Of a stretch of 64,000 nucleotides of DNA, positions 1-64,000 are shown piece after piece. Numbering within the stretch: the first letter of the stretch is position 1; every line of letters begins with the position of its first letter. Origin of the DNA: an uncultured Opitutales bacterium (GTDB taxonomy: Bacteria; Verrucomicrobiota; Verrucomicrobiia; Opitutales; Intestinicryptomonadaceae). The stretch is from positions 1-64,000 of the forward strand of contig CALXLX010000043.1 of NCBI GenBank assembly GCA_944389315.1, given 5' to 3'. The notes beneath the pieces were generated by a model, which saw only the letters and a list, made by a program, of their open reading frames with translations, made no database searches and had not been told where the DNA came from. The position numbers and the translations under genes were made by a program.

Positions 1-41
1 GGCGCGCAGCAAAGCGCTAAAAGTGCTAAGGATTTTTTCAT
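1..41 (-). CDS. Start of a truncated secreted protein or lipoprotein
   Basis: An ATG at 41 on the minus strand opens a frame that stays open to the window edge and encodes MKKSLALLALCCA. This is a positively charged start followed by a hydrophobic run, typical of a signal peptide, possibly a lipoprotein signal given the paired cysteines. Only 13 complete codons are visible, so no function can be given. It points the same way as sufD but lies 335 bases beyond it. No convincing Shine-Dalgarno sequence precedes it. Confidence 0.45.
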   Translation of the reverse strand, partial: MKKSLALLALCCA

Positions 42-376
42 AAAGAGAAAATTTTTGTGCGTTCTTTTACAAATTGACTCCCCACATATTTTCATTCCCC
101 AGCAAAATTGCAAGTTTGAATTACTGCCCCGCAAATTTTTTACATATGCCTAAAAATCAATCCAAAACATTCATGGCGGTTTCCTTCTGGAAACTTCAAA
201 AATTTAGGTTCCCTGCCCCAACAAGGGAAGGTAAAAAGGCAAATCTGCCTGCCAAAGCGCAAAATATCCGCAAGAACACTCCACAAAAGACAGTACATTC
301 CCCCGCTTGCGCCAACAGCCGGCGCTTGTAATTTGCCTTTTTATCCGCGCAGACAAACGCGCGAAAAATAAAGACC
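42..376. other. Intergenic region, no gene seen
   Basis: This stretch lies between the end of sufD and the truncated secreted-protein gene. The part nearest position 42 is AT-rich and could hold that gene's promoter. The reading frames here have no recognisable protein character. I see no clear terminator for the suf operon. Confidence 0.5.
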
Positions 377-1558
377 CTACAGCCTGGCTGAGACAAAGCT
401 TAGGAAATCCTCCGAAGACATCTCCGAGAGCACCGAGCGGGCAAAACCCTCCACCTGGAGCGCCCTGGCTGCCTTATCGCACAAGCCGCGGCAGGCCATA
501 TAGAAAAGCTCGTCCTTATTTGGGCCCGAAACGGCGCACCCGTGCGAACATTCTACATCGTTGGCCTCTATTTCGAGTATGGGAGAGGCGTCCACCCGCG
601 CAGTTTTTGCCAGCTGCAAGGTTCTGCAGCTTTGGTAGGCCTTCGTCTTCTGAGCCTCCTTGCCGACTAAAATCTCCCCGATGAAAGACGCCCTCGCCGA
701 GCCGTCTACTATATTTTTTACGTCTATGCGGCTTGTAGCCCCTTCGGATTTATGGCGCTGCCATGTGCGCAAATCGTGCCAGTCGCCGGAGGCGGCATTC
801 TGCAGGAAGGACATATGCGCGTCCGCCCCCGCCCCGAGCAGATCCATGGCAAACTCCCTCCTTATGGCGGGGCATTTTGAACAAACCGCCGCCCCGCGGA
901 AAGTAGAATTTGCGCCCATTTTTACAAATAACATGTCAAAGAGCCTCGCATCTGCCGCCGACTGCGCAAACGACGAAAAATCTACATGCGCCCCGTCTTG
1001 AATATCCATCAAAGTCTCCTTCAGGAAAAGACCCCCACGGGGGGAGAAATCCGCAGTGCAGACCTCGAGGCGTGAATTTATCCCCGCCTTTATATAAAGG
1101 CCCAATGCCGGATATTTCGACGAATCCCAAATTACAAGGACCTTCCCCCTCGCGCCTTCGGGAGCTTCTATCGATATGTTTCCCGAATCCGAAGCCAAAG
1201 CCAAAAATATATCTCCGTAGGCTCCGCGCTCCCGCGCAAGAGCCTTAAAGCGCTCTATTTCGCCCTCAGAAAGTTCCGTTTTAAAATCCCCGATTTTCAG
1301 CGCCCTCTGGCCCGAGACGAGCATCTCGGAATCTGCGCACAACACGCACCCGAACCCGTCAAATGCCCCCTTCGAGGCTGACAAAAGCTCCTCAGCTCCG
1401 GCCGATACGGCGGAGTCGCTCCCGTCGAAAGCTCCCGTTAAAAGCTTTTCCGCGCTCTGGGCACTCCAGCCTTTGAGGTCCGAAAAACGCCAGTCCTGAT
1501 TCTTGCGGTCGGGAAAGCGCCCCCCCGAGAAAAATTCCCTGTCCAAAAGACCGTCCAT
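377..1558 (-). CDS. sufD: SufD, Fe-S cluster assembly scaffold component
   Basis: SufD partners SufB and SufC in the SufBC2D scaffold that builds iron-sulfur clusters in the cytoplasm. The 393-residue product has the family's right-handed beta-helix core followed by a C-terminal helical segment, with the conserved stretch ANDVECSHGCAVSGPN and then DELFYMACRGL. The family's conserved His of the SHG motif is present. Length is slightly short of E. coli SufD. The ATG at 1558 overlaps the TGA of sufB (TGATG), so the two genes are translationally coupled. No sufS or sufU follows within the window, so the cysteine desulfurase must be elsewhere. Confidence 0.95.
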   Translation of the reverse strand: MDGLLDREFFSGGRFPDRKNQDWRFSDLKGWSAQSAEKLLTGAFDGSDSAVSAGAEELLSASKGAFDGFGCVLCADSEMLVSGQRALKIGDFKTELSEGEIERFKALARERGAYGDIFLALASDSGNISIEAPEGARGKVLVIWDSSKYPALGLYIKAGINSRLEVCTADFSPRGGLFLKETLMDIQDGAHVDFSSFAQSAADARLFDMLFVKMGANSTFRGAAVCSKCPAIRREFAMDLLGAGADAHMSFLQNAASGDWHDLRTWQRHKSEGATSRIDVKNIVDGSARASFIGEILVGKEAQKTKAYQSCRTLQLAKTARVDASPILEIEANDVECSHGCAVSGPNKDELFYMACRGLCDKAARALQVEGFARSVLSEMSSEDFLSFVSARL

Positions 1559-2976
1559 CAGCCCACCGAACCTTCCATCTGCATTTCTATAAGCCGCCTA
1601 AGCTCCACGGAATACTCCATCGGGAACTGCTTGACCAAATCGTTCACAAAACCGTTGACCGCAAGGCTGACGGCCTCTTTCTCCGAAAGCCCGCGGGAGC
1701 GCATGTAGAAAATCTGCTCCTCGGAAAGTTTCGAGACGCTCGCCTCGTGCTGGACAAAGTTGTTTTCCCCCGAACATGTCACTGCAGGATAGGTGTCTGT
1801 ACGGGAATTTGTATTTATAAGAAGGGCGTCGCAAACGGTGTTGTTCCTGCAGCCCGATACGGAGGGAGGCATATAGACCTGCCCCCTGTAAGAGGCCCTG
1901 CCGTCGGCTATGCTTATGGATTTGGATATGATGTTGGAGCTCGTGCAGTCTGCCATGTGCAGCATCTTCGCGCCCGTATCCTGATGCTGGGACTTGTTCG
2001 CAAGAGCTATGGAGACAACCTCGCCCTTGGCCCCCCTGCCCTTCAGAACCACCGCCGGATACTTCATGGTAAGGCCAGAGCCTATGTTGCAGTCTATCCA
2101 CCTTACCTCGGCATCCTCGTGCGCGACGGCGCGCTTGGTGACGAGATTAAATACGTTGTCCGACCAGTTCTGCACCGTCACATACTGGATTTTCGCACCC
2201 TTGAGGGCCACGAGCTCAACCACCGCCGAATGCAGTGTGCTCGTCTCAAACCGCGGCGCCGTGCAGCCTTCCATATACATAAGCTCCGCGCCCTCGTCGG
2301 CTATTATCAGAGTTCTTTCAAACTGCCCGAAACTCTCGGCGTTTATCCTAAAATACGCCTGGAGCGGCTGCGGGACCTTCACGCCCTTGGGCACGTATAT
2401 GAAACTTCCGCCGCTGAACACCGCGCTGTTGAGCGCGCTGTACTTGTTGTCCCCTATGGGTATCACCTTGCCGAAATATTTGCGGAATATTTCCGGATAC
2501 TTCATCAGGCCCTCGGTGGAATCCACAAAAATTACGCCCATCTTCTCCAGATGCGCCTTCATGTTAGAATATGCGCTCTCGGAGTCGAACTGCGCCTCTA
2601 CCCCTGCGAGGAAGGCCCTCTCCTGCTCAGGCACGCCGAGCCTCTCAAAAGTCTTCTTCACGTCCTCGGGAACCTCGTCCCAAGAGCGGGTCTTCCGCGC
2701 GCCCTTGGCCAGATAATAGCGGATCTTTGAAAAGTCCAGCTCGTCGAGGCGCTTAGTAGCCCAATGGGTCGGATTCTTCATCCTCGTAAACGCGTCGAGC
2801 GCCTTGAGGCGGAAATCCAATATCCATTTGTCCTCGCCCTTGACCTTGGAGATGTACTCCACGACCTCCGGCGTAAGGCCAACGCCCGCGTCGTAGGCGT
2901 AATCCTCCGCATAGCTGAAATTCCCGGCCTGGCGGTCGAGATTCAAAGATGTGACTGTCTCTTTTGCGTCGGCCAT
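1558..2976 (-). CDS. sufB: SufB, Fe-S cluster scaffold protein
   Basis: SufB is the main cluster-building subunit of SufBC2D. The 472-residue length is typical. The sequence shows the family blocks [30 protein letters not shown], a C-terminal [20 protein letters not shown] and [13 protein letters not shown]. The Glu/His pair of the last blocks is where the family binds the nascent cluster with SufD. The ATG overlaps the stop of sufC (TAATG), and the TGA overlaps the start of sufD. This gives a tight C-B-D order typical of SUF operons in anaerobes and PVC bacteria. Confidence 0.97.
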
Positions 2977-3716
2977 TATTGCAATATGTGGTCGTAGCCC
3001 TTCTCCTCAAGCTCCAAAGCCAGGGAGGCGGGCCCGCTTTTGACTATGCGCCCGTCCATCATGACATGCACAACGTCGGGCTTTATGTGCTCCAGCAGCC
3101 TGTTGTAATGGGTTATAAGAAGTATGCCCATCTCGGAGCGGACCATGTTCACGCCGTCCGAAACTATCCTCAAGGCGTCTATGTCCAGCCCGCTGTCAAC
3201 CTCGTCGAGAATCGCAAACGAGGGCTTTAGCATCAGCATCTGAAGTATGTCGCAGCGCTTTTTCTCGCCGCCGCTGAATCCCTCGTTGACGCTCCTGGAG
3301 GTGAAGCTCCTGTCCATCTTGAGGGCGTCCATCTTTGCGTACAGCTCCTTGTAGAACTTGGGCGCTACAATCTCCTCGTCCTCGGGCAGACGCGCATTCA
3401 GGCACGCCCTTATGAAATTGGCTATGCTCACCCCCGGAATCTCCACCGGATACTGGAATGCTAAGAAAAGGCCCATGCGGGCTATTTCGTCCGTCGTAAG
3501 CCCAACAATGCTGCGCCCGTCAAGCTCCGCCCTCCCGCCGCTTATCCTGTATTCGGGATTCCCCATCAGCGCCTTGGACAGCGAGCTCTTGCCCGTACCG
3601 TTGGGCCCCATGATTGCGTGAACCTCGCCCTTGGGCACGCGCAGATTGAGCCCGTCTATTATCTTTCTGTCGCCTATATGCACCTGCAGGTTCTCTATTA
3701 AAAGTCCGTCCGTCAT
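2976..3716 (-). CDS. sufC: SufC, ABC-type ATPase of Fe-S assembly
   Basis: SufC is the soluble ABC ATPase that drives conformational change in SufBC2D. The 246-residue protein has Walker A (GPNGTGKSS, residues 37-45), a Q-loop (FQYP, about 87-90), the signature SGGEKKR (148-154) and Walker B FAILDE (167-172) followed by VDSGLD. These are all classic SufC features, including the KKR variant of the signature that separates SufC from transporter ATPases. It overlaps sufB by one base and follows the upstream PVC-type small gene by 12 bases. Confidence 0.97.
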
Positions 3717-3728
3717 AATAAAAGCTCC

Positions 3729-4118
3729 TTACTTCTGGGGAAGGTACGGGTCCAAAAACACCGTCTTGAAACTGTACCTGGAGTTGAAGTCCTCCTTTTT
3801 GTCATCCTCCGTCCCGCGGAGTTCCCCGCCGTCTATCATATTGAAGACTATCTCGCCGAAATCGTCCGTGCTCTTTACGCCCCATTCCTCGAGCACCGTG
3901 TATGCTATGGGCCCAAAACTCTCCAGTGCAAAATCCTTCAGCCCCTCGAGAAACTCCTCCGTGCTGATGTTCCCCCCAACGCGGCTCTCGTCCGCGGAGC
4001 GGAGTTTCTTTACCGTGTAGTCGAGCGCCATGCGCACAAATATGTATGCGCCCGCCGCGTAGCGGGAGTCGCGCGCGGTGACGGTATCGAGAAACTGTTG
4101 AAAACTTTTGTTTGCCAT
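3729..4118 (-). CDS. PVC-type conserved small protein (Minf_1886-like)
   Basis: The 129-residue protein starts MANKSFQQFLDTVTARDSRY and contains YIFVRMALDYTVKKL and AYTVLEEWGVKSTDDFGEIV. This layout matches what I remember of a family described as limited to Planctomycetes and Verrucomicrobia, with no known function. The match is from memory. The ATG at 4118 is preferred over an upstream TTG at 4127. It sits 12 bases before sufC on the same strand, so it is probably the first gene of the suf transcript, or is read through from carB 98 bases upstream. No metal-binding cysteines are visible, so a direct cluster-ligand role is not supported. Confidence 0.75.
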   Translation of the reverse strand: MANKSFQQFLDTVTARDSRYAAGAYIFVRMALDYTVKKLRSADESRVGGNISTEEFLEGLKDFALESFGPIAYTVLEEWGVKSTDDFGEIVFNMIDGGELRGTEDDKKEDFNSRYSFKTVFLDPYLPQK

Positions 4119-4216
4119 CTTTGCCAAGCGAAAAATTTACTAATCGGACAAATCTTGCGCAAATAAATAATATATTTGCCGGCGCCCCGCCGCAAGGCTT
4201 GGGCGCCGCGCGGCCG

Positions 4217-7200
4217 TCAGCCCACCGGATGAGCGCTTTTCATGCGCTCCTGCAGGGGCAGCACCTCCAAAGAACGGGTTTTCAGGGCCTTTATGCCCTC
4301 TATGGCCGCGTACGCGCCCATTATGGTGGTAATCATGCAGACCCTCCGCAGGAGGGCCTCCTCCCTTATGCGGTTCTCGTCGAGGCGCGGAGTCATGCCG
4401 GAGGGGGTGTTGATGATAATCTGCATCTGCCCGTTCTTTATCATGTCAACAACATTGGGGCGCGCCCCCTCGGAGAGCTTGTAAGTCTTTGTGACCTCTA
4501 TGCCCTTCTCGCGCAGCAGGTTCGCAGTCCCCGCGGTGGAGAATATCTTGAAGCCGAGCTCCGAGAAGGCCCTGGCCATCTCGACGGCGGCCTCCTTGTC
4601 GTGGTCCTTGACGGATATAAACACGTTGCCAGAAGTCGGAAGCCCCGGCTGCGCGGCCATCTGGCTCTTGGCGAAAGCCATGCCCAGATCCTTGTCAAGC
4701 CCCATGACCTCGCCCGTTGAGCGCATCTCGGGAGACAGCATGACGCTCGCCCCCTTGAAACGCACAAACGGAAATACGCTCTCCTTGACGGCCTTGTAGT
4801 CCGTGGCTATCTCCTTTGTAAAGCCCAAATCCTTCAGCTTTTCGCCCGCCATTACGCGCGCGGCAAGCTTGGCCAAAGAGACTCCGATTACCTTCGAAAC
4901 AAACGGAACCGTCCTCGACGCCCTCGGATTGACCTCCAAAATGTAAAGCTCCCCCTTCTTTATCGCGTACTGGATATTCATCAGCCCCACAACCTTAAGC
5001 TCCCTGGCAAGGGCGTATGTTGCGCTTCTGACCTCGTCGAGTATATTCTTCGAGAGCGTGCGGGGCGGCATAACCATGGCGGCGTCGCCCGAATGGACGC
5101 CCGCGTACTCTATATGCTCAAGCATGCCGCCTATGACGGTGGTCTCGCCGTCCGAGATGGCGTCTACGTCGAGCTCTATGGCGTCCTCGAGGAACTTGTC
5201 GAGCAGGACCGGCTTCCCCGGAGCCGCGTCGAAAGCCTCGCGTATTACCTTCTTCATGTCGTCCATAGTGTAGACTATGAACATTCCCCTTCCGCCCAGA
5301 ACGAAACTGGGCCTGAGCAAAATCGGGAAACCTATGTGACCGGCAAGCTCGTAGGCCTGCTCGGGGTTTGTAGCTGTGGCGTTTATCGGCTGCTTTAGCT
5401 TGAGCTTTTCGAGTATCTCCTTAAACAGCTCCCTGTCCTCGGCTATGTCTATGCTCTCGGGGGATGTGCCGATTATGTTCACGCCGTTGGCCTCAAGCTC
5501 GGAAGCCAAATTTAGCGGAGTCTGCCCGCCGAACTGCACTATCGCGCCGTCGCACTTCTCCTGCTTATAGACCTCCAGCACGTCCTCGAGCGTAAGCGGC
5601 TCGAAAAACAGCATGTCGGAAGTGTCGTAGTCCGTGGAAACCGTCTCGGGGTTGGAATTTATCATCAGCGTCTCGTAGCCCGCCTCGCGCAGGGCGAAAG
5701 ACGCGTGCACGCAGCAGTAGTCGAACTCTATCCCCTGGCCTATCCTGTTCGGCCCGCCGCCTATTATCATTATCTTCTTCTTAGAGGAAGGCTTTATCTC
5801 GTTTTCGGCCCCGTATGACGAGTAATAATATGGCGTGTACGCCTCAAACTCCGCGGCGCATGTATCCACAAGCCTGTAAACTGTGTTTATGCCGTACTTT
5901 TCCCTAAGCTGCTTTATGTTGCGTATCTTTGTGGAGCAGATGTTGGATATCTGCAAATCAGTAAAGCCGGCCTCCTTGGCCTTTTTCAAGAGGGATTCGT
6001 CGAGCCCCGAAAGCCCCGCCTTGGCCATTGCAAGCTCTATTTCAACTATGCCGCGTATCTGGCGCAGGAACCACGGGTCTATCTTAGTAAACTCGAATAT
6101 CTCGTCGTCTCCCATTCCCGCCAGAATTGCGTACCTAATATAAAATATCCTCTCGGCCACCGGACGCACCAGCCCCTTGCGTATCTCCACCAAATCTGTA
6201 ATCTCCCTGGCGCCGAACTTTCCGCCGCCGCCCAAGCCGCGCGTGCCTATCTCCAAAGAGCGCAAAGCCTTCTGCAAAGACTCCTTGAAGGTTCTGCCTA
6301 TGGACATGACCTCGCCTACGCTCTTCATGGAGCTGGTAAGAGTGTTGTCCGAACCGGCGAACTTCTCGAAAGTAAACCTTGGTATTTTCGTTACGATGTA
6401 GTCTATCGTAGGCTCGAAGCTCGCGGGAGTCTCGCGGGTGATGTCGTTTCTCAGCTCGTCGAGCGAGTATCCCACGGCGAGCTTTGCGGCTATCTTGGCT
6501 ATGGGGAAGCCCGTCGCCTTAGAGGCCAGCGCCGACGAGCGCGAGACCCTCGGGTTCATCTCTATTACTATCATGCGGCCGTTCTTTGGGTTTACGGCAA
6601 ACTGTATGTTTGAGCCGCCCGTCTCCACGCCTATCTCGCGGATTACCGCAAAGGAGGCGTCGCGCATGAGCTGGTACTCCTTGTCTGAAAGGGTTATGGC
6701 GGGAGCCACGGTTATGGAGTCTCCAGTATGGACCCCCATGGGGTCGAAATTTTCTATGGAGCAGATTACCACGCACTGGTCCTTGTGGTCGCGCATGACC
6801 TCCATTTCAAACTCCTTCCAGCCGAGCAGGCACTCCTCGACGAGGACCTCGTTTACGGGGGATACGCTCAGCCCGTAGGCGACCATTTTCTCGTACTCCT
6901 CGCGGTTGTAGGCTATGCCTCCCCCGGTACCGCCGAGGGTGAAGCTCGGCCTTATTATGACGGGAAACTTATTCTCCTTGTCCGCCCATTCGCAGGCCTG
7001 GTTGAGATCGTGGACAACCTTGCTGACGGGTATGTCCAAGCCTATTTTCAGCATGGCCTCGCGGAATTTCTCGCGGTCCTCGCCCTTCTCTATGGCCTCC
7101 TGCTTCGCGCCGATTAGCTCGACCGAATATTTTTTTAGTATTCCCGCCTTGGACAATTCCAAAGACAAATTAAGCGCAGTCTGGCCGCCGAGAGTCGGCA

Positions 7201-7459
7201 GCAGGGCGTCGGGCCGCTCCCTGGCTATGATTTTCTCGAGAACCTCAACCGTAAGGGGCTCTATGTATGTGACGTCAGCAAAATCCGGATCCGTCATTAT
7301 CGTAGCCGGATTGGAGTTCACTAAAACAACCTTATAGCCTTCCTCCTTCAGCGCCTTGCACGCCTGAGTTCCGGAATAGTCGAACTCGCAAGCCTGCCCT
7401 ATGACTATCGGGCCAGAACCTATTATCAAAATAGTCTTTATGTCTGTACGCTTTGGCAT
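4217..7459 (-). CDS. carB: Carbamoyl-phosphate synthase large subunit
   Basis: CarB makes carbamoyl phosphate from bicarbonate, ammonia (delivered by CarA) and two ATP, for pyrimidine and arginine synthesis. The 1080-residue protein has the two homologous ATP-grasp halves, each opening with a pre-grasp block ([20 protein letters not shown] and [17 protein letters not shown]). They are separated by the oligomerisation domain, and a C-terminal MGS-like allosteric domain spans roughly residues 940-1080. Length matches E. coli CarB (1073). CarA is not adjacent, so the operon is split in this genome. A promoter is visible immediately upstream. Confidence 0.98.
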
Positions 7460-7480
7460 AATAATAAAAAAATCCCGAAT

Positions 7481-7509
7481 TGGATACCTTTGAGTCGGGC
7501 TTTTGTCAA
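7481..7509 (-). promoter_or_regulatory. Sigma-70-type promoter of carB
   Basis: On the minus strand a perfect TTGACA (7509-7504) is followed by a 17-base spacer and TATCCA (7486-7481). Transcription would begin near 7474, giving a leader of about 15 bases before the carB ATG at 7459. The match and spacing are good. The start site is inferred. Confidence 0.6.
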
Positions 7510-7522
7510 AACATTATTGATT

Positions 7523-7548
7523 TTCCGCCGCGGGGCGGAATTTTTTTT
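7523..7548 (+). terminator. Rho-independent terminator-like hairpin, plus orientation
   Basis: The stem TTCCGCC (7523-7529) and GGCGGAA (7534-7540) encloses GCGG and is followed by eight T. It is a textbook intrinsic terminator for rightward transcription, but no rightward gene ends here. It lies just upstream of the carB promoter and before mgtE. Confidence 0.6.
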
Positions 7549-7824
7549 GGGCAGCGGCGGCCGGAAGGGAAAAAATATGCCAAACTGTAATTTCTTTACT
7601 CCATATTCCCCGTTTTAACGGGAACTGCCGGCATTTGCGGGGAGAAAAACCATTTTTTAACGCCTAAGACGCCCTTTGAGGAATATTGGGGTGAAGATGC
7701 GTTTTTTTCTTTCAAAATCCGCAAAAGGGTTTAAAAAAGTCCGAGTTTTTTTAATTCTTGTTATTGGCGCAGCGGCGGCAACAGACAAGACTGAAGCGGA
7801 AAAGAATCTCAAAATGTAGAAACC

Positions 7825-9207
7825 ATGTCCGAACAGAGCACCCTCGACGCCCCGACAGAAAAGGGATACGACCTTCACGATCTGGTCGTCTTCCTCGACG
7901 AAGACAGGCTCTCGGAGATAGATTTCGGCAAGCTCAAGGACACCAGCCCGCACACCATAGCCGTATTTTTAGACAGGCTGGATGTGGACAACCAGCGCGC
8001 GATACTGCGCCGTTTCGACGCGGAGAGTGCCTCGGAAATCATCGCGGAGATGGAGTCCGAAGACGCGGCGGAGCTGGTGTCGGAAATGCGCGAGCAGCGC
8101 GCCATCAACGTCTTGCACGAGATGGACCCCGACGACGCGGCCGACATCGTCGGAGAGTTGGAGCAGGAGGACAGGGACAGGCTCATGGAGGGGTTGCAGA
8201 AATCGCAGCCCGAAACCGCCGAGACCGTCAGGGAGCTGCTCGAATACCCGCCCGATTCCGCCGGCGGCATAATGAACCCAAATGTGGCCGCCCTGGACGA
8301 GAACATAACGGTTGACGAGGCCATAGAGTACATAAGGAAGACGGAGGACGACTACGAGAACGTCCATTACATCTATGTTGTGGACGCCGACAATGTACTG
8401 CGCGGGGTGCTTTCCATGAGGGATCTGGTCCTTGCCAGGAAGAACGTTCCCGTAAGGGAGATAATGCATACGGATCTGATAGGCCTGGCCGGCCCCATGA
8501 TGGACAGAAGCGTGGTCGCTCAGATTATGGCCGACACAAACTTCCACGCAATTCCCGTTGTGGACGGGGACGGTCGGCTCCTGGGAGTTGTCACGCACGA
8601 CGACATAATGGACGTCATAAGGGAGGAGTCCACCGAGGACATGCAAAGGCTCGCGGGCGCGGGCGGAGACGAGGCCATAATGGACAACATCTTCGAGAGC
8701 CTGCGGCAGCGTTCACCCTGGCTTGTGGTGAATCTTGCGACGGCGTTTGTGGCATCGTCGGTTGTCGGGGTCTTTCAGGACCAGATATCCCACCTTGCCC
8801 TTCTGGCGGTTTTCATGCCGATAATTGCTGGCATAGGCGGAAACACGGGCACGCAGACGCTGGCCGTCACGGTCAGAAGCTTGGGCATGGGAGAAATAGG
8901 GCTTTTCGACGCCCCGAAAGTGTGTCTCAGGGAATCTTTAAAGGGATTTATAAACGGCATAGTCATAGGGGCGTTGGCCGCGCTCATAGCGCTTATATTT
9001 ACGCGCCGCTTCGACTTTGCCGCCGTTGTATGGCTGGCGATGCTTTTGAACATGACGCTCGGCGGATTGGTCGGAAGCCTGATTCCCTTCACACTGGCAA
9101 GGTTCAAGCTTGATCCGGCAAGCGGGTCGTCAATATTCACGACCGGGTTTACAGACACGGGCGGCTTCCTGATATTCCTGGGGTTGGGCTCCTGTTTTCT
9201 GCTGTAG
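7825..9207 (+). CDS. mgtE: MgtE magnesium transporter
   Basis: MgtE is a homodimeric Mg2+ channel of the inner membrane, gated by its cytosolic Mg2+-sensing domains. The 460-residue protein shows the acidic superhelical N domain (about 1-140, with repeats such as ESEDAAELVSEM and DPDDAADIVGELE). Next come two CBS domains (about 145-265) and a C-terminal membrane region of about five helices (290-460), with the signature GNTGTQTLAVTVRSL and an EIG near the pore. The Asp-rich tail TTGFTDTGGFLIFLGLG is also typical. It starts a three-gene unit with nadD two bases downstream. Confidence 0.96.
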   Translation: MSEQSTLDAPTEKGYDLHDLVVFLDEDRLSEIDFGKLKDTSPHTIAVFLDRLDVDNQRAILRRFDAESASEIIAEMESEDAAELVSEMREQRAINVLHEMDPDDAADIVGELEQEDRDRLMEGLQKSQPETAETVRELLEYPPDSAGGIMNPNVAALDENITVDEAIEYIRKTEDDYENVHYIYVVDADNVLRGVLSMRDLVLARKNVPVREIMHTDLIGLAGPMMDRSVVAQIMADTNFHAIPVVDGDGRLLGVVTHDDIMDVIREESTEDMQRLAGAGGDEAIMDNIFESLRQRSPWLVVNLATAFVASSVVGVFQDQISHLALLAVFMPIIAGIGGNTGTQTLAVTVRSLGMGEIGLFDAPKVCLRESLKGFINGIVIGALAALIALIFTRRFDFAAVVWLAMLLNMTLGGLVGSLIPFTLARFKLDPASGSSIFTTGFTDTGGFLIFLGLGSCFLL

Positions 9208-9209
9208 GC

Positions 9210-9833
9210 ATGGCTCTGAGAACCGGCATATTGGGGGGAACTTTCGACCCCGTGCATGCGGCGCACATCGCGCTGGCTAAAGCAGCCATAAAGGAGCTCG
9301 GCCTCGACGAAATCTTCTTCGTGCCCGCCTACGAGGCGGCTATGAAAGCCTCCCGGGCCGCCGCCTGCGCGGCAGACAGGCTCAAGATGCTCGATATTGC
9401 CGTGAAAAATTCGGGCATGCCGGCGCGCATAATAACTTTCGAGCTCGAACAAAAGAGGCTTTGCTATTCCGTCGAGACGGCCAGGTATCTGAGGGAAAAT
9501 TTCCCGGAAAGGGAGTTTTTCTGGATAATAGGCTCGGACCACATAGCCAAGCTCCCGTCGTGGAGGGACATTGGCGAGCTTTCCAAAATTGTCAGGTTCG
9601 CCTGCGCCTTCAGGCCGGAGAGCGGCTCGGAAAACGACGCAAAATCCCTGGCGGGATCCTGCTCAAATACCCCTTGTCAGCCGCCGAAAATTCTGAAGAT
9701 TCCATTCGAGCCCATGCCGGTCAGCTCCACCACCCTGCGCAGCGCGTTAAAAAGCGGAAAAATTTCCGATATAGAATTTGCACTCGACAAGGATGTTCTA
9801 AATTTTATTCTTTCAAAAAAACTCTACCAATAA
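9210..9833 (+). CDS. nadD: Nicotinate-nucleotide adenylyltransferase
   Basis: NadD joins nicotinate mononucleotide and ATP to give deamido-NAD in NAD synthesis. The 207-residue protein has the nucleotidyltransferase motif GGTFDPVHAAH near residues 9-19 and a C-terminal SSTTLRS in place of the family's ISSTxIR, where nucleotide phosphates bind. FWIIGSDHIAKLPSW in the middle matches the family's GxD block. It follows mgtE by two bases and precedes rsfS by three. The nadD-rsfS pairing is common in bacteria and supports the identification. Confidence 0.95.
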   Translation: MALRTGILGGTFDPVHAAHIALAKAAIKELGLDEIFFVPAYEAAMKASRAAACAADRLKMLDIAVKNSGMPARIITFELEQKRLCYSVETARYLRENFPEREFFWIIGSDHIAKLPSWRDIGELSKIVRFACAFRPESGSENDAKSLAGSCSNTPCQPPKILKIPFEPMPVSSTTLRSALKSGKISDIEFALDKDVLNFILSKKLYQ

Positions 9834-9836
9834 TTC

Positions 9837-10193
9837 ATGAAGCATCAGGAAGACGAAAAAACCCTGCAAATAATAAAGAAATGCGCGGAGGCTCTCGCGG
9901 ACAAAAAGGCGGAACAGCTCAGAATACTGGACGTCAGGGGAAAATCTCCCATAACTAATTTCTTCGTGCTGGCCACGGCAAACTCCGAGCCCCACATGAA
10001 GGCTCTATGCAACGAGGCGGACAAGGTTCTTAAGGAAAACTCCATAACCTCCGTGGGCAGGGATTTCACCGCAGGCAGCGGCTGGATGGTGATAGACGCC
10101 TTCGATTTCATGATACACGTTTTCACCGCCCAGCAGAGGGACGCATACAGGCTCGACGCGCTCTGGAAGGACGCCGAGGAGATTAAATTCTAA
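9837..10193 (+). CDS. rsfS: Ribosomal silencing factor RsfS
   Basis: RsfS (formerly YbeB/Iojap) binds L14 of the large ribosomal subunit and blocks subunit joining during nutrient limitation. The 118-residue product has the conserved ILDVRGKSPITNFFVLATA block and WMVIDAFDFMIHVFTAQQRDAYRLDALW, which corresponds to the family's D-x-ExR-xFY-LexLW ending. It is the last gene of mgtE-nadD-rsfS. The downstream 85 bases hold G+C-rich sequence with no clear T-tailed hairpin. Confidence 0.95.
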   Translation: MKHQEDEKTLQIIKKCAEALADKKAEQLRILDVRGKSPITNFFVLATANSEPHMKALCNEADKVLKENSITSVGRDFTAGSGWMVIDAFDFMIHVFTAQQRDAYRLDALWKDAEEIKF

Positions 10194-10278
10194 ACGCCGG
10201 CTCAACTTTCCGGAAGAGGCCCGGCGCAAGTTCCCGGCCCGGCAAAAAGGGGGAAAAATTGCAAGTCCCGCCTCGGGG

Positions 10279-10998
10279 CTAAGAATGTTTACTGTCTGCG
10301 CAATTGCGGCTTCTATGCATTTTCCCTGAAGCCGCTGAGAAACTATATTCCACCCTATCGTAAATTTCCCGCATAGGAACTGCCGAATTTAAGTTCAAGC
10401 TCACCCAATGTTTCTTGTTCATGTGGTAGGCGTTGAAATAACCCTCATTATCGACGGTACCACTGAGGATATTCGGGTCTATCCTTAGATTGATTATCTC
10501 CATATCCCTATCGGAATCTAATCCGAGCTTATCGGAGGGAATAACCATCAATACCCCGTACCACTTGCCGCTGTCACGCCTCCTAAAGACCGCCACTTTG
10601 GGGGATTTCTCCCATAGAAACTGCGGGGAGTCTCCATAGGTTTTCTCTATGTGCAAAATCAATCTGCGCGCGCTTGCGCTTTTAAAAACAGACTTCTTAA
10701 AGCACCGCGAAGCGATTTTCTCAAGCAGGGCGCGATAGGCTTTGCGAACTCTGTTCACAAGCTCTCCCCTCGCCTCCTCGACAAGATGCAGGGAATATTC
10801 CTCGCCGAATTGGGTCTCTATCAGTTTCGCCTCCACATTTCCCCTTTTAGAAATCCGCACGAGCAGTTTAAATTGCCCGTCCAAAATATCCTCCGCATAA
10901 CTGTAGAAATCTGCGGAACAAGAAAATCCGAATGCCCGCAATGATGAAAAATCGCATTGCGTATCCTTGAATATTTCTTCCGTGATATAATTTTTCAT
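10279..10998 (-). CDS. MmcQ/YjbR family protein
   Basis: The C-terminal half (about residues 108-230) matches the MmcQ/YjbR family: FLWEKSPKVAVFRRRDSGKWYGVLM, then DMEIINLRIDPNIL, then GYFNAYHMNKKHWVSL. That fold resembles frataxin/CyaY, and the family is often suggested to bind DNA, but its role is unknown. The N-terminal ~105 residues form a less conserved domain. The ATG at 10998 (MKNYITEE) is preferred to a TTG at 11016. The gene stands alone between rsfS (convergent) and a glycosidase terminator. The total length of 239 residues is about twice that of single-domain YjbR, so it is the two-domain form. Confidence 0.8.
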   Translation of the reverse strand: MKNYITEEIFKDTQCDFSSLRAFGFSCSADFYSYAEDILDGQFKLLVRISKRGNVEAKLIETQFGEEYSLHLVEEARGELVNRVRKAYRALLEKIASRCFKKSVFKSASARRLILHIEKTYGDSPQFLWEKSPKVAVFRRRDSGKWYGVLMVIPSDKLGLDSDRDMEIINLRIDPNILSGTVDNEGYFNAYHMNKKHWVSLNLNSAVPMREIYDRVEYSFSAASGKMHRSRNCADSKHS

Positions 10999-11101
10999 GC
11001 AAATTTCAAAGGCCAAAGCAAAACTTCAACAGATGCCTTGTAGGCCGGTTATCCGCAGCAGTAAAGCCAAAAGATTTGGGGAATCCGCCCCGGCTCGCGG
11101 C

Positions 11102-11146
11102 AAAAAAAGCGGCCTGGAAGATCGGACATTCTCCCAAGCCGCTTTT
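11102..11146 (-). terminator. Terminator after the GH36-like glycosidase gene
   Basis: Read leftward, GCGGCTTGG and CCAGGCCGC pair over nine positions (one G-T) around a 16-base loop. Seven T follow (the A-run at 11102-11108). It lies about 50 bases beyond the stop codon of the glycosidase gene. Confidence 0.75.
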
Positions 11147-11194
11147 AATCTGCATAGGCGCTTAAGGCCTATCAAAAATGCGCTCTATGAATTT

Positions 11195-13393
11195 TTAGTC
11201 GAAGCGGCGCGTCACGACAAACTTCGTGTAGGGTGCAAGGGCCTTCCAGAAGCCTCCGCCTATCGGCGCGAACCTCAGCCCCGGAGATACGGGCCGACCC
11301 TTCTCAAGATAGAGCACAAACTCCCCGCCCTCGCGCAGTTTTATAGTGCAACCGGATTTCTTCGCGTCCAAGAATATCACCGAAGCGGGGGAAAGATACT
11401 TGCCGCTTAGGCCTATCACCGCCCAGTCGTTGACAATAGGGGCTATCAGAACCAATCTGCCGTCGAGAGGCTTAGGCAGGTCGAAGTCAACCTCCCCGGA
11501 GAGCTTTCCGCCCTTGCCGGCAAACCAGTCGTACCAGACCAGCCCCTGCTGGGGGATCTCCCACTTTTCGGGCTTTGGCCTTATCATCATGCCGGCGAGC
11601 TTGTAGTCCTCCGGGGAAACCCACGCCTTCTGTGAGGGGTCCTTTATCGGGTTTTGCTCCGCCACGGTGGTAAGGCTCATGCCGTTGGGGAATTTCGGGT
11701 TCTTATCCGGATTTTGCAATATGTTGTGGAGCATCACCGCCGCGCAGCCGTTGGCAAGCGGAGCTATGACCCTGTAGGGTGCGTTCTTGTCCGAGAGAGA
11801 ATTTGCAAACATGCTGTCCGGCAGGGGAACCGCGGGAGCCAGCGGGCGAAGTATCTCGCCGTCCTTATAGCATAGGCGCATTATGAGCTCTTTGTCGAAA
11901 TCTTTGGGATCGTCGGAAAGATAAACGGGAGCCCCCGAGAGAGCCTTGGATATGGACATGTCCTTTGCGGCGTCCTTGTCGCTGGAATGGAACATGTCGT
12001 GGTCGGGCCAATAGAGATTGCCCAGCCACACAGAATTGTGGTACGACTGGCGCAAGTGCGACATCGCGGTATTGGGCTTCATCTTAAAGTAGTCCACCGA
12101 GCACCTTATCACGGAGCTGTTCTTCGAGTTGAAGAAAGTAGCCCCGCTGTGGGCCATGCAGCTGATGAGGCCGTCGAGCTTCTCGGAGCAGGCGTCCTCG
12201 AGAGCCTGAGAGCACCAGTTGTTGCTCGCCACGGCGTTTGGCAGCTTGCCCTTGGCCTTGTTGAGGTAGCCGGTCTGCACGTCTATCTTTACAAAATCAA
12301 AGCCGTAATCGTCCACGGAACCTATGAAGGAGTCGTAGAACCTCTTGGCGCCTTCGCGCGTCTTTCCGGGGATAAGAGTATTGTCCGAAATCTTCGCCAG
12401 GTCCCCGTTCAGGGCGCCCAGATCGTTGTTTGCGTCAATGCCGTTCCAAAGGCCGTAATAGCAGTGCCAAAGGCCGAACCACTTTACCTTGTCCGGATTG
12501 CGCTTTGCAATCAGCCTCTCCCAACCGCCGGGAAAACGCTTTGCATCCGGCGCAAAGCTCTTGAGCCTGAGCTTCTCCTCCTGCTGGAAACCGTCGTCCA
12601 CGAGAATCCAACGCACGGGAACCCCGCTCTTTTCGATGTTGTCCACCGTGCGGCAGAGAAGGTCGAGATTTATATTTTTGTGGTACTGCTCCCAGCTGCA
12701 CCAACCCAAATATTTGAACTGCTCGGGCAGAGCCTTTTCGGATATGAATTTGAAGGAGTCCTCCATGCCGTCAAGCTTCGAGGCCTCAAGCCAGGCCAGA
12801 CGCACGGCCTCGTACGGGTTGTCCGCAGTTGCCCATACCACAAGCGGGATATCCCCGCGGAGAGCGTCCGTGCCGAAGTTGCTGGCCTTTAACGTAAGGG
12901 AGGAATCCTCGCCAGCATACAACCAAGACATCGCCTTCCCCGAAGTTATCGGGAGTATCGCCGTATATTCTTTATCTGAAATTTTTAAAAGCGCATATAC
13001 TCCGCCTTCCCTGCCGGCGCTTACATACACCGCGTCCTGAGCCGGGCTCTTGCCGAACTGGGCGCCGAAGTTCTCGTCAACTATCCACGGATTCAGGCGG
13101 TTGGCAACATACGGAAATACCTTTGAATACTGGCCGTCAGCCGAGGCAAACCACAGCTTCTGAAACTTCGGCAGCAGTATCCTGCGGGACAAATCAACCC
13201 CGTTTATCTTACCCGTCCCCTTAAAATTCTCTTCAACGACAACGCCGTTCTTTGCTGTGCGCATGTCGAGGAGGTTGTCGCCCACAAATACATCGTCGGA
13301 ATTTGCCACGTTGCTTGAGCATGACGCGCAAATCAGCGCCGCCGACGCCGCAACAAATAGCAGGCTGTTTAATTTAAAAACTATATTACTCAT
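11195..13393 (-). CDS. Raffinose synthase/Sip1-like alpha-galactosidase (GH36-related), predicted lipoprotein
   Basis: The 732-residue protein matches the raffinose-synthase/seed-imbibition branch of GH36. It has LGWCSWEQYHKNI, then VRWILVDDGFQQ, then a nucleophile region FVKIDVQTGYLN (catalytic Asp of KxD), then IRCSVDYF and a WPDHDMFHS block. Family members hydrolyse alpha-galactosides or transfer galactose, and the substrate here is unknown. The N-terminus MSNIVFKLNSLLFVAASAAL leads to ICASCSS, a likely lipobox cysteine, so it is probably periplasmic and membrane-anchored. The start at 13393 is chosen because it gives this signal (MFIS at 13405 is an alternative). A more upstream in-frame start would put unrelated sequence first. 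It has its own terminator. Confidence 0.85.
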   Translation of the reverse strand: MSNIVFKLNSLLFVAASAALICASCSSNVANSDDVFVGDNLLDMRTAKNGVVVEENFKGTGKINGVDLSRRILLPKFQKLWFASADGQYSKVFPYVANRLNPWIVDENFGAQFGKSPAQDAVYVSAGREGGVYALLKISDKEYTAILPITSGKAMSWLYAGEDSSLTLKASNFGTDALRGDIPLVVWATADNPYEAVRLAWLEASKLDGMEDSFKFISEKALPEQFKYLGWCSWEQYHKNINLDLLCRTVDNIEKSGVPVRWILVDDGFQQEEKLRLKSFAPDAKRFPGGWERLIAKRNPDKVKWFGLWHCYYGLWNGIDANNDLGALNGDLAKISDNTLIPGKTREGAKRFYDSFIGSVDDYGFDFVKIDVQTGYLNKAKGKLPNAVASNNWCSQALEDACSEKLDGLISCMAHSGATFFNSKNSSVIRCSVDYFKMKPNTAMSHLRQSYHNSVWLGNLYWPDHDMFHSSDKDAAKDMSISKALSGAPVYLSDDPKDFDKELIMRLCYKDGEILRPLAPAVPLPDSMFANSLSDKNAPYRVIAPLANGCAAVMLHNILQNPDKNPKFPNGMSLTTVAEQNPIKDPSQKAWVSPEDYKLAGMMIRPKPEKWEIPQQGLVWYDWFAGKGGKLSGEVDFDLPKPLDGRLVLIAPIVNDWAVIGLSGKYLSPASVIFLDAKKSGCTIKLREGGEFVLYLEKGRPVSPGLRFAPIGGGFWKALAPYTKFVVTRRFD

Positions 13394-13471
13394 GCTAATA
13401 AACATATATTGAAAAAATCGTAATGTTACTCCATTTATCCCTTTCTGCGAGAAAAAAAACAACGTGCCGAG

Positions 13472-13498
13472 AAAAAAACCGCCCCGGAAAGGGCGGTT
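13472..13498 (-). terminator. Terminator after the first PEP-CTERM gene
   Basis: AACCGCCC (13477-13484) pairs with GGGCGGTT (13491-13498) around CGGAAA. Read leftward it is followed by the A-run at 13472-13478, which gives a U-tract in the RNA. It is 31 bases beyond the stop of the PEP-CTERM gene at 13530. Confidence 0.85.
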
Positions 13499-13529
13499 AA
13501 AAAATAAGGCACAAGTTGCCAGGCGTCGG

Positions 13530-14558
13530 CTATTTCCTTCTTCCAAGGAATGCGGCCCCCAGGGCAAAAAGGCCGAATAAAACCGCATACTCTGCAGGTT
13601 CGGGAATCACCGCAGGGGAGACTTTAACAATGTCCAACAATTGGTGGGTCGACGACAGCCAAACCGTGTCTACAAGCTCCAAAGTGGTGGTGTCGTACTC
13701 GGAAATAGTATAGTCGTCATACAGGACAAACAGGGAATATGCGTCGCCACCCCAAACAGAGATTATCTCCTTCCCGTCCTTCGAAACGTCCATAGAAACC
13801 TCCCTGTTTATTACGCCGGTTTTGTTGTCCTTAACCTGATAGAAATGCACAAGGCCTTCAGTATCGAGCAGGGCAAGCTGCTCGGTGACTTCCGAGTCGT
13901 ACGGGGTAGAGAAATATCCCGTGGCAAAATCTTTATACTCAATGTTGGCTACGTCCCAACGCGGAGCCTGGATTTCGTTGTCCACGCGCCAAACCTGGAA
14001 TGCCGCAGCCGCCGTCGCCGGAATTTGATAGCGGTAAATGAAGGATGTCAGATATTCCCCGCCAAAGGCCTCCTTGTTGTACCTGTTCACAAGAGCAGTC
14101 AGAATGCCGTCCGTGGATATCGAATTTATCGCAACAACCCTGTCTATGTAATCTGTTTTGCTATTGGACGCCACAAATACCGAGGCGTAGGCTGCCGGCT
14201 GCGACCTCTGGAGTTCCGCCCCGTCGGAGACGCCCGCCGTAAGCGGATCCGCATAAGCGTTGACCGTAAAGTAATTGCTGTCCTCGTTGGGAGTGTCCCT
14301 CTGCAGAAGCATGCCAGGAAGCCCGTTTGAGTTTGGTATTATGCCAGCGCCATAGGCTATGCTGTTTGCGCCTTCATAGGCGGAAGTCTGAAGCGTTACA
14401 TAGCCAAGCTGGTTAAACGACGAGTCGAAATACATCAGTACCCTTTGGCTCGAACCGCCCGAGAGCGAACCCAGCCCTATATACGCGGCATTTTCATATT
14501 GCGCAAACATGGTCAATGCCGCGGAAATGCAAATAAGTATTGTAGATAGTTTTTTCAT
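13530..14558 (-). CDS. PEP-CTERM protein, paralogue 1
   Basis: This 342-residue secreted protein has a signal peptide (MKKLSTILICISAALTMFA) and a C-terminal PEP-CTERM anchor: IPEP, a hydrophobic helix (YAVLFGLFALGAAFLG) and a final RRK. Such anchors are cut by an exosortase in the inner membrane, and none is encoded in this window. The middle is beta-rich with repeated phrases such as SSQRVLMYFDSSFNQLGY and DSEVTEQLALLDTEGLVHFY, suggesting a propeller-like fold, but I do not recognise the family. It is clearly paralogous along its full length to the next gene upstream (14791-15825), the result of tandem duplication. It has its own terminator. Confidence 0.85.
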   Translation of the reverse strand: MKKLSTILICISAALTMFAQYENAAYIGLGSLSGGSSQRVLMYFDSSFNQLGYVTLQTSAYEGANSIAYGAGIIPNSNGLPGMLLQRDTPNEDSNYFTVNAYADPLTAGVSDGAELQRSQPAAYASVFVASNSKTDYIDRVVAINSISTDGILTALVNRYNKEAFGGEYLTSFIYRYQIPATAAAAFQVWRVDNEIQAPRWDVANIEYKDFATGYFSTPYDSEVTEQLALLDTEGLVHFYQVKDNKTGVINREVSMDVSKDGKEIISVWGGDAYSLFVLYDDYTISEYDTTTLELVDTVWLSSTHQLLDIVKVSPAVIPEPAEYAVLFGLFALGAAFLGRRK

Positions 14559-14589
14559 GTACGGGATAGATTTGTCCTTAGAACAAATA

Positions 14590-14610
14590 ACAATGGTTCA
14601 ACATTGTCAA
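14590..14610 (-). promoter_or_regulatory. Inverted repeat overlapping a TTGACA element upstream of a PEP-CTERM gene
   Basis: ACAATG (14590-14595) and CATTGT (14602-14607) form a perfect six-base inverted repeat around six bases. On the minus strand a TTGACA (14610-14605) overlaps its edge, 47 bases before the ATG at 14558. It could be a promoter with an operator. The -10 element is poor. Confidence 0.3.
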
Positions 14611-14736
14611 CTGATTATTGTCTAAATATTTCTACCTGCTGGCGCGGAGCATTGAAAGCCGGCAAAATGCAGGAATCTAAAATGGGGCTCCCGACCAAGA
14701 AAAGCAGCGCCCCCTTTCCCACAACATTAAAGGAGC

Positions 14737-14766
14737 AAAAAAAAGCCGCCCCTGAATGGAGCGGCC
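14737..14766 (-). terminator. Terminator after the second PEP-CTERM gene
   Basis: Read leftward, GCCGCTCC pairs with GGGGCGGC (one G-T pair) around about five bases. Eight T follow (A-run 14737-14744). It lies 25 bases beyond the stop of the gene at 14791, so the two paralogues are separate transcription units. Confidence 0.75.
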
Positions 14767-14790
14767 CACGCAAAGCATGTAGATTTGCAA

Positions 14791-15825
14791 CTATCTTCTT
14801 GCGCGCCTAAGCAGGGCAACCCCCAACGCCAAAGCGCCGAAAAGCGCAGCATATGCGGCAGGCTCCGGCACCACTACGGGAGATACCTTAACCATGTCTA
14901 TGATTCCATAATCCGTAGAGAGAAACGAAGAGGAACGAAACTCCTTGCTTATAGTATCGTACTCCATCACGGAATAGTCGCTGTACAATACGAAGAGGGA
15001 ATAGTTGTCTCCTCCCCAGATGGACAACACATCTTTGCCGTCCATAGCCACAGACATGGTCCCCTTGTCTATGATATTTGTCTTGGGGTCTTTCACCTGG
15101 AAGAAATGCACAGTCCCGTCGGCGGTGATGCAGGCAATCTGGTCGGTGACTTCGGAGTCGTACGGGGAAAAGAATATGCCCGTTGTAAAGTCTTTGTACT
15201 CCACTCCGGTGTCGACGTCCCATCTTGGAGCCTGAGTCTCCGTATCCACCCTGTAAACGGGAACTCCGTATACCCCGCTCTCGGGAACTTGATAGCGATA
15301 TATAAAGGATGATATGAAGGAATTGTCCGATATATTATAGCGGTTTACGAGGGCCAGCAAAATGCCGTCCGTGTTTGCGGAACCTAACGATACTACATTG
15401 TCCACATAAGGTGTAAGATGCGACGACGCCATCTGCAAGTTTATATACGTGCAGCTTTGGTCGCGCGGAAGCTGCCCGCCGCTGGATATAGCCGACGCCA
15501 AAGGGTCCTTATAGCAGTTCACTTCCCTTGAAGAAGTCGTAGTGTACGACGATACCCTTTGCAAAACCAAAGCGGGGGCATTCCCTCCATTGGGAATTAT
15601 CCCGTTTCCGTAGGCTATGCTGTTGGCCCCCTCGTAGGCGGATGTCTCCAAAGTAAGGTACCCGAGCTGGTTAAACGAGGAGTCGAAATACATCAGCACT
15701 CTTTGGCTCGAGGCGCCCGAAAGCGATCCGAGCGCCAGATATTCGGCGTTCTCCCACTGGGCAAACAAAGATGATACGGCAAGAAGCGGGCATGCAAAAC
15801 ACAAATAAAAAAACCGTTTTTTCAT
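14791..15825 (-). CDS. PEP-CTERM protein, paralogue 2
   Basis: The 344-residue product has a signal peptide (MKKRFFYLCFACPLLAVSSL) and a PEP-CTERM tail: VPEP, a hydrophobic helix and a final RRARR. It matches paralogue 1 along its whole length. The first ~70 mature residues are nearly identical (EYLALGSLSGASSQRVLMYF, then SFNQLGYLTLETSAYEGANS), while the middle is more diverged. Function is unknown; it is presumed cell-surface after exosortase processing. A TATAAT (15837-15832) lies only six bases before the ATG, so the transcript would be nearly leaderless if that element is used. Confidence 0.85.
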   Translation of the reverse strand: MKKRFFYLCFACPLLAVSSLFAQWENAEYLALGSLSGASSQRVLMYFDSSFNQLGYLTLETSAYEGANSIAYGNGIIPNGGNAPALVLQRVSSYTTTSSREVNCYKDPLASAISSGGQLPRDQSCTYINLQMASSHLTPYVDNVVSLGSANTDGILLALVNRYNISDNSFISSFIYRYQVPESGVYGVPVYRVDTETQAPRWDVDTGVEYKDFTTGIFFSPYDSEVTDQIACITADGTVHFFQVKDPKTNIIDKGTMSVAMDGKDVLSIWGGDNYSLFVLYSDYSVMEYDTISKEFRSSSFLSTDYGIIDMVKVSPVVVPEPAAYAALFGALALGVALLRRARR

Positions 15826-16058
15826 AGCACTATTATAAATATATGGAGGTTTCAGAGTTCGTCTGTTGATTTTTACTTACATTCAATATGTGTCAAATAT
15901 ATATTCTTATATAAAAAAAGAATTTACATTTATAATACGCATTTACAACAAAACCAAAAATAATGCCAATATTTTGCTAATAAAAATTTTCAGCCACTAT
16001 AGTTTTGCAGAGAACTTGAATCTTGAAAAAATAAATCTTAGGCAAAATATACAGGCAC
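15826..16058. other. AT-rich divergent promoter region
   Basis: This 233-base stretch between the PEP-CTERM gene (leftward) and the YgiQ gene (rightward) is far more AT-rich than its surroundings. It carries a TATAAT for the leftward gene at 15837-15832 and several TATA-like runs. No gene or stable hairpin was seen. Confidence 0.5.
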
Positions 16059-17759
16059 ATGAACCATGCCGATCTGACAAGATTTGTTCCGACCTCGCGC
16101 GAGGAAATGCGCGCGCGCGGCTGGGACGGCGTGGACATTCTCATTATAAGCGGAGACGCCTATGTAGACCACCCGACCTTCGGGCCGCCCCTGATTGCAA
16201 GAATACTGCTCGATGCCGGATACAAAGTTGGCTTTATACCACAGCCCGACTGGAAGAATCCGGACAGCCTAAAGATTTTTGGACGCCCACGGCTGGGATG
16301 CGGGGTATCCAGCGGCAATATGGACTCCATGGTAAAGCTGTACACCGCCGGGCGCCGACTGCGCAAGGAGGACATGTTCTCCGAAGACGGCAGGACGGGA
16401 ATGTGCCCGCCGCATGCCTCCGTAGTCTACAGCCAGCTTGCGAAGAGGGCCTTTCCGGGGACGCTCGTTGTATTGGGAGGGGTCGAGGCAAGTCTGAGAA
16501 GATTCGCGCATTACGACTATTGGCAGGACAAGATGCGCCCGTCGGTTCTTGTGGATTCAAAGGCCGACATACTCTGCTACGGCATGGGGGAGATAACCAT
16601 GCCAGAGATATTCTCCCGCATAAAGAGAGGGCAGCCGCTCGACGGCATACGCGGCACATGCAGGTATCTTGGGGGGAAGGAGTCTGCCGCCTACAAGATA
16701 GACGGCTGCTGCGTTGAGCTACCATCCTACGAGGAATTCGTCTCCGACAAGGCCGCCATAATGAGGCAGACAAAGATTGTAGAGAGGGAATCCAACCCGT
16801 GGAACGCCAAAAGGCTCGTGCAGTGGACAAACAAGCGCCTTCTTGTGGCCGAGCCTCCGCGCGAGCCCATGACGACAGAACAGTTCGACAGGGTTTCCGA
16901 GCTTCCCTTCGCAATGAGGCCCCACCCCATGTACAAGGGCCGGATAGGCGCGTGGGAGATGATAAAGGATTCCGTCACGGTTGTGAGGGGCTGTCCCGGC
17001 GGGTGCGCCTTCTGCGGGCTGGTCTGCCACCAGGGGCGCCAGATTGTATCCAGAAGCCCCGGGAGCGTGTTGCGCAGCGTAGGCAAGCTTACGAAAGAGC
17101 CGTTTTTCAAAGGCACAATTAGCGACTTGGGCGGGGCTGCGGGCAACATGTACCGCCACAGGCCAAAAGACGCCAACATCTGCCGCAAATGCCATAGATA
17201 CTCGTGCATATTCCCCTCCCTATGCCCCAACTACAATGCCGACGAAAAGCCCCTGATGGATCTGCTCGACAAGGTCGCCGCCTTGCCTAAGGTCAAGCAT
17301 GTTTACATAAACTCTGGGATAAGGCTAGACCTTGCCCTGCTGCAAAGGCGGCAGACAGAGAAGATAATAATGGAAAACACCGGGGGGCAGATAAGCGTCG
17401 CGCCCGAGCATATGGACGCCGATGTGCTGCGCCTTATGCGCAAGGGAAAAGCCGGCGAATTCGACAAATTCAAAGAGATATTTGAAGACGCAAACAGGCG
17501 GGCCGGCAAGAGGCAGTTCATGGTTCCGTATTTCATATCCAACTTTCCCGGTTGCACGGAGGAACAGGCGAATAAAGTTTACGATTATCTTGAGAAGAAC
17601 CATCTTAAGGTTCAGCAGATGCAGGACTACATCCCCCTGCCCATGACCATGGGCTGCGCAATGTACTGCTCGGAAACCGCCCCCGACGGAACCCCGATAA
17701 GGGTGAACAAGGGGCTCGCCCAAAGGCGCGCGCAGCGCAACATGCTGCGCGGCCGCTGA
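16059..17759 (+). CDS. YgiQ-family radical SAM protein (UPF0313)
   Basis: The 566-residue protein has the YgiQ layout: an N-terminal domain opening LTRFVPTSREEMRARGWDGVDI, with the family's HPTFGPPLIARIL block, then a radical SAM core. The cluster motif CPGGCAFC places cysteines at 312, 316 and 319. Downstream cysteine-rich stretches (CRKCHRYSCIFPSLCPNY) and AEP-type substrate-pocket sequence (SVAPEHMDADVLRLMRKG) are also characteristic. The reaction of YgiQ is not established. It is shorter than E. coli YgiQ, as it lacks the basic C-terminal extension. It is monocistronic, with an AT-rich leader. Confidence 0.92.
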   Translation: MNHADLTRFVPTSREEMRARGWDGVDILIISGDAYVDHPTFGPPLIARILLDAGYKVGFIPQPDWKNPDSLKIFGRPRLGCGVSSGNMDSMVKLYTAGRRLRKEDMFSEDGRTGMCPPHASVVYSQLAKRAFPGTLVVLGGVEASLRRFAHYDYWQDKMRPSVLVDSKADILCYGMGEITMPEIFSRIKRGQPLDGIRGTCRYLGGKESAAYKIDGCCVELPSYEEFVSDKAAIMRQTKIVERESNPWNAKRLVQWTNKRLLVAEPPREPMTTEQFDRVSELPFAMRPHPMYKGRIGAWEMIKDSVTVVRGCPGGCAFCGLVCHQGRQIVSRSPGSVLRSVGKLTKEPFFKGTISDLGGAAGNMYRHRPKDANICRKCHRYSCIFPSLCPNYNADEKPLMDLLDKVAALPKVKHVYINSGIRLDLALLQRRQTEKIIMENTGGQISVAPEHMDADVLRLMRKGKAGEFDKFKEIFEDANRRAGKRQFMVPYFISNFPGCTEEQANKVYDYLEKNHLKVQQMQDYIPLPMTMGCAMYCSETAPDGTPIRVNKGLAQRRAQRNMLRGR

Positions 17760-17995
17760 CAGATTTTCCGCACTCAAAGCTCTTTGCCGTAAATATTCCG
17801 CAGCCTGGTCCGACTATATATGCGCAGGAATATTTTGATGCGCCCAAGCTAAGCAGGCGCAAATGTAATTTTAAAATCCGCGCAATGCTCTTTTGTTTTT
17901 TCAAAAACAGAGTTGCAAAAATCCGCCTTATGGGCAAAGCCTTAAGATAATAAAGAACACCCGCATAAAGCGCACAAGACCAGCCATGCCGGCAT

Positions 17996-19525
17996 TTAAA
18001 ATTTGTCTTTGGGCCGGCCTCCCCTTATGAGCCAGGCTATCCAGCCTATCAGAAAGCCGCTGACAAATATCGTGCAGGTGCCGAACACCGGAATTAGGAA
18101 CATGCTGAACGGAGATTTCGGCACGAAGGGAAGGACCTCCGAGATTTTCTCCGAAAACGACATCCACGCAATGAGGATAATTCCGAGAACAACGCTTATT
18201 GCGGCAGATATGTTCCCGCTTCTCTTCCCCATTATTCCCAGGAGGAACAATCCCAGCATGCCCCCGCCGAATATGCCAGCCAAAACCCAGAACCTGTCCA
18301 GAGCGCTCTGGGCCTTTGTAAATCCGAGGGCCATGGACGTGCCCAGAAGGCCCCATATTATCGTGGATATTCTAAGGAAGGCCATCTCGGCCCTCTTGGA
18401 GGCGTTGGGAGCGAAGTAGCGCTTGTAATAGTCGGTCAGCAGTATGGTCGCCGACGAATTCAGCGAGCAGGACACCGTGCTCATCGCCGCGGCAAATACG
18501 GAGGCCACCAGCAGCCCCTTAAACCCCACGGGAAGGCTTGTTATCATGTAATAGGGAAACACGTAGTCCGGTTTCTGGGCGTACTCCGGCGAGAGCAATC
18601 CGGGGTTGAGCTTGTAGTAGCAAAACAGCGCCGTTCCTATGTAAAAGAACACCGCCGACAGCGGCAGATACACAAGGCCTCCTATCCACAAGCCCTTTCT
18701 TGCCTCTGCGTCGGACTTTGCTGTTATGTAACGCTGGACGTAGTTCTGGTCTATGCCAAAGTTCTGCAGATGAATAAAAAGGCCGTATATCAGAATGACA
18801 AACGCAGTGCTTTCCGAGAGCGACGCAAACGACATCTCCCAGCTGCCCAAAGAGAACTTGCCGTACTGCGCCGACACCTCCAGCAGGGCCCCGAAGCCTC
18901 CCGGGATATCGATAGTTATCAGCACCGCGCACAGGAAGGCGCCGAGTATAAGCACCGCCGTTTGGATTGCCTCCGTCCAGACAACCGCCACTATTCCGCC
19001 AACAAAAGTATAGAGCGTAACGGCGATTCCCGTTATGAGAATTACCGTATATATGTCCCACCCCAGCAGCACGCTCATGGGAAGCGCCATAAGATATGTC
19101 ACCGCGCCCATTCTGGCCAGCTGGGTGAGCAGATAGCAGACCCCCGGATACACCCTCGCCCAGGGGCCGAAGCGCTTTTCAAGATGCTCGTACGCCGATA
19201 CAGCGCCCGCCCTTCTGTAAAGCGGCAGAAAGAAATACACCGATATGACCGTGGCAATCGGGAGGGCTATGCTGAGCATAAACGGATTCCAATTGCTCGC
19301 ATAGGCCTTTCCCGGCAGCGCGAGGAAACTTATGGAGCTGACGAAGGAGCCCAGTATGGAAAGGCCCGTAAGCCAACCCGGCAAAGACCTGTCAGCCGCC
19401 ACAAAGCCTTCTACCGAGCGGCCTCCCCTGCGCATGCACAGAAAGCCTATGGCCATTGTGGCGACAAAGTACAGCACAATAACCGACGTATCTATCCACG
19501 AAAAACCCGACGAGCCAGAAATCAT
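17996..19525 (-). CDS. SSS-family sodium:solute symporter
   Basis: The 509-residue membrane protein has about 13 predicted helices and the SSS signatures: FVAADRSLPGWLTGLSILGS near the start and a conserved AAAMSTVSCSLNSSATILLTDYY block (residues ~340-360) that forms part of the Na2 site. The relatives I recall carry sialic acid, sugars or sugar acids. The ATG at 19525 follows a GAGGG ribosome-binding site by 9-10 bases and lies 28 bases after the aldolase stop, so both genes form one operon. Together they look like uptake and cleavage of one substrate, probably a keto-sugar acid. The specific substrate is inference. Confidence 0.9.
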   Translation of the reverse strand: MISGSSGFSWIDTSVIVLYFVATMAIGFLCMRRGGRSVEGFVAADRSLPGWLTGLSILGSFVSSISFLALPGKAYASNWNPFMLSIALPIATVISVYFFLPLYRRAGAVSAYEHLEKRFGPWARVYPGVCYLLTQLARMGAVTYLMALPMSVLLGWDIYTVILITGIAVTLYTFVGGIVAVVWTEAIQTAVLILGAFLCAVLITIDIPGGFGALLEVSAQYGKFSLGSWEMSFASLSESTAFVILIYGLFIHLQNFGIDQNYVQRYITAKSDAEARKGLWIGGLVYLPLSAVFFYIGTALFCYYKLNPGLLSPEYAQKPDYVFPYYMITSLPVGFKGLLVASVFAAAMSTVSCSLNSSATILLTDYYKRYFAPNASKRAEMAFLRISTIIWGLLGTSMALGFTKAQSALDRFWVLAGIFGGGMLGLFLLGIMGKRSGNISAAISVVLGIILIAWMSFSEKISEVLPFVPKSPFSMFLIPVFGTCTIFVSGFLIGWIAWLIRGGRPKDKF

Positions 19526-19553
19526 ATAAAATTCCCTCAAACCGTTACAGGAT

Positions 19554-20495
19554 TCAATATGGTTTTTCAAGCCCCCATTCCTTCAGCAGTGCCCCGAGGC
19601 GTCTTATGACATCTGCGCCGGTTTCCTCCGTTTTTTTGGAGACGGGCATCTTCTGTTCCCCCGCCTCGACGCCGCGGGCGCGCATGCCGTATACGAGGTT
19701 TGCGGGGAAAGTCACGGAGTCTATTATTTCTCCGGCGAGCTTCACCCTCTTGGATATCTCCTGCAAGTCGCCATTTTCCCCGTTTTTTATTATGGAATAT
19801 TGCAAAGCCATGTATTCCGGAATTATATTTGCAAAGCCGCCTACGCAGCCTGCGCAGCCGTAGCCGAGAAGCTCCGGGATGCGGGTATCGGCGCCGGAGA
19901 ACACCACAAAACCAAGGTCTCTCCCCATTTTCACAAGCTCCTTGTTGTACTCAAATTCCGCGCCGCTTTGCTTCATACCGAACATCTTGGCCCCGCGGGC
20001 GAAACCCTCCACCACTCCGACGCCTATCCTGTTGCCCGTACGCTCAGGGAAATTGTACAGCATAGTTGGCAATTCGTATTTCTCCGCGCAGCGCAGAAAA
20101 AACTCCAGCATATCCTCCTGGGTCTGGGGATAGAAAAACTGCGGCATTATAGCCACTCCGCCGTAGCCGTTTGCCTGGGCGCACCTGGCAAGCTCCGCGA
20201 CTCCAGATACGGTATTTGCCGTGCAGTTGGCCACCAGGGGGAAGTCTCCCCCGTTTGCCTCGGCCACAAATTCGAGCGTGCGCGCCTGCACTTTTGGTGA
20301 AAGTTTTAGAAACTCCCCGGAACTTCCCAGCACCATAAGCCCGGAAATGTTCGTGCCTTTTAGCCATTCCAAGTTTCTTCTTAAAGCGTCTTCAAGGAGT
20401 CTTCCCTCTACATCGGTGGGTGTCTGAAGGGCGTCTATGACGCCACCGAGTGGTTCTCCGTGCGGACCTTTAATGGAGTTTATTCGTTTTTTCAT
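19554..20495 (-). CDS. DapA/NanA-family aldolase (dihydrodipicolinate synthase-like)
   Basis: This 313-residue TIM-barrel lyase forms a Schiff base with a keto acid. Visible family features are GGVIDALQTPTD near the start, GSSGEF in the phosphate/carboxylate loop (usually GSTGE), the tyrosine motif YNFPERTG and the Schiff-base lysine in GMKQSGA. It lacks the KQTSGD form of E. coli NanA, so neither sialic acid lyase nor true DapA can be asserted. The context (SSS symporter, LacI regulator, Asp-box protein) favours a catabolic aldolase. The ATG at 20495 is preferred to a TTG six bases upstream. A LacI-type palindrome lies eight bases before it. Confidence 0.85.
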   Translation of the reverse strand: MKKRINSIKGPHGEPLGGVIDALQTPTDVEGRLLEDALRRNLEWLKGTNISGLMVLGSSGEFLKLSPKVQARTLEFVAEANGGDFPLVANCTANTVSGVAELARCAQANGYGGVAIMPQFFYPQTQEDMLEFFLRCAEKYELPTMLYNFPERTGNRIGVGVVEGFARGAKMFGMKQSGAEFEYNKELVKMGRDLGFVVFSGADTRIPELLGYGCAGCVGGFANIIPEYMALQYSIIKNGENGDLQEISKRVKLAGEIIDSVTFPANLVYGMRARGVEAGEQKMPVSKKTEETGADVIRRLGALLKEWGLEKPY

Positions 20496-20502
20496 CGGCA
20501 AT

Positions 20503-20514
20503 TTAAACGTTTAA
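20503..20514. promoter_or_regulatory. LacI-type operator in front of the aldolase-symporter operon
   Basis: TTAAACGTTTAA is a perfect 12-base palindrome with the central CG typical of LacI/GalR-family sites. It ends eight bases before the aldolase ATG. The same AAACGTTT core occurs at 22361-22368 in front of the beta-helix gene. I found no other intergenic AAACGTTT when reading the window. A LacI-family gene lies between the two sites. Confidence 0.65.
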
Positions 20515-21058
20515 GCAAAGTAAATACAATTTATTCCCGCATTGCAACAAAAAAGGCTTCACATGGGGCGAAAAAATATCGCATGTCGGCTTTTAGCATA
20601 CTGATACGTGTAAAATCTGTTAGGGATACCTATGGAAGACAAATTCCGCTCGTGTCTTCCTAATTTTTATCTTGAGGAAGCGGCCTAATTCTTTTTTTGG
20701 AGAAAATTCCTATAAGAGTTTTCCGCATGGGGAAAGTTCTCGGACATGGCTTTCCGCCGGGAAAGAAAAATTATGCGCGCTAAGCAAGTTCCGTCCCCCC
20801 CCTTTAAAAACCGGCATGCTGCGCATGCGCTTTGGAGTATTGTGCATTGAAAAATAAGGGCCAAAAGCGTAAAAAACGGCTTGATTTTAGCGAAAAATTA
20901 AAATGACATATACGTCTACCGCACATGGGCAAAACCTCCCACATAGGGATATGATTTGATTTCCGTGCAAGGGCTAATGCAAAAAAATTATTTCCTGCAC
21001 GGAAGATTTTAATCGTTTTTGCAAAGCGACACAACACCGAGAACAATACACAGCCGTT
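20515..21058. other. Intergenic region upstream of the LacI-family gene
   Basis: This ~540-base region between divergent units holds no credible gene. It contains a perfect nine-base inverted repeat TTCCGTGCA (20961-20969)/TGCACGGAA (20996-21004) within 100 bases of the regulator's start. Most of the rest is unremarkable. The promoters of the aldolase operon and of the regulator must lie here. Confidence 0.5.
20961..21004. repeat. Nine-base inverted repeat upstream of the LacI-family gene
   Basis: The arms TTCCGTGCA and TGCACGGAA are perfect complements separated by 26 bases, and the pair ends 54 bases before the regulator's ATG. It could be an RNA hairpin in the leader or a spaced protein-binding site. 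No T-run follows. Confidence 0.45.
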
Positions 21059-22093
21059 ATGGACGAAGAATCCAACAGGAAGCAAAAGACGAGGGTCACC
21101 ATACGCGATATAGCCGAATACTGCAATCTGTCCATAGGCGCAGTCTCTGGAGTTCTGCAAAACAGGTACAAGGAGAGGCGTTTTGCAGATTCCACCGTAT
21201 GGAAAATACGCGACGCGGTCAGGATACTCGGATACATTCCCGACCTCAGCGCAAGGCGGTTGAGAAAGCTCAGCACGGAGAAATTCCCGCTGGTCCTCGC
21301 CATACTCAGCTCCTACGAAGCAGCCCCCGCCACCGTCATGGCGTATCTGTACACACTAAGGCACCTTGTTGACACCATTCCGCAGATAAAGGAGAAGTTT
21401 GACGTCTCGATAGTCCTTGAGATGTTTTCCGCGGGAAAGCTCTCGGAGAAAAAGTCCCTACTCTCCGGCGACAGTTTCAATGCGGCGATAATTGCAAACA
21501 CCACGGAGGAGGATGACGAGTTTTTAAAAGGCGTGTACCTGCCCTACCCAAATGTGGTTGCCGGGAGGCATATAAACTCATACTACGGGGTCATAGACGC
21601 CGGCGGGCACGGCAGGAAAGTTGTAAGTATATTGGTAAAATCCGGAAGAAGGCGCCTCGGAATACTCATGGGTTCGCCCCTGACGGTGCTTACAGCCACC
21701 CGGCGCGACGATTTTCTCCGTGCGGCCGACGGAGCCGTCCAGATATGCGCAGCCGGGCTCTCTGAAGCCGACGGCTATCTGGCGGTAAAGAAATTCATCA
21801 AGGGAGGCGGATGCATCGACGGTCTTTTTGTTGTCACGGACGTTCTTGCCGCGGGCGCGTATAAGGCTTTGAAAGAGGCGGGGTTGTCCATACCCAAAGA
21901 CGTGTCGGTGATAGGGGTTGGAGACTACTCCTACTCGGAGTTTCTGGATCCTCCGCTGACTACAGTCGGCACTCTCAGGAACGAAAATGCAAAAAAAGCA
22001 TGCAGCATGCTCATAGCGCAAATCCTTAGGGATATTCCCCCGCCCTATGTTGCGGAGGTTCCTCTAAAAACCACTCTGCGCGGCTCGCACTGA
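21059..22093 (+). CDS. LacI/GalR-family transcriptional regulator
   Basis: The 344-residue protein has an N-terminal LacI helix-turn-helix (VTIRDIAEYCNLSIGAVSGVL, about residues 13-33) and the hinge helix LSARRLRK near 60. A periplasmic-binding-protein-like effector domain follows, with DVLAAGAYKALKEAGLSIPKDVSVIGVGD near the end. The recognition helix differs from classical LacI (SIGAVSGVL rather than SxxTVSRVL). It sits between two matching palindromes, one before the aldolase-symporter operon and one before the beta-helix gene, so it is the likely local regulator. The effector is unknown. Confidence 0.93.
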   Translation: MDEESNRKQKTRVTIRDIAEYCNLSIGAVSGVLQNRYKERRFADSTVWKIRDAVRILGYIPDLSARRLRKLSTEKFPLVLAILSSYEAAPATVMAYLYTLRHLVDTIPQIKEKFDVSIVLEMFSAGKLSEKKSLLSGDSFNAAIIANTTEEDDEFLKGVYLPYPNVVAGRHINSYYGVIDAGGHGRKVVSILVKSGRRRLGILMGSPLTVLTATRRDDFLRAADGAVQICAAGLSEADGYLAVKKFIKGGGCIDGLFVVTDVLAAGAYKALKEAGLSIPKDVSVIGVGDYSYSEFLDPPLTTVGTLRNENAKKACSMLIAQILRDIPPPYVAEVPLKTTLRGSH

Positions 22094-22360
22094 GCTTTGA
22101 TAAAACCCCTCCGCGCGCGGAGAAGAAGCATATGGCGGTTTTTTCTCTCTCGAGTTTTTAGATATTGTCCCGATGCAAAAAGCTTTTGTACGCAAATTGG
22201 CGGCGTTTTCCCCCCGGAGCAAAAAACAGCAAGGCTTTTAGCGCGCAAGGCCGCCGCAAATACATTTTTAGCCCTTTAAAATTTAGGTTAAAGCATTTTT
22301 AAAAAACTATCGTTTCTGCTTGACACATATTGGGAACGGCACAAAAATGTGAGCTAATTA

Positions 22361-22368
22361 AAACGTTT
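22361..22368. promoter_or_regulatory. LacI-type operator upstream of the beta-helix gene
   Basis: AAACGTTT lies in TTAAAACGTTTCACTTAA, 18 bases before the chosen ATG at 22387. It matches the core of the palindrome at 20503-20514. A TTGACA at 22320-22325 is placed so that the operator would fall just downstream of the promoter, although the -10 element is weak. This is consistent with repression by the adjacent LacI-family protein. Confidence 0.55.
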
Positions 22369-22386
22369 CACTTAACACTAAAAAAG

Positions 22387-24069
22387 ATGCCCTACGCCCC
22401 CATGCACAACCACAAAGGCTCTCTGCTGCAGACGGTTTTGCGCGCGCTGGCCGTCGTCTTTGGCCTTTGCGTTTTCTCGCAGGCGGTAGCGGACGATACG
22501 GAAAAGCTGAGGCGGATTTTTGAAGAGGCAAAAGACGGCTATGTGAACATCCCCGCAGGCATCTACCGCATAGGAGGCGGAGGAGCGATACGCATATCGT
22601 CGGGCACTACGGTCATAGCCGAAGGGGCGGTTTTCGTGTTTCCAGAAAAGTTACCGGAGAAAGCCCGGGTTGTTATGTTCGAGGGTACGGACATAAAAAA
22701 CTTCAAGTGGACGGGAGGAACGTTTCGGGGAAATGTCTTTGATCCGGAATCCGCAGAGAATCCATGGGAGCCGAATGTTCACACGCGCGGCATACTTATA
22801 ACAACGTCCGAAAAAGGGCACACGGAAAACATATCCTTCTCCGGGATTTCCTCGGACGGCGTCGCCGGAGCGGCGGTAAGCGTATTCGGTTACAAGTCGG
22901 AGGACGGCAAGATTTTGAATTTCGCGGAAAATATCAGCATATCCGGCTGCAATTTTCGGAATACGGGAAAGTTCATGTGGGACTACGGATATCTTTGGGA
23001 AATAGCCGTATGGCCGGAGGATTTCAGTGCTAGAGAGCGCCTTATGGCTAAAAAATATTTCCCCTGGGAAACGACGAGGATGGGATTGTCGGCCAGAAGC
23101 GGGGACGACAAAATTTTCTTCGACAATTCCGATGGGGCGATAAAAGTTTCAAAGCTGCCCTCCGACAGCGTTGAAGGCGACGGGCACGACAGGGGGCGCA
23201 GAGACACGCTTTGTTTCTACGGGCAAAAACTGCCCAAGAACATAGCCAAGGGCAAGGAGTATTTCGTGGTTGAAAGCACGGCGAAGTACATAAAAGTATC
23301 GGAAACCCTCGGGGGCAAGCCCGTGGTATTCGACGGCGACGGCGAGGATATGGGGCTTATATCCGATTTATGGAGGGTGCACTACGCCTTGTACGCCCCA
23401 GAAGGCTCCGACAAGGGCAAGGGGGCGTTTGACTTCATGTTCTGTAAGGATTTAAGCGTAAGCGCGTGCAAGGCGAGCGCCTCTGGGGACGCGATGCACA
23501 TATATCAAAGCCGCAACATAAGCGTCACGGGGTGCCAGATAACGGGAGCGCGCATGGGGGCATTCTTCCTTGCGCAATTCTGTGAAAACGCCGTGATAAC
23601 GGGAAATACGGTGGAAGGAAAGAATGGATCAAGGGTTTTGAGCGTGGAAAAGTCTTGCAAGGACGTTGTAATAACCTGCAACACCTTTAGAAACGGCGGC
23701 CGGGGAACGTGGATAAACCAACCCCGCAATCTAATTTTGAGCGACAACATATTTGTGCGAAACACTGGAAAATGCGCGAAGATTCCGGGGAGGGGGCGCC
23801 GTGGCTGGAAAGACGCGGACTACGAATCATATCCGGAAATATACTTCTCCCGCTACGAGAAAGACGGCAGATACGGCAGCATAATAATGCGCGGAAACAT
23901 ATTTGAAAGCGATGATTACGCGTCATGTGCCGTGAAGTTCTCCCCCGGGGGAGACGAGATTCTCGTAGAGTCAAACATATTTAAAGGAAAGGCAAAAAAC
24001 ATCATATTTGAAGGTTGCTCAAACCTGAGAATAAGGGACAACATAGGCGCGAGCGTGAAGAACGAATAG
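22387..24069 (+). CDS. Secreted right-handed beta-helix protein (pectin-lyase fold)
   Basis: The 560-residue protein has a signal peptide (hydrophobic LRALAVVFGLCVFSQ, cut after AVA) and repeated beta-helix rungs of the form N-x-x-x-x-x-x-N-x-F. Examples are ISVTGCQITGARMGAFFLAQ, AVITGNTVEG, VVITCNTFRN and LILSDNIFVR. An N-terminal block FVNIPAG-like (YVNIPAGIYRIGGGGAIRIS) resembles pectate-lyase-superfamily starts. It could be a polysaccharide lyase, epimerase or glycosidase, but catalytic residues cannot be assigned. The start at 22387 gives the signal sequence; an in-frame ATG at 22330 lies upstream of the operator and is not favoured. It heads a likely three-gene rightward unit. Confidence 0.82.
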   Translation: MPYAPMHNHKGSLLQTVLRALAVVFGLCVFSQAVADDTEKLRRIFEEAKDGYVNIPAGIYRIGGGGAIRISSGTTVIAEGAVFVFPEKLPEKARVVMFEGTDIKNFKWTGGTFRGNVFDPESAENPWEPNVHTRGILITTSEKGHTENISFSGISSDGVAGAAVSVFGYKSEDGKILNFAENISISGCNFRNTGKFMWDYGYLWEIAVWPEDFSARERLMAKKYFPWETTRMGLSARSGDDKIFFDNSDGAIKVSKLPSDSVEGDGHDRGRRDTLCFYGQKLPKNIAKGKEYFVVESTAKYIKVSETLGGKPVVFDGDGEDMGLISDLWRVHYALYAPEGSDKGKGAFDFMFCKDLSVSACKASASGDAMHIYQSRNISVTGCQITGARMGAFFLAQFCENAVITGNTVEGKNGSRVLSVEKSCKDVVITCNTFRNGGRGTWINQPRNLILSDNIFVRNTGKCAKIPGRGRRGWKDADYESYPEIYFSRYEKDGRYGSIIMRGNIFESDDYASCAVKFSPGGDEILVESNIFKGKAKNIIFEGCSNLRIRDNIGASVKNE

Positions 24070-24156
24070 TCCCCTGAGAAGGGAAAATCTTTCACGGGAA
24101 GGTTGCTCCGGATATTTGATAAAACGTATAAATAAAAAGAACGAGAGGAGTACATA

Positions 24157-25692
24157 ATGAAAACTATAATCCGAGATCTGATATCCGTTGGGGTACTTTG
24201 TGCAACTCCTGCGATATGTCCGGCAGTGGACATATATTTGACAAATGTCGGCGGACAGGACTGGTCGTCTGGGACGGTCCAGTGGAATCATTCGAATTTG
24301 TGGGCGGCAAGCCCGGAAGCAACCTCTAAGTTCGGAACCTACCCGAAGACCGAAAACGACAACGTCTCCATCAACCAATCCTATATAAAGACCGCCCTGA
24401 AAACATCCGTAAACGACTACAACTTCATCACCCTTCCAAGCTCGTATACGATAGGAAACCTCAGCTTTGAAAATGCCGACAATGCAAACGGGAGCTGCAG
24501 CATGATATCACTGTCGGCCACAGCCACGAGCAGCACGTTTACGGTTGCCGGGGACCTGAGCATAAACCGCTCAAATACCTCGTCCGACCAGCGCTACAGG
24601 ACCTACGTAGAAGCCGGAGGCGGAGCCGCTTTCAACCTGTCCGTGGGAGGAAGCGTCAACATTACAAAATCCGACGGAGCAGCCAGCATGGCGGCGTCAT
24701 TCGGAAATGGCTACGCAACCCGAAGGATAGACGAAATGAATATTGGCCTGAATTTAAACGTGGCCGCCGACACATGGGCTACGTTTAACGTCGAGAAGCT
24801 GAACATCGCCGGAGTGGCCTATATAGACGGCAACGTATACCTCAGCGAACGTGCGAACAGTTCAACCCAGGCATCTACTGCCGCGATGGACAATACCGTC
24901 ACGGTTGGAGCTCTGATAGGCAAAGGAGGATTCATTGGTGGCTCATACACGGACATAAACTCCTATGAGATTACCGAGGCTACAACCACCCACACTACGA
25001 TAAACATTCTGACTGTCGGTTCGGCCAGCTTCAGCGGCAGGATCACCGACACTATGAAGGGGGGCTCCTCCATAATAAAGATAGTAAAGAGCGAAGAGGG
25101 AGTACAGGATCTTATAATGGTTGGAGAGTCGGGGATAAGAGGCGGAATAGAGGTAATTGGAGGCACGTTGAGATTGTACACAGAAAGCTCCGCCTGGCAG
25201 CAGAACTCCATAACGCTGAAAGGAGGAACCCTGTGCGTATCGGCAAATCCGGACTCCGCCGACAGCTACGCGCATATATATGCCAAAGACCTCGCCTGGA
25301 GCGGCGGAAGCGATGCGAAGATAAACATAGGCAAACTCGAGAAAAGATACACCGGCAGCAACGCTCTTGCGGCCATACAGCTTGCGGGCAACTTGACCAA
25401 GGCGAGCGACGAAAAACTGTATTATTTCAGCTTCACCGATCCAACCGAGGCCGTCTCTGGAACCCCGTACATGCTGATTTCCTTCAGCGATATAGATCCC
25501 GGGCTGACCTCCGACAGCTTTAGGGACAACTCCGCAGATTTCAACATGAAGTCCATCTACACAATAACAGACAACGCCGTATTTGTGACATTTGCGCCAA
25601 TACCCGAGCCCTCCGCCGCCGCGGCTATCATAGGGGCGCTTGTTCTCGGATTCGCAATGCTGCACGGCAGGCGCGGCGGGAAAAAAGCCTGA
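24157..25692 (+). CDS. PEP-CTERM secreted protein, beta-rich
   Basis: The 511-residue product has a signal peptide (MKTIIRDLISVGVLCATPA), long serine/threonine/glycine-rich beta strands, and a PEP-CTERM tail: IPEP, a hydrophobic helix (AAAIIGALVLGFAMLHG) and RRGGKK. A segment LIMVGESGIRGGIEVIGGTL resembles the autotransporter-associated repeat found in Verrucomicrobia surface proteins. A strong ribosome-binding site GAGAGGAG lies seven bases before the ATG. It follows the beta-helix gene by 87 bases that include TAAAACGTAT, a possible degenerate operator. It is unlike the two PEP-CTERM paralogues at 13530-15825. Its role may be to hold a surface structure for glycan breakdown, which is inference. 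Confidence 0.85.
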   Translation: MKTIIRDLISVGVLCATPAICPAVDIYLTNVGGQDWSSGTVQWNHSNLWAASPEATSKFGTYPKTENDNVSINQSYIKTALKTSVNDYNFITLPSSYTIGNLSFENADNANGSCSMISLSATATSSTFTVAGDLSINRSNTSSDQRYRTYVEAGGGAAFNLSVGGSVNITKSDGAASMAASFGNGYATRRIDEMNIGLNLNVAADTWATFNVEKLNIAGVAYIDGNVYLSERANSSTQASTAAMDNTVTVGALIGKGGFIGGSYTDINSYEITEATTTHTTINILTVGSASFSGRITDTMKGGSSIIKIVKSEEGVQDLIMVGESGIRGGIEVIGGTLRLYTESSAWQQNSITLKGGTLCVSANPDSADSYAHIYAKDLAWSGGSDAKINIGKLEKRYTGSNALAAIQLAGNLTKASDEKLYYFSFTDPTEAVSGTPYMLISFSDIDPGLTSDSFRDNSADFNMKSIYTITDNAVFVTFAPIPEPSAAAAIIGALVLGFAMLHGRRGGKKA

Positions 25693-25699
25693 TGGAAAC

Positions 25700-25730
25700 T
25701 CCGCCCTGCCGGATTTGCCGGCAAGGCGGA
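25700..25730 (+). promoter_or_regulatory. Intercistronic hairpin
   Basis: TCCGCCCTGCCGG (25700-25712) pairs with CCGGCAAGGCGGA (25718-25730) with a single C-A mismatch and a five-base loop. It is very stable but has no T-run, so it is more likely an RNA-stability or processing element between the PEP-CTERM and Asp-box genes than a terminator. Confidence 0.5.
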
Positions 25731-25771
25731 CCTTGCAAAGATTCAACGCCAATATCAACACGAAAGCCGAC

Positions 25772-26992
25772 ATGAAACTACCGCGAGCAATTTTTTTATT
25801 CATAATTCCCCTATCGCTATGCGCGCAGGAGAGCGGGCAAGGCGGTTTTGACTTTTCAAATGTTCCGGGGGTAGTGGTATCGCACATACCCGCCTCCGAG
25901 AGGGTTTACACTTGCTCGCCTAGTCTTCTGCTGATGCCGGACGGCTCCTACATTGCCGCACATTCAAGGGTGTCCAACGGGAAAAGGTTTCTCGACGCTT
26001 TCCCGGCGAGCATATTTAAGTCTGTAGACAAGGGAAAGAGCTGGACGCATCTTTCCGATGTCCAGATGAATACTCCGGAACTGTTCCTACACAAAGGCGA
26101 ACTGTACTATATAGGCACCATTAAACGCGCAGGAGACCTCGTAATCAGAAAGTCCATCGACGGCGGGAAAACTTGGACTGTGCCTGCCGACGAAAAGACA
26201 GGAATTCTAAAAAGAACCGGAAAAAACAAGAAGGGAGAGACTATATGGGTACCAACAACCCCGTCTCCCGTCATAAAACACGACGGCAAGATATGGTTTA
26301 CGGCTCAGGCAAGACTTATGTGGGCTTCCGAGGATTCGGACTTGCTGGACGCGAAGTCGTGGACGTTTTCCGGGCAAGTCATACTGCCTGAATCGATGCG
26401 TTCCGCAGCGATAGACTCCATAATGGAGTACAACGTAGTCTACGACAGAAAAAAGGACAAAATGTGCCTCATGGGGCGCCTAAACGGAATAATAGACGAC
26501 ATAGGCCTGCTCGTGTATTTCGACGAAAATTGGAATCCGGAACCCGCATCAAAATGGTTCATACGCTTTCCAGGCGCGGGAAAGAAATTCACCATACGCT
26601 ACGATGAAAAGGAACAGAAGTACTATTCTCTCACAAATTGGGTCCCGGAAACCTACCGCTTTGTAAGATATCCCAAAAGCGCCTTCTACAATGTAAACTC
26701 GCTCATTAGGAACACTCTTGTACTGATAGAATCAAAAAACTTGCGCGACTGGAAGATAAAATCCGTGATCCTACAGGGAACGGACGTTGAGCACCAGGCC
26801 TTCCAATACGTTCATTTCGACATAGAGGGAGACGATATTGTATTTCTCTCAAGAACCGCGTGGTTCGACGGCGTAAGCGAGGCGAAAAACATGCACGACT
26901 CGAATTTCATTACCTTCCACCGCATTGAGAATTTTAGGTCGCGCACGCTCGAATCCCCGCCGCTAAACGGCGACGGAAAAATAAACTGGTGA
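25772..26992 (+). CDS. Secreted Asp-box (sialidase-fold) protein
   Basis: The 406-residue protein has a signal peptide (MKLPRAIFLFIIPLSLCA) and two clear Asp-boxes, SVDKGKSW (84-91) and SIDGGKTW (128-135), the loops typical of six-bladed sialidase/BNR propellers. SPSLLLMPDGSYIAAHS matches the family's strand before the first box. The classical sialidase FRIP motif is absent, so sialidase activity is not established. Relatives include exo-glycosidases and polysaccharide lyases. The ATG at 25772 is selected over earlier in-frame codons because it begins the signal peptide. It is the last gene of the LacI-region rightward set and ends before a bidirectional terminator. Confidence 0.82.
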   Translation: MKLPRAIFLFIIPLSLCAQESGQGGFDFSNVPGVVVSHIPASERVYTCSPSLLLMPDGSYIAAHSRVSNGKRFLDAFPASIFKSVDKGKSWTHLSDVQMNTPELFLHKGELYYIGTIKRAGDLVIRKSIDGGKTWTVPADEKTGILKRTGKNKKGETIWVPTTPSPVIKHDGKIWFTAQARLMWASEDSDLLDAKSWTFSGQVILPESMRSAAIDSIMEYNVVYDRKKDKMCLMGRLNGIIDDIGLLVYFDENWNPEPASKWFIRFPGAGKKFTIRYDEKEQKYYSLTNWVPETYRFVRYPKSAFYNVNSLIRNTLVLIESKNLRDWKIKSVILQGTDVEHQAFQYVHFDIEGDDIVFLSRTAWFDGVSEAKNMHDSNFITFHRIENFRSRTLESPPLNGDGKINW

Positions 26993-27363
26993 TACCGCAA
27001 TAGCTCAGAGCGCAATAGTTTGAGAAGGAAAGTATCCTGCCTAAAAAGATACCACCCTTCCCCCTCACTTCTCCCGCGCCTAAAAATGTTGTTTTATAAC
27101 CCTATCTTAGCGACGGATATTTGCCCCTCAAAACATCCGAAAGCCGCTACCTTTTGCGAGCCTATTGAAAAATAAATTTCGGGAGCGCTGAAGGGATAAC
27201 TCCTACGTCTTCTCAAAAGCAAAAAAGTCTAAGCTATCTGACAAATAGAGCGGAAGATACATATCCAGTGCAAAGTGCTCCCATAAAAATTTACAAAATA
27301 AAAAAAGCGGCTCAACAAGCCGCTTTTTTGCATATCATACGTTTTATTTTTGGGTAAGAAAAA
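26993..27363. other. Convergent intergenic region
   Basis: This ~370-base region separates the Asp-box gene from the prepilin-like gene, whose 3' ends face each other. It contains a bidirectional terminator at 27301-27329 and otherwise no gene. A tRNA-like fragment at its left end was examined and rejected. Confidence 0.5.
27301..27329. terminator. Bidirectional terminator
   Basis: AGCGGCT (27306-27312) and AGCCGCT (27318-27324) enclose CAACA and are flanked by A and T runs on both sides, so the hairpin can end transcription in both directions. It serves the Asp-box gene (plus) and the prepilin-like gene (minus). Confidence 0.85.
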
Positions 27364-28065
27364 CTATCTCTTAGCTCCCATTCCCTTGAGTATATTCTCC
27401 GAACCGCCGCGTATGGCCTGGGCTATGTTCATAGTGCGCTGCGTACCGTCATATATGGTCAACATGCCCTGCCCGCTGTTCTCGTCCTTGAGGGAGTCGT
27501 ACCACATTATGTGGCCGTCGACATAGGCTATGTGGCCGCCGTCCGAACCGAACACACCCTCAGTCTGATCCCAATATCCGTTGCCCTTGAGGCCGCGGGT
27601 CCAAAGCAGAGGCGTATTGCTCGGCGCATTGTACATCGTCGCGTTTGCAACCTCCCAGCTGACCGGGAATTTTACAAAATCCCTGTTTATCGCCCAGTTG
27701 TTGCCGCGCTTCTCGGCTATGGTGATGGGCATGCCGGTCTCCTCGGACGCCACGCGCTCTATTACAAACGGGTCGAAATCGAGCAGCCAGAACGTAGGAT
27801 CATTGAGGTCCTCCTTCTCGGCCAGAACAGCCGCCCACTCGTATATGTTGGGCTTGACTATCATTCTGGGCTTTGACCCCATCTTGGAGTACGACAGCCA
27901 TGCCTTCGCAATACCGGAAGCCTGGTTTGACGATTTCATCTTGTCCACCTGTCTGAACGCTCCGCCCAAAGCGGGGAATATCAAACTCGATAGAACGCCT
28001 ATGATTGCTATGACGATTAGCAATTCAACCAGTGTAAACGCCTTTTTATTGGTTTTAATTTTCAT
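27364..28065 (-). CDS. Secreted protein with prepilin-type N-terminus
   Basis: The 233-residue protein begins with a class III (prepilin) leader: KKAF followed by TLVELLIVIAIIGVLSSLIF, with the conserved Glu at position +5 after the cleavage site. Such leaders are cut and methylated by a prepilin peptidase. The C-terminal region holds SDGGHIAYVDGHIMWYDSL, the H-x-x-YVDGH block common in the very large pseudopilin-like families of Lentisphaerae and Verrucomicrobia. It could be a minor pseudopilin of a type II-like secretion system. No other secretion genes are near. It ends at the bidirectional terminator. Confidence 0.85.
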   Translation of the reverse strand: MKIKTNKKAFTLVELLIVIAIIGVLSSLIFPALGGAFRQVDKMKSSNQASGIAKAWLSYSKMGSKPRMIVKPNIYEWAAVLAEKEDLNDPTFWLLDFDPFVIERVASEETGMPITIAEKRGNNWAINRDFVKFPVSWEVANATMYNAPSNTPLLWTRGLKGNGYWDQTEGVFGSDGGHIAYVDGHIMWYDSLKDENSGQGMLTIYDGTQRTMNIAQAIRGGSENILKGMGAKR

Positions 28066-28193
28066 AAATACTTTAGAGTAAATAGTTGTTAAGAATAAGT
28101 TTCCCTTGATGTGTCTTAAATTCTGACTACCCCATTGTTTTTTGCAAGAATATTTTATGTTTTTTTAAGCTCACAAAGCAAAAACATCCCCCC

Positions 28194-28232
28194 AAAAAAA
28201 GGCGGCCTCCTCATGGATATGGGCAGGCCGCC
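28194..28232 (-). terminator. Terminator after glyA
   Basis: GGCGGCCT (28201-28208) pairs with AGGCCGCC (28225-28232) across a 16-base loop, and the A-run at 28194-28200 gives a U-tract read leftward. It closes the five-gene operon that ends in glyA. Confidence 0.85.
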
Positions 28233-28258
28233 AAAATATACCCGTTAAAGACCGAGTA

Positions 28259-29524
28259 TTACATCGTATAAGGAAGGGGGAATTTTGCGCACAAGTCCGT
28301 GGCTATCTTCTTTGCCGCGGAGATTTTCTCCTCGTCGTTCGGCGCGCCGAGAACCATGTCTATGGCCTTTGCTATGAGCTTCATTTCTTCTTCGCCCATT
28401 CCGCGCGACGTCACCGCCGCCGTGCCGAGCCTCAGGCCGCTGGCCTTGAACGGAGAACGAGTCTCCCCCGGAACGGTGTTCTTGTTCGTGGTGATATTCG
28501 CCTTGTCGAGCGCATTCTGGGCGTCCTTGCCGGTAAGGTCCGGATGGCTCTTGCGCAAGTCAAGAAGCATAAGATGGTTGTCCGTGCCGCCAGACACAAG
28601 CCCGTAGCCCATGGCGGACAGCTCCTTCGCCAAAGCCGCGCAGTTTGCCACAATCTGGCGCTGATACTCCTTGTAGGAGTCGGAAAGCACATCCTTGAAA
28701 CACACAGCCTTCGCCGCTATGACGTGCATTAGAGGCCCGCCCTGGTTGCCGGGGAAAACCGCGGAGTCTACCGCCTTGGCGAACTGCTCGCGGCACATTA
28801 TCATGCCGCCGCGCGGCCCGCGCAGAGTCTTGTGGGTAGTGGTCGTGACAAAGTCGCAATAGGGAACCGGAGACGGATGTATGCCCGCGGCGACCAAACC
28901 AGCTATATGCGCTATGTCGGCCATCATAAGCGCGCCGCACTTCTTGGCTATCTGGCCGAAACGCTCAAAGTCTATAGTCCTCGGATACGCCGACGCTCCC
29001 GCCAATATCAATGCGGGCTTTTCGAGCATGGCGGTCTCCTCGAGCTTGTCGTAGTCTATAAGACCGGTGTTCTCGTCCACGCCATAGGGAATTATATTGT
29101 AGAACATGCCGGATATATTCTTCGGGTGGCCGTGGGAAAGGTGCCCGCCGTGCTCCAAGGACATCGAAAGAATCTTGTCCCCGGGCTTAAGCACCGCAGT
29201 GTAAACTGCTATGTTGGCCTGCGTGCCCGAATGGGGCTGCACATTGACGTGCTCCGCTCCAAAGATTTTCTTCGCGCGCTCTATTGCAAGGTTCTCCACT
29301 ATGTCCACACATTCGCAACCGCCGTAATAGCGCTTTGCCGGATAGCCCTCGGCGTATTTGTTGGTCATGGTCGAGCCCATGGCCTGCATTACCGCGGGAA
29401 GAGTGAAGTTCTCGGAGGCGATAAGCTCCAGATGGTTTTGCTGGCGATCGGTCTCGAGCTTTATCGCGTTAAAAACCTCCGGATCGAAGTCTTTGAGAGA
29501 TGAATTTTGTATGGGTGTGTTCAT
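28259..29524 (-). CDS. glyA: Serine hydroxymethyltransferase
   Basis: GlyA converts serine and tetrahydrofolate to glycine and methylene-tetrahydrofolate, the main one-carbon source. The 421-residue protein has the family signatures [35 protein letters not shown], and the pyridoxal-phosphate lysine in [18 protein letters not shown] (about residue 230). It is the last gene of a five-gene operon with purD, where glycine and one-carbon units feed purine synthesis. It follows rpiB by 25 bases and is closed by a clear terminator. Confidence 0.98.
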
Positions 29525-29549
29525 GGTTTTATAGATGATTGAAAATGTT

Positions 29550-30014
29550 TTACTTCAAGTTGTCAACCCCCGCCGAACAACCTTCCAACGCGGAGATTTC
29601 CCCAACCCTGCGGGCATGCCTTCCGCCCTCGAAATCGGTGGACAGGAATATTCTTGCTATCTTCGAGGCCAGATCCGCGGATATGTATTTCGCGCCCAGG
29701 CACATGACATTGGCGTTGTTGTGGAGTCTTGAGAACTTCGCGCCGTCCTCGTTGAAAAGATACGCGGCGCGCACGCCCCTGACCTTGTTGGCCGCTATGC
29801 ACATCCCTATTCCGCTGGTGCATATGAGCACGCCGAAATCCGCCTTTCCGGAGGCCACCGCGCGGCCCACCTTCTCAGCATAGTTAGGATAGTCGACGGA
29901 CTCCTCCGAAAAGCAGCCCTCGTCCGCAACATCGAAGCCCGCCGACATCAAATCCGCCTTCAAGGCCTCCTTGAGTTTGTATCCGCCGTGGTCGGAAGCT
30001 ATTGCAAGTTTCAT
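29550..30014 (-). CDS. rpiB: Ribose 5-phosphate isomerase B
   Basis: RpiB interconverts ribulose 5-phosphate and ribose 5-phosphate. The 154-residue protein has [11 protein letters not shown] (residues 5-15), the [15 protein letters not shown] block, the active-site [14 protein letters not shown] and the C-terminal [12 protein letters not shown] cysteine occupies the usual catalytic position. Its ATG overlaps the upstream phosphatase stop by four bases (ATGA). Ribose 5-phosphate is the precursor of the purine backbone, in keeping with the neighbouring purD. Confidence 0.96.
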
Positions 30015-30502
30015 TTTTCAAGCTCCTTCTTAAGATATTCCAAAAGCGCGGGGATTCCGGAGATTATGTCGTCCCTGACATTCTCGTAGGTTTTCAAGCC
30101 CGCCCCGTACGGGTCGAAAATGTTCTTGTCGCGAGCGTTCTTTACGAGGGAAAGCAGCGTGAATGCCCGCGGAGGCACGGAATCCGGATAGCGCGCCCTT
30201 ACGCTGTCCAAATGGCTTTCGTCCATTGCCACAAGCGCGTAGCACTCGTCCAAAAGCCTCTTGTCTATGGGCGTTGAAAGATGCCCGGAAAGCTTTATGC
30301 CCACCTTTTCCAGAGCCTTCACGGAATTCTCGCTCGCAGGATCCCCCCCGAAAGTTCCCGTGCCCGCGGAACATATCTTGAGAGACTTTCTCGCGTCGCC
30401 CTCGGGCAGGGCGTCGACGGCAGACTTAAATATGGCCTCCGCCATGGGCGAACGGCATATGTTTCCCGTGCACAGAAATATGACTTTGTCCCTCTTAGGC
30501 AT
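30011..30502 (-). CDS. Low-molecular-weight protein tyrosine phosphatase-like protein
   Basis: The 163-residue protein carries the P-loop CTGNICRS (residues 11-18, the CX5R nucleophile motif) and a DPYG near residue 130 corresponding to the general-acid Asp of the family. LMW phosphatases and arsenate reductases share this fold. Here the CTGNICR loop and the DP pair favour a phosphatase. A relation to exopolysaccharide (Wzb-like) or to RpiB-paired phosphatases is common, since lmw-PTP/rpiB pairing occurs in several phyla. It overlaps purD by eight bases and rpiB by four. Confidence 0.9.
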   Translation of the reverse strand: MPKRDKVIFLCTGNICRSPMAEAIFKSAVDALPEGDARKSLKICSAGTGTFGGDPASENSVKALEKVGIKLSGHLSTPIDKRLLDECYALVAMDESHLDSVRARYPDSVPPRAFTLLSLVKNARDKNIFDPYGAGLKTYENVRDDIISGIPALLEYLKKELEK

Positions 30503-31796
30503 GGCTTGATGAATCAGAGTTTCTCTTTAACTGCCTATAGCCTATGTCCTTCCTGTAGAACGCCCCATCGAACGACGTCTTTGCGCACAGCGCATAGGCC
30601 TTCTCCAACGCAGACTCAAGCGTATCCCCAACCGCAGTCATGTCCAAGACCCTTCCGCCGTTGGTCACCAGTTTTCCGTCAACAATCTTTGTCCCGGCGT
30701 GTATTATAAAGCTGTCCGGCTCCACAGCAGCGGGGAGGGAAATTTCGTCTCCCTTCTTGTAGTCCTGCGGATACCCGCCCGCACACATCACAACCGTGGC
30801 GGCATAGCCTCTCCTTATTCTGACAAGCGAGGAATCCAAACGCCCAAGGGCTATGTCGTTTAAGGCCTCCAAAACGTCGCTTTCTATAAGAGGCATCAGA
30901 ACCTGGCACTCCGGATCCCCGAAACGCACATTGAACTCTATCACCTTCGCGCCGCTCTTGGTTACCATTATGCCTATGTACAAGGTGCCCCTGTAATCTA
31001 TGCCCTCCTTGCAAAGCCCGTCCAAAACCGGGCGCACAATGTTTTCCCTGACGTCCTTCAAAACCTCCTCGGTCGCGACAGCCGCGGGAGCGTAGGCCCC
31101 CATGCCGCCGGTGTTCGGGCCCTTGTCGCCGTCGAAGACGCGCTTGTGGTCCTGGCTGGGCGGAAGCATCACGTAATTGCGGCCGCAGACCATCAGCATT
31201 ATGCTCGCCTCCTCGCCCTCGAGCTTCTCCTCGACGACTATCTGCCTGCCGCTGTCCCCGAAACTGTCCCCGCAGAGCATCTCCCGCGCTGCCTCCACAG
31301 CCTCAGCCTTGCTCGACGGCACTATCACGCCCTTGCCAGCCGCAAGCCCGCTCGCCTTGACCACAACGTCGAACGGCGCTTTTTCTATGAAGGACTTTGC
31401 GCTCTCAAAATCGCTAAAATTCTCGTAAGCGGCCGTGGGCACGCCGTACTTATGCATGAAATCTTTTGAAAACGCCTTGCTCGCCTCGAGTATGGCTCCG
31501 TTTTTGTTGGGGCCGTAAACTGCCACCCCGCGCGAGCGGAGCTCGTCGGCCAGGCCGTTTGCAAGCGGAACCTCGGGCCCGCATACGACCAGGTCTATCT
31601 TCCTTTCCAAACAGTAGGAAACTATGCCCTGAGAGTCCATGACCGACAGCGCTACGGTTTCGCAGTCGCGAGATATTCCGCCGTTTCCGGGCGCGCACGC
31701 GAGAAACCCGAGCATGGGAGACTTCAACAAAGCCTTGACAAGCGCGTGTTCGCGCCCGCCCGAGCCTATCACAAGAACGTTCAATTTATTGCTCAT
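30495..31796 (-). CDS. purD: Phosphoribosylamine-glycine ligase
   Basis: PurD joins phosphoribosylamine and glycine with ATP to make GAR, the second step of purine synthesis. The 433-residue protein has the N-terminal LVIGSGGREHALVKALLKSP, the ATP-grasp core (VVKASGLAAGKGVIVP) and the signatures GPNTGGMGAYAPA and VIEFNVRFGDPECQVLMPL. Length matches the family. It is the second gene of the operon, ten bases after the LptF/G permease. Glycine made by glyA from the same operon is its substrate. Confidence 0.98.
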   Translation of the reverse strand: MSNKLNVLVIGSGGREHALVKALLKSPMLGFLACAPGNGGISRDCETVALSVMDSQGIVSYCLERKIDLVVCGPEVPLANGLADELRSRGVAVYGPNKNGAILEASKAFSKDFMHKYGVPTAAYENFSDFESAKSFIEKAPFDVVVKASGLAAGKGVIVPSSKAEAVEAAREMLCGDSFGDSGRQIVVEEKLEGEEASIMLMVCGRNYVMLPPSQDHKRVFDGDKGPNTGGMGAYAPAAVATEEVLKDVRENIVRPVLDGLCKEGIDYRGTLYIGIMVTKSGAKVIEFNVRFGDPECQVLMPLIESDVLEALNDIALGRLDSSLVRIRRGYAATVVMCAGGYPQDYKKGDEISLPAAVEPDSFIIHAGTKIVDGKLVTNGGRVLDMTAVGDTLESALEKAYALCAKTSFDGAFYRKDIGYRQLKRNSDSSSHA

Positions 31797-31806
31797 GACA
31801 AATTCC

Positions 31807-32946
31807 TTATATAACCTTTCTGTACAAACTCAAAGCAAAGACGAACATTATCGCCGCGGGCGCAAAAGCCGCTATAAACGGAGGCATGTACCCCGCCCCG
31901 CCAAGAGCGGAAAATATATTGTCTATTATGTAGTACGTAAAAAACATCGCCACCGTCTTTGACACGCCGACCATGGGGTTTGTCCTGACTCCCGCCACCG
32001 AGAATGGTATGGCTATGGCAACCACTATCACGCATATCAGGGGGCTCAGCCATATATTGTAAAGGCGCACCTCGTACTTTAACACCGACGATTTCGCCGC
32101 CGAGGATAGGAGCCCCTCCTTTGCCGACGCCTCGAGAAGCTCGTTTATCTCGAACAAAGACAAATCCTTTACGCGCTTCATCGACAGATGCATTATCGCG
32201 GGCTCCTCCTTGAAATCCCTATAATATTTCTTGTCGAATGTCACGCTGCGCACCGCGCGGGAAGTTTCCGGATTGTACGAGAGCTCCTGGCCGTCGGAGA
32301 AGAACCAGCAGGCGTCGACATCGTCGTAAACGGCCTCCCTGGCCATTATCCTTGTGGTTTCGGCGCCGTTTTCGTCGAAACAGGAGACGAATATCCCGTT
32401 GGCCTTGTTGGTGGCCATGCTGAAGGAGTTCATTATCCACAGCCTTCTGTCCTTGCGGTTTGCAAAGCACATCAGGCTGACTTTTCCTATGTTGGACAAG
32501 TCTCCGTCGGATTTGTCCATCTCGCTTTGCATGTGCAAAGTGTCCATCATCAGCCTGGATTTCTCCACCGAATACGGAACCACATGCGCCGTAAGCCAGA
32601 ACAGCCCCAAAGACAGCAGCACGCCCGCCACCCACAGGCTCCTTGTTATGCTAAAGACATTAAGCCCCGCCGCGCGCATGGCGGTAATCTCGTTGTTGCG
32701 GTGGAGAGCCCCCAGCACGAATATCAGAGACAGCAGCAGGCTTATAGGCAGTATCACCGGGATGAAACTCGGCGTAAGAAGGGCGTAGTAATATGCTATC
32801 TCGTACGCGGTGGCCCCGTAGTTTATCAGATCCCCAAGGTCGCTGTACATGTCGTGCATTATCAGAATGCCCAGCGTCACAAACACGGCTATGGAAAAAA
32901 CCTTGAGCCACTCGAAGAATATATACCTGTCTAATATCCTTATCAC
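31807..32946 (-). CDS. LptF/LptG (YjgP/YjgQ) family lipopolysaccharide export permease
   Basis: LptF and LptG form the inner-membrane part of the lipopolysaccharide transporter. The protein has N-terminal membrane helices after ILDRYIFFEWLKVF, a typical LSLLIFVLGALHRNNEITAMRAAG motif (the HRNNE..ALRAAG coupling stretch), a periplasmic beta-jellyroll and two C-terminal helices (PLICVIVVAIAIPFSV). Which of the two proteins it is cannot be decided. I favour the GTG at 32946 because homologues start near DRYIFxEWL; the upstream TTG at 33018 adds 24 non-conserved residues. It heads the purD-glyA operon. Confidence 0.88.
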   Translation of the reverse strand: MIRILDRYIFFEWLKVFSIAVFVTLGILIMHDMYSDLGDLINYGATAYEIAYYYALLTPSFIPVILPISLLLSLIFVLGALHRNNEITAMRAAGLNVFSITRSLWVAGVLLSLGLFWLTAHVVPYSVEKSRLMMDTLHMQSEMDKSDGDLSNIGKVSLMCFANRKDRRLWIMNSFSMATNKANGIFVSCFDENGAETTRIMAREAVYDDVDACWFFSDGQELSYNPETSRAVRSVTFDKKYYRDFKEEPAIMHLSMKRVKDLSLFEINELLEASAKEGLLSSAAKSSVLKYEVRLYNIWLSPLICVIVVAIAIPFSVAGVRTNPMVGVSKTVAMFFTYYIIDNIFSALGGAGYMPPFIAAFAPAAIMFVFALSLYRKVI

Positions 32947-33115
32947 TGCGTCGGGAAAAATGCGTTGCAAAAGAGCCGGAGCCAGTCCGGCGAAAAAAAC
33001 AGATGGTATACTAACCAAAAAAGCCCCTCTGTAAATTAAATTCGCCCGAAAAATTTTTAGACAAAGCCATTAAAATGTTTGCAAAGGGGCTGTTTGGGTA
33101 TTTGACTTTATCCAA

Positions 33116-34012
33116 ATGAAAAACCTTGGCGAAAAACTGCACGAGGCTCGCGTGGCAAGAGGAGTCACTTTGCGCGACGCCGCCGACATGACTAAAATAC
33201 GCATAGACTTCCTCCAGAACATGGAGGACGGCAATTTCGATTTCGACCTGCCGGAAGTTTACAAGCGCGGATTCATACGCTTGTACGCGCAGTTTCTCAG
33301 GCTGGATCCCAAGGCCATACACGACGAGTACGTCAAGCTTTCGGCGGCGCAGTTTAGGAAGAGCGGGGCCGGGCCTTCTAAGTTCCCGCATTTCAGCAAG
33401 CTTGTGACAGAGCTTCACACGGATTCCGCCGCCGAGGAGGAGCCCATCAGCACCGAGAACAGGTACGACACCGCAGACGGCTCCCTGCCCGACGGGACGG
33501 ACATTCCGCTGGACACAAAGTCCGTGGAGCTGGACAACAAGCCTCCGTACTTCAAGATAGGCGCGATAGTCGCGGCGTTTGTGGTGGTGGTGATATTGAT
33601 AGTAATAATACTCAAGGACAAGACCTCTCCTTCTGGGGAGAATACGGATTTAGGGCCCGTTCAACCCGTTGCGGAAGCCCCCGCCGCCCAGCAGCAAAAA
33701 CCCGCGGAGCAGCAGCAAAATTCCGCGGATACTTTCGACCCGTACGAGCTTACCATAGCGGCCCTCGGAGACACGTACGCGGTCATATACTACGAATCCG
33801 AGCCTGACAAGCCGCTTTTCAGCGGAATGCTTCAGGGCGGGGAGCGCAAGAGCTTTACGGTAAACAAGCTTGTGCGCATAAATTTGACGGACGCGAACCT
33901 CGTCAAGATAGACCGCGACGGCAAGCCGCTGACAGGCAAGGACGGCAAGCCGCTCGATTTAAGCTCCCGCAAGGGCCAGCTTATACTCAGGCTCGGCGCC
34001 TTGAAGAAATAA
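33116..34012 (+). CDS. RodZ-like helix-turn-helix membrane protein
   Basis: The 298-residue protein has a cytoplasmic helix-turn-helix of the Xre/RodZ type (LGEKLHEARVARGVTLRDAA, residues 4-23) and a single membrane helix near 144-165 (IVAAFVVVVILIVIIL). A Gln-rich linker and a C-terminal DUF4115-like periplasmic beta domain follow. RodZ links MreB to the cell wall elongation machinery, but such proteins vary and mreB is not nearby. Isoleucine is written ATA in 15 of 17 cases. It is divergent from the LptF/G operon and may share its promoter region. Confidence 0.85.
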   Translation: MKNLGEKLHEARVARGVTLRDAADMTKIRIDFLQNMEDGNFDFDLPEVYKRGFIRLYAQFLRLDPKAIHDEYVKLSAAQFRKSGAGPSKFPHFSKLVTELHTDSAAEEEPISTENRYDTADGSLPDGTDIPLDTKSVELDNKPPYFKIGAIVAAFVVVVILIVIILKDKTSPSGENTDLGPVQPVAEAPAAQQQKPAEQQQNSADTFDPYELTIAALGDTYAVIYYESEPDKPLFSGMLQGGERKSFTVNKLVRINLTDANLVKIDRDGKPLTGKDGKPLDLSSRKGQLILRLGALKK

Positions 34013-34040
34013 ACTATTTGAATAAGGAGGCATACTGCAC

Positions 34041-34334
34041 ATGCTGACCCATGTAGTCATTTTCAGAACGCGCCGCAAAGATATGACAGACATGCTCTAC
34101 GAGGGCGCAAAGAAGCTTGGCTCTATAGACTTTGCGAGGGGCTTTTCCTGCGGGAGGCCTGTGCCCAGCGCGCGCCCCGTGGTGGACGACTTTTTCGACG
34201 TGGCAATATGCGTGCATCTGGACGATAAGGACGCCCTTGCACGCTACGCGTCGCATCCCATACATGTAAATTTTGTCGAGAACTGCATAAAGCCTGCGGA
34301 GGCCAAGCTTACGGTTTTCGATTTCGAGGGCTGA
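34041..34334 (+). CDS. Dabb-type (stress-responsive A/B barrel) small protein
   Basis: The 97-residue protein has the dimeric alpha/beta barrel layout: MLTHVVIFRTRR, a central FDVAICVHLDDKDALARYASHPIHVNFVE and a final LTVFDFEG. The H-x-V-x-F start and YxxHPxH block are typical of the Dabb family, which includes stress proteins and a few enzymes. Function is unknown. It starts 28 bases after the RodZ-like gene and may be cotranscribed. Confidence 0.82.
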   Translation: MLTHVVIFRTRRKDMTDMLYEGAKKLGSIDFARGFSCGRPVPSARPVVDDFFDVAICVHLDDKDALARYASHPIHVNFVENCIKPAEAKLTVFDFEG

Positions 34335-34527
34335 TTGCAGGCACACCGCCGCATAGCGAGGAAAAGCGCATTCAGGCCGGGGGCGGAGCGTTGAAAGCCG
34401 CCAGCCTGCGGAGTTTTTTTGCCAGCACCCCGGAGGGATTTTTAAGAATAAATTTTCCGTGCGCATTTGTCTTGCACCTGCGATAGGAAGCAAAGAAAAA
34501 TGCTTATTTTATCTATATAGAAAAGAA

Positions 34528-35907
34528 ATGCTACCCGACACAAAAGAAGCGCGCGCCGCGCGCCGCATAGCCGCCGACGTCAAAGCAGCCGGAGGCAGGG
34601 CATACTGCGTCGGCGGAGCCGTAAGAGACATGCTTTTGGGGCTTCCTCCGAAGGACATAGATTTGGAGATATATTCGCTCCCACCCGAGAGGATAGAGGA
34701 GATTCTCGAGGGAAGGTTCAGGATAGAGAAGGTTGGCAAGAGTTTCGGGGTATGGATATTAAAGGGGCTGGACATAGACGTCTCTGTGCCGCGCAGGGAG
34801 CGCAAGACCGGTCTTTCCCACAAGGATTTTGCCATAGACGCAGATCCGTTTTTGTCCGTGGAGGAGGCCTGCGCGCGCCGTGACTTCACCGTAAACGCAA
34901 TTCTCTACGACATAGAAAAAGATGAATTTATAGACCCCTTTGGCGGAATGGAGGATTTGAAGAGGGGCCTGTTGCGCCACACATCGGACAGGTTTGCGGA
35001 AGATCCGCTTAGGGTATTGCGTGCCATGCAGTTTGCGGCCCGTTTCAACATGGAAGTCTGCCCCGAGACTGTCGGGCTCTGCTCGAGGATAAAGATGGAG
35101 GCCCTGCCTGCAGAGAGGGTTTTCGAGGAGTGGAAGAAGCTTATTTTGAAGGGCAAAAAAATCTCCATAGGGCTGAAATTTTTGAGGGACTGCGGCTGGA
35201 TAAAATATTTCCCCGAGCTCGCCGCAACAGTCGGGTGCGAGCAGGATCCATCGTGGCACCCCGAGGGCGACGTGTTCACGCACACCATGCACTGCATGGA
35301 TTCCTTCGCAGCAGACAGGATAGGAGACGACAAGGAGGACTTGATCGTGGGTTTGGCGGTTCTGTGCCACGATTTCGGCAAGCCCCTTTGCACAAGGCGC
35401 GGGGACGACGGAAAGATACACTCCTACGCGCACGACGTGCTCGGAGCGGGGCCCGCCCGCACTTTTCTGGAGCGCCTGACGCGCGAGAGGGCCTTGATAG
35501 ACGCGGTAATCCCCCTTGTCGAGAGGCACATGGCCATACTGGACATGTGGCGTTCAAACGCGGGCGACGCGGCAATAAGGAGGCTGGCGAACAAGGTCGG
35601 GCGCATAGACAGGCTTGTGAGGATAGACAAGGCCGACAGGCAGGGGCGCCCGCCCGTGGAGGCCGGCCCCTCCCCGCAGGGCGAATGGATAATCGCAAAA
35701 GCCGAAGCGCTCGCCGTAAAGGACTCGGCCCCAAAGCCAATCATAATGGGCCGCGACCTAATAGCAATGGGCCTAAAGCCCTCCGTAAAATTTTCAGAAA
35801 TCCTAAAGGCTGTCTACGAAGCGCAGCTCGACGGCGCCTTTTCAGACAAGGCCTCCGCGCTAAGCTATCTTAAAAACTTTCTGGACTCCCCCAAGGCGCA
35901 GCAGTAG
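34528..35907 (+). CDS. cca: CCA-adding tRNA nucleotidyltransferase with HD domain
   Basis: This class II nucleotidyltransferase adds or repairs the CCA end of tRNA. The 459-residue product has the head motif YCVGGAVRDMLLGLPPKDID (the GG then DxD catalytic pair, about residues 25-44) and the ERxxxE and RRDFTVNA family blocks. A C-terminal HD domain has HDFGKPL near residue 280, as in bacterial CCA enzymes with phosphohydrolase activity. A purely poly(A) polymerase role is less likely. The ATG at 34528 follows a purine-rich AAAAGAA. An upstream in-frame ATG at 34459 gives a non-conserved leader. Confidence 0.93.
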   Translation: MLPDTKEARAARRIAADVKAAGGRAYCVGGAVRDMLLGLPPKDIDLEIYSLPPERIEEILEGRFRIEKVGKSFGVWILKGLDIDVSVPRRERKTGLSHKDFAIDADPFLSVEEACARRDFTVNAILYDIEKDEFIDPFGGMEDLKRGLLRHTSDRFAEDPLRVLRAMQFAARFNMEVCPETVGLCSRIKMEALPAERVFEEWKKLILKGKKISIGLKFLRDCGWIKYFPELAATVGCEQDPSWHPEGDVFTHTMHCMDSFAADRIGDDKEDLIVGLAVLCHDFGKPLCTRRGDDGKIHSYAHDVLGAGPARTFLERLTRERALIDAVIPLVERHMAILDMWRSNAGDAAIRRLANKVGRIDRLVRIDKADRQGRPPVEAGPSPQGEWIIAKAEALAVKDSAPKPIIMGRDLIAMGLKPSVKFSEILKAVYEAQLDGAFSDKASALSYLKNFLDSPKAQQ

Positions 35908-36010
35908 GCAAAAATTCTCTCCTGCCACCCGCGAAAATATCCTAACCTATGCCGCAGGCAAAAGGTTTTTGCAGGGCAAAAACGGGGGCAAAATATCCCC
36001 GCGCCCGCAT

Positions 36011-36063
36011 AAAAAAACGCGGAGGCGGAATGAAAAATATCTCCGCGCGCTCCGCGCTTTTTT
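36011..36063. terminator. Bidirectional terminator between cca and the glycyl-tRNA synthetase gene
   Basis: CGCGGAG (36018-36024) pairs with CTCCGCG (36050-36056, with a competing copy at 36041-36047). It is flanked by a seven-A run on the left and a T-run to 36063 on the right. It ends cca rightward and the synthetase leftward. Confidence 0.75.
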
Positions 36064-36080
36064 ACGAGTAAAAATATAGG

Positions 36081-37586
36081 CTAAACGTCTATCTTCTCGG
36101 ACAGATAGGAAACGAGCTCGTCGACCGACACGCGCTCCTGCTTTGTGGTGTCGCGGTCGCGCAGGGTTACGGAACCGTCCTTCTCGACGGTGTCGAAGTC
36201 TATCGTTATTCCGAAGGGCGTGCCTATTTCGTCCTGCCTGCGGTAGCGGCGGCCTATCGCGCCTGAGGCGTCGTAGAATACGTTCCACCTGCGCTGCAAC
36301 TTCTCGTAAACGGCCCTGGCCTTCTCCACTATCTCGGGCTTGTTCTTGACAAGCGGGAATACCGCAGCCTTGTACGGAGCCACGCGCGGGCTGAACTTAA
36401 GCAGCGTGCGCTTTTCGGGAGTGCCCTTCTCGCTGGGAACCTCGTCCTCGCAATAGGCGGCGGTGAGCACCGCGAGGAAAGTCCTGTCAACGCCCAAAGA
36501 AGGCTCTATTACATGCGGCAGATACTTCTCCTTGCGCTCCTCGTCGAAGTATTCGAGATTCTTGCCCGAGGCGTTCTGGTGCTGGGTAAGGTCGAAGTTT
36601 CCGCGCACGGCTATGCCCTGCAGCTCCTGCAGGCCATGCGGGAACTTAAAGGTGATGTCCGTGCAGGCCTTCGCGTAATGGGCGAGCTTCTCCTGCGGGT
36701 GGACGTCCTCCGAAAGGCTATCCGCGGGCAGGCCTATGGATACAAACCATTTTTTGCAGTCGTCTATCCATTTTCTGTGAAGACTCTTCCAGTCCTCGTA
36801 GGGCGAGATGAAATACTCTATCTCCATCTGCTCAAACTCGCGCGAGCGGAATATGAAATTGCGCGGGGTTATCTCATTCCTGAACGCCTTGCCTATCTGC
36901 GCTATGCCGAAGGGCAGCTTCACGCGGGAAGTGTCCAAAATGTTCTTGTAGTCGGCAAATATGCCCTGCGCGGTCTCGGGGCGCAAATACGCGACGGCTG
37001 TTTCGTCGCGCAAGGCGCCAACGTAGGTCTGGAACATCAAGTTGAAGTCGCGCGGGGGAGTCAGCGAACCGGGCTTGCCTGTGGCCGGAGAAGGAATTAG
37101 GGCGTACTCGTCCGGGCGCGCGTGCGTGTAGTCGAAAAGCTCTATTTTGTCCAGCTGGCCCTGCTTGGCAAGGTGCCTCTTAAGATCCAAGGCTTTCTTC
37201 TCTGCCTGGGCCTGCATGTCGGCGTCCTCCAAAACGGATACGTAGCCGATCACCTCGCCCTCGACGGAAACCTTCGCAAAATACAGCTGGTCTGCCCTGA
37301 AGCGCATTTTGGACTCCTTGCAGTCTACCATAGGATCTGAAAAGCCCGCCACATGCCCCGAAGCCTTCCATATGTCGGGATGCATTATTATGGACGCGTC
37401 CAGGCCCACGATGTCCTCCCTGCGGTGCACAAAATCCTTCCACCAGGCGGACTTTATGTTGTTCTTAAGCTCGACTCCCAACGGGCCGAAATCGAAAAAA
37501 CCGTTGAACCCGCCGTATATCTCCGACGAGCGGAAAACAAACCCCCTGCGCTTGCAGAGACCCTCTATGACAGACATGTCGAACAT
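36081..37586 (-). CDS. glyQS: Glycyl-tRNA synthetase, alpha-2 (eukaryotic/archaeal-like) type
   Basis: This class II synthetase charges tRNA-Gly. The 501-residue protein has the N-terminal block [20 protein letters not shown], motif 2 ([21 protein letters not shown]), motif 3 ([10 protein letters not shown]) and a C-terminal anticodon-binding domain ending [16 protein letters not shown]. It is the single-chain homodimer type rather than the alpha2-beta2 GlyQ/GlyS type of Proteobacteria. I place the start at the ATG at 37586. It is transcribed alone and terminated by the bidirectional hairpin. Confidence 0.96.
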
Positions 37587-37865
37587 AAACTATCCTTGAT
37601 TTGAAAAAATTTAATCCAACGAAGTTAAGGAGCCTAAAATTTTTGTCAACAACGCATCTGCCCCGCAAGCCCCTTTGAAGGGGCTCGGCGGAAAGCGCAA
37701 AGGGCGCACAATACGCGCATTCAAGGCAGCCGCGGGCGCGCTGCGTTCCCGTAGCCTGCCCCACGGAGGCGGCGGGGCGAAAAAATGAAATGTAAAAAAA
37801 GTTTTACAACGAGAGTAAAAGGTCTTTGAATGTGGGAAATTAAACCTTAATATACACATACAACA

Positions 37866-39608
37866 ATGCTGACCGTCATAGGACTCGTCTGCTCGGTGCT
37901 TTTGTTGCTGGGCTATTTTTTTTACTCTCCGATAGTCGAGAAGTGGATGGGCGCACGCGCCGATATTCCCACTCCCGCAGTCGCTAAAAACGACGGCATA
38001 GACTTTAGCCCCACAGACCGTTTCACTATATTCGGGCACCATTTCAGCGCCATAGCCGGCTCTGGGCCCATAATAGGGCCGGTGATAGCCGCCTCTTTCT
38101 TCGGGTGGGGGCCTGCCCTTTTGTGGATAGTGCTTGGAGCCATATTCATAGGCGGCGTGCACGACTACACCGTGACGATGGCCTCATTGAGGCACGGGGG
38201 CAACTCCGTAGCGGCGATATGCCGCAACTACATGGGCAAATACACCTACAAGCTGTTTTTGATATTTGTATGGGCCACCCTCTGCTACGTCATACTCGTC
38301 TTTACGGACCTTACCGTGGCAAGCTTCGCACCCGATGTAAACAGGGTTGCAAGCACGGAGGACATACAGAGCAAAAACGGCGGCGTGGCGGCAACATCCA
38401 CCCTGTTTATAATGATATACAGCATGATATACGGCTGGATAAAGCGCAGGGGCTTTGTAAAGCAGTCAGTGCTAGTAGCCATATCGGTGTTTCTGGTGTT
38501 CTTTTCAATATATGTGGGCAGGCTCATGCCCCTCGACCAGAACATACTGCCGGAGTTTTTCTTCGACATGCCTTCGCGCTACTGGATGTATCTGGGAATA
38601 ATAATATACTGCCTCTTTGCGTCGGTGCTTCCGGTATCGTGGCTGCTGCAGCCGAGGGATTTTCTCACGTCGTTTCTGCTGTACGCATGCCTGATAGGCG
38701 GCCTGCTCGGCTTGGTGTTCGCCTTCGGCACTCCCACTGCGGAGGTGAATTTCCCCTTCTTCAAGGGCTTTGAAACGGAGATAGGGTTTCTGTTCCCGGT
38801 GTTGTTTGTGACCATAGCCTGCGGCGCGGTCAGCGGCTTCCACTCCACGGTGGCCTCGGGGACTACTTCAAAACAGCTTTCAAACGAGATGCACGCAAGG
38901 CCTGTGGCGTATCTGTCCATGATAATAGAGGGCATACTGGCGGTTCTGGCGGTCTCGAGCGTAATAATAATAGCCGACAAAGCCCAGGGCGCAAGCCCTG
39001 TGGAGATATTCTCGCAGGGGTTCGGCAAGATGGTTTCCACACTCGGGTTCTCGGACGCCTTTGCTGCGGAATTCGCCCTGATAAGCCTGTCTTGCTTCCT
39101 GATGACGACACTCGACGCCTGCACGAGGCTTGCCCGCTATACCTTGCAGGAGCTTTTCGGGCTGGAGAAGTCGCAGTTTAGGCTCCTGACAACTATAGTC
39201 TGCCTGGCGCTGCCGAGCATACTTATATTCACGCCCATACACGACGCACAGGGCAACATAATTCCCGCATGGAAGGCCATATGGCCGCTCTTTGGAGCCA
39301 TGAACCAGCTTCTTGCAGCGATAAGCCTTCTTGTGGTTTTCCTCTGGCAGCGTTCAAAGGGCAGGCGCGCGCTGTACATAGCAATACCGATGGTTCTGGT
39401 TGCAGTATCGGCCATAACGGAGCTTTGTACGCGCGCTTATGCGGAATTTTTCGTCCACAAGAGCACGAACTATCTTATAGGGGTGACTGCGGTTTTCCTC
39501 GCGGTGTTTGCCCTGCTGATAGCCGCCGACGGAGTGGTCCGCATGTTCAAGCCTGTCAGGAATGATTATATTGAAGAAACAGAAGTTCCTTCGGAGTCTA
39601 GAGCTTGA
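37866..39608 (+). CDS. cstA: Carbon starvation protein A (CstA/BtsT-like transporter)
   Basis: CstA-family proteins carry pyruvate and perhaps peptides across the inner membrane. The 580-residue protein has the family blocks FTIFGHHFSAIAGSGPIIGP and LGAIFIGGVHDYTVTMASLRHGG, with many helices throughout. The length is shorter than E. coli CstA (701). The ATG lies after an AT-rich leader with TTGAAT upstream. It overlaps glnD by 47 bases, so expression is coupled to nitrogen signalling. The upstream region is divergent with the glycyl-tRNA synthetase gene. Confidence 0.93.
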   Translation: MLTVIGLVCSVLLLLGYFFYSPIVEKWMGARADIPTPAVAKNDGIDFSPTDRFTIFGHHFSAIAGSGPIIGPVIAASFFGWGPALLWIVLGAIFIGGVHDYTVTMASLRHGGNSVAAICRNYMGKYTYKLFLIFVWATLCYVILVFTDLTVASFAPDVNRVASTEDIQSKNGGVAATSTLFIMIYSMIYGWIKRRGFVKQSVLVAISVFLVFFSIYVGRLMPLDQNILPEFFFDMPSRYWMYLGIIIYCLFASVLPVSWLLQPRDFLTSFLLYACLIGGLLGLVFAFGTPTAEVNFPFFKGFETEIGFLFPVLFVTIACGAVSGFHSTVASGTTSKQLSNEMHARPVAYLSMIIEGILAVLAVSSVIIIADKAQGASPVEIFSQGFGKMVSTLGFSDAFAAEFALISLSCFLMTTLDACTRLARYTLQELFGLEKSQFRLLTTIVCLALPSILIFTPIHDAQGNIIPAWKAIWPLFGAMNQLLAAISLLVVFLWQRSKGRRALYIAIPMVLVAVSAITELCTRAYAEFFVHKSTNYLIGVTAVFLAVFALLIAADGVVRMFKPVRNDYIEETEVPSESRA

Positions 39609-42381
39609 GGCCGACAAGCTTTTCGGCTCTGCCGAAAAGCTGTCGAAGAAGCGCCCGAGGGAGATTACCTCAAAGCTGAGGGAGTACCTCTCCTTCGCGC
39701 ACGATTTGATTCTCTCGGCGCACAAGGATGGAGCCGGTGGGCGGACCGTCTGCGGGCTGAACAGTTTTACCGTAGACGAGATGGTCAGAAGGCTGTACGC
39801 GGCGTTTCTGCTCAGGCGGCCGGCGGCGGTTCGCAAACTTTTCAGCTCGAGGTTCTCAATAGTTGCCACGGGCGGATACGGCAGGCGCGAGCTCTGCCCC
39901 AAGAGCGACGTTGACATAGGCTTTCTCTATGACGAGAACCGCTCGCCCATCTCCGGGGAGCTGAAGAGCCTTGTCATAGACGAGATAATGTATCCGCTCT
40001 GGGACACGGGGCTAAAGCTCGGGCATTCAAGCCGCAACATTGCCGAAGTACTCGAGGAGGCAAAGACAAACATACTCACGCGCACGTCTATGCTCGATTT
40101 GCGGCACATATGCGGCTGCGCGAGGCTCACCGAGCGCTGCGGCAGAGAATTTAAGGCGCAGAATGCGCCCATGGCTGCCGAGCATATAGACGAGCTTTTC
40201 AGGCTCAAGCGCGACAGGCACGCCAAGTACGGCTGGAGCCCATACGTGCAGGAGCCAAACATAAAAAACGGCATAGGCGGCCTGAGGGACTACCAGACCA
40301 TATCGTGGATGGCGCAGCTTAAATACGGCGGCAAGTTCAGGAGGCTCGCGGAGATGAAGATAGTATCCACCGCTGAGTTCCGCGCCATGGAAAAGGCGTA
40401 CGACTTCCTCCTGCGCGTCAGGAACGACATGCACTACACCGCGAGGCGCCCGGCGGACCTTCTCGACATAAACTCGCAGGCGCGCATAGCCCGCCATCTG
40501 GGGTTCAAGCAGCGAGACATAATTTTGCGCAGCGAGAAGTTCATGCGCAAGGTCTATTTCTGTTTCCGCGACATAGACAACATTTCCAAGGCCGCGCGCA
40601 AGCGCATGAAGATAGTTCTGCCAGACGACGTTTTAAAGTCCATACTCCCCGCGGACATAAATCTTGGAGAGGGGGAGCGCATATCCGTCGACGGCTTTTG
40701 GATTTGCAACGGCTCGATAACGCCGCACAATTCGTCCGTGTTTAGGAAGGACCCCACCCGCCTGATAAAGGTGTTTTTATACTGCCAGAAATACGGGGTA
40801 ATTCCCAGCGACAAGCTCGAGATACTCATAAAGGATTCCATCGGGTTGATAGACGATTCCGTGCGCGCCAACGAGAGCGCAAACATGGCTTTCAGGAGCA
40901 TAATGAAAAAGCCCGGCTTCGTTGCGCCCATACTTGAGAGAATGCACTTCTGGGGGGTGCTTGGGGCTTTCATAAAGGAGTTCGGCGAGCTGACCTGCCT
41001 TGTTCAGCACGAGTTCTACCACCGCTACACGGCCGACGTTCACACGCTAAACACCATAGCCGAGCTCGACAAGGTCTTCAGGGCGCGCGTTGAGGAGACC
41101 CTCTACGGGGATTATCACGCCGCGATAACAAGCACGCAGTCGCCCGGGCTTTTATACTTTATAATGCTGCTGCACGACATAGGCAAGTCGGACGGCATAA
41201 AGGGGCACGCGCACGCCTCTGCGGAGGTTTCAAAAAAGATACTCTCGCGCTTCGAGCTTCCGCAGAGCATGACGGAGAACGCCTTGTTTGTCATAGAGAA
41301 TCATCTGATGATGGCGCGCTTCTGGCAGACGCACGACGTCGAGGACGAATCTGCCGTGGAGTCTTTCGCGGACATGGTTATGGACGAGGAAAAGTTAAAA
41401 TACCTCTACGTCATGACATTCTGCGACGCCAAGGGAACCGCGGACGGTTTTTGGAATTCGTACAAGCAGAGCCTTCACACGTCCCTTTACAGGGGCGCCC
41501 TAAGAAAGCTGCGCAACGACGAGACCCAGATACGCGAATTTTACGAGAACCGCAAGGCCAAGGTGCTTGCCGAGATACTTCAGATGGAGGAGTTCTCCGG
41601 TTCCGAGCGCGAGGTGTTGGAGCATTTCAGCAACCTTCCGCGGAATTATTTTCTCTTCCACGGCAGGGACGATTTGGCGTTGCATCTGCGCATGATACAC
41701 ACACTCAGGGCAAAGAGGGCCGAAGACCCCGACAATGCCGAGGTTGACGCAATATTCGAGTGGCAGGACGACCCCAACCACTCCCTTAGCAAGCTTTGCA
41801 TAGTATCCGAGGAGCGCAAGGGTTTGTTCTTCAAGATATGCGGGGCCATAACCATAGCTGGCTTAAACATACTAAGTTCAAAGGTGCTTTCCAGGAGCGA
41901 CGGCATAACCATAGACACTTTTGCCCTTACGGCCATAGGCGGCGGTCCCGTGGCAAACGAGAGAATGAGAACCCGCTTCAAAGACGCCTTCACAAAAGTG
42001 ATGCGCCAGCCCGACGATACGATAAACACCATAGAAAAGATATGGAAGGACACCATAATCCCCTTTAAGACGGAGGCGCGGGTTAAGCTCTCCAAGGCCT
42101 CCGGGGCGCCGAATTCCGTTCTTATAGAGGTGGACGCCTACGACAGCGCTGGGCTGCTTTTCAAGGTTGCAAAGGACATATCCGACAACGGCTTCGACAT
42201 ACGTTTTGCGAGGATAAACACCGAGCGCAACTGGGCGTCGGACTCCTTCATAGCTGCGGATCTTTCAGGAGAGCCTTCGCAGGAGCGTTATTCCAAAATT
42301 GCCAAGGATCTGGCAAAAATGCTCTCCACGGACAACGGAAATTCGAGCGCGGCGGCAAGTTTGGCCTCGGGCAAAAAATAA
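39562..42381 (+). CDS. glnD: [Protein-PII] uridylyltransferase
   Basis: GlnD adds UMP to PII when glutamine is scarce and removes it when glutamine is abundant. The 939-residue protein has the nucleotidyltransferase motif GGYGRRELCPKSDVDIGFL (about residue 105). An HD phosphohydrolase domain carries HDIGK near residue 537, preceded by HRYTADVHTLNTI. Two C-terminal ACT domains begin near 745 and 852 and sense glutamine. Its start lies inside cstA. PII itself (glnB) is not in the window. Confidence 0.96.
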   Translation: MIILKKQKFLRSLELEADKLFGSAEKLSKKRPREITSKLREYLSFAHDLILSAHKDGAGGRTVCGLNSFTVDEMVRRLYAAFLLRRPAAVRKLFSSRFSIVATGGYGRRELCPKSDVDIGFLYDENRSPISGELKSLVIDEIMYPLWDTGLKLGHSSRNIAEVLEEAKTNILTRTSMLDLRHICGCARLTERCGREFKAQNAPMAAEHIDELFRLKRDRHAKYGWSPYVQEPNIKNGIGGLRDYQTISWMAQLKYGGKFRRLAEMKIVSTAEFRAMEKAYDFLLRVRNDMHYTARRPADLLDINSQARIARHLGFKQRDIILRSEKFMRKVYFCFRDIDNISKAARKRMKIVLPDDVLKSILPADINLGEGERISVDGFWICNGSITPHNSSVFRKDPTRLIKVFLYCQKYGVIPSDKLEILIKDSIGLIDDSVRANESANMAFRSIMKKPGFVAPILERMHFWGVLGAFIKEFGELTCLVQHEFYHRYTADVHTLNTIAELDKVFRARVEETLYGDYHAAITSTQSPGLLYFIMLLHDIGKSDGIKGHAHASAEVSKKILSRFELPQSMTENALFVIENHLMMARFWQTHDVEDESAVESFADMVMDEEKLKYLYVMTFCDAKGTADGFWNSYKQSLHTSLYRGALRKLRNDETQIREFYENRKAKVLAEILQMEEFSGSEREVLEHFSNLPRNYFLFHGRDDLALHLRMIHTLRAKRAEDPDNAEVDAIFEWQDDPNHSLSKLCIVSEERKGLFFKICGAITIAGLNILSSKVLSRSDGITIDTFALTAIGGGPVANERMRTRFKDAFTKVMRQPDDTINTIEKIWKDTIIPFKTEARVKLSKASGAPNSVLIEVDAYDSAGLLFKVAKDISDNGFDIRFARINTERNWASDSFIAADLSGEPSQERYSKIAKDLAKMLSTDNGNSSAAASLASGKK

Positions 42382-42389
42382 GGACCACC

Positions 42390-43298
42390 ATGATAATGCC
42401 TACCGGATTAAAGAGAATGCTTTTCACGGCGGCCTGCATGCTTTTGCTCTGCTGCGGGGCATGGGCGCAGGAGCAAATAAGGGTATTGGCCGTGGCGGAC
42501 ATACAGTACGCCCCCAAGCCAACAAGGGGGAACAGATACTATGCCGATTCCCTAAAAAAGCTCGAGAGCTTGGAGAGGGCCGAGGGTAAAAATAACTTTT
42601 CGTTTATGGTAAACCTCGGCGACAGCGTGGACTCGCATGCAGAAAACCTCGCACCCGTCCTTGAGGCGCTGGAAAAATTCTCCTGCCCGAAACGCCACGT
42701 CATGGGAAACCACGACCTTGCCGATTCGGCGGAGAATGTCGACAAGCTGCAAAAGGCTCTCGGGATAGGCAACCCGCCCTACTCCTATTTCGACATGGGA
42801 ACATGGAGGTTTATTTTTCTCGACTCAAACTCGCTCTGCGAGATGGACCCCCGCAAGAAGTTTCCGGAGCAGGTAAAGGCCCTGAGGGAAAAGGTGGAGA
42901 AATCGGGCAGAAAATATAAAATTTACAACGGCGGGTTGGACAAAAAACAGCTCGAATGGCTGGACGCCACGCTTGCCGACGCCGACGCCAAAGGCCTGAA
43001 GGCGGCCATGTTTGCCCACTCACCCATAGACTCCAAGTACGACACCCTCAACAACGCCTCCGAGGTATTGGAATTGCTAAAACGGCACGCCAGCGCAAAG
43101 ATATGGATAAACGGCCACAGGCACAAGGGCGGATACGAAAAGCCCTTCAACACCCACCTGCTGACTGTAAACGGCCTTATAGAGGACGCGCCCGACACGG
43201 TTTCCTACGCTATTTTGACGTTTTCTGACGGCAAGGTATTCGTAGAGGGCAAGGGGAAGATGAAGTCTTACGAGCTGCCCATAGACGCTTCAAAATAA
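42390..43298 (+). CDS. Secreted calcineurin-like metallophosphoesterase
   Basis: The 302-residue protein has a signal peptide (MLFTAACMLLLCCGAWA) and the metal motifs of the calcineurin-like superfamily: VADIQY, GDSVDSH, GNHDLAD and GHRHKGG. In that order they supply the two-metal site. The arrangement resembles ADP-ribose/CDP-alcohol phosphohydrolase relatives, but the substrate is unknown. It starts eight bases after glnD and is the third gene of that operon. A terminator-like hairpin lies about 200 bases downstream. Confidence 0.88.
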   Translation: MIMPTGLKRMLFTAACMLLLCCGAWAQEQIRVLAVADIQYAPKPTRGNRYYADSLKKLESLERAEGKNNFSFMVNLGDSVDSHAENLAPVLEALEKFSCPKRHVMGNHDLADSAENVDKLQKALGIGNPPYSYFDMGTWRFIFLDSNSLCEMDPRKKFPEQVKALREKVEKSGRKYKIYNGGLDKKQLEWLDATLADADAKGLKAAMFAHSPIDSKYDTLNNASEVLELLKRHASAKIWINGHRHKGGYEKPFNTHLLTVNGLIEDAPDTVSYAILTFSDGKVFVEGKGKMKSYELPIDASK

Positions 43299-43491
43299 GC
43301 CCGCCAAGCGGCATTTTGATCCGTGAAGGCAAGAGGTGGATTCCCCGGCGCATACATAGTCTTAACCCGCAAGGAGTGTTTTTCCGCCTCTATGAGAAGG
43401 CATAAAATGTGCGCGCGCCCTCCCCTGGACTCCCCTTAAAAGCACGCCGCCGCGCCGCCTGAAACATGCCTATTGCGCGAATTTAGACGCG

Positions 43492-43524
43492 GCTTGCCCT
43501 TTGCATAACGGGCAAGCAATTTTT
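43492..43524 (+). terminator. Terminator-like hairpin after the metallophosphoesterase gene
   Basis: GCTTGCCC (43492-43499) pairs with GGGCAAGC (43510-43517) around ten bases and is followed by AATTTTT. Its T-run is on the plus side, fitting the cstA-glnD-phosphoesterase operon despite the long gap. Confidence 0.65.
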
Positions 43525-43548
43525 CGGCGGACGCGCTCTTTTACGCCG

Positions 43549-44124
43549 CTACTTCAAAATTTCCTGAACGGCGGAGATTATCTCCCCCACGCACGCCAAA
43601 CGCCCTTTTTGCACCGAGCCGCACGCAAGCTCCCCGCTGTCGGGCCCCACAAACTTAACCCCGCGCGCGGCGAGCTTTTCTATGTTTTCCGACACCGCCG
43701 CGCTCTCGTACATCACGCCGTTCATGGCCGGCGCAATCAGAACCTTCGCCTTCGTTGCCATATAGACAGAAGATAGCATATCCGGGGCAAGGCCGCAGGC
43801 GAAATTTCCTATCATATTGGCAGTGGCGGGAGCCACAAGCAGAAGCTCCGCGCTCTCGGCAAGGGAGATATGCTCGGGCTTCCAAGAGTCTATCTCGCAC
43901 CACATGTCGCAATATACCTTGTTGCGGGAGAGCGTCTGAAATATGCGCTCGGATATCAATTTTCTGGCGTTGGCCGTCATTATCACGGTGACGTCCGCGC
44001 CGAGCTTCCTCAAGGCGGAAACTATGTCCGCGGCCTTGTACACCGCGATGGAGCTGCACACGCCCATAACTATGCGCCTGCCCTTCAAAGGGGTTTCGCG
44101 CCGAACGGAGGAATCGCTTTTCAT
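43549..44124 (-). CDS. coaC: Phosphopantothenoylcysteine decarboxylase (stand-alone CoaC)
   Basis: CoaC removes CO2 from phosphopantothenoylcysteine with FMN in coenzyme A synthesis. The 191-residue flavoprotein has VMGVCSSIAVYKAADIV, the catalytic-histidine block KPEHISLAESA, APAMNGVMY (active-site Asn) and ACGSVQKGRLA. In most bacteria CoaC is fused to CoaB, but here the frame ends after the CoaC domain. A separate CoaB must be elsewhere, or it may be the EpiD/Dfp-like type. The ATG at 44124 is preferred over a TTG at 44151. It is divergent from rsmE. Confidence 0.9.
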   Translation of the reverse strand: MKSDSSVRRETPLKGRRIVMGVCSSIAVYKAADIVSALRKLGADVTVIMTANARKLISERIFQTLSRNKVYCDMWCEIDSWKPEHISLAESAELLLVAPATANMIGNFACGLAPDMLSSVYMATKAKVLIAPAMNGVMYESAAVSENIEKLAARGVKFVGPDSGELACGSVQKGRLACVGEIISAVQEILK

Positions 44125-44183
44125 GAAAAATATTTTTGCAAAGCGCGCCAAAAGCGCAAGAGTATATTTGAAAACATTAAGCC

Positions 44184-44948
44184 ATGTCGGGATTCAGAGC
44201 ATATTTCGAGCCGAAGTCCGCGCCCCTATGCGGAGAGACTATAGAGCTGTCCGAGGCCGAAAGCAGGCATCTTTGCGGCTCGCTCAGAGCCGCGGAGGGA
44301 GACTGCGTCACGCTGTTTAATTTAGAGGGCGCAATAGCGGTATGCAAGATAAGCAAGGCCTCGCGCTCAAGGGCGGAGGTGGAAGTCATATCGCCCTGCG
44401 GGAGAAAAGCGCCGCAAACGCATATAAGCCTTGCCATCTGCCTGCCGGCGAGCTCCGTATTCGACGAGATTCTGCGCCAGTCCGTGGAGATAGGAGCGGC
44501 GGAAATAATACCTCTGCTATCGGAAAACTCGCAGGTGAGGCTCTCTGAAAAGGACGCGGAGAGAAAAATGTCGAAATGGCGGGTAAAGCTGATAGAGGCA
44601 ATAAAGCAGTCTGCCAACTTCACCCCCACCGGCATACGCCCCGTATCGCGCATAGAGGACTTCCTCGAAGACTGCATGGGAACTCCCCGTTTTGACGCCA
44701 TGTTTTGCGCGAGCCTCCAGGCGGATTCAAAACCCATTTTGCAGAGCGCTCTAGGCGTGGTAAAAAGCCGGCAGGACAAAATATGCGTGCTGATAGGCCC
44801 CGAGGGAGACCTGTCTGAAAGGGAGTACGCCCTCGCCGCAAAAGCCGGCTTTCTCCCCGTAAGCCTCGGAGAAAACGTAATGAAGTGCGATACCGCCTGC
44901 GCGTGCGCGCTATGCGTCTTAAAGGCGGCGGCCGAGTCTAAAGATTGA
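44184..44948 (+). CDS. rsmE: 16S rRNA m3U1498 methyltransferase
   Basis: RsmE methylates U1498 of 16S rRNA. The 254-residue protein has the N-terminal PUA-like start (FRAYFEPKSAPLCGETIEL) and SPOUT motifs: ILRQSVEIGAAEIIPLLSE and the C-terminal LIGPEGDLSEREYALA with LGENVMKCDTACACAL. The knot motif differs slightly from the more common GPEGGF and LRxETA. It is divergent from coaC and ends about 190 bases before the next gene. Confidence 0.92.
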   Translation: MSGFRAYFEPKSAPLCGETIELSEAESRHLCGSLRAAEGDCVTLFNLEGAIAVCKISKASRSRAEVEVISPCGRKAPQTHISLAICLPASSVFDEILRQSVEIGAAEIIPLLSENSQVRLSEKDAERKMSKWRVKLIEAIKQSANFTPTGIRPVSRIEDFLEDCMGTPRFDAMFCASLQADSKPILQSALGVVKSRQDKICVLIGPEGDLSEREYALAAKAGFLPVSLGENVMKCDTACACALCVLKAAAESKD

Positions 44949-45135
44949 CTCCGCCGGCAATCGAAAATCAGCCAACGGCAAGACCCCCATGCCGCGCCGC
45001 AGTTTTCCAAAGGGCAAATGCGCCGCTTGAATGCTTTTAAAGAGGCGGGGCGGGCAGCGTGTAAAAATAGCTACTTTTTGAGTTTTTTTAGGCTGCGGTA
45101 CGGCACTTTTCGACAAAATATCTGTCAAATTAGGC

Positions 45136-46614
45136 GTGGAATTTTTGAGGAAATCGCTGGTAATCGCGTTTGGGGCGCTGAGTTTGTTCTTCGCCGTGGT
45201 TGCGGTATTAAGGCATTTTGAACAATCGGGCTCAACTTCCTCAGACGTATCTACATATGCGGTAGAATGGACCGCAGATTTCAGAAACACAGCCGAGAAG
45301 GCCGGCAAACCCGTATTTTTGTTCATGTGCGCGGACATGCGCGCGCTGAAAAATCCAGAGGCGCTAAAAATACTGCGCAAATACTATACTGTGGCCAGGA
45401 TGAACGTTTCCGCAAACCCGGCGGACTACGCCGTGTTAAAATCCGTCTACAAGCTTGGCGGCGCGCGCGGGGAACCAAAGGCGGCAATACTCACGCCGGA
45501 ACTTGTCCCGATAGTAATAGCCTCAAAATTCCCCGAGTCGGACACCGCCGGCATGCCCGCCCTCCCGACGACTCTCGCAGCCTGCGCAAAACTATGCAAG
45601 ACCTCTGCGGAACAATTTAGGAAAACCGGAAAGCGCATAGAAGCAAAGCTTTCGGACGACGCGTCTAACGCCCCCGACCTTCCCAAGATCCTCTCGGACG
45701 GAACGCTCGCGATGCATTCCGTATGGAGCGTCTCAGAGATAGTTTGGCTGATGAGAAATTCTAAAAGTTCAGAGATTCCAAACGCTCTCCTTTGCGAGAA
45801 CGCCAGATTGTCTTTTGCGATGTTCGCGCGCAGTCCGCGCGTGACAAACAGGGCAATAGCCTTCAAGGCCGCATATGAAATAGTCAGAAGGCTGCAGACG
45901 GACAAGAGGGAAAATCCCTTGTTTCTGAGGGCTCTCGCCTCGGCGGCGATGGTCTTGGGCGACAGGAAACTCACGGCGACGGCCGTCGCCATAGCCGATG
46001 AAATCCTCAAGAAAAAAGGCAAAGACGGCCTATTCTTCGAGCGGATGCACTATCCCGTATCAGAAAACGCCCTTATGGCGAGCGCTCTTTGCTATGTGTA
46101 CAAGGCATCCGGGCAGGATAGATTCCTGGAGGCCGCAAAAGCCTGCATGGACACTTTGACAAAATCTATGTCGGAAAGTCCCAAAGCGCTGGCTTTTGAA
46201 AACTCCCAGGCGTCTTTGGAGGAGGTAGCCTTCTGCGCGCGCGCCTGCGCGGACATATACATACTGAACAGAGAGGACCGCTTCAGGCTAAACACAACGG
46301 CATTTTTAAACATGGCCTACGAGAATTTCTACCACGACGGGGCGTTCAGGCTAAATTCAAATTCAAGCCCGCTCGCGCGTCTGGCAAGGCCCCCGGCAAA
46401 TAAGGACTCAAACATGCCTTCGGCCGAAGGCGTAATAGCCCAGCTTGAAAGCGACAGGCGCAACCTGAAACTCCTCGACGAACCGCTCTTCACATTCAAC
46501 GTATCCGAAAAAATATCGGAGCTGTCGGCAAGAAACCTGTCTATATCACCATTCGAAAATCTGGGGAAGGCGTCTTTGCGCCTGGCGCTTATGCCGAACA
46601 TCCTCATGAAATAG
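45136..46614 (+). CDS. Secreted protein with thioredoxin-like and alpha-barrel-like regions
   Basis: The 492-residue product has an N-terminal membrane anchor (LVIAFGALSLFFAVVAVL) and a thioredoxin-like stretch (AGKPVFLFMCADMRAL, residues ~55-70). The CxxC active pair is absent. The C-terminal half is helical, with DFMKAxDTL-like repeats (RFLEAAKACMDTL), recalling the AGE-barrel end of YyaL/thioredoxin-six-hairpin proteins. I cannot assign a function. It uses a GTG start at 45136 and stands alone, upstream of nifJ on the opposite strand. Confidence 0.7.
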   Translation: MEFLRKSLVIAFGALSLFFAVVAVLRHFEQSGSTSSDVSTYAVEWTADFRNTAEKAGKPVFLFMCADMRALKNPEALKILRKYYTVARMNVSANPADYAVLKSVYKLGGARGEPKAAILTPELVPIVIASKFPESDTAGMPALPTTLAACAKLCKTSAEQFRKTGKRIEAKLSDDASNAPDLPKILSDGTLAMHSVWSVSEIVWLMRNSKSSEIPNALLCENARLSFAMFARSPRVTNRAIAFKAAYEIVRRLQTDKRENPLFLRALASAAMVLGDRKLTATAVAIADEILKKKGKDGLFFERMHYPVSENALMASALCYVYKASGQDRFLEAAKACMDTLTKSMSESPKALAFENSQASLEEVAFCARACADIYILNREDRFRLNTTAFLNMAYENFYHDGAFRLNSNSSPLARLARPPANKDSNMPSAEGVIAQLESDRRNLKLLDEPLFTFNVSEKISELSARNLSISPFENLGKASLRLALMPNILMK

Positions 46615-46843
46615 CTTTTTTGCCTCCATAAAGGGCAATGCTAACTTAAATCCCCCTATACGCCTTGTCCTGGGCAGAAAATTTCACCTTATTAAGGGGA
46701 AAAACACCCATAGAAAATCCCTCCCGGGTTCCAATCGGAAATGAGAGCGGCCTGCGGGGCTTTGTGCCCTTTCGGCCGCGGCGCCTCAGGCGGGCAAAAA
46801 TGCACCATTCTCAAAAATATGCCATTTTTCAGGGACAAAAAAA

Positions 46844-46866
46844 GCGGCGGGAGAAAATCCCGCCGC
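46844..46866 (-). terminator. Terminator after nifJ
   Basis: GCGGCGGGA (46844-46852) pairs with TCCCGCCGC (46858-46866) around GAAAA. An A-run to the left (46837-46843) gives a U-tract read leftward. It is about 50 bases beyond the nifJ stop. Confidence 0.85.
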
Positions 46867-46918
46867 ATATTTTTCCCTGCAACTCCGAACGGAACTGCAA
46901 AGGCGTTTTTATAAAACG

Positions 46919-49900
46919 TTATTTCTTCTCGGGGACGGCAGCCATCTTCTTGTACTCCTCCCAGCGGGCATTGACGAACTCCTGCGCCTCCGCGTCGAGG
47001 AGAGCCGCCCTTTCGGGATTTGCGCGCTGAAGCTGCTTGAACCTGTTCTCCGCGGACATGTACTCCATGACCGGGAGCTTCGGATCGCGGGAATCGAGCT
47101 TGAACGGATTCTCCCCCGCAGCAATCTTGCGCGGGTCGAACCTGAACAAGGGCCAGTAGCCGCTGTCCACAGCCTTCTGCTGCTGCGCCGGGCCGTTTAC
47201 GAGGTTGTAGCCGTGGTTGATGCAGTGCGCGTAGGCTATGACGAGGGACGGGCCCTTGTAGCTGTTCGCCTCCGCGAGCGCCTGCGCGACTTGCGTATCC
47301 TTTGCGCCCATGGAAACCTGCGCGACATACACGTTGCGGTATCCCATGGCGAGCAGGCCGAGATTCTTCTTGGGCGTGCTCTTGCCGGCCGACGCAAACT
47401 TTGCGACCGCGCCCAAAGGCGTGGACTTGCTCATCTGGCCGCCCGTGTTGGAATATACCTCCGTGTCGAGAACCAAAACGTTTACGTTCTTGCCGCTTGC
47501 CAAGACATGGTCCAAACCGCCGTAGCCGATGTCGTAGGCCCAGCCGTCGCCGCCTATTATCCAGACGGACTTCTCGACCAAATCGTCGGCCAAAGGCTTA
47601 AGCTGCTGCGCCTCGAGCGAATTGTCGGAGGCGAGCTTCTCCTTTAGGGCCGCAACCCTCTCGCGCTGGGCGGCTATGTCCGCCTCGGTCTCCTGGGAAG
47701 CGTTGGCTATGGACGATACGAAATCGTCGCCAAGCTTGGGAGCGAGCCTCAAGAGCAGCTCCAAAGCTATCTTGCGCTTTGAATCCAAACTCATGCGGAA
47801 GCCGAAACCAAACTCGGCATTGTCCTCAAAGAGAGAATTCGACCAGGCAGGGCCCCTGCCGTTCTTGTCAACGCAGTAAGGCGTGGTCGGCAAGTTGCCG
47901 CCGTATATTGAAGAGCAACCCGTGGCGTTGGCAATCAGCAGCCTGTCGCCGAAGAGCTGGGTGAGCATCTTGATGTACGGAGTCTCGCCGCAGCCGCCGC
48001 ACGCACCCGAAAATTCCATGAGGGGCTGGCGGAACTGTATGTCCTTGATGGTGTAGCCAAGCTTGTTCCTGTCCGGATTGGGCAGCGAAAGGAAGAATTC
48101 AAAGTTCTTCTTCTCCTTCTCGCGCACAGGCTCCTGGGCGACAAGCTTAAGCGCCTTTACAGAAGGATCCGCCTTGCTCTTGGCCGGGCAAACCGCCACG
48201 CAGACGCCGCAACCCGTGCAGTCCTCCGGGGCAACCTGTATCGTGTAGGAGCAGTCCGGATTGTCCTTGGAGCGGAACGCCACGCGCTTGAACCCCTCCG
48301 GAGCCTTCTCAAGCTCGCTGTTGGGATAGAACTTCGCGCGGATGGCCGCATGCGGGCATATCGTGGCGCACTTCGTGCACTGTATGCAAAGCTCCGGGTT
48401 CCACTCGGGTATCTCTATTGCTATATTGCGCTTCTCCCACTTGGTTGTGGCGGAAGGCCATGTGCCGTCGACAGGCATTGCGGATACGGGCAGCTTGTCG
48501 CCCTCGTTCCTCATCATGACGGCCGTCACACGCTTGATAAAGTCGGGCGCCTCGTCCGAAACGGCGGGCGGGAAGCCCTGCTTTGCCGTGACCTGCGCGG
48601 GAACCTTGACCTCGTGCAAATTGGCTACCGAAGCGTCTACCGCAGCAAAGTTCTTCTCCACAACCTGCGGGCCCTTCTTGCCGTAGGTCTTCTCGATGGA
48701 AGCCTTGATCTTGGCGATGGCCTCGTCCCTCGGAAGAACGCCCGATATGGCAAAGTAGCAGGTCTGCATTATCGTGTTTATCCTGCCGCCCATGCCCATC
48801 TCCTTGGCAACCTTGTAGGCGTCAACCGTGTAGAACTTAAGATGCTTGTCTATAATCTGGCGCTGAACGTCCGCATTGAGGTGGTTCCATACGTCGTCAG
48901 CCGAGTATATGGAATTTAGCAGGAATGTGCCGCCCTCCGCCGCGCACGCGAGAACGTCGTACTTCTCCATGAAAGAGAACTGGTGGCAGGCTACAAACTG
49001 CGCGTTTTCCACAAGGTACGGCGCGCGTATTGGATCCGGCCCGAAACGCAGGTGCGAAACCGTTATGCCGCCGCTCTTCTTGGAGTCGTAAACAAAGTAC
49101 GCCTGCGCGTAGTTGGGAGTCTCGTGCCCGATAATCTTAATGGTGTTCTTGTTCGCGCCGACTGTGCCGTCAGAGCCCAAGCCGAAGAACACACCGCTGA
49201 GTATCTGCGGATTGTCCAGCTTGAAGGAGGCGTCGTACGAAATGGAAAGATGCGTGACATCGTCGACAATGCCAACGGAGAAGTGGTTGAGGGGCTTTTC
49301 TGCCTTCATATTGTCGAACACGCCCTTGGCCATGGCGGGGGTGAACTCCTTGGAGCCGAGCCCGTACCTGCCGCAAAGTATCTGCGGGTCGAAACTCTTG
49401 TCGACCAACCCGCCGTTGCGGGCTTCCGAGACTGCGGAGGCCACGTCCAGATAAAGGGGCTCGCCCAAAGAGCCGGGCTCCTTAGTTCTGTCGAGCACCG
49501 TTATGGTCTTTACGGTCTTCGGCAATACCGCGACAAAATGCTTGAGGCTGAACGGACGGTACAGATGGACCTTGAGAACGCCGTACTTCGTCCCCTCCTT
49601 TGCGTTGAGGTACTTGATGGTCTCCTCGACCGTCTCCGCGCCAGAACCCATTATCACAACAACCTGCTCGGCGTTGGCTGCGCCCTCGTAATCGAAGGGC
49701 TTGTAGTTCCTGCCCGTAAGCTTGCCGAACTTCTCCATCTGGTCGGCCACTATGTCTGCCGCTGCGTCGTAGAACCTGTTGCGGGCCTCCAGAGCCTGGA
49801 AGAACACGTCCGGATTCTGCGCCGTGCCCCTGATGAACGGAGCGTCCGGCGAAAGCGCGCGCTTGCGGTGCTCTACGACCTTCTCATAGGGGATCATCGC

Positions 49901-50479
49901 GCTTATCTGCTCGTCTGAGAGCATCGTGTAGGTGTTGACCTCGTGCGAGGTTCTGAACCCGTCGAAGAAATGCAGGAAGGGCACGCGCGAAATCAGCGTG
50001 GAAGCGTGCGCGATAAGCGCCATGTCGTGCGCCTCCTGCGCGCTGTTGGAGCAAAGCATGGCAAAGCCGGTCTGGCGGCAGGCCATAACGTCGCCCTGGT
50101 CGCCGAATATCGAAAGGCCGTGGCTGGCCAATGCGCGCGCGGAAACGTGCATGCAAAAAGAGTTGAGCTCGCCGGCTATCTTGTACATGTTGGGGATCAT
50201 CAGAAGAAGCCCCTGGGACGCCGTAAACGTAGTCACCAAAGAACCGGTCTGCAAGGCGCCGTGCACCGCTCCGGCGACGCCGCCCTCGCTCTGAAGCTGG
50301 GAAATTTCAGGAGTGGAACCCCAGATGTTCTTCTTGCCCTTCATGGCCCACTCCTCGCAGGATTCGGCCATGGGCGACGAAGGCGTAATGGGGTATATCG
50401 CCACGGTCTCACTGACTCTGAACGCGACGGACGCCACCGCTTCATTGGCGTCTGTTATTGCACTGTTTTTATCTTTCAT
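46919..50479 (-). CDS. nifJ: Pyruvate:ferredoxin (flavodoxin) oxidoreductase
   Basis: NifJ/PFOR oxidises pyruvate to acetyl-CoA and CO2 with ferredoxin or flavodoxin. The 1186-residue protein has the full single-chain layout: an N-terminal pyrimidine-binding domain with VAIYPITPSSPMAE, a domain II, and an EKR domain. Two [4Fe-4S] ferredoxin motifs follow, CIQCTKCATICP near residue 695 and CTGCGVCVAVCP near 750. At the end are a CGGCGET cluster block near 860 and the thiamine-diphosphate site (GGDGWAYDIGYGG, then YSNTGGQ) near 975-1010. It indicates anaerobic pyruvate metabolism. It is monocistronic, with a clear terminator. Confidence 0.97.
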   Translation of the reverse strand: MKDKNSAITDANEAVASVAFRVSETVAIYPITPSSPMAESCEEWAMKGKKNIWGSTPEISQLQSEGGVAGAVHGALQTGSLVTTFTASQGLLLMIPNMYKIAGELNSFCMHVSARALASHGLSIFGDQGDVMACRQTGFAMLCSNSAQEAHDMALIAHASTLISRVPFLHFFDGFRTSHEVNTYTMLSDEQISAMIPYEKVVEHRKRALSPDAPFIRGTAQNPDVFFQALEARNRFYDAAADIVADQMEKFGKLTGRNYKPFDYEGAANAEQVVVIMGSGAETVEETIKYLNAKEGTKYGVLKVHLYRPFSLKHFVAVLPKTVKTITVLDRTKEPGSLGEPLYLDVASAVSEARNGGLVDKSFDPQILCGRYGLGSKEFTPAMAKGVFDNMKAEKPLNHFSVGIVDDVTHLSISYDASFKLDNPQILSGVFFGLGSDGTVGANKNTIKIIGHETPNYAQAYFVYDSKKSGGITVSHLRFGPDPIRAPYLVENAQFVACHQFSFMEKYDVLACAAEGGTFLLNSIYSADDVWNHLNADVQRQIIDKHLKFYTVDAYKVAKEMGMGGRINTIMQTCYFAISGVLPRDEAIAKIKASIEKTYGKKGPQVVEKNFAAVDASVANLHEVKVPAQVTAKQGFPPAVSDEAPDFIKRVTAVMMRNEGDKLPVSAMPVDGTWPSATTKWEKRNIAIEIPEWNPELCIQCTKCATICPHAAIRAKFYPNSELEKAPEGFKRVAFRSKDNPDCSYTIQVAPEDCTGCGVCVAVCPAKSKADPSVKALKLVAQEPVREKEKKNFEFFLSLPNPDRNKLGYTIKDIQFRQPLMEFSGACGGCGETPYIKMLTQLFGDRLLIANATGCSSIYGGNLPTTPYCVDKNGRGPAWSNSLFEDNAEFGFGFRMSLDSKRKIALELLLRLAPKLGDDFVSSIANASQETEADIAAQRERVAALKEKLASDNSLEAQQLKPLADDLVEKSVWIIGGDGWAYDIGYGGLDHVLASGKNVNVLVLDTEVYSNTGGQMSKSTPLGAVAKFASAGKSTPKKNLGLLAMGYRNVYVAQVSMGAKDTQVAQALAEANSYKGPSLVIAYAHCINHGYNLVNGPAQQQKAVDSGYWPLFRFDPRKIAAGENPFKLDSRDPKLPVMEYMSAENRFKQLQRANPERAALLDAEAQEFVNARWEEYKKMAAVPEKK

Positions 50480-50882
50480 ATTTGATTTGTTTATTTGAAA
50501 TTTGAACCGCCTTTTCAGACGACAAACGCATCTATTCTCCGCTCAAAACCGGACAAATGCGGTTGTCGCCTAAAAAAGCACTCAATCTTACATGCTTTAC
50601 AATTATCCCCGCTCGTCAAATAAAATCGGCACAAAAAACTGCGCTGCAAGGCCGCATTTCAAGGATTTTCAGAAATTTTCACAGATTTTCCAAACTAAAT
50701 GCGGCAAAAAACGTATTTTCTTCTTAATCGATTGAGAAACCCAAATTTCTCCATTCTGCCATCATTCGCAAATCTTGCACTCTCTATCGGGCGAATTGGC
50801 ATGCATAATATGCTTTTGCCTATACATTGCATGCGCGAAAAACCGTTTTCATGCTTCTATGCAATAAGGCAGGGCTTTAAAA
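50480..50882. other. AT-rich intergenic region upstream of nifJ
   Basis: This ~400-base region between the nifJ start and the 3' end of the next minus gene is unusually AT-rich. It holds nifJ's promoter (not resolved) and two GCATGCA/TGCATGC-type inverted elements around 50799-50834. No gene is seen. Confidence 0.45.
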
Positions 50883-51659
50883 CTAAAAGACAAACGGATC
50901 GGCGAGTTCCTCATCAGGGAAAATCGCAATATTCTCAGTATTCTTTATCCCGGTAATTTTATAATACAACTGCCCTTCCGCGTCGGAAGGTATTTTGCAA
51001 ATGGGATCCGAATATAGGAGCGTATAACGCAGTTTTCTCGTCTCTCCAGACTCCAAGACCGAAGGGAAATCGAGCTTAACCACAGTGCGCCCCCACGGAT
51101 ATTTTCTCTGGTCATTCTCATAGGAAAATAAAACATATACGCGAATCAGATCCCATAAGGAATTGTTTGTAATCTCTAACTCTATATAAGGATCAATCCC
51201 CCAAAAATAATATTTACTCACCTGCACAGATATCTGCTTAGCTATGTCTTTTTGCTCTTCCATTATATACCTTTTCACAATTCTTTCTTCCAGAATCCTG
51301 GCATTTTCTATTATGGATTTTGCAGATCTGGCTGTGTTTGAATCATTGCTATTTAACCTGCTATTCACCGCTCCTATCAAACTCTTATGGGCAGATATTA
51401 AATTCCTCGGAGTCTTTCCGTTGAAAGAATCGAAAAAGTTCTTCCCGCGAAGCTCATAATTGTAGGCCGTGAAAAGAGACACTATCCAAATATACTCGTC
51501 AACGTTTTTGGGTTCCTTGATTTTGTCCAAAGTCTCTTTTATCTGCGGATATAAATCAGACGCTTTCTTGGCCGAGTAAGTTTGTGCGTTGGAACAAGAA
51601 ATGCCTAACACAAGTATAAGAAGAACAACAATTCTCTTAATATTAATTATAACATGCAC
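50883..51659 (-). CDS. Secreted protein of unknown function
   Basis: The 258-residue product has a hydrophobic N-terminus (RIVVLLILVLGISCS) ending near SNA-Q, which fits a type I signal or a poor lipobox. The remainder alternates basic helices and beta strands, with YFWGIDPYIELEITNNSLWDL and VVKLDFPSVLESGETRKLRY suggesting an immunoglobulin-like or barrel domain. No known family is recognised. A GTG at 51659 is the likely start. Isoleucine is often ATT, unlike its ATA-rich neighbours, and the gene sits in an AT-rich stretch, so transfer is plausible. Confidence 0.6.
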   Translation of the reverse strand: MHVIINIKRIVVLLILVLGISCSNAQTYSAKKASDLYPQIKETLDKIKEPKNVDEYIWIVSLFTAYNYELRGKNFFDSFNGKTPRNLISAHKSLIGAVNSRLNSNDSNTARSAKSIIENARILEERIVKRYIMEEQKDIAKQISVQVSKYYFWGIDPYIELEITNNSLWDLIRVYVLFSYENDQRKYPWGRTVVKLDFPSVLESGETRKLRYTLLYSDPICKIPSDAEGQLYYKITGIKNTENIAIFPDEELADPFVF

Positions 51660-51886
51660 ACAATATATAATTCCTCATGCCCATCAGAACGTCAAGGAAT
51701 GAAAAATCCCCCATATCAAGGAAGTTGCAACGTATAAGAAAATTACGTTCGCAAATATATGCAGCCGGCCCGCCCGGATGTCTACAAGATCCAATGAAAA
51801 ATTGGACGCCGGAAAATGTCCTTTGCTCTGATATTCAGATATAAACATCAGAGCCTATATCATTACGTGATAAAATCGCGGGAATA

Positions 51887-52984
51887 TCAATACAGGGGGA
51901 ACTCGAACGCCAAAATCAGCCTCTGCTCCGTCGTGACAGCGTCTGAGGAATTGATTGTGTCGTATTCGTTCGTGTAGCGCAAGGCTATGTCCATAATGTC
52001 GGTTGCATGAACCACCAGCCCCAGCATGAAATCGAGCGTATGCTGGCTGAAATTAGTGACGTTCTGGCCGAAGTAAAGAGACTGCTCCAGGCGCATTATG
52101 CGGTTGAAATCCCACGAGAAATTCTCCGACACAACGCCCATCATAACCCAGTGGGAATCGTACCCCGACGCGCAAACATACCTGATCGCGGGACCGGGGC
52201 CCATGCTGAACTTCATGCCCGAATCGGGGAACTCGAAACTCGCGCCGAAAGTCATGCCCTCGTCAACCTCGTGGTGTATGCCTTTTACCATGTCCTTCTT
52301 GTAATCCAGAAGGTTCTCCAAATAGATCTTATACGTGCCTTCCTTACCGAAGGGGCTTTCGATAGCCTGGGTAAGATCGCGCCGATATGTGGTATCCAAG
52401 CCGTATTTATCCGTAGTATTGCTCGTCACCCCGGCGACCTTCTCCTGGGTGTAGTCGTAATAAAGATTGAAATCAAAATGGTTCATATCCCCGCCCCAAT
52501 CCTTGTTGCCGGAGAACGAAAACGAGTAAGACATAAGCTCGGAATTTGTCTTCTTGTACTCTATGCCGCCCCTGATCTTGAACTTCCACCCCTCAGGGAT
52601 ATTGTCCTGCAGAAAATATTTGTACTCCCTCATCCAGGAGGGCAGATCCGCATAGGGATCGGGCGGAACATCGTCCAAAACGTCAGTTCCTGAAGGCTGC
52701 GCCCCGGCGGCCCCGGAGACGGCTCCGGCATCGGCAATCTCCGCGGAAGAAGGAACCGCCGGAGCCTGCGCTGCGGCGGCAACGTCGCCGTCAACTATCC
52801 TGACGACGGAATCCGCCGGAATATTCAAGATGCCCATAGCCGTCTTGAAAGCGTAGGTTCCAGAATCTTTCCCGATGACCTCTCCCGTAATTCTATCCCC
52901 GTTCTTAAGGTACAAAAGCGACGCCCCCGCGTCCGAAACTGCTACCGCAAGTAAAAATGCAAGAACAAATCTGTAAAAGCTCAT
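51887..52984 (-). CDS. DUF481 outer-membrane barrel protein
   Basis: The 365-residue product has a signal peptide (MSFYRFVLAFLLAVAVSDA), then an N-terminal LYLKNGDRITGEVIGKDSGTY block (the DUF481-associated lead domain) and about twelve alternating strands. It ends in EQRLILAFEFPLY with a terminal aromatic, as expected for a porin-like barrel. DUF481 proteins are common in PVC and gamma-proteobacteria; their role is unclear (some respond to salt stress). The ATG at 52984 starts the signal peptide. It is divergent from hpnH. Confidence 0.85.
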   Translation of the reverse strand: MSFYRFVLAFLLAVAVSDAGASLLYLKNGDRITGEVIGKDSGTYAFKTAMGILNIPADSVVRIVDGDVAAAAQAPAVPSSAEIADAGAVSGAAGAQPSGTDVLDDVPPDPYADLPSWMREYKYFLQDNIPEGWKFKIRGGIEYKKTNSELMSYSFSFSGNKDWGGDMNHFDFNLYYDYTQEKVAGVTSNTTDKYGLDTTYRRDLTQAIESPFGKEGTYKIYLENLLDYKKDMVKGIHHEVDEGMTFGASFEFPDSGMKFSMGPGPAIRYVCASGYDSHWVMMGVVSENFSWDFNRIMRLEQSLYFGQNVTNFSQHTLDFMLGLVVHATDIMDIALRYTNEYDTINSSDAVTTEQRLILAFEFPLY

Positions 52985-53218
52985 GATTGTAGCGCTGTTT
53001 TATGCATAAATAATAAAGCCGTGCAGTTTAGAACGGGCGCGGGAAATGACAAGCATTTAATATATTTGCGCCCCGCAAATTCGGCGGAAGGAGGGAGGGA
53101 GGGAAAACGGCGCGCGCCGCCGAGGAACGCTGAAGGAGATTCCCGCAGACAATGGCCCCGGGCCAAAATGCCGGACACCCCGCCTATCGGGTGATTCCCT
53201 CCGGGGAAAAATTAAGTG

Positions 53219-53247
53219 TTGAAAATAAATCAGGGAGGGTATTTATA
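53219..53247 (+). promoter_or_regulatory. Candidate promoter of hpnH
   Basis: TTGAAA (53219-53224), a 17-base spacer and TTTATA (53242-53247). The -35 has five of six consensus bases; the -10 is moderate. It would start transcription inside the inverted repeat at 53250-53272. Confidence 0.4.
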
Positions 53248-53249
53248 GA

Positions 53250-53272
53250 CGTTTTTCAATATAAGAAAAACG
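53250..53272 (+). promoter_or_regulatory. Perfect inverted repeat in the hpnH leader
   Basis: CGTTTTTC (53250-53257) and GAAAAACG (53265-53272) enclose AATATAA. It lies between the candidate -10 and the ribosome-binding site AAGGAAAG (53274-53281), about 19 bases before the hpnH ATG. It could be an operator or a leader hairpin. Confidence 0.5.
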
Positions 53273-53291
53273 CAAGGAAAGATTTTTAGAA

Positions 53292-54314
53292 ATGGCAGTT
53301 CCGCTTTCTCAAGTCATAACAGTCGCAAAATACGCTATATCAAAGAGCCTTAAAGGTCAGAAACGCTATCCTTTGGTTCTGATGTTAGAGCCGCTTTTCC
53401 AGTGCAATTTAAAATGCTCTGGCTGCGGCAAGATACAGTACGGAGCCGACGTTCTGGCAATGAGAATGCCCAAGGAAAAAGCCTGGGCCGCAGCCGAGGA
53501 ATGCGGGGCGCCCATAGTCAGCATCGCGGGGGGAGAGCCGCTTATCCACGAGGAGATGCCCCAGATGGTCGAGGGCCTGATAAAGCGCGGAAAATTTGTA
53601 TATTTGTGCACAAACGCGCAGATACTCTCGCGCAAGATAGACCTTTTCAAGCCGAGCAAGAACCTGTCCTTCAGCGTGCATCTGGACGGAAACGAGCAGA
53701 TGCACGACGGCAACGTCAATAAGAAGGGCGCCTACAAGATAGCAGTAGAGGCAATAAAGGAGGCTCTCAAGCGCGGGTTCAGGGTGACTACGAACACCAC
53801 AATCTTCAACAACGCCGATCCCGACGCCGTCAGAAAGTTCTTCGACGACATGACGGAGCTCGGCGTCGAGGGCATGATGATATCCCCCGGATTCCCCTAC
53901 GACAAGGCGCCCAACCAGGACATATTCCTCGAGCGCAAGAAGACGGTGGAGCTTTTCAAGAAGATACTGGGGAATCCGAACAAGAAATGGGTGTTCAACC
54001 ATTCTCCGAGTTTTCTGGCCTTCCTCAAGGGAGAGCAGGATTACGACTGCACTCCGTGGGGGAACCCGACATACAGCATATTCGGCTGGCAGAAGCCCTG
54101 CTATCTTATAAACGACGGCTACTGCAAGACTTTCAAGGAGCTTATGGACAGCATAGACTCCTACGATCTTGGCGCGAAGGGGACTCGCCCCGAGTGCAAG
54201 GACTGCATGCTCCACAGCGGGTACGAGCCTTCCGCCGTCTGCGACACTTTCGGCAGTTTTGCGGGGCTCATGCGCGCGGCAAAGCATTTTAGGAATTTTT
54301 CTAAAAAATCCTAA
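53292..54314 (+). CDS. hpnH: HpnH, adenosyl-hopene transferase (radical SAM)
   Basis: HpnH adds a 5'-deoxyadenosyl group to diploptene, the first step toward bacteriohopanetetrol and other extended hopanoids. The 340-residue protein matches the family from end to end. It begins MAVPLSQVITVAKYAISKSL, the radical SAM cluster CNLKCSGC has cysteines 38, 42 and 45, and the SPGFPYDKAPNQDIFLERKK and TPWGNPTYSIFGWQKPCYL blocks are highly specific. No other hopanoid genes are in the window. The ATG follows an AAGGAAAG ribosome-binding site. Confidence 0.93.
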   Translation: MAVPLSQVITVAKYAISKSLKGQKRYPLVLMLEPLFQCNLKCSGCGKIQYGADVLAMRMPKEKAWAAAEECGAPIVSIAGGEPLIHEEMPQMVEGLIKRGKFVYLCTNAQILSRKIDLFKPSKNLSFSVHLDGNEQMHDGNVNKKGAYKIAVEAIKEALKRGFRVTTNTTIFNNADPDAVRKFFDDMTELGVEGMMISPGFPYDKAPNQDIFLERKKTVELFKKILGNPNKKWVFNHSPSFLAFLKGEQDYDCTPWGNPTYSIFGWQKPCYLINDGYCKTFKELMDSIDSYDLGAKGTRPECKDCMLHSGYEPSAVCDTFGSFAGLMRAAKHFRNFSKKS

Positions 54315-54422
54315 TACATCGAAACGGCGCGGCTGCCCTACGGCGGGCGGCCGGCTATAGAGCGGGTTTTTATCTATGCGTCCGTGCGGACGAATTAAAA
54401 AAATTTCCCGACCTGCGCAGGC

Positions 54423-56489
54423 GTGATATCAGTTGGTTTTCCAGACCCCTTCAATCTTCCCGAAATTTGCGACGGCATATTTCGCGAGGGCGGCAGCTTG
54501 CAGGCTCTTTTCGGGCTGGAGCACAGGACAGCCCAGCACGACATGGCCTACGCGTGCGCGCAGGCGTTCAGTTCGGACTCAAACTTGATATTCGAGGCTG
54601 GAACGGGGGTTGGAAAGAGCCTGGCGTATCTGGTCGGGGGGATAATCGCTGCGGTGGAGTTCGGCAGGCCTTTTGTGGTTTCCACGCATACAATAGCGTT
54701 GCAGCAGCAGATAATACGCCGCGAGCTGCCGCGCATACGCGAGCTTTTTTCAAAGACGCCGTCCCTGCAAAAATACGCCGGTTTCAAGTGCGAGCTTCTT
54801 TTGGGCAGGAACAACTACCTATGCACAAACAGGCTCAAGCGCGCCATAGCCGAGAAGACGGATCTTTTCGGCTCAAAGCAGAGCCTTGAGATAGAGCGCA
54901 TAGCCCGCTGGGCGGTGACGACGAAGACGGGGCTTGCCGAGGAGATGAATCCGCCGCCCGACTGGGAGGTATGGAGCTGGGTGAACGCTGATTCCTCGTC
55001 GTGCTCGTCGAAGAAATGTTTTGACGGGACCTGTTTTTACCAGAACGCGCGGCGGCGTGCGGCTGCGGCAGACGTTGTCATCGTAAACCACAGCCTGCTT
55101 TTTTCCATGATAGCCTCTGGCGCGGGAACAGACGCCGACACCAAGGGTGTTCTGCTGCCGGGCGACATGTGCGTATTGGACGAGGCGCACCGCATACCCG
55201 AGGTGGCTGGGGATAATTTTGGGCTGTCGCTCGGGCGTTCGGCGGTTATGCGCGAGCTCAAGCGCATCTACGATCCCAAAACGCGCAAGGGGCTTGTTTC
55301 CAGGTGGAAGATAGCCGGGGAGTTCGACAGGCTAGCCGTGGCGCGCGCCATAGAGGCCACGGAGGACTTTTTCGGCGGGATCAGGCGTGAATTTCTATCC
55401 TCGCGGGACACCGTTGCATTGAGCGCCGAAGCATGGACGGAACCCTTGCTGAACGCCCCCTTTGAGGAGCTCGCCCAGACGCTCGACAAGCTTGCCATGC
55501 GCGCAAAAACCGAAGACCAGAGCGACGAGCTAAAAGACTTCAAGCGCCGCATTGTAGGCATAAAAAACGCCGTTGAGGAGGCGGTATTCATAGCCAACGA
55601 GAAGCAGGTTTACTGGCTTGAGAAGCCCACTTCAGATCCTTTTGGGGCCACGATAAGGAGCGCTCCGCTCGACGTTGCGCCCATACTTTCGGAGGTCTTA
55701 TTTTCAAAGGGGACAAGCGTGATACTCAGTTCCGCGACCCTTGCGGCGGGAGACGGCAACCTTGAAAGCTTCAGGGACAGCGTAGGGGCGTACAGCGCCG
55801 AGTGCATGGTATGCCCCTCCCCTTTCGACTACCGCAACAACATGCGGGTTTTGCTTTTTGACGATTCCCCCGAGCCGGACAGGGAGTCCAAAAAGCTCGA
55901 GTGCGACTGGCTCGCGAAAAACATAGCCGCATTGTGTTCGGCCGTTAAGGGCGGAACTCTCGTGCTATTTACGGGATATTACGAGCTCAACAAATGCGCG
56001 GGGCTATTGCGTGGTTTTGAGTCATTGCAGGGCAGAAGCATATTTGTCCAGAAGGACATGCCGCGCGACAAGCTTGTCCAGGCCTTCGAGGAGTGCGGCA
56101 ACGGCATACTCATGGGCACGGACTCCTTCTGGACAGGGATAGACGTTCCCGGAGACGCGCTGAGGCAGGTTATCATAACAAGGCTGCCCTTCGACAATCC
56201 CGGGCACCCGCTGACGGCGGCGCGGGTTGACAAATGCGCCGCGGAGGGGGGGAATCCGTTCAGGCAGATAACACTGCCTGCGGCCGTGATAAACTTCAGG
56301 CAGGGGATAGGCCGCCTGATAAGGAAAAAGAGCGACAAAGGGCTGGTTTGCGTGCTCGACTCGCGCATACTAAACAAGCCGTACGGAAAGAACTTCATAG
56401 ACGCCCTGCCGAATGCCGACTACATCCGGGTTGATTCCGACTCCGCATTCGACGCTGCGCTTGAGGCCGACGAAAGCCTGTCTGTTTAG
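54423..56489 (+). CDS. DinG-family ATP-dependent DNA helicase
   Basis: DinG proteins are 5'-3' XPD-like helicases. The 688-residue protein has Walker A (EAGTGVGKSLAYL, near residue 60) and an Fe-S-type cysteine region (SSCSSKKCFDGTCFYQNARR, about residues 195-215, consistent with the DinG cluster). It also has a DEAH box (LDEAHRI) and C-terminal motifs (MGTDSFWTGIDVPG and RQGIGRLIR). It uses a GTG start at 54423. It is 108 bases after hpnH and may be a separate unit. YoaA-type helicases are an alternative name. Confidence 0.92.
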   Translation: MISVGFPDPFNLPEICDGIFREGGSLQALFGLEHRTAQHDMAYACAQAFSSDSNLIFEAGTGVGKSLAYLVGGIIAAVEFGRPFVVSTHTIALQQQIIRRELPRIRELFSKTPSLQKYAGFKCELLLGRNNYLCTNRLKRAIAEKTDLFGSKQSLEIERIARWAVTTKTGLAEEMNPPPDWEVWSWVNADSSSCSSKKCFDGTCFYQNARRRAAAADVVIVNHSLLFSMIASGAGTDADTKGVLLPGDMCVLDEAHRIPEVAGDNFGLSLGRSAVMRELKRIYDPKTRKGLVSRWKIAGEFDRLAVARAIEATEDFFGGIRREFLSSRDTVALSAEAWTEPLLNAPFEELAQTLDKLAMRAKTEDQSDELKDFKRRIVGIKNAVEEAVFIANEKQVYWLEKPTSDPFGATIRSAPLDVAPILSEVLFSKGTSVILSSATLAAGDGNLESFRDSVGAYSAECMVCPSPFDYRNNMRVLLFDDSPEPDRESKKLECDWLAKNIAALCSAVKGGTLVLFTGYYELNKCAGLLRGFESLQGRSIFVQKDMPRDKLVQAFEECGNGILMGTDSFWTGIDVPGDALRQVIITRLPFDNPGHPLTAARVDKCAAEGGNPFRQITLPAAVINFRQGIGRLIRKKSDKGLVCVLDSRILNKPYGKNFIDALPNADYIRVDSDSAFDAALEADESLSV

Positions 56490-56531
56490 TCTTTAACGCC
56501 GAAAGAATATGGAACGGCCGATAAACTTTTC

Positions 56532-56560
56532 TTGACGGAAAAACGCGTTTTTTTTATTAT
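56532..56560 (+). promoter_or_regulatory. Strong promoter with a palindrome in its spacer
   Basis: TTGACG (56532-56537), a 17-base spacer and TATTAT (56555-56560): near-consensus elements with optimal spacing. The spacer contains a perfect 14-base palindrome AAAAACGCGTTTTT (56539-56552), a likely repressor or DNA-bending site. It drives the membrane protein gene at 56592. Confidence 0.65.
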
Positions 56561-56591
56561 ATTTTAAATTCTACTATTTATTCATAAACAG

Positions 56592-58463
56592 ATGAGATCT
56601 TCCTTTCTTATATTTCTATTGGTGTGCATAGGCGCGGGCTACTTTTACTACGAAACCCAGATGCGCAAGCCAAAGCCCGTACAGACCTCGGACGACGCGG
56701 AGATAGCCGCCCAGGTGATGGACGCCCAAGTGGAGGACTACACCGCCCCGGAGGCCTCCGACAAGCTGACGCAGAGGCTCATGATAGAGGCTCGCAAGCA
56801 GTTTCCCGAGGCCTCGCAGGAGGCCCACGAGTCTTGGGTAAACGCGCAGAAGGCCGCAAAGCAGAAGATAGACGAGCTGAAGGTGCCCTCGTTCATACCC
56901 GAGAGCGAATACAAAAACTTGAGGGCCCACATAAACGATGCCAATCCGTTTCAATACCAAAATCAATACATAGCGCTGAAGAAGGCCTTTGGCGCCATAG
57001 CGGACATGGAGAGGATATCCAAGGCCAACGGGGTAGACACGGCCGACTTCAAGGAAAAGCGCCTGGAGATAGAGAAGAAGTTCAGGTTTGACTACGGCAA
57101 GCAGAGCGAGTTTATGGGCGAGTACGCCATGGCAAAGCGCAAGATGGACTCTTATAAGAATTCTCTTTCGGAGGCTGAATTCAAGCTTCGGACAGAAAAC
57201 GCCATGAAGAAATACCCCTTTTCCCCCGCCGATGCAGTGAAGGAATTTGCCGACCAGTGCGCTGCGGCAGACCGCATAGAAAGCGAATTTTCCGATCCAA
57301 AATATGCCGCGAGGCTCCGCATTGCGGAGAACGAGTTTCCCTTCGACTATGTGAAGCGCTACGAGAGTATGAAGGCCTCGTCCGACATAACCCAAACCAA
57401 AGGGGCAGTCGCCCTCATGGATTTGAAGAACGCCCGTGGGGAGCCAATATCTACGGAGCCGATTTTCCTCATGAGGACCATTACCGGGGCCAAGCCTGCG
57501 ACGCTTACGAGCCTTAGGGGGCGCAAGGTTCTGCTCATGCCGTTCTTCGTGCCGGAGGAGGGCAACAAATACACATTTGAGAACGGCAAGGAGACGATAG
57601 TCTGTTCAAAATTCATATGCTCCAAGGACTATCCCATAACATGTTTCTTCCCCGATTCTGAACCCCAGACGACCCCGGCGGTATTCATGACTACTTCCGC
57701 TTTGGCGGAGATAAGCGGGCTGCCTGAGATAGCCATAGGGCCGAACAATGTGGGAGTGCTGAGCATGGACGCGGTGGTTCCGTCGGTAACGGGAGACGCG
57801 CACATAAGGCTTGAGAGCCCGCTGAAGTCATTTCCTGCGGGCTGCGTGATGATAGACAAGGCAACAGGGGTTTATATTTCGCTCTCGGTAGATTATCCCC
57901 GCGCGCCCTATCTGCCGGAGAGGGCCTCCCTACCCTCTGCGGACACCCTCGTGGGGTCCGACACTCCCGACGCGCGCGTGTACAGAAATCTTATATTGCG
58001 CCTGAGCACCTTTGACAGGGTCTTCCGCGAGAAGCAGGAGCTTGGCATGAACAGGTTTGTAAAGCCCTCGGAGCTCGAGAATTGGGACGACTTAAAGAAG
58101 TCGGACATAGACGCCCAATACGCCGTTTTGGAAAACATATACAAGCGCTCCCGGGCCCTGGTAAAGTTCTTCATGACAAACAACCTCGATTCCATCGCCG
58201 AAGTCGAGGAGCTGAAGAAATTACACGAAAAGGCCGCCGACATAAGGAAAAAGTCATCAAAGGCTACGAGGGGCCAGTTGAGGGAGTACAGCACAACCCT
58301 GCTGTATTTTGTCAAAAACGACGTGGAAAAGATATCGCCTGAAAAATTCAATGCCGCCCTCAGGGAGGAGGCCGCCCACCAGCTCGAAATCCGCAAAATG
58401 ATTATCGACTACATAAATTCGGCGATAAAAGACGGCAACTTGGAGGCGCTCTATCCGCAATGA
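56592..58463 (+). CDS. Membrane-anchored protein with about five ~44-residue repeats and a beta-rich domain
   Basis: The 623-residue protein has an N-terminal membrane helix (SSFLIFLLVCIGAGYFYY) and then about five tandem helical units centred on aromatic motifs. They lie near residues 71 (FPEASQEAHESW), 120 (FQYQNQY), 164 (FRFDYGKQSEF), 208 (YPFSPADAV) and 249 (FPFDYVKRYES). A beta-rich domain (about 285-435) holds SFPAGCVMIDKATGVYISL, which resembles the last strands of trypsin-like folds but lacks a clear catalytic serine motif, so I would call it a degenerate protease-like domain at most. The C-terminus is helical. No family was recognised. It has its own strong promoter and an immediate ATG at 56592. 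Confidence 0.65.
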   Translation: MRSSFLIFLLVCIGAGYFYYETQMRKPKPVQTSDDAEIAAQVMDAQVEDYTAPEASDKLTQRLMIEARKQFPEASQEAHESWVNAQKAAKQKIDELKVPSFIPESEYKNLRAHINDANPFQYQNQYIALKKAFGAIADMERISKANGVDTADFKEKRLEIEKKFRFDYGKQSEFMGEYAMAKRKMDSYKNSLSEAEFKLRTENAMKKYPFSPADAVKEFADQCAAADRIESEFSDPKYAARLRIAENEFPFDYVKRYESMKASSDITQTKGAVALMDLKNARGEPISTEPIFLMRTITGAKPATLTSLRGRKVLLMPFFVPEEGNKYTFENGKETIVCSKFICSKDYPITCFFPDSEPQTTPAVFMTTSALAEISGLPEIAIGPNNVGVLSMDAVVPSVTGDAHIRLESPLKSFPAGCVMIDKATGVYISLSVDYPRAPYLPERASLPSADTLVGSDTPDARVYRNLILRLSTFDRVFREKQELGMNRFVKPSELENWDDLKKSDIDAQYAVLENIYKRSRALVKFFMTNNLDSIAEVEELKKLHEKAADIRKKSSKATRGQLREYSTTLLYFVKNDVEKISPEKFNAALREEAAHQLEIRKMIIDYINSAIKDGNLEALYPQ

Positions 58464-58700
58464 TAGGCGTTTTCGGATGAGCGGGGAGAAATCGCGCATC
58501 CGGCGGCAAATATGCGCGCCCGCCGGACGGCGGACGCTAAAGGCGCTATATGCTTATGTGTATTTCCCGCATATAGGCATGCCTCGACCGACGGCATAAC
58601 ACAAACCGTCAAGACGATATAAGACCAAACGCCGCCTGACTAAAGCGCCAACGGGGAGAAATCCGGGCTTATCTTATGCGGGGCATGTCCGCAAAAACCA

Positions 58701-61700
58701 TCAGTCGAATTTTCCATTTTGATAGTTTGCAAGAAGGGTTTCCGCCTCTTTCATCTGCTCGGCGGACAAGCGCTTGGAAAGCGAATCTGCATTTTTCGCG
58801 GCCGGAAGGTATCCGTTCTTTTCCGAAAGTTTATACCATGCGTATGCCCTGGCGGAATCGCGCTTTGCGAAGCTGTCTGAATCAAGCAGCTCGCCGAGCC
58901 TAAATTGGGCGAGGCTATCGCCCTGCCTGGCGGACTTTCCAAACCATTTTAGAGCCTCGTCAAGATCGCGCTTAACGCCTACTGCGTTTACATAGCAGGC
59001 CCCGAGCGCGCATTGGGCCGGAGCATTGTTCTGGGCTGCGGCCTTCTGGTACCATTTTACGGCTTCGCTATGGTTTAACTCCACCCCGAGGCCTTTTTCG
59101 TACAGAGCCCCCAAATTGTACTGCGCGTTGGGAGATTTTCTCTCCGCCGCCTTGGCAAACCACTTTGCAGCCTCGGCGTAGTTCTGCTCAATGCCCGTGC
59201 CGTCCTTATAGCAGTTGGCAAGCGCAAACTGGGCGCGTATTAACCCTCCCTGGGCAAGCTCCTTATAGAGCTTTACCGCCTCGGGGAAGTTCTGTTCAAC
59301 GCCTTTGCCGTTAAAATAACAGTCAGCGAGATTGGACTTCGCTATATTATATCCCTGACTGGCGGCTTTCTTGTACCATTTGACAGCTTCCGCGTGGTCC
59401 TGCTTTACTCCCTCGCCCATCGCATAACAAACTCCAAGATTATTCTGCGCTCTGGCGTATCCTTTATCGGCGGCCTGCCTGTATAGCTGGGCGGCTTTTA
59501 CTAAATCTTTTTCCACTCCCGAACCACTCTCGTACATGTATCCGAGATTGCATATGGCCCTCTCATACCCCTGGTCAGCGGCCTTCTGGTACAGCTGGAC
59601 GGCTTTTACCAAATCTTTTTCCACTCCCAACCCATTCTTATACATATATCCGAGATTGCATATGGCTCTCGCATACCCCTGGTCAGCGGCCTTCTGGTAC
59701 AGCTGGACGGCCTTTGCCAAATCCTTTTCCACTCCCGAACCACTCTCGTACATGTATCCAAGAGAGCATATGGCCACATCATACTCCTGATCAGCGGCCC
59801 TCTTATACCATTTGACAGCCTCGGCGTAGTCCTGCTCGACTCCCTTGCCATGATTATAGCAAACTCCAAGATTATTCTGCGCCATGTAGTATCCTTTATC
59901 TGCGGCCTGTCTGTATAGCTGGGCGGCCTTTGCCAAATCCTTTTCCACTCCCACCCCATTCTCGTACATGTATCCGAGACTAACCATGGCAATAGTATCA
60001 CCCTGGTTGATCGCCATCTGGTAGCATTTGATCGCCTCAACATAATCTTTCTTTAACTTATAGCAAACAGCAAGGCCTCTCAGCCCTTCACAATGGCCTT
60101 TATCCGCTGACTGCCTATATAGCTCTATGGCCTTGTTCAAATCTTGTTCAACGCCGAGTCCTTCCCTGTAAAGAAAAGCAATATTGCGTATGGAATAATC
60201 ATTTCCCTGGGCGGCGGCTTTCCTGTACCATTTGAGGGCCTCAACATAATCTTGTTTCACGCCTTTGCCGGATTCATAACAGGATCCCAACGCATTCTGC
60301 GCTCTGGAATTTCCCTTTTCCGCAGACTGCCTATATAACTCCACAGCCTTAACCAAATCCTTTTCTACCCCAAAACCATTCTCATACATAAATCCAAGAT
60401 TATTTATGGCCATATCATAACCCTGCGCGGCAGACATCTCGAACAGTCTGAGAGCCTCGGCATAATTCTGTTTTACCCCTTTGCCGGATTTATAACAAAC
60501 CCCAAGATTATTCTGCGCGTGGGAATCTCCTTTCTCCGCGGCCTGCCTAAATAATTCTACGGCTTTCTCCAAATCTTTTTTAACGCCCAACCCGTCGCGG
60601 TACATAATGCCAAGATTGCCGATGGCAACATCATATCCCTGAGCAACGGCTTTCTCGTACCATTTGATAGCCTCGGCGTAATCCTGCTTTACGCCTTTAC
60701 CAAACTTATAATAAATAGCTATGTTATTCTGCCCTAAGGCATTGCCATTCTTTGCGGCCTGCATAAACAACTCTGCCGCTTTGACAAAATCTTTTTCTAC
60801 GCCCAATCCGTCATTGTACATAAACCCAAGAGAACAGATGGCAACATCGTATCCCTGGTCGGCGGCTTTCTTATACCATTTGATAGCCTCCGCATAATCC
60901 TGCTTTACACCTTCGCCGTATTTATAGCAATCCCCAAGGCGATCCTGCGCATATGCGTATCCCTGGTCGGCGGCTTTCTTGTACCATTTGACAGCCTCCG
61001 CGTAATCCTGCTTTACACCTTCGCCGTATTTATAGCAATCTCCAAGGCGATCCTGCGCATATACGTATCCCCGGTCGGCGGCTTTCTTGTACCATTTGAC
61101 AGCCTCCGCATAATCCCGCTTTACACCTTCGCCTTTTCTATAAATATCGCCAAGAGTCAGGGCCGCGTCTATGTATCCGTTTTCCAAAGCTTTCTTGTAC
61201 CATTTGATAGCCTCGGCGTAATCCTGCTTTACTCCTTCGCCGAACTGATAACATGATCCGAGATTATACTGCGCCCTGGGGTATCCCTTCTCCGCGGCCT
61301 GCCTATATAACTCCACAGCCTTGCTCAAATCTTCATCAACGAAAATATATTGGGAGAATTCCCCAAGATTATTTATAGCGTATGCGTCTCCTTGCTTTGC
61401 GGCTTCGCTATACCATTTATAGGCCTCCTTGTAGTCCTGCCTGACTCCGGCTCCAATTTGGTAAAGAAATGCCAGATTATTCTGCGCGTAAACATTTCCT
61501 TTCTCCGCTGCCTGCTTGTATAGCTGAAAGGCCTTGGAGAGATTTTTTTCAACCCCACTGCCCGTTTCATACATTTTGCCAAGCAAGACGGCTGCGTCCA
61601 AATATCCGTTTTCAATGGCCCTTAAATACCATTTCTCCGCCTTCTGCGGATTGTAGCGCTCGTTCTGTTCATCGCTATACATAGCGCCTAAGGCGTACTG

Positions 61701-61829
61701 GGCTTGGGGATTGCCCAAACTCGCGGCTACATAGTCCCCATAAAATGGATCTGACAAATATGCGCGAGTAGCCATATATCCAAATACTACAGCCACTATG
61801 CCCACTATGATTCGTATAGCCTTTTTCAT
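58701..61829 (-). CDS. Sel1-repeat protein of about 27 repeats
   Basis: The 1042-residue protein has a membrane anchor or signal (IIVGIVAVVFGYMATRA) and about 27 Sel1 repeats of 36 residues, each with A-x-x-x-LG-x-x-Y and a G-x-GV-x-x-D/N turn. Two repeat types alternate through most of the array: an EKDLxKAxxLYRQAA type and a KQDYAEAxKWYKKAA type. This makes a 72-residue double unit, with local runs of one type near 60960-61190 and 59525-59760. Sel1 proteins act as protein-protein scaffolds, often in stress or host contact. It stands alone, and ATA-rich codon use fits the host genome. Confidence 0.9.
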   Translation of the reverse strand: MKKAIRIIVGIVAVVFGYMATRAYLSDPFYGDYVAASLGNPQAQYALGAMYSDEQNERYNPQKAEKWYLRAIENGYLDAAVLLGKMYETGSGVEKNLSKAFQLYKQAAEKGNVYAQNNLAFLYQIGAGVRQDYKEAYKWYSEAAKQGDAYAINNLGEFSQYIFVDEDLSKAVELYRQAAEKGYPRAQYNLGSCYQFGEGVKQDYAEAIKWYKKALENGYIDAALTLGDIYRKGEGVKRDYAEAVKWYKKAADRGYVYAQDRLGDCYKYGEGVKQDYAEAVKWYKKAADQGYAYAQDRLGDCYKYGEGVKQDYAEAIKWYKKAADQGYDVAICSLGFMYNDGLGVEKDFVKAAELFMQAAKNGNALGQNNIAIYYKFGKGVKQDYAEAIKWYEKAVAQGYDVAIGNLGIMYRDGLGVKKDLEKAVELFRQAAEKGDSHAQNNLGVCYKSGKGVKQNYAEALRLFEMSAAQGYDMAINNLGFMYENGFGVEKDLVKAVELYRQSAEKGNSRAQNALGSCYESGKGVKQDYVEALKWYRKAAAQGNDYSIRNIAFLYREGLGVEQDLNKAIELYRQSADKGHCEGLRGLAVCYKLKKDYVEAIKCYQMAINQGDTIAMVSLGYMYENGVGVEKDLAKAAQLYRQAADKGYYMAQNNLGVCYNHGKGVEQDYAEAVKWYKRAADQEYDVAICSLGYMYESGSGVEKDLAKAVQLYQKAADQGYARAICNLGYMYKNGLGVEKDLVKAVQLYQKAADQGYERAICNLGYMYESGSGVEKDLVKAAQLYRQAADKGYARAQNNLGVCYAMGEGVKQDHAEAVKWYKKAASQGYNIAKSNLADCYFNGKGVEQNFPEAVKLYKELAQGGLIRAQFALANCYKDGTGIEQNYAEAAKWFAKAAERKSPNAQYNLGALYEKGLGVELNHSEAVKWYQKAAAQNNAPAQCALGACYVNAVGVKRDLDEALKWFGKSARQGDSLAQFRLGELLDSDSFAKRDSARAYAWYKLSEKNGYLPAAKNADSLSKRLSAEQMKEAETLLANYQNGKFD

Positions 61830-62017
61830 AGCTTAAAACATACTAAAACTATTCAAGGTTTTCAAGTTTAGATATACACTGCAGGCGGACAAGAAGTTGC
61901 CGGAAACGCAAAAAATGTGAAATACATGCCAATGCAGATAATACGCGCATATCGGTAGGAGAAAATCCATACCGCACCCCATAAATGACGCCAAAGCCGA
62001 AGGAGGGAAAAATAAGT

Positions 62018-62515
62018 TTAAACTTCCAGCGACATTATATAGTCGTTCATATAAAAGCCCCCGCCGATGTCGAAATCTCCCTGGCGGACCTTTTGCATGC
62101 CCAGATGCTTATAAAACTCGAGAGCCTTGTTGTTGCGGTTTACATTCAGCTCTATCGTGCACTTTTCGGGCTGCAGAAACTTCACATGCTTCACCGCCCC
62201 CGCGAACATGAAGCCCCCCACTCCCTTGCCGCGCCATTCGGGCATTACATAGATTTTCTGGAGATGAAAGAGCTTATCGCCCTGCCTCTCCACCGAGACG
62301 TACCCGCACGGAGTCTCCCCGGAATACGCTATAAAATAAACGTGGCCGGATTCCATCTGCTGGCGCAGATTACGCTCCGAATACATCATATCCATCATAT
62401 ATTCCGTCTGCTCGGGAGTTAATATATCCTTGTATGCGTCGGGAAAGGCCACCGCGGCCATGGAGTGAATTAACGGTATGTCTTCAAGCGTGGCTTTTTT
62501 CAGTTCGAGAAACAT
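62018..62515 (-). CDS. GNAT-family N-acetyltransferase
   Basis: The 165-residue protein has the GNAT fold: an N-terminal LKKATLEDIPLIHSMAAVAF, the acetyl-CoA loop WRGKGVGGFMFAGAV (the R/Q-x-x-G-x-G/A pattern) and a C-terminal EFYKHLGMQKV. The substrate is unknown. The ATG at 62515 (MFLELKK) is favoured over an upstream GTG-type start because homologues begin near this block. It is transcribed alone. Confidence 0.88.
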   Translation of the reverse strand: MFLELKKATLEDIPLIHSMAAVAFPDAYKDILTPEQTEYMMDMMYSERNLRQQMESGHVYFIAYSGETPCGYVSVERQGDKLFHLQKIYVMPEWRGKGVGGFMFAGAVKHVKFLQPEKCTIELNVNRNNKALEFYKHLGMQKVRQGDFDIGGGFYMNDYIMSLEV

Positions 62516-62732
62516 TCTTTCTTTATGCAGGATTTTCTCCGCCCGCTCAAGCAAAATAATATATCTCCCCCGCAAGGGAAAAGCTCCACGGCGCGCCCAT
62601 TTTTAATGCCCCCCATAGGCGCAGCCGCGCGGGCATCTATGCCCCGCAGAAAAAAGGGAAAAGACGGCACCGCAAGCTAAAAATACCCGCAAGGCTGCCG
62701 CAAAACAAGTGCCCGCACCAGCCGCAGGACGC

Positions 62733-64000
62733 CTACTGCGCCGCGGAAGGCGCAGCCGGAGGAATGTCGTATATAACTATGCGGAACCCCGTCATGCGGC
62801 TTCTGGCATTCTTGCGCACATCGCTTACGGGAAAATCCATAAGGGCGTCTGTCTGCGATTGGGCGTTGCCGCCAACAGCTTTAAACGACGTCTCATGCGC
62901 GGACGACGAAGTAGTCAAAACAAACTCGGAGACGTTGCCCAAGATGTCGTAAAACCCCTTAGTATTGGGCTGCTTAGTGCCCACCGGGTGGGTTTTAGCG
63001 TCGGAATTGGTTATATTCCATGATATCGCGTTTAAGTCCGCATATTTCATGGATCCCAGCGCCGTCTTGTACATTTCCATTGAGGGCAAGGTCACCTTCC
63101 TGCCCAAGAGCCAGGAAAGCCTCTGGCAGAACTTCTCTGCGTCTTCGTACAAGACTGACTCAACCGGCAGCTTGTCCGAACGCACCCTCGACGGGTTATC
63201 CTGCATTATCTTAAAATAAAAATCCTGTGGGATTTCCGTCGCAAACATTCTGACATTATCAAACCCGTCGAGCTTTACGGCAGACTTGTTGACATACTCG
63301 AGAATCTGGGGAAGATCCCTGACCATATAGTTTATGTACCTCAGCTCCAACGCCAGGTTCTCCGAGAGCATTACGCTGTTCTTAAACTCGTTCCTAAAAC
63401 GCTCCACCTTGCGTATCAAATTGGAGGATATCTCGGCGACATCGCGGTAGGTGGCCTCGTAGAGCATTTTGTCGAGCCTGTACTTCTGCTCGAGTATCTC
63501 TGAGCCGAAACGGGAACTGTAAACCCTGTCGCGCTCGCGCATGTACTCCTTGGCGGCCTCGTCCGAAGCGCGCGCACTCTTGGGATAAAGAGAGTTCAAC
63601 TTGCGCTGGTCCTGGGCGGCGGCGACGTATTCGTCGGCGGCGCGCATGTAGTCGTTCGCCTTCTCCGCAGCCTTTGCGGCTGCAAGATGGGCGTCCAAAG
63701 AGGCCTCGAGCGGCATGGACTTAAGGGAGTCCAAATCCTGCTCCAAACGCTTCAGGCGCGCGAAATCGACATAGGAAGTGTTGGGGTACTCTATAGAAAG
63801 CTTCACGAACTTCTCTATCGCAAGCTCGAAACCGGCCTGAGCCTCCGACCAGCGCTTCTGGTCGCGCGCAGCATAGGCGGACTTCTCCGCATTAAGGCTC
63901 TCCTCGTAGAGCGGCTTTGCGGAAATCAGCCGCATCTTCCTCTCCAAGGTGGCTATCTTCTGAATGTTTTTATATTTCGAGAGGGGAAATTCCGAATTTA
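62733..64000 (-). CDS. Truncated protein with helical region and C-terminal FGE/SUMF1-like domain
   Basis: The frame remains open from the stop near 62733 to the window edge (upstream residues NSEFPLSKYKNIQKIATLERKM). The true start is therefore outside, and a TTG at 63947 is not needed. A coiled or TPR-like helical part (about 250 visible residues) is followed by a formylglycine-generating-enzyme-type domain: DAEKFCQRLSWLLGRKVTLP, then GFYDILGNVSEFVL and MTGFRIVIYD. The catalytic cysteines and the GGSW motif of active FGE are missing (GGNAQS instead), so it is probably a non-catalytic binding domain. Function unknown. Confidence 0.75.
   Translation of the reverse strand, partial: NSEFPLSKYKNIQKIATLERKMRLISAKPLYEESLNAEKSAYAARDQKRWSEAQAGFELAIEKFVKLSIEYPNTSYVDFARLKRLEQDLDSLKSMPLEASLDAHLAAAKAAEKANDYMRAADEYVAAAQDQRKLNSLYPKSARASDEAAKEYMRERDRVYSSRFGSEILEQKYRLDKMLYEATYRDVAEISSNLIRKVERFRNEFKNSVMLSENLALELRYINYMVRDLPQILEYVNKSAVKLDGFDNVRMFATEIPQDFYFKIMQDNPSRVRSDKLPVESVLYEDAEKFCQRLSWLLGRKVTLPSMEMYKTALGSMKYADLNAISWNITNSDAKTHPVGTKQPNTKGFYDILGNVSEFVLTTSSSAHETSFKAVGGNAQSQTDALMDFPVSDVRKNARSRMTGFRIVIYDIPPAAPSAAQ

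Follow-up and report, generated by a model that had tools for sequence, protein, structure and literature searches.

Positions 56592 to 58463 on the forward strand of the 64,000-nt stretch of DNA analyzed here (the window) encode a 623-aa protein that the initial annotation described as membrane-anchored, with periodic aromatic repeats ahead of a degenerate protease-like domain. The open reading frame begins with ATG, and its product is 84% identical over residues 1 to 623 to its match in a second genome of the same genus, which carries the ortholog (G001; the genome with the window gene is G000). An N-terminal hydrophobic helix (residues 2 to 24, positions 56595 to 56663) is the predicted membrane anchor, in keeping with the anchoring first proposed from the sequence, and inspection of the 623-aa protein revealed no lipobox. 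It is followed by a linker with a pLDDT below 50 (residues 25 to 53, positions 56664 to 56750); this and all features below lie on the forward strand. Pfam gave no family for the full protein at E-values up to 10 and no PDZ domain, and a search of PDB sequences returned a single match with an E-value of 0.95, which is no usable relative. The layout was taken from an AlphaFold2 model built from 18 sequences (pLDDT 77), in which the C-terminal part is helical and the relative placement of the domains is unreliable because the pTM is 0.47.

The aromatic residues F71, F120, F164, Y208, and F249 were all present where they had been reported, spaced by 49, 44, 44, and 41 residues, and the period of about 44 residues goes beyond chance. 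When the profile of residues 51 to 275 (27 members) was compared with itself, off-diagonal alignments had E-values of 4.5e-18, 1.3e-13, and 1.8e-10, each from a single comparison. A unit profile made from other members, which left out the units of the window protein, its G001 ortholog, and four outside proteins, scored 38.5 bits on the whole 623-aa protein and marked five units of 6.9 to 14.8 bits each, the unit limits in those other members deriving from an iteration that had included the window protein. The same profile reached at most 11.2 bits on 1000 shuffles of residues 54 to 268, which are shorter than the whole protein scored. An iterated unit search across 41 proteins finally yielded 132 units, with the consensus PDIPAEEFAKIKAKAEKKFPGDYVAQLKWIKKQIEAYKEIDSKS.

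The model places five helix pairs at the unit positions within residues 55 to 262. Unit 1 covers residues 66 to 97 (positions 56787 to 56882; model helices 55 to 70 and 76 to 95), unit 2 residues 101 to 143 (56892 to 57020; helices 104 to 117 and 122 to 145), unit 3 residues 146 to 189 (57027 to 57158; helices 150 to 163 and 168 to 186), unit 4 residues 190 to 234 (57159 to 57293; helices 194 to 207 and 212 to 232), and unit 5 residues 236 to 266 (57297 to 57389; helices 236 to 248 and 253 to 262). Profile self-comparison, unit search, and model thus agree on the tandem helical repeats anticipated for residues 55 to 270, here five helical-hairpin units, and structure prediction, with both regions modeled together, returned this internal five-unit symmetry and the barrel after it. 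The five units may form one continuous superhelix, a feature only as good as the model with its pTM of 0.47.

The repeats were said to match no known family, and the window protein indeed has none in Pfam or NCBIfam. Searches with 27 family members gave at least 25 Pfam families among the matches listed (best E-value, 0.0035) and 13 NCBIfam families (best E-value, 8.3e-4, malate dehydrogenase), each in one member only, and we took them as chance matches. The structure-search lists of two full-length models were filled by the barrel; that VIA-align gave no solenoid rows says nothing on this point, and we claim no new fold for the repeats. TPR, Sel1, HEAT, and other helical-hairpin repeat families consist of tandem two-helix units; the present repeats are alike in this respect but have a unit of about 44 residues with a consensus of its own. 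This defines a helical repeat of about 44 residues to which Pfam and NCBIfam assigned no family.

The strands that follow (residues 291 to 433, positions 57462 to 57890) were expected to form a beta-rich, trypsin-like domain, and both Foldseek and VIA-align recognized a chymotrypsin/HtrA-like barrel. With residues 276 to 501 of the model, VIA-align retrieved HtrA/DegP protease domains (best Z, 15.8 at 3.0 Å over 172 residues, for DegP, 1ky9), and the 50 matches listed are, as we take them to be, HtrA/DegP/DegS and other proteases of the trypsin fold. Foldseek likewise ranked the protease domains of HTRA1 and DegP on top, with a best E-value of 6.8e-4, a probability of 1.00, and three matches at an E-value of 0.001 or lower. 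A second model, of the lipoprotein member L066 and from the same 18 sequences, showed the same fold (best VIA-align Z, 13.3). The window protein is like HtrA/DegP/DegS (S1C) in the fold of its protease domain, but it differs from them by having no catalytic triad and no Pfam PDZ domain, and by its N-terminal repeats and helical C-terminal domain. The Trypsin_2 (PF13365) profile gave no match to it.

Relatives that do match Trypsin_2 were found with the family profile: L060, L061, L062, and L048 score 39.8 to 58.1 bits against a cutoff of 27.6, and they have a C-terminal helical domain in common with the repeat family (residues 470 to 623 of the window protein, positions 57999 to 58460). In profile-profile alignment, window residues 288 to 612 were matched to residues 65 to 364 of L060 with an E-value of 5.2e-15, or 2.8e-17 with larger sets (37 versus 32 sequences); the beta domain alone gave 7.3e-9 and the C-terminal domain alone 9.5e-11, all of these values coming from single comparisons and not from a database search. 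The controls gave 0.39 for reversed columns, 0.84 to 1 for eight column shuffles, 0.54 and 0.95 for cross-domain pairings, and 0.097 for the repeat region. As a single sequence, L060 (residues 205 to 334) also matched the repeat-family member G003:C257 with an E-value of 2.4e-4. The two domains are collinear with those of the Opitutales Trypsin_2 proteins over about 290 columns; the Trypsin_2 set of 32 keeps the triad and does not match the repeat profile, whereas the triad is gone from the repeat family. Judged from these alignments, the barrel and the C-terminal helices share ancestry with those of Trypsin_2 proteins in this order that keep the triad, which makes the window protein a true pseudoprotease and not a look-alike, and bears out the degenerate protease-like domain of the initial annotation.

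The 32 triad-bearing proteins were defined by an E-value of 1e-8 or lower to a profile of four of them, with weaker HtrA-like matches outside the set. The protein L060 (L060:817-1932) and the other 31, all Trypsin_2 proteins of Opitutales, carry an unnamed C-terminal helical domain; in the four of the 32 that were run against Pfam, only the protease part scored above the cutoff, and the C-terminal helical domain was unmatched.

His96, Asp126, and Ser194 of L060 align with F319, P348, and A416 of the window protein, the pseudo-active site of its beta domain. All three residues are present in 32/32 of the triad-bearing proteins, a count that holds for that set since it was chosen by its match to the four-member profile. 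For the repeat family we used 37 members (open reading frames with a stop, at least 400 aa, an E-value of 1e-25 or lower, and distinct last 200 residues), a set without incomplete frames and some profile matches, such as G006:C8, G002:C1, and G018:C26. Among these, the His is kept in 1/37, the Asp in 1/37, the Ser in 4/37, and all three in none; 32 members keep no triad residue, 4 keep one, and 1 keeps two, so that the absence of a catalytic motif holds column by column. Gaps in the repeat family next to the Ser column make this the least secure of the three; two residues past it, a Ser stands in 14 of the 37 (counted from alignment rows) and C418 in the window protein. The Asp column is a Pro in 26/37 members (P348), and P354 (26/37), P358 (29/37), and D422 (26/37) are also kept, which suggests new constraints on the fold.

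Between the window protein and its G001 ortholog, pN is 0.099 and pS is 0.775; we give these values and no dN/dS ratio because change at synonymous sites is close to saturation. Of the three folded regions, conservation is highest in the beta domain (90% identity; pN, 0.055; pS, 0.69), with 79% identity for the repeats and 77% for the C-terminal domain, and pN is well below pS in every domain measured. The protein is under strong sequence constraint.

A strong and probably regulated promoter had been proposed to drive the gene alone. A promoter-like site, TTGACG-17-TATTAT, lies at positions 56532 to 56560 on the forward strand and matches the consensus at 10 of 12 positions; sites of this quality number 3 in positions 56300 to 58750 against a shuffle mean of 1.2 (standard deviation, 1.3). 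TTGACGG also precedes the G001 ortholog, with what by eye is a similar -10 element at equal spacing. Single-gene transcription is plausible, since the preceding gene is 102 nt away and the next one (58701 to 61829) is convergent; for regulation, nothing was found in support. The convergent gene, on the reverse strand, encodes a 1042-aa protein that by eye has many Sel1-like repeats; Pfam assigns Sel1 to a 144-aa member of its BLAST cluster, and G001 has a 737-aa relative at the same place.

With the single window sequence, matches were found in 14/54 genomes, and the 27-member profile matched 18/19 genomes of the same bacterial family. By our own reading the repeat family is present in 17/19, because the match in G005 is the triad-bearing L048; G007 is counted within the 17 by two fragments, and G009 (one contig), which gave no match in any search listing it, PF13365 included, was treated as unusable and not as an absence. 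For the order-, class-, and phylum-wide searches and those with L060 and L134, the genome samples were subsets drawn from larger groups. Sixteen of 177 genomes sampled across the order matched, three of them outside the family (G040, G096, and G106) and through triad-bearing proteins. A genome holds up to four copies by our reading, and G000 has three (on contigs C43, C38, and C24). The copies occur as lipoproteins of about 660 aa, as membrane-anchored forms of mostly 620 to 660 aa, and as signal-peptide forms of about 560 aa; a lipobox is present in most members of the first group, and by eye a signal peptide that ends in AQE or a similar sequence marks another. Five genomes (G002, G006, G010, G015, and G018) carry two or three tandem copies behind hisS and HU-like genes, again by eye.

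A tree of 69 proteins over 329 columns splits the 37 repeat-family members from the 32 triad-bearing proteins with a support of 100/100; it is unrooted, its six longest end branches lie in the repeat family, it carries a long-branch warning, and five of its rows have unusual composition. Those six triad-bearing proteins that come from the same bacterial family group together in a clade of their own (99/97), and the window protein falls within a mostly membrane-anchored clade of 14 members (96/88).

The repeat also occurs outside the pseudoproteases. Its unit profile matched 7/387 genomes sampled across the phylum, namely, G000 and G002 of the same family, three f79 genomes, and two f96 genomes. 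The f79 proteins L134 and L135 (242 aa, N-terminal signal by eye) have four units each and share the repeat with the pseudoprotease but have no protease domain; used as a lone query, L134 matched 3/288 genomes, including the G000 paralog on C24 with an E-value of 7.1e-7. In two f96 genomes, G609 among them, a single unit lies near the C-terminal end of a protein, as in the 318-aa L137 (L137:1465-2418). The full family profile matched 6/288 genomes (G000, G521, G579, G539, G275 weakly, and G462, where the match, L136, is a Trypsin_2 protein), and the repeat-region profile matched 4/236 genomes of the class (G000, G347 with an E-value of 3.0e-4, and weakly G220 and G275). The weak matches are L128 and L138 in G275 and L129 in G220, the last of which looks cytoplasmic by eye. 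The G347 protein L130 (L130:700-1911; 404 aa) contains six or more tandem units, each about 36 residues long and of the KKFPDDYSTQKFVYDQQ type; they resemble the later part of the 44-residue unit and are apparently a shorter form of it. Pfam gave no family above the cutoff for L130, L134, or L137.

One gene recurs beside the family. L072:5339-6352 and its relatives (c1) encode proteins of about 330 aa that by eye carry a signal peptide, one of which was run against Pfam and matched no family. By the limits of the open reading frames, the distance between a c1 gene and a repeat-family gene is 59 to 551 nt in G002, G004, G010, G011, G012, G013, and G018. A c1 match is present in 17/19 genomes of the bacterial family, in G000 on a separate contig (C12). 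As a conserved partner of the pseudoprotease, c1 is a lead and not an explanation.

We consider it likely, with a probability of about 60%, that the window gene encodes an envelope pseudoprotease, a disarmed protein of the S1/HtrA fold that has gained a repeat arm and serves as a noncatalytic binding scaffold or as a protease regulator. Its ancestor would have been a secreted trypsin-like protein of this fold with a C-terminal helical domain, in which the His-Asp-Ser triad was lost, presumably in a single event and in the direction of loss rather than gain. An N-terminal array of helical-hairpin repeats of about 44 residues would have been gained, and multiplication of the gene in one Opitutales family would have produced lipoproteins, membrane-anchored forms, and signal-peptide forms. 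The N-terminal helix would anchor the protein with its repeat arm and barrel outside the cytoplasm, and the arm and the former substrate groove may bind a protein, peptide, or glycan without cutting it, as the architecture suggests. The outcome would be either a binding scaffold or a regulator of an active envelope protease, for which the two Trypsin_2 genes of G000, both on C6 and distinct from the window gene, provide a candidate. More tentatively, and at somewhat less than even odds, the multicopy envelope pseudoproteases of Opitutales as a group would use arm and disarmed groove as a nonenzymatic receptor or protease regulator, and the repeat would be a movable module of the phylum.

A rival reading is that the protein still is an enzyme, with its reaction moved to other residues such as a C418 nucleophile. 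The window protein and its G001 ortholog do have a Cys two residues past the Ser column, where 14/37 members have a Ser, but no column of the beta domain holds a His in more than 2/37 members, which makes a moved His-dependent site unlikely, the Asp column is mostly a Pro, and the commonest Cys column is that of C338 (16/37), not that of C418; we regard moved catalysis as highly improbable. Loss of catalytic residues would also fit a decaying remnant without function. This we rejected as more improbable still, given that pN is well below pS in every domain measured, that G001 keeps an open frame of the same length among the same neighbors, and that the family is present in 17/19 genomes.

The remaining alternatives would give the pseudoprotease a more specific task. 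It may be devoted to regulating an active HtrA-type or Trypsin_2 protease, its repeat arm bringing in substrates or detecting misfolded protein, by analogy with MamO, the inactive partner that promotes MamE-dependent proteolysis (PMC4794232). Such a role fits the presence of triad-bearing relatives in six genomes from this bacterial family (G003, G005, G008, G013, G014, and G015) and of two Trypsin_2 genes in G000, but 9/14 sampled genomes of the family, G000 and G009 included, had no match to L060, and in the five that did, the match lies on a contig other than that of the repeat-family genes, in assemblies that are fragmented. We regard this as unlikely, and slightly more so the proposal that the protein is an adhesin or the arm with which a surface sensing system binds its ligand, feeding, for example, a chemoreceptor. 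Here the argument comes from neighbors: on contig C38 of G000 (L079:9330-18768), a lipoprotein paralog lies directly upstream of chemoreceptor, CheW, CheR, and CheA-like/response-regulator genes identified by Pfam, the same BLAST clusters follow in the same order in G001, and in G004 a paralog has two genes of the chemoreceptor's cluster in its vicinity. Tandem, strongly diverged copies would fit a diversification of ligands as well. The window copy, however, has no chemotaxis-type neighbors, and in five genomes the copies stand behind a hisS-like gene.

Trypsin-fold pseudoproteases are well known in animals, and for bacteria our literature search gave MamO as the example, a protein that is not known to have such helical repeats. 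We found no published description of the repeat pseudoprotease family by title and the start of the abstract, in a search that covered few subscription journals. MamO 5hm9 was also among the Foldseek matches of the second model (L066), with an E-value of 1.2e-3. MamO is a trypsin-fold protein of magnetotactic bacteria with a degenerate triad and active relatives alongside, as in the repeat family, and it promotes MamE-dependent proteolysis as an inactive partner (PMC4794232). MamO binds metal through two histidines (PMC4794232), whereas the repeat family, with no His column above 2/37, does not have a surface di-histidine metal site of this type in the beta domain of its 37 members. In this family, a whole set of disarmed copies stands beside triad-bearing relatives from the same order, some of them in the same genomes, and comparing the two makes it testable why bacteria retain disarmed proteases. 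The family also defines a helical repeat of about 44 residues to which Pfam and NCBIfam assigned no family, and a helical domain at the C terminus of Opitutales proteases for which Pfam had no match above the cutoff.
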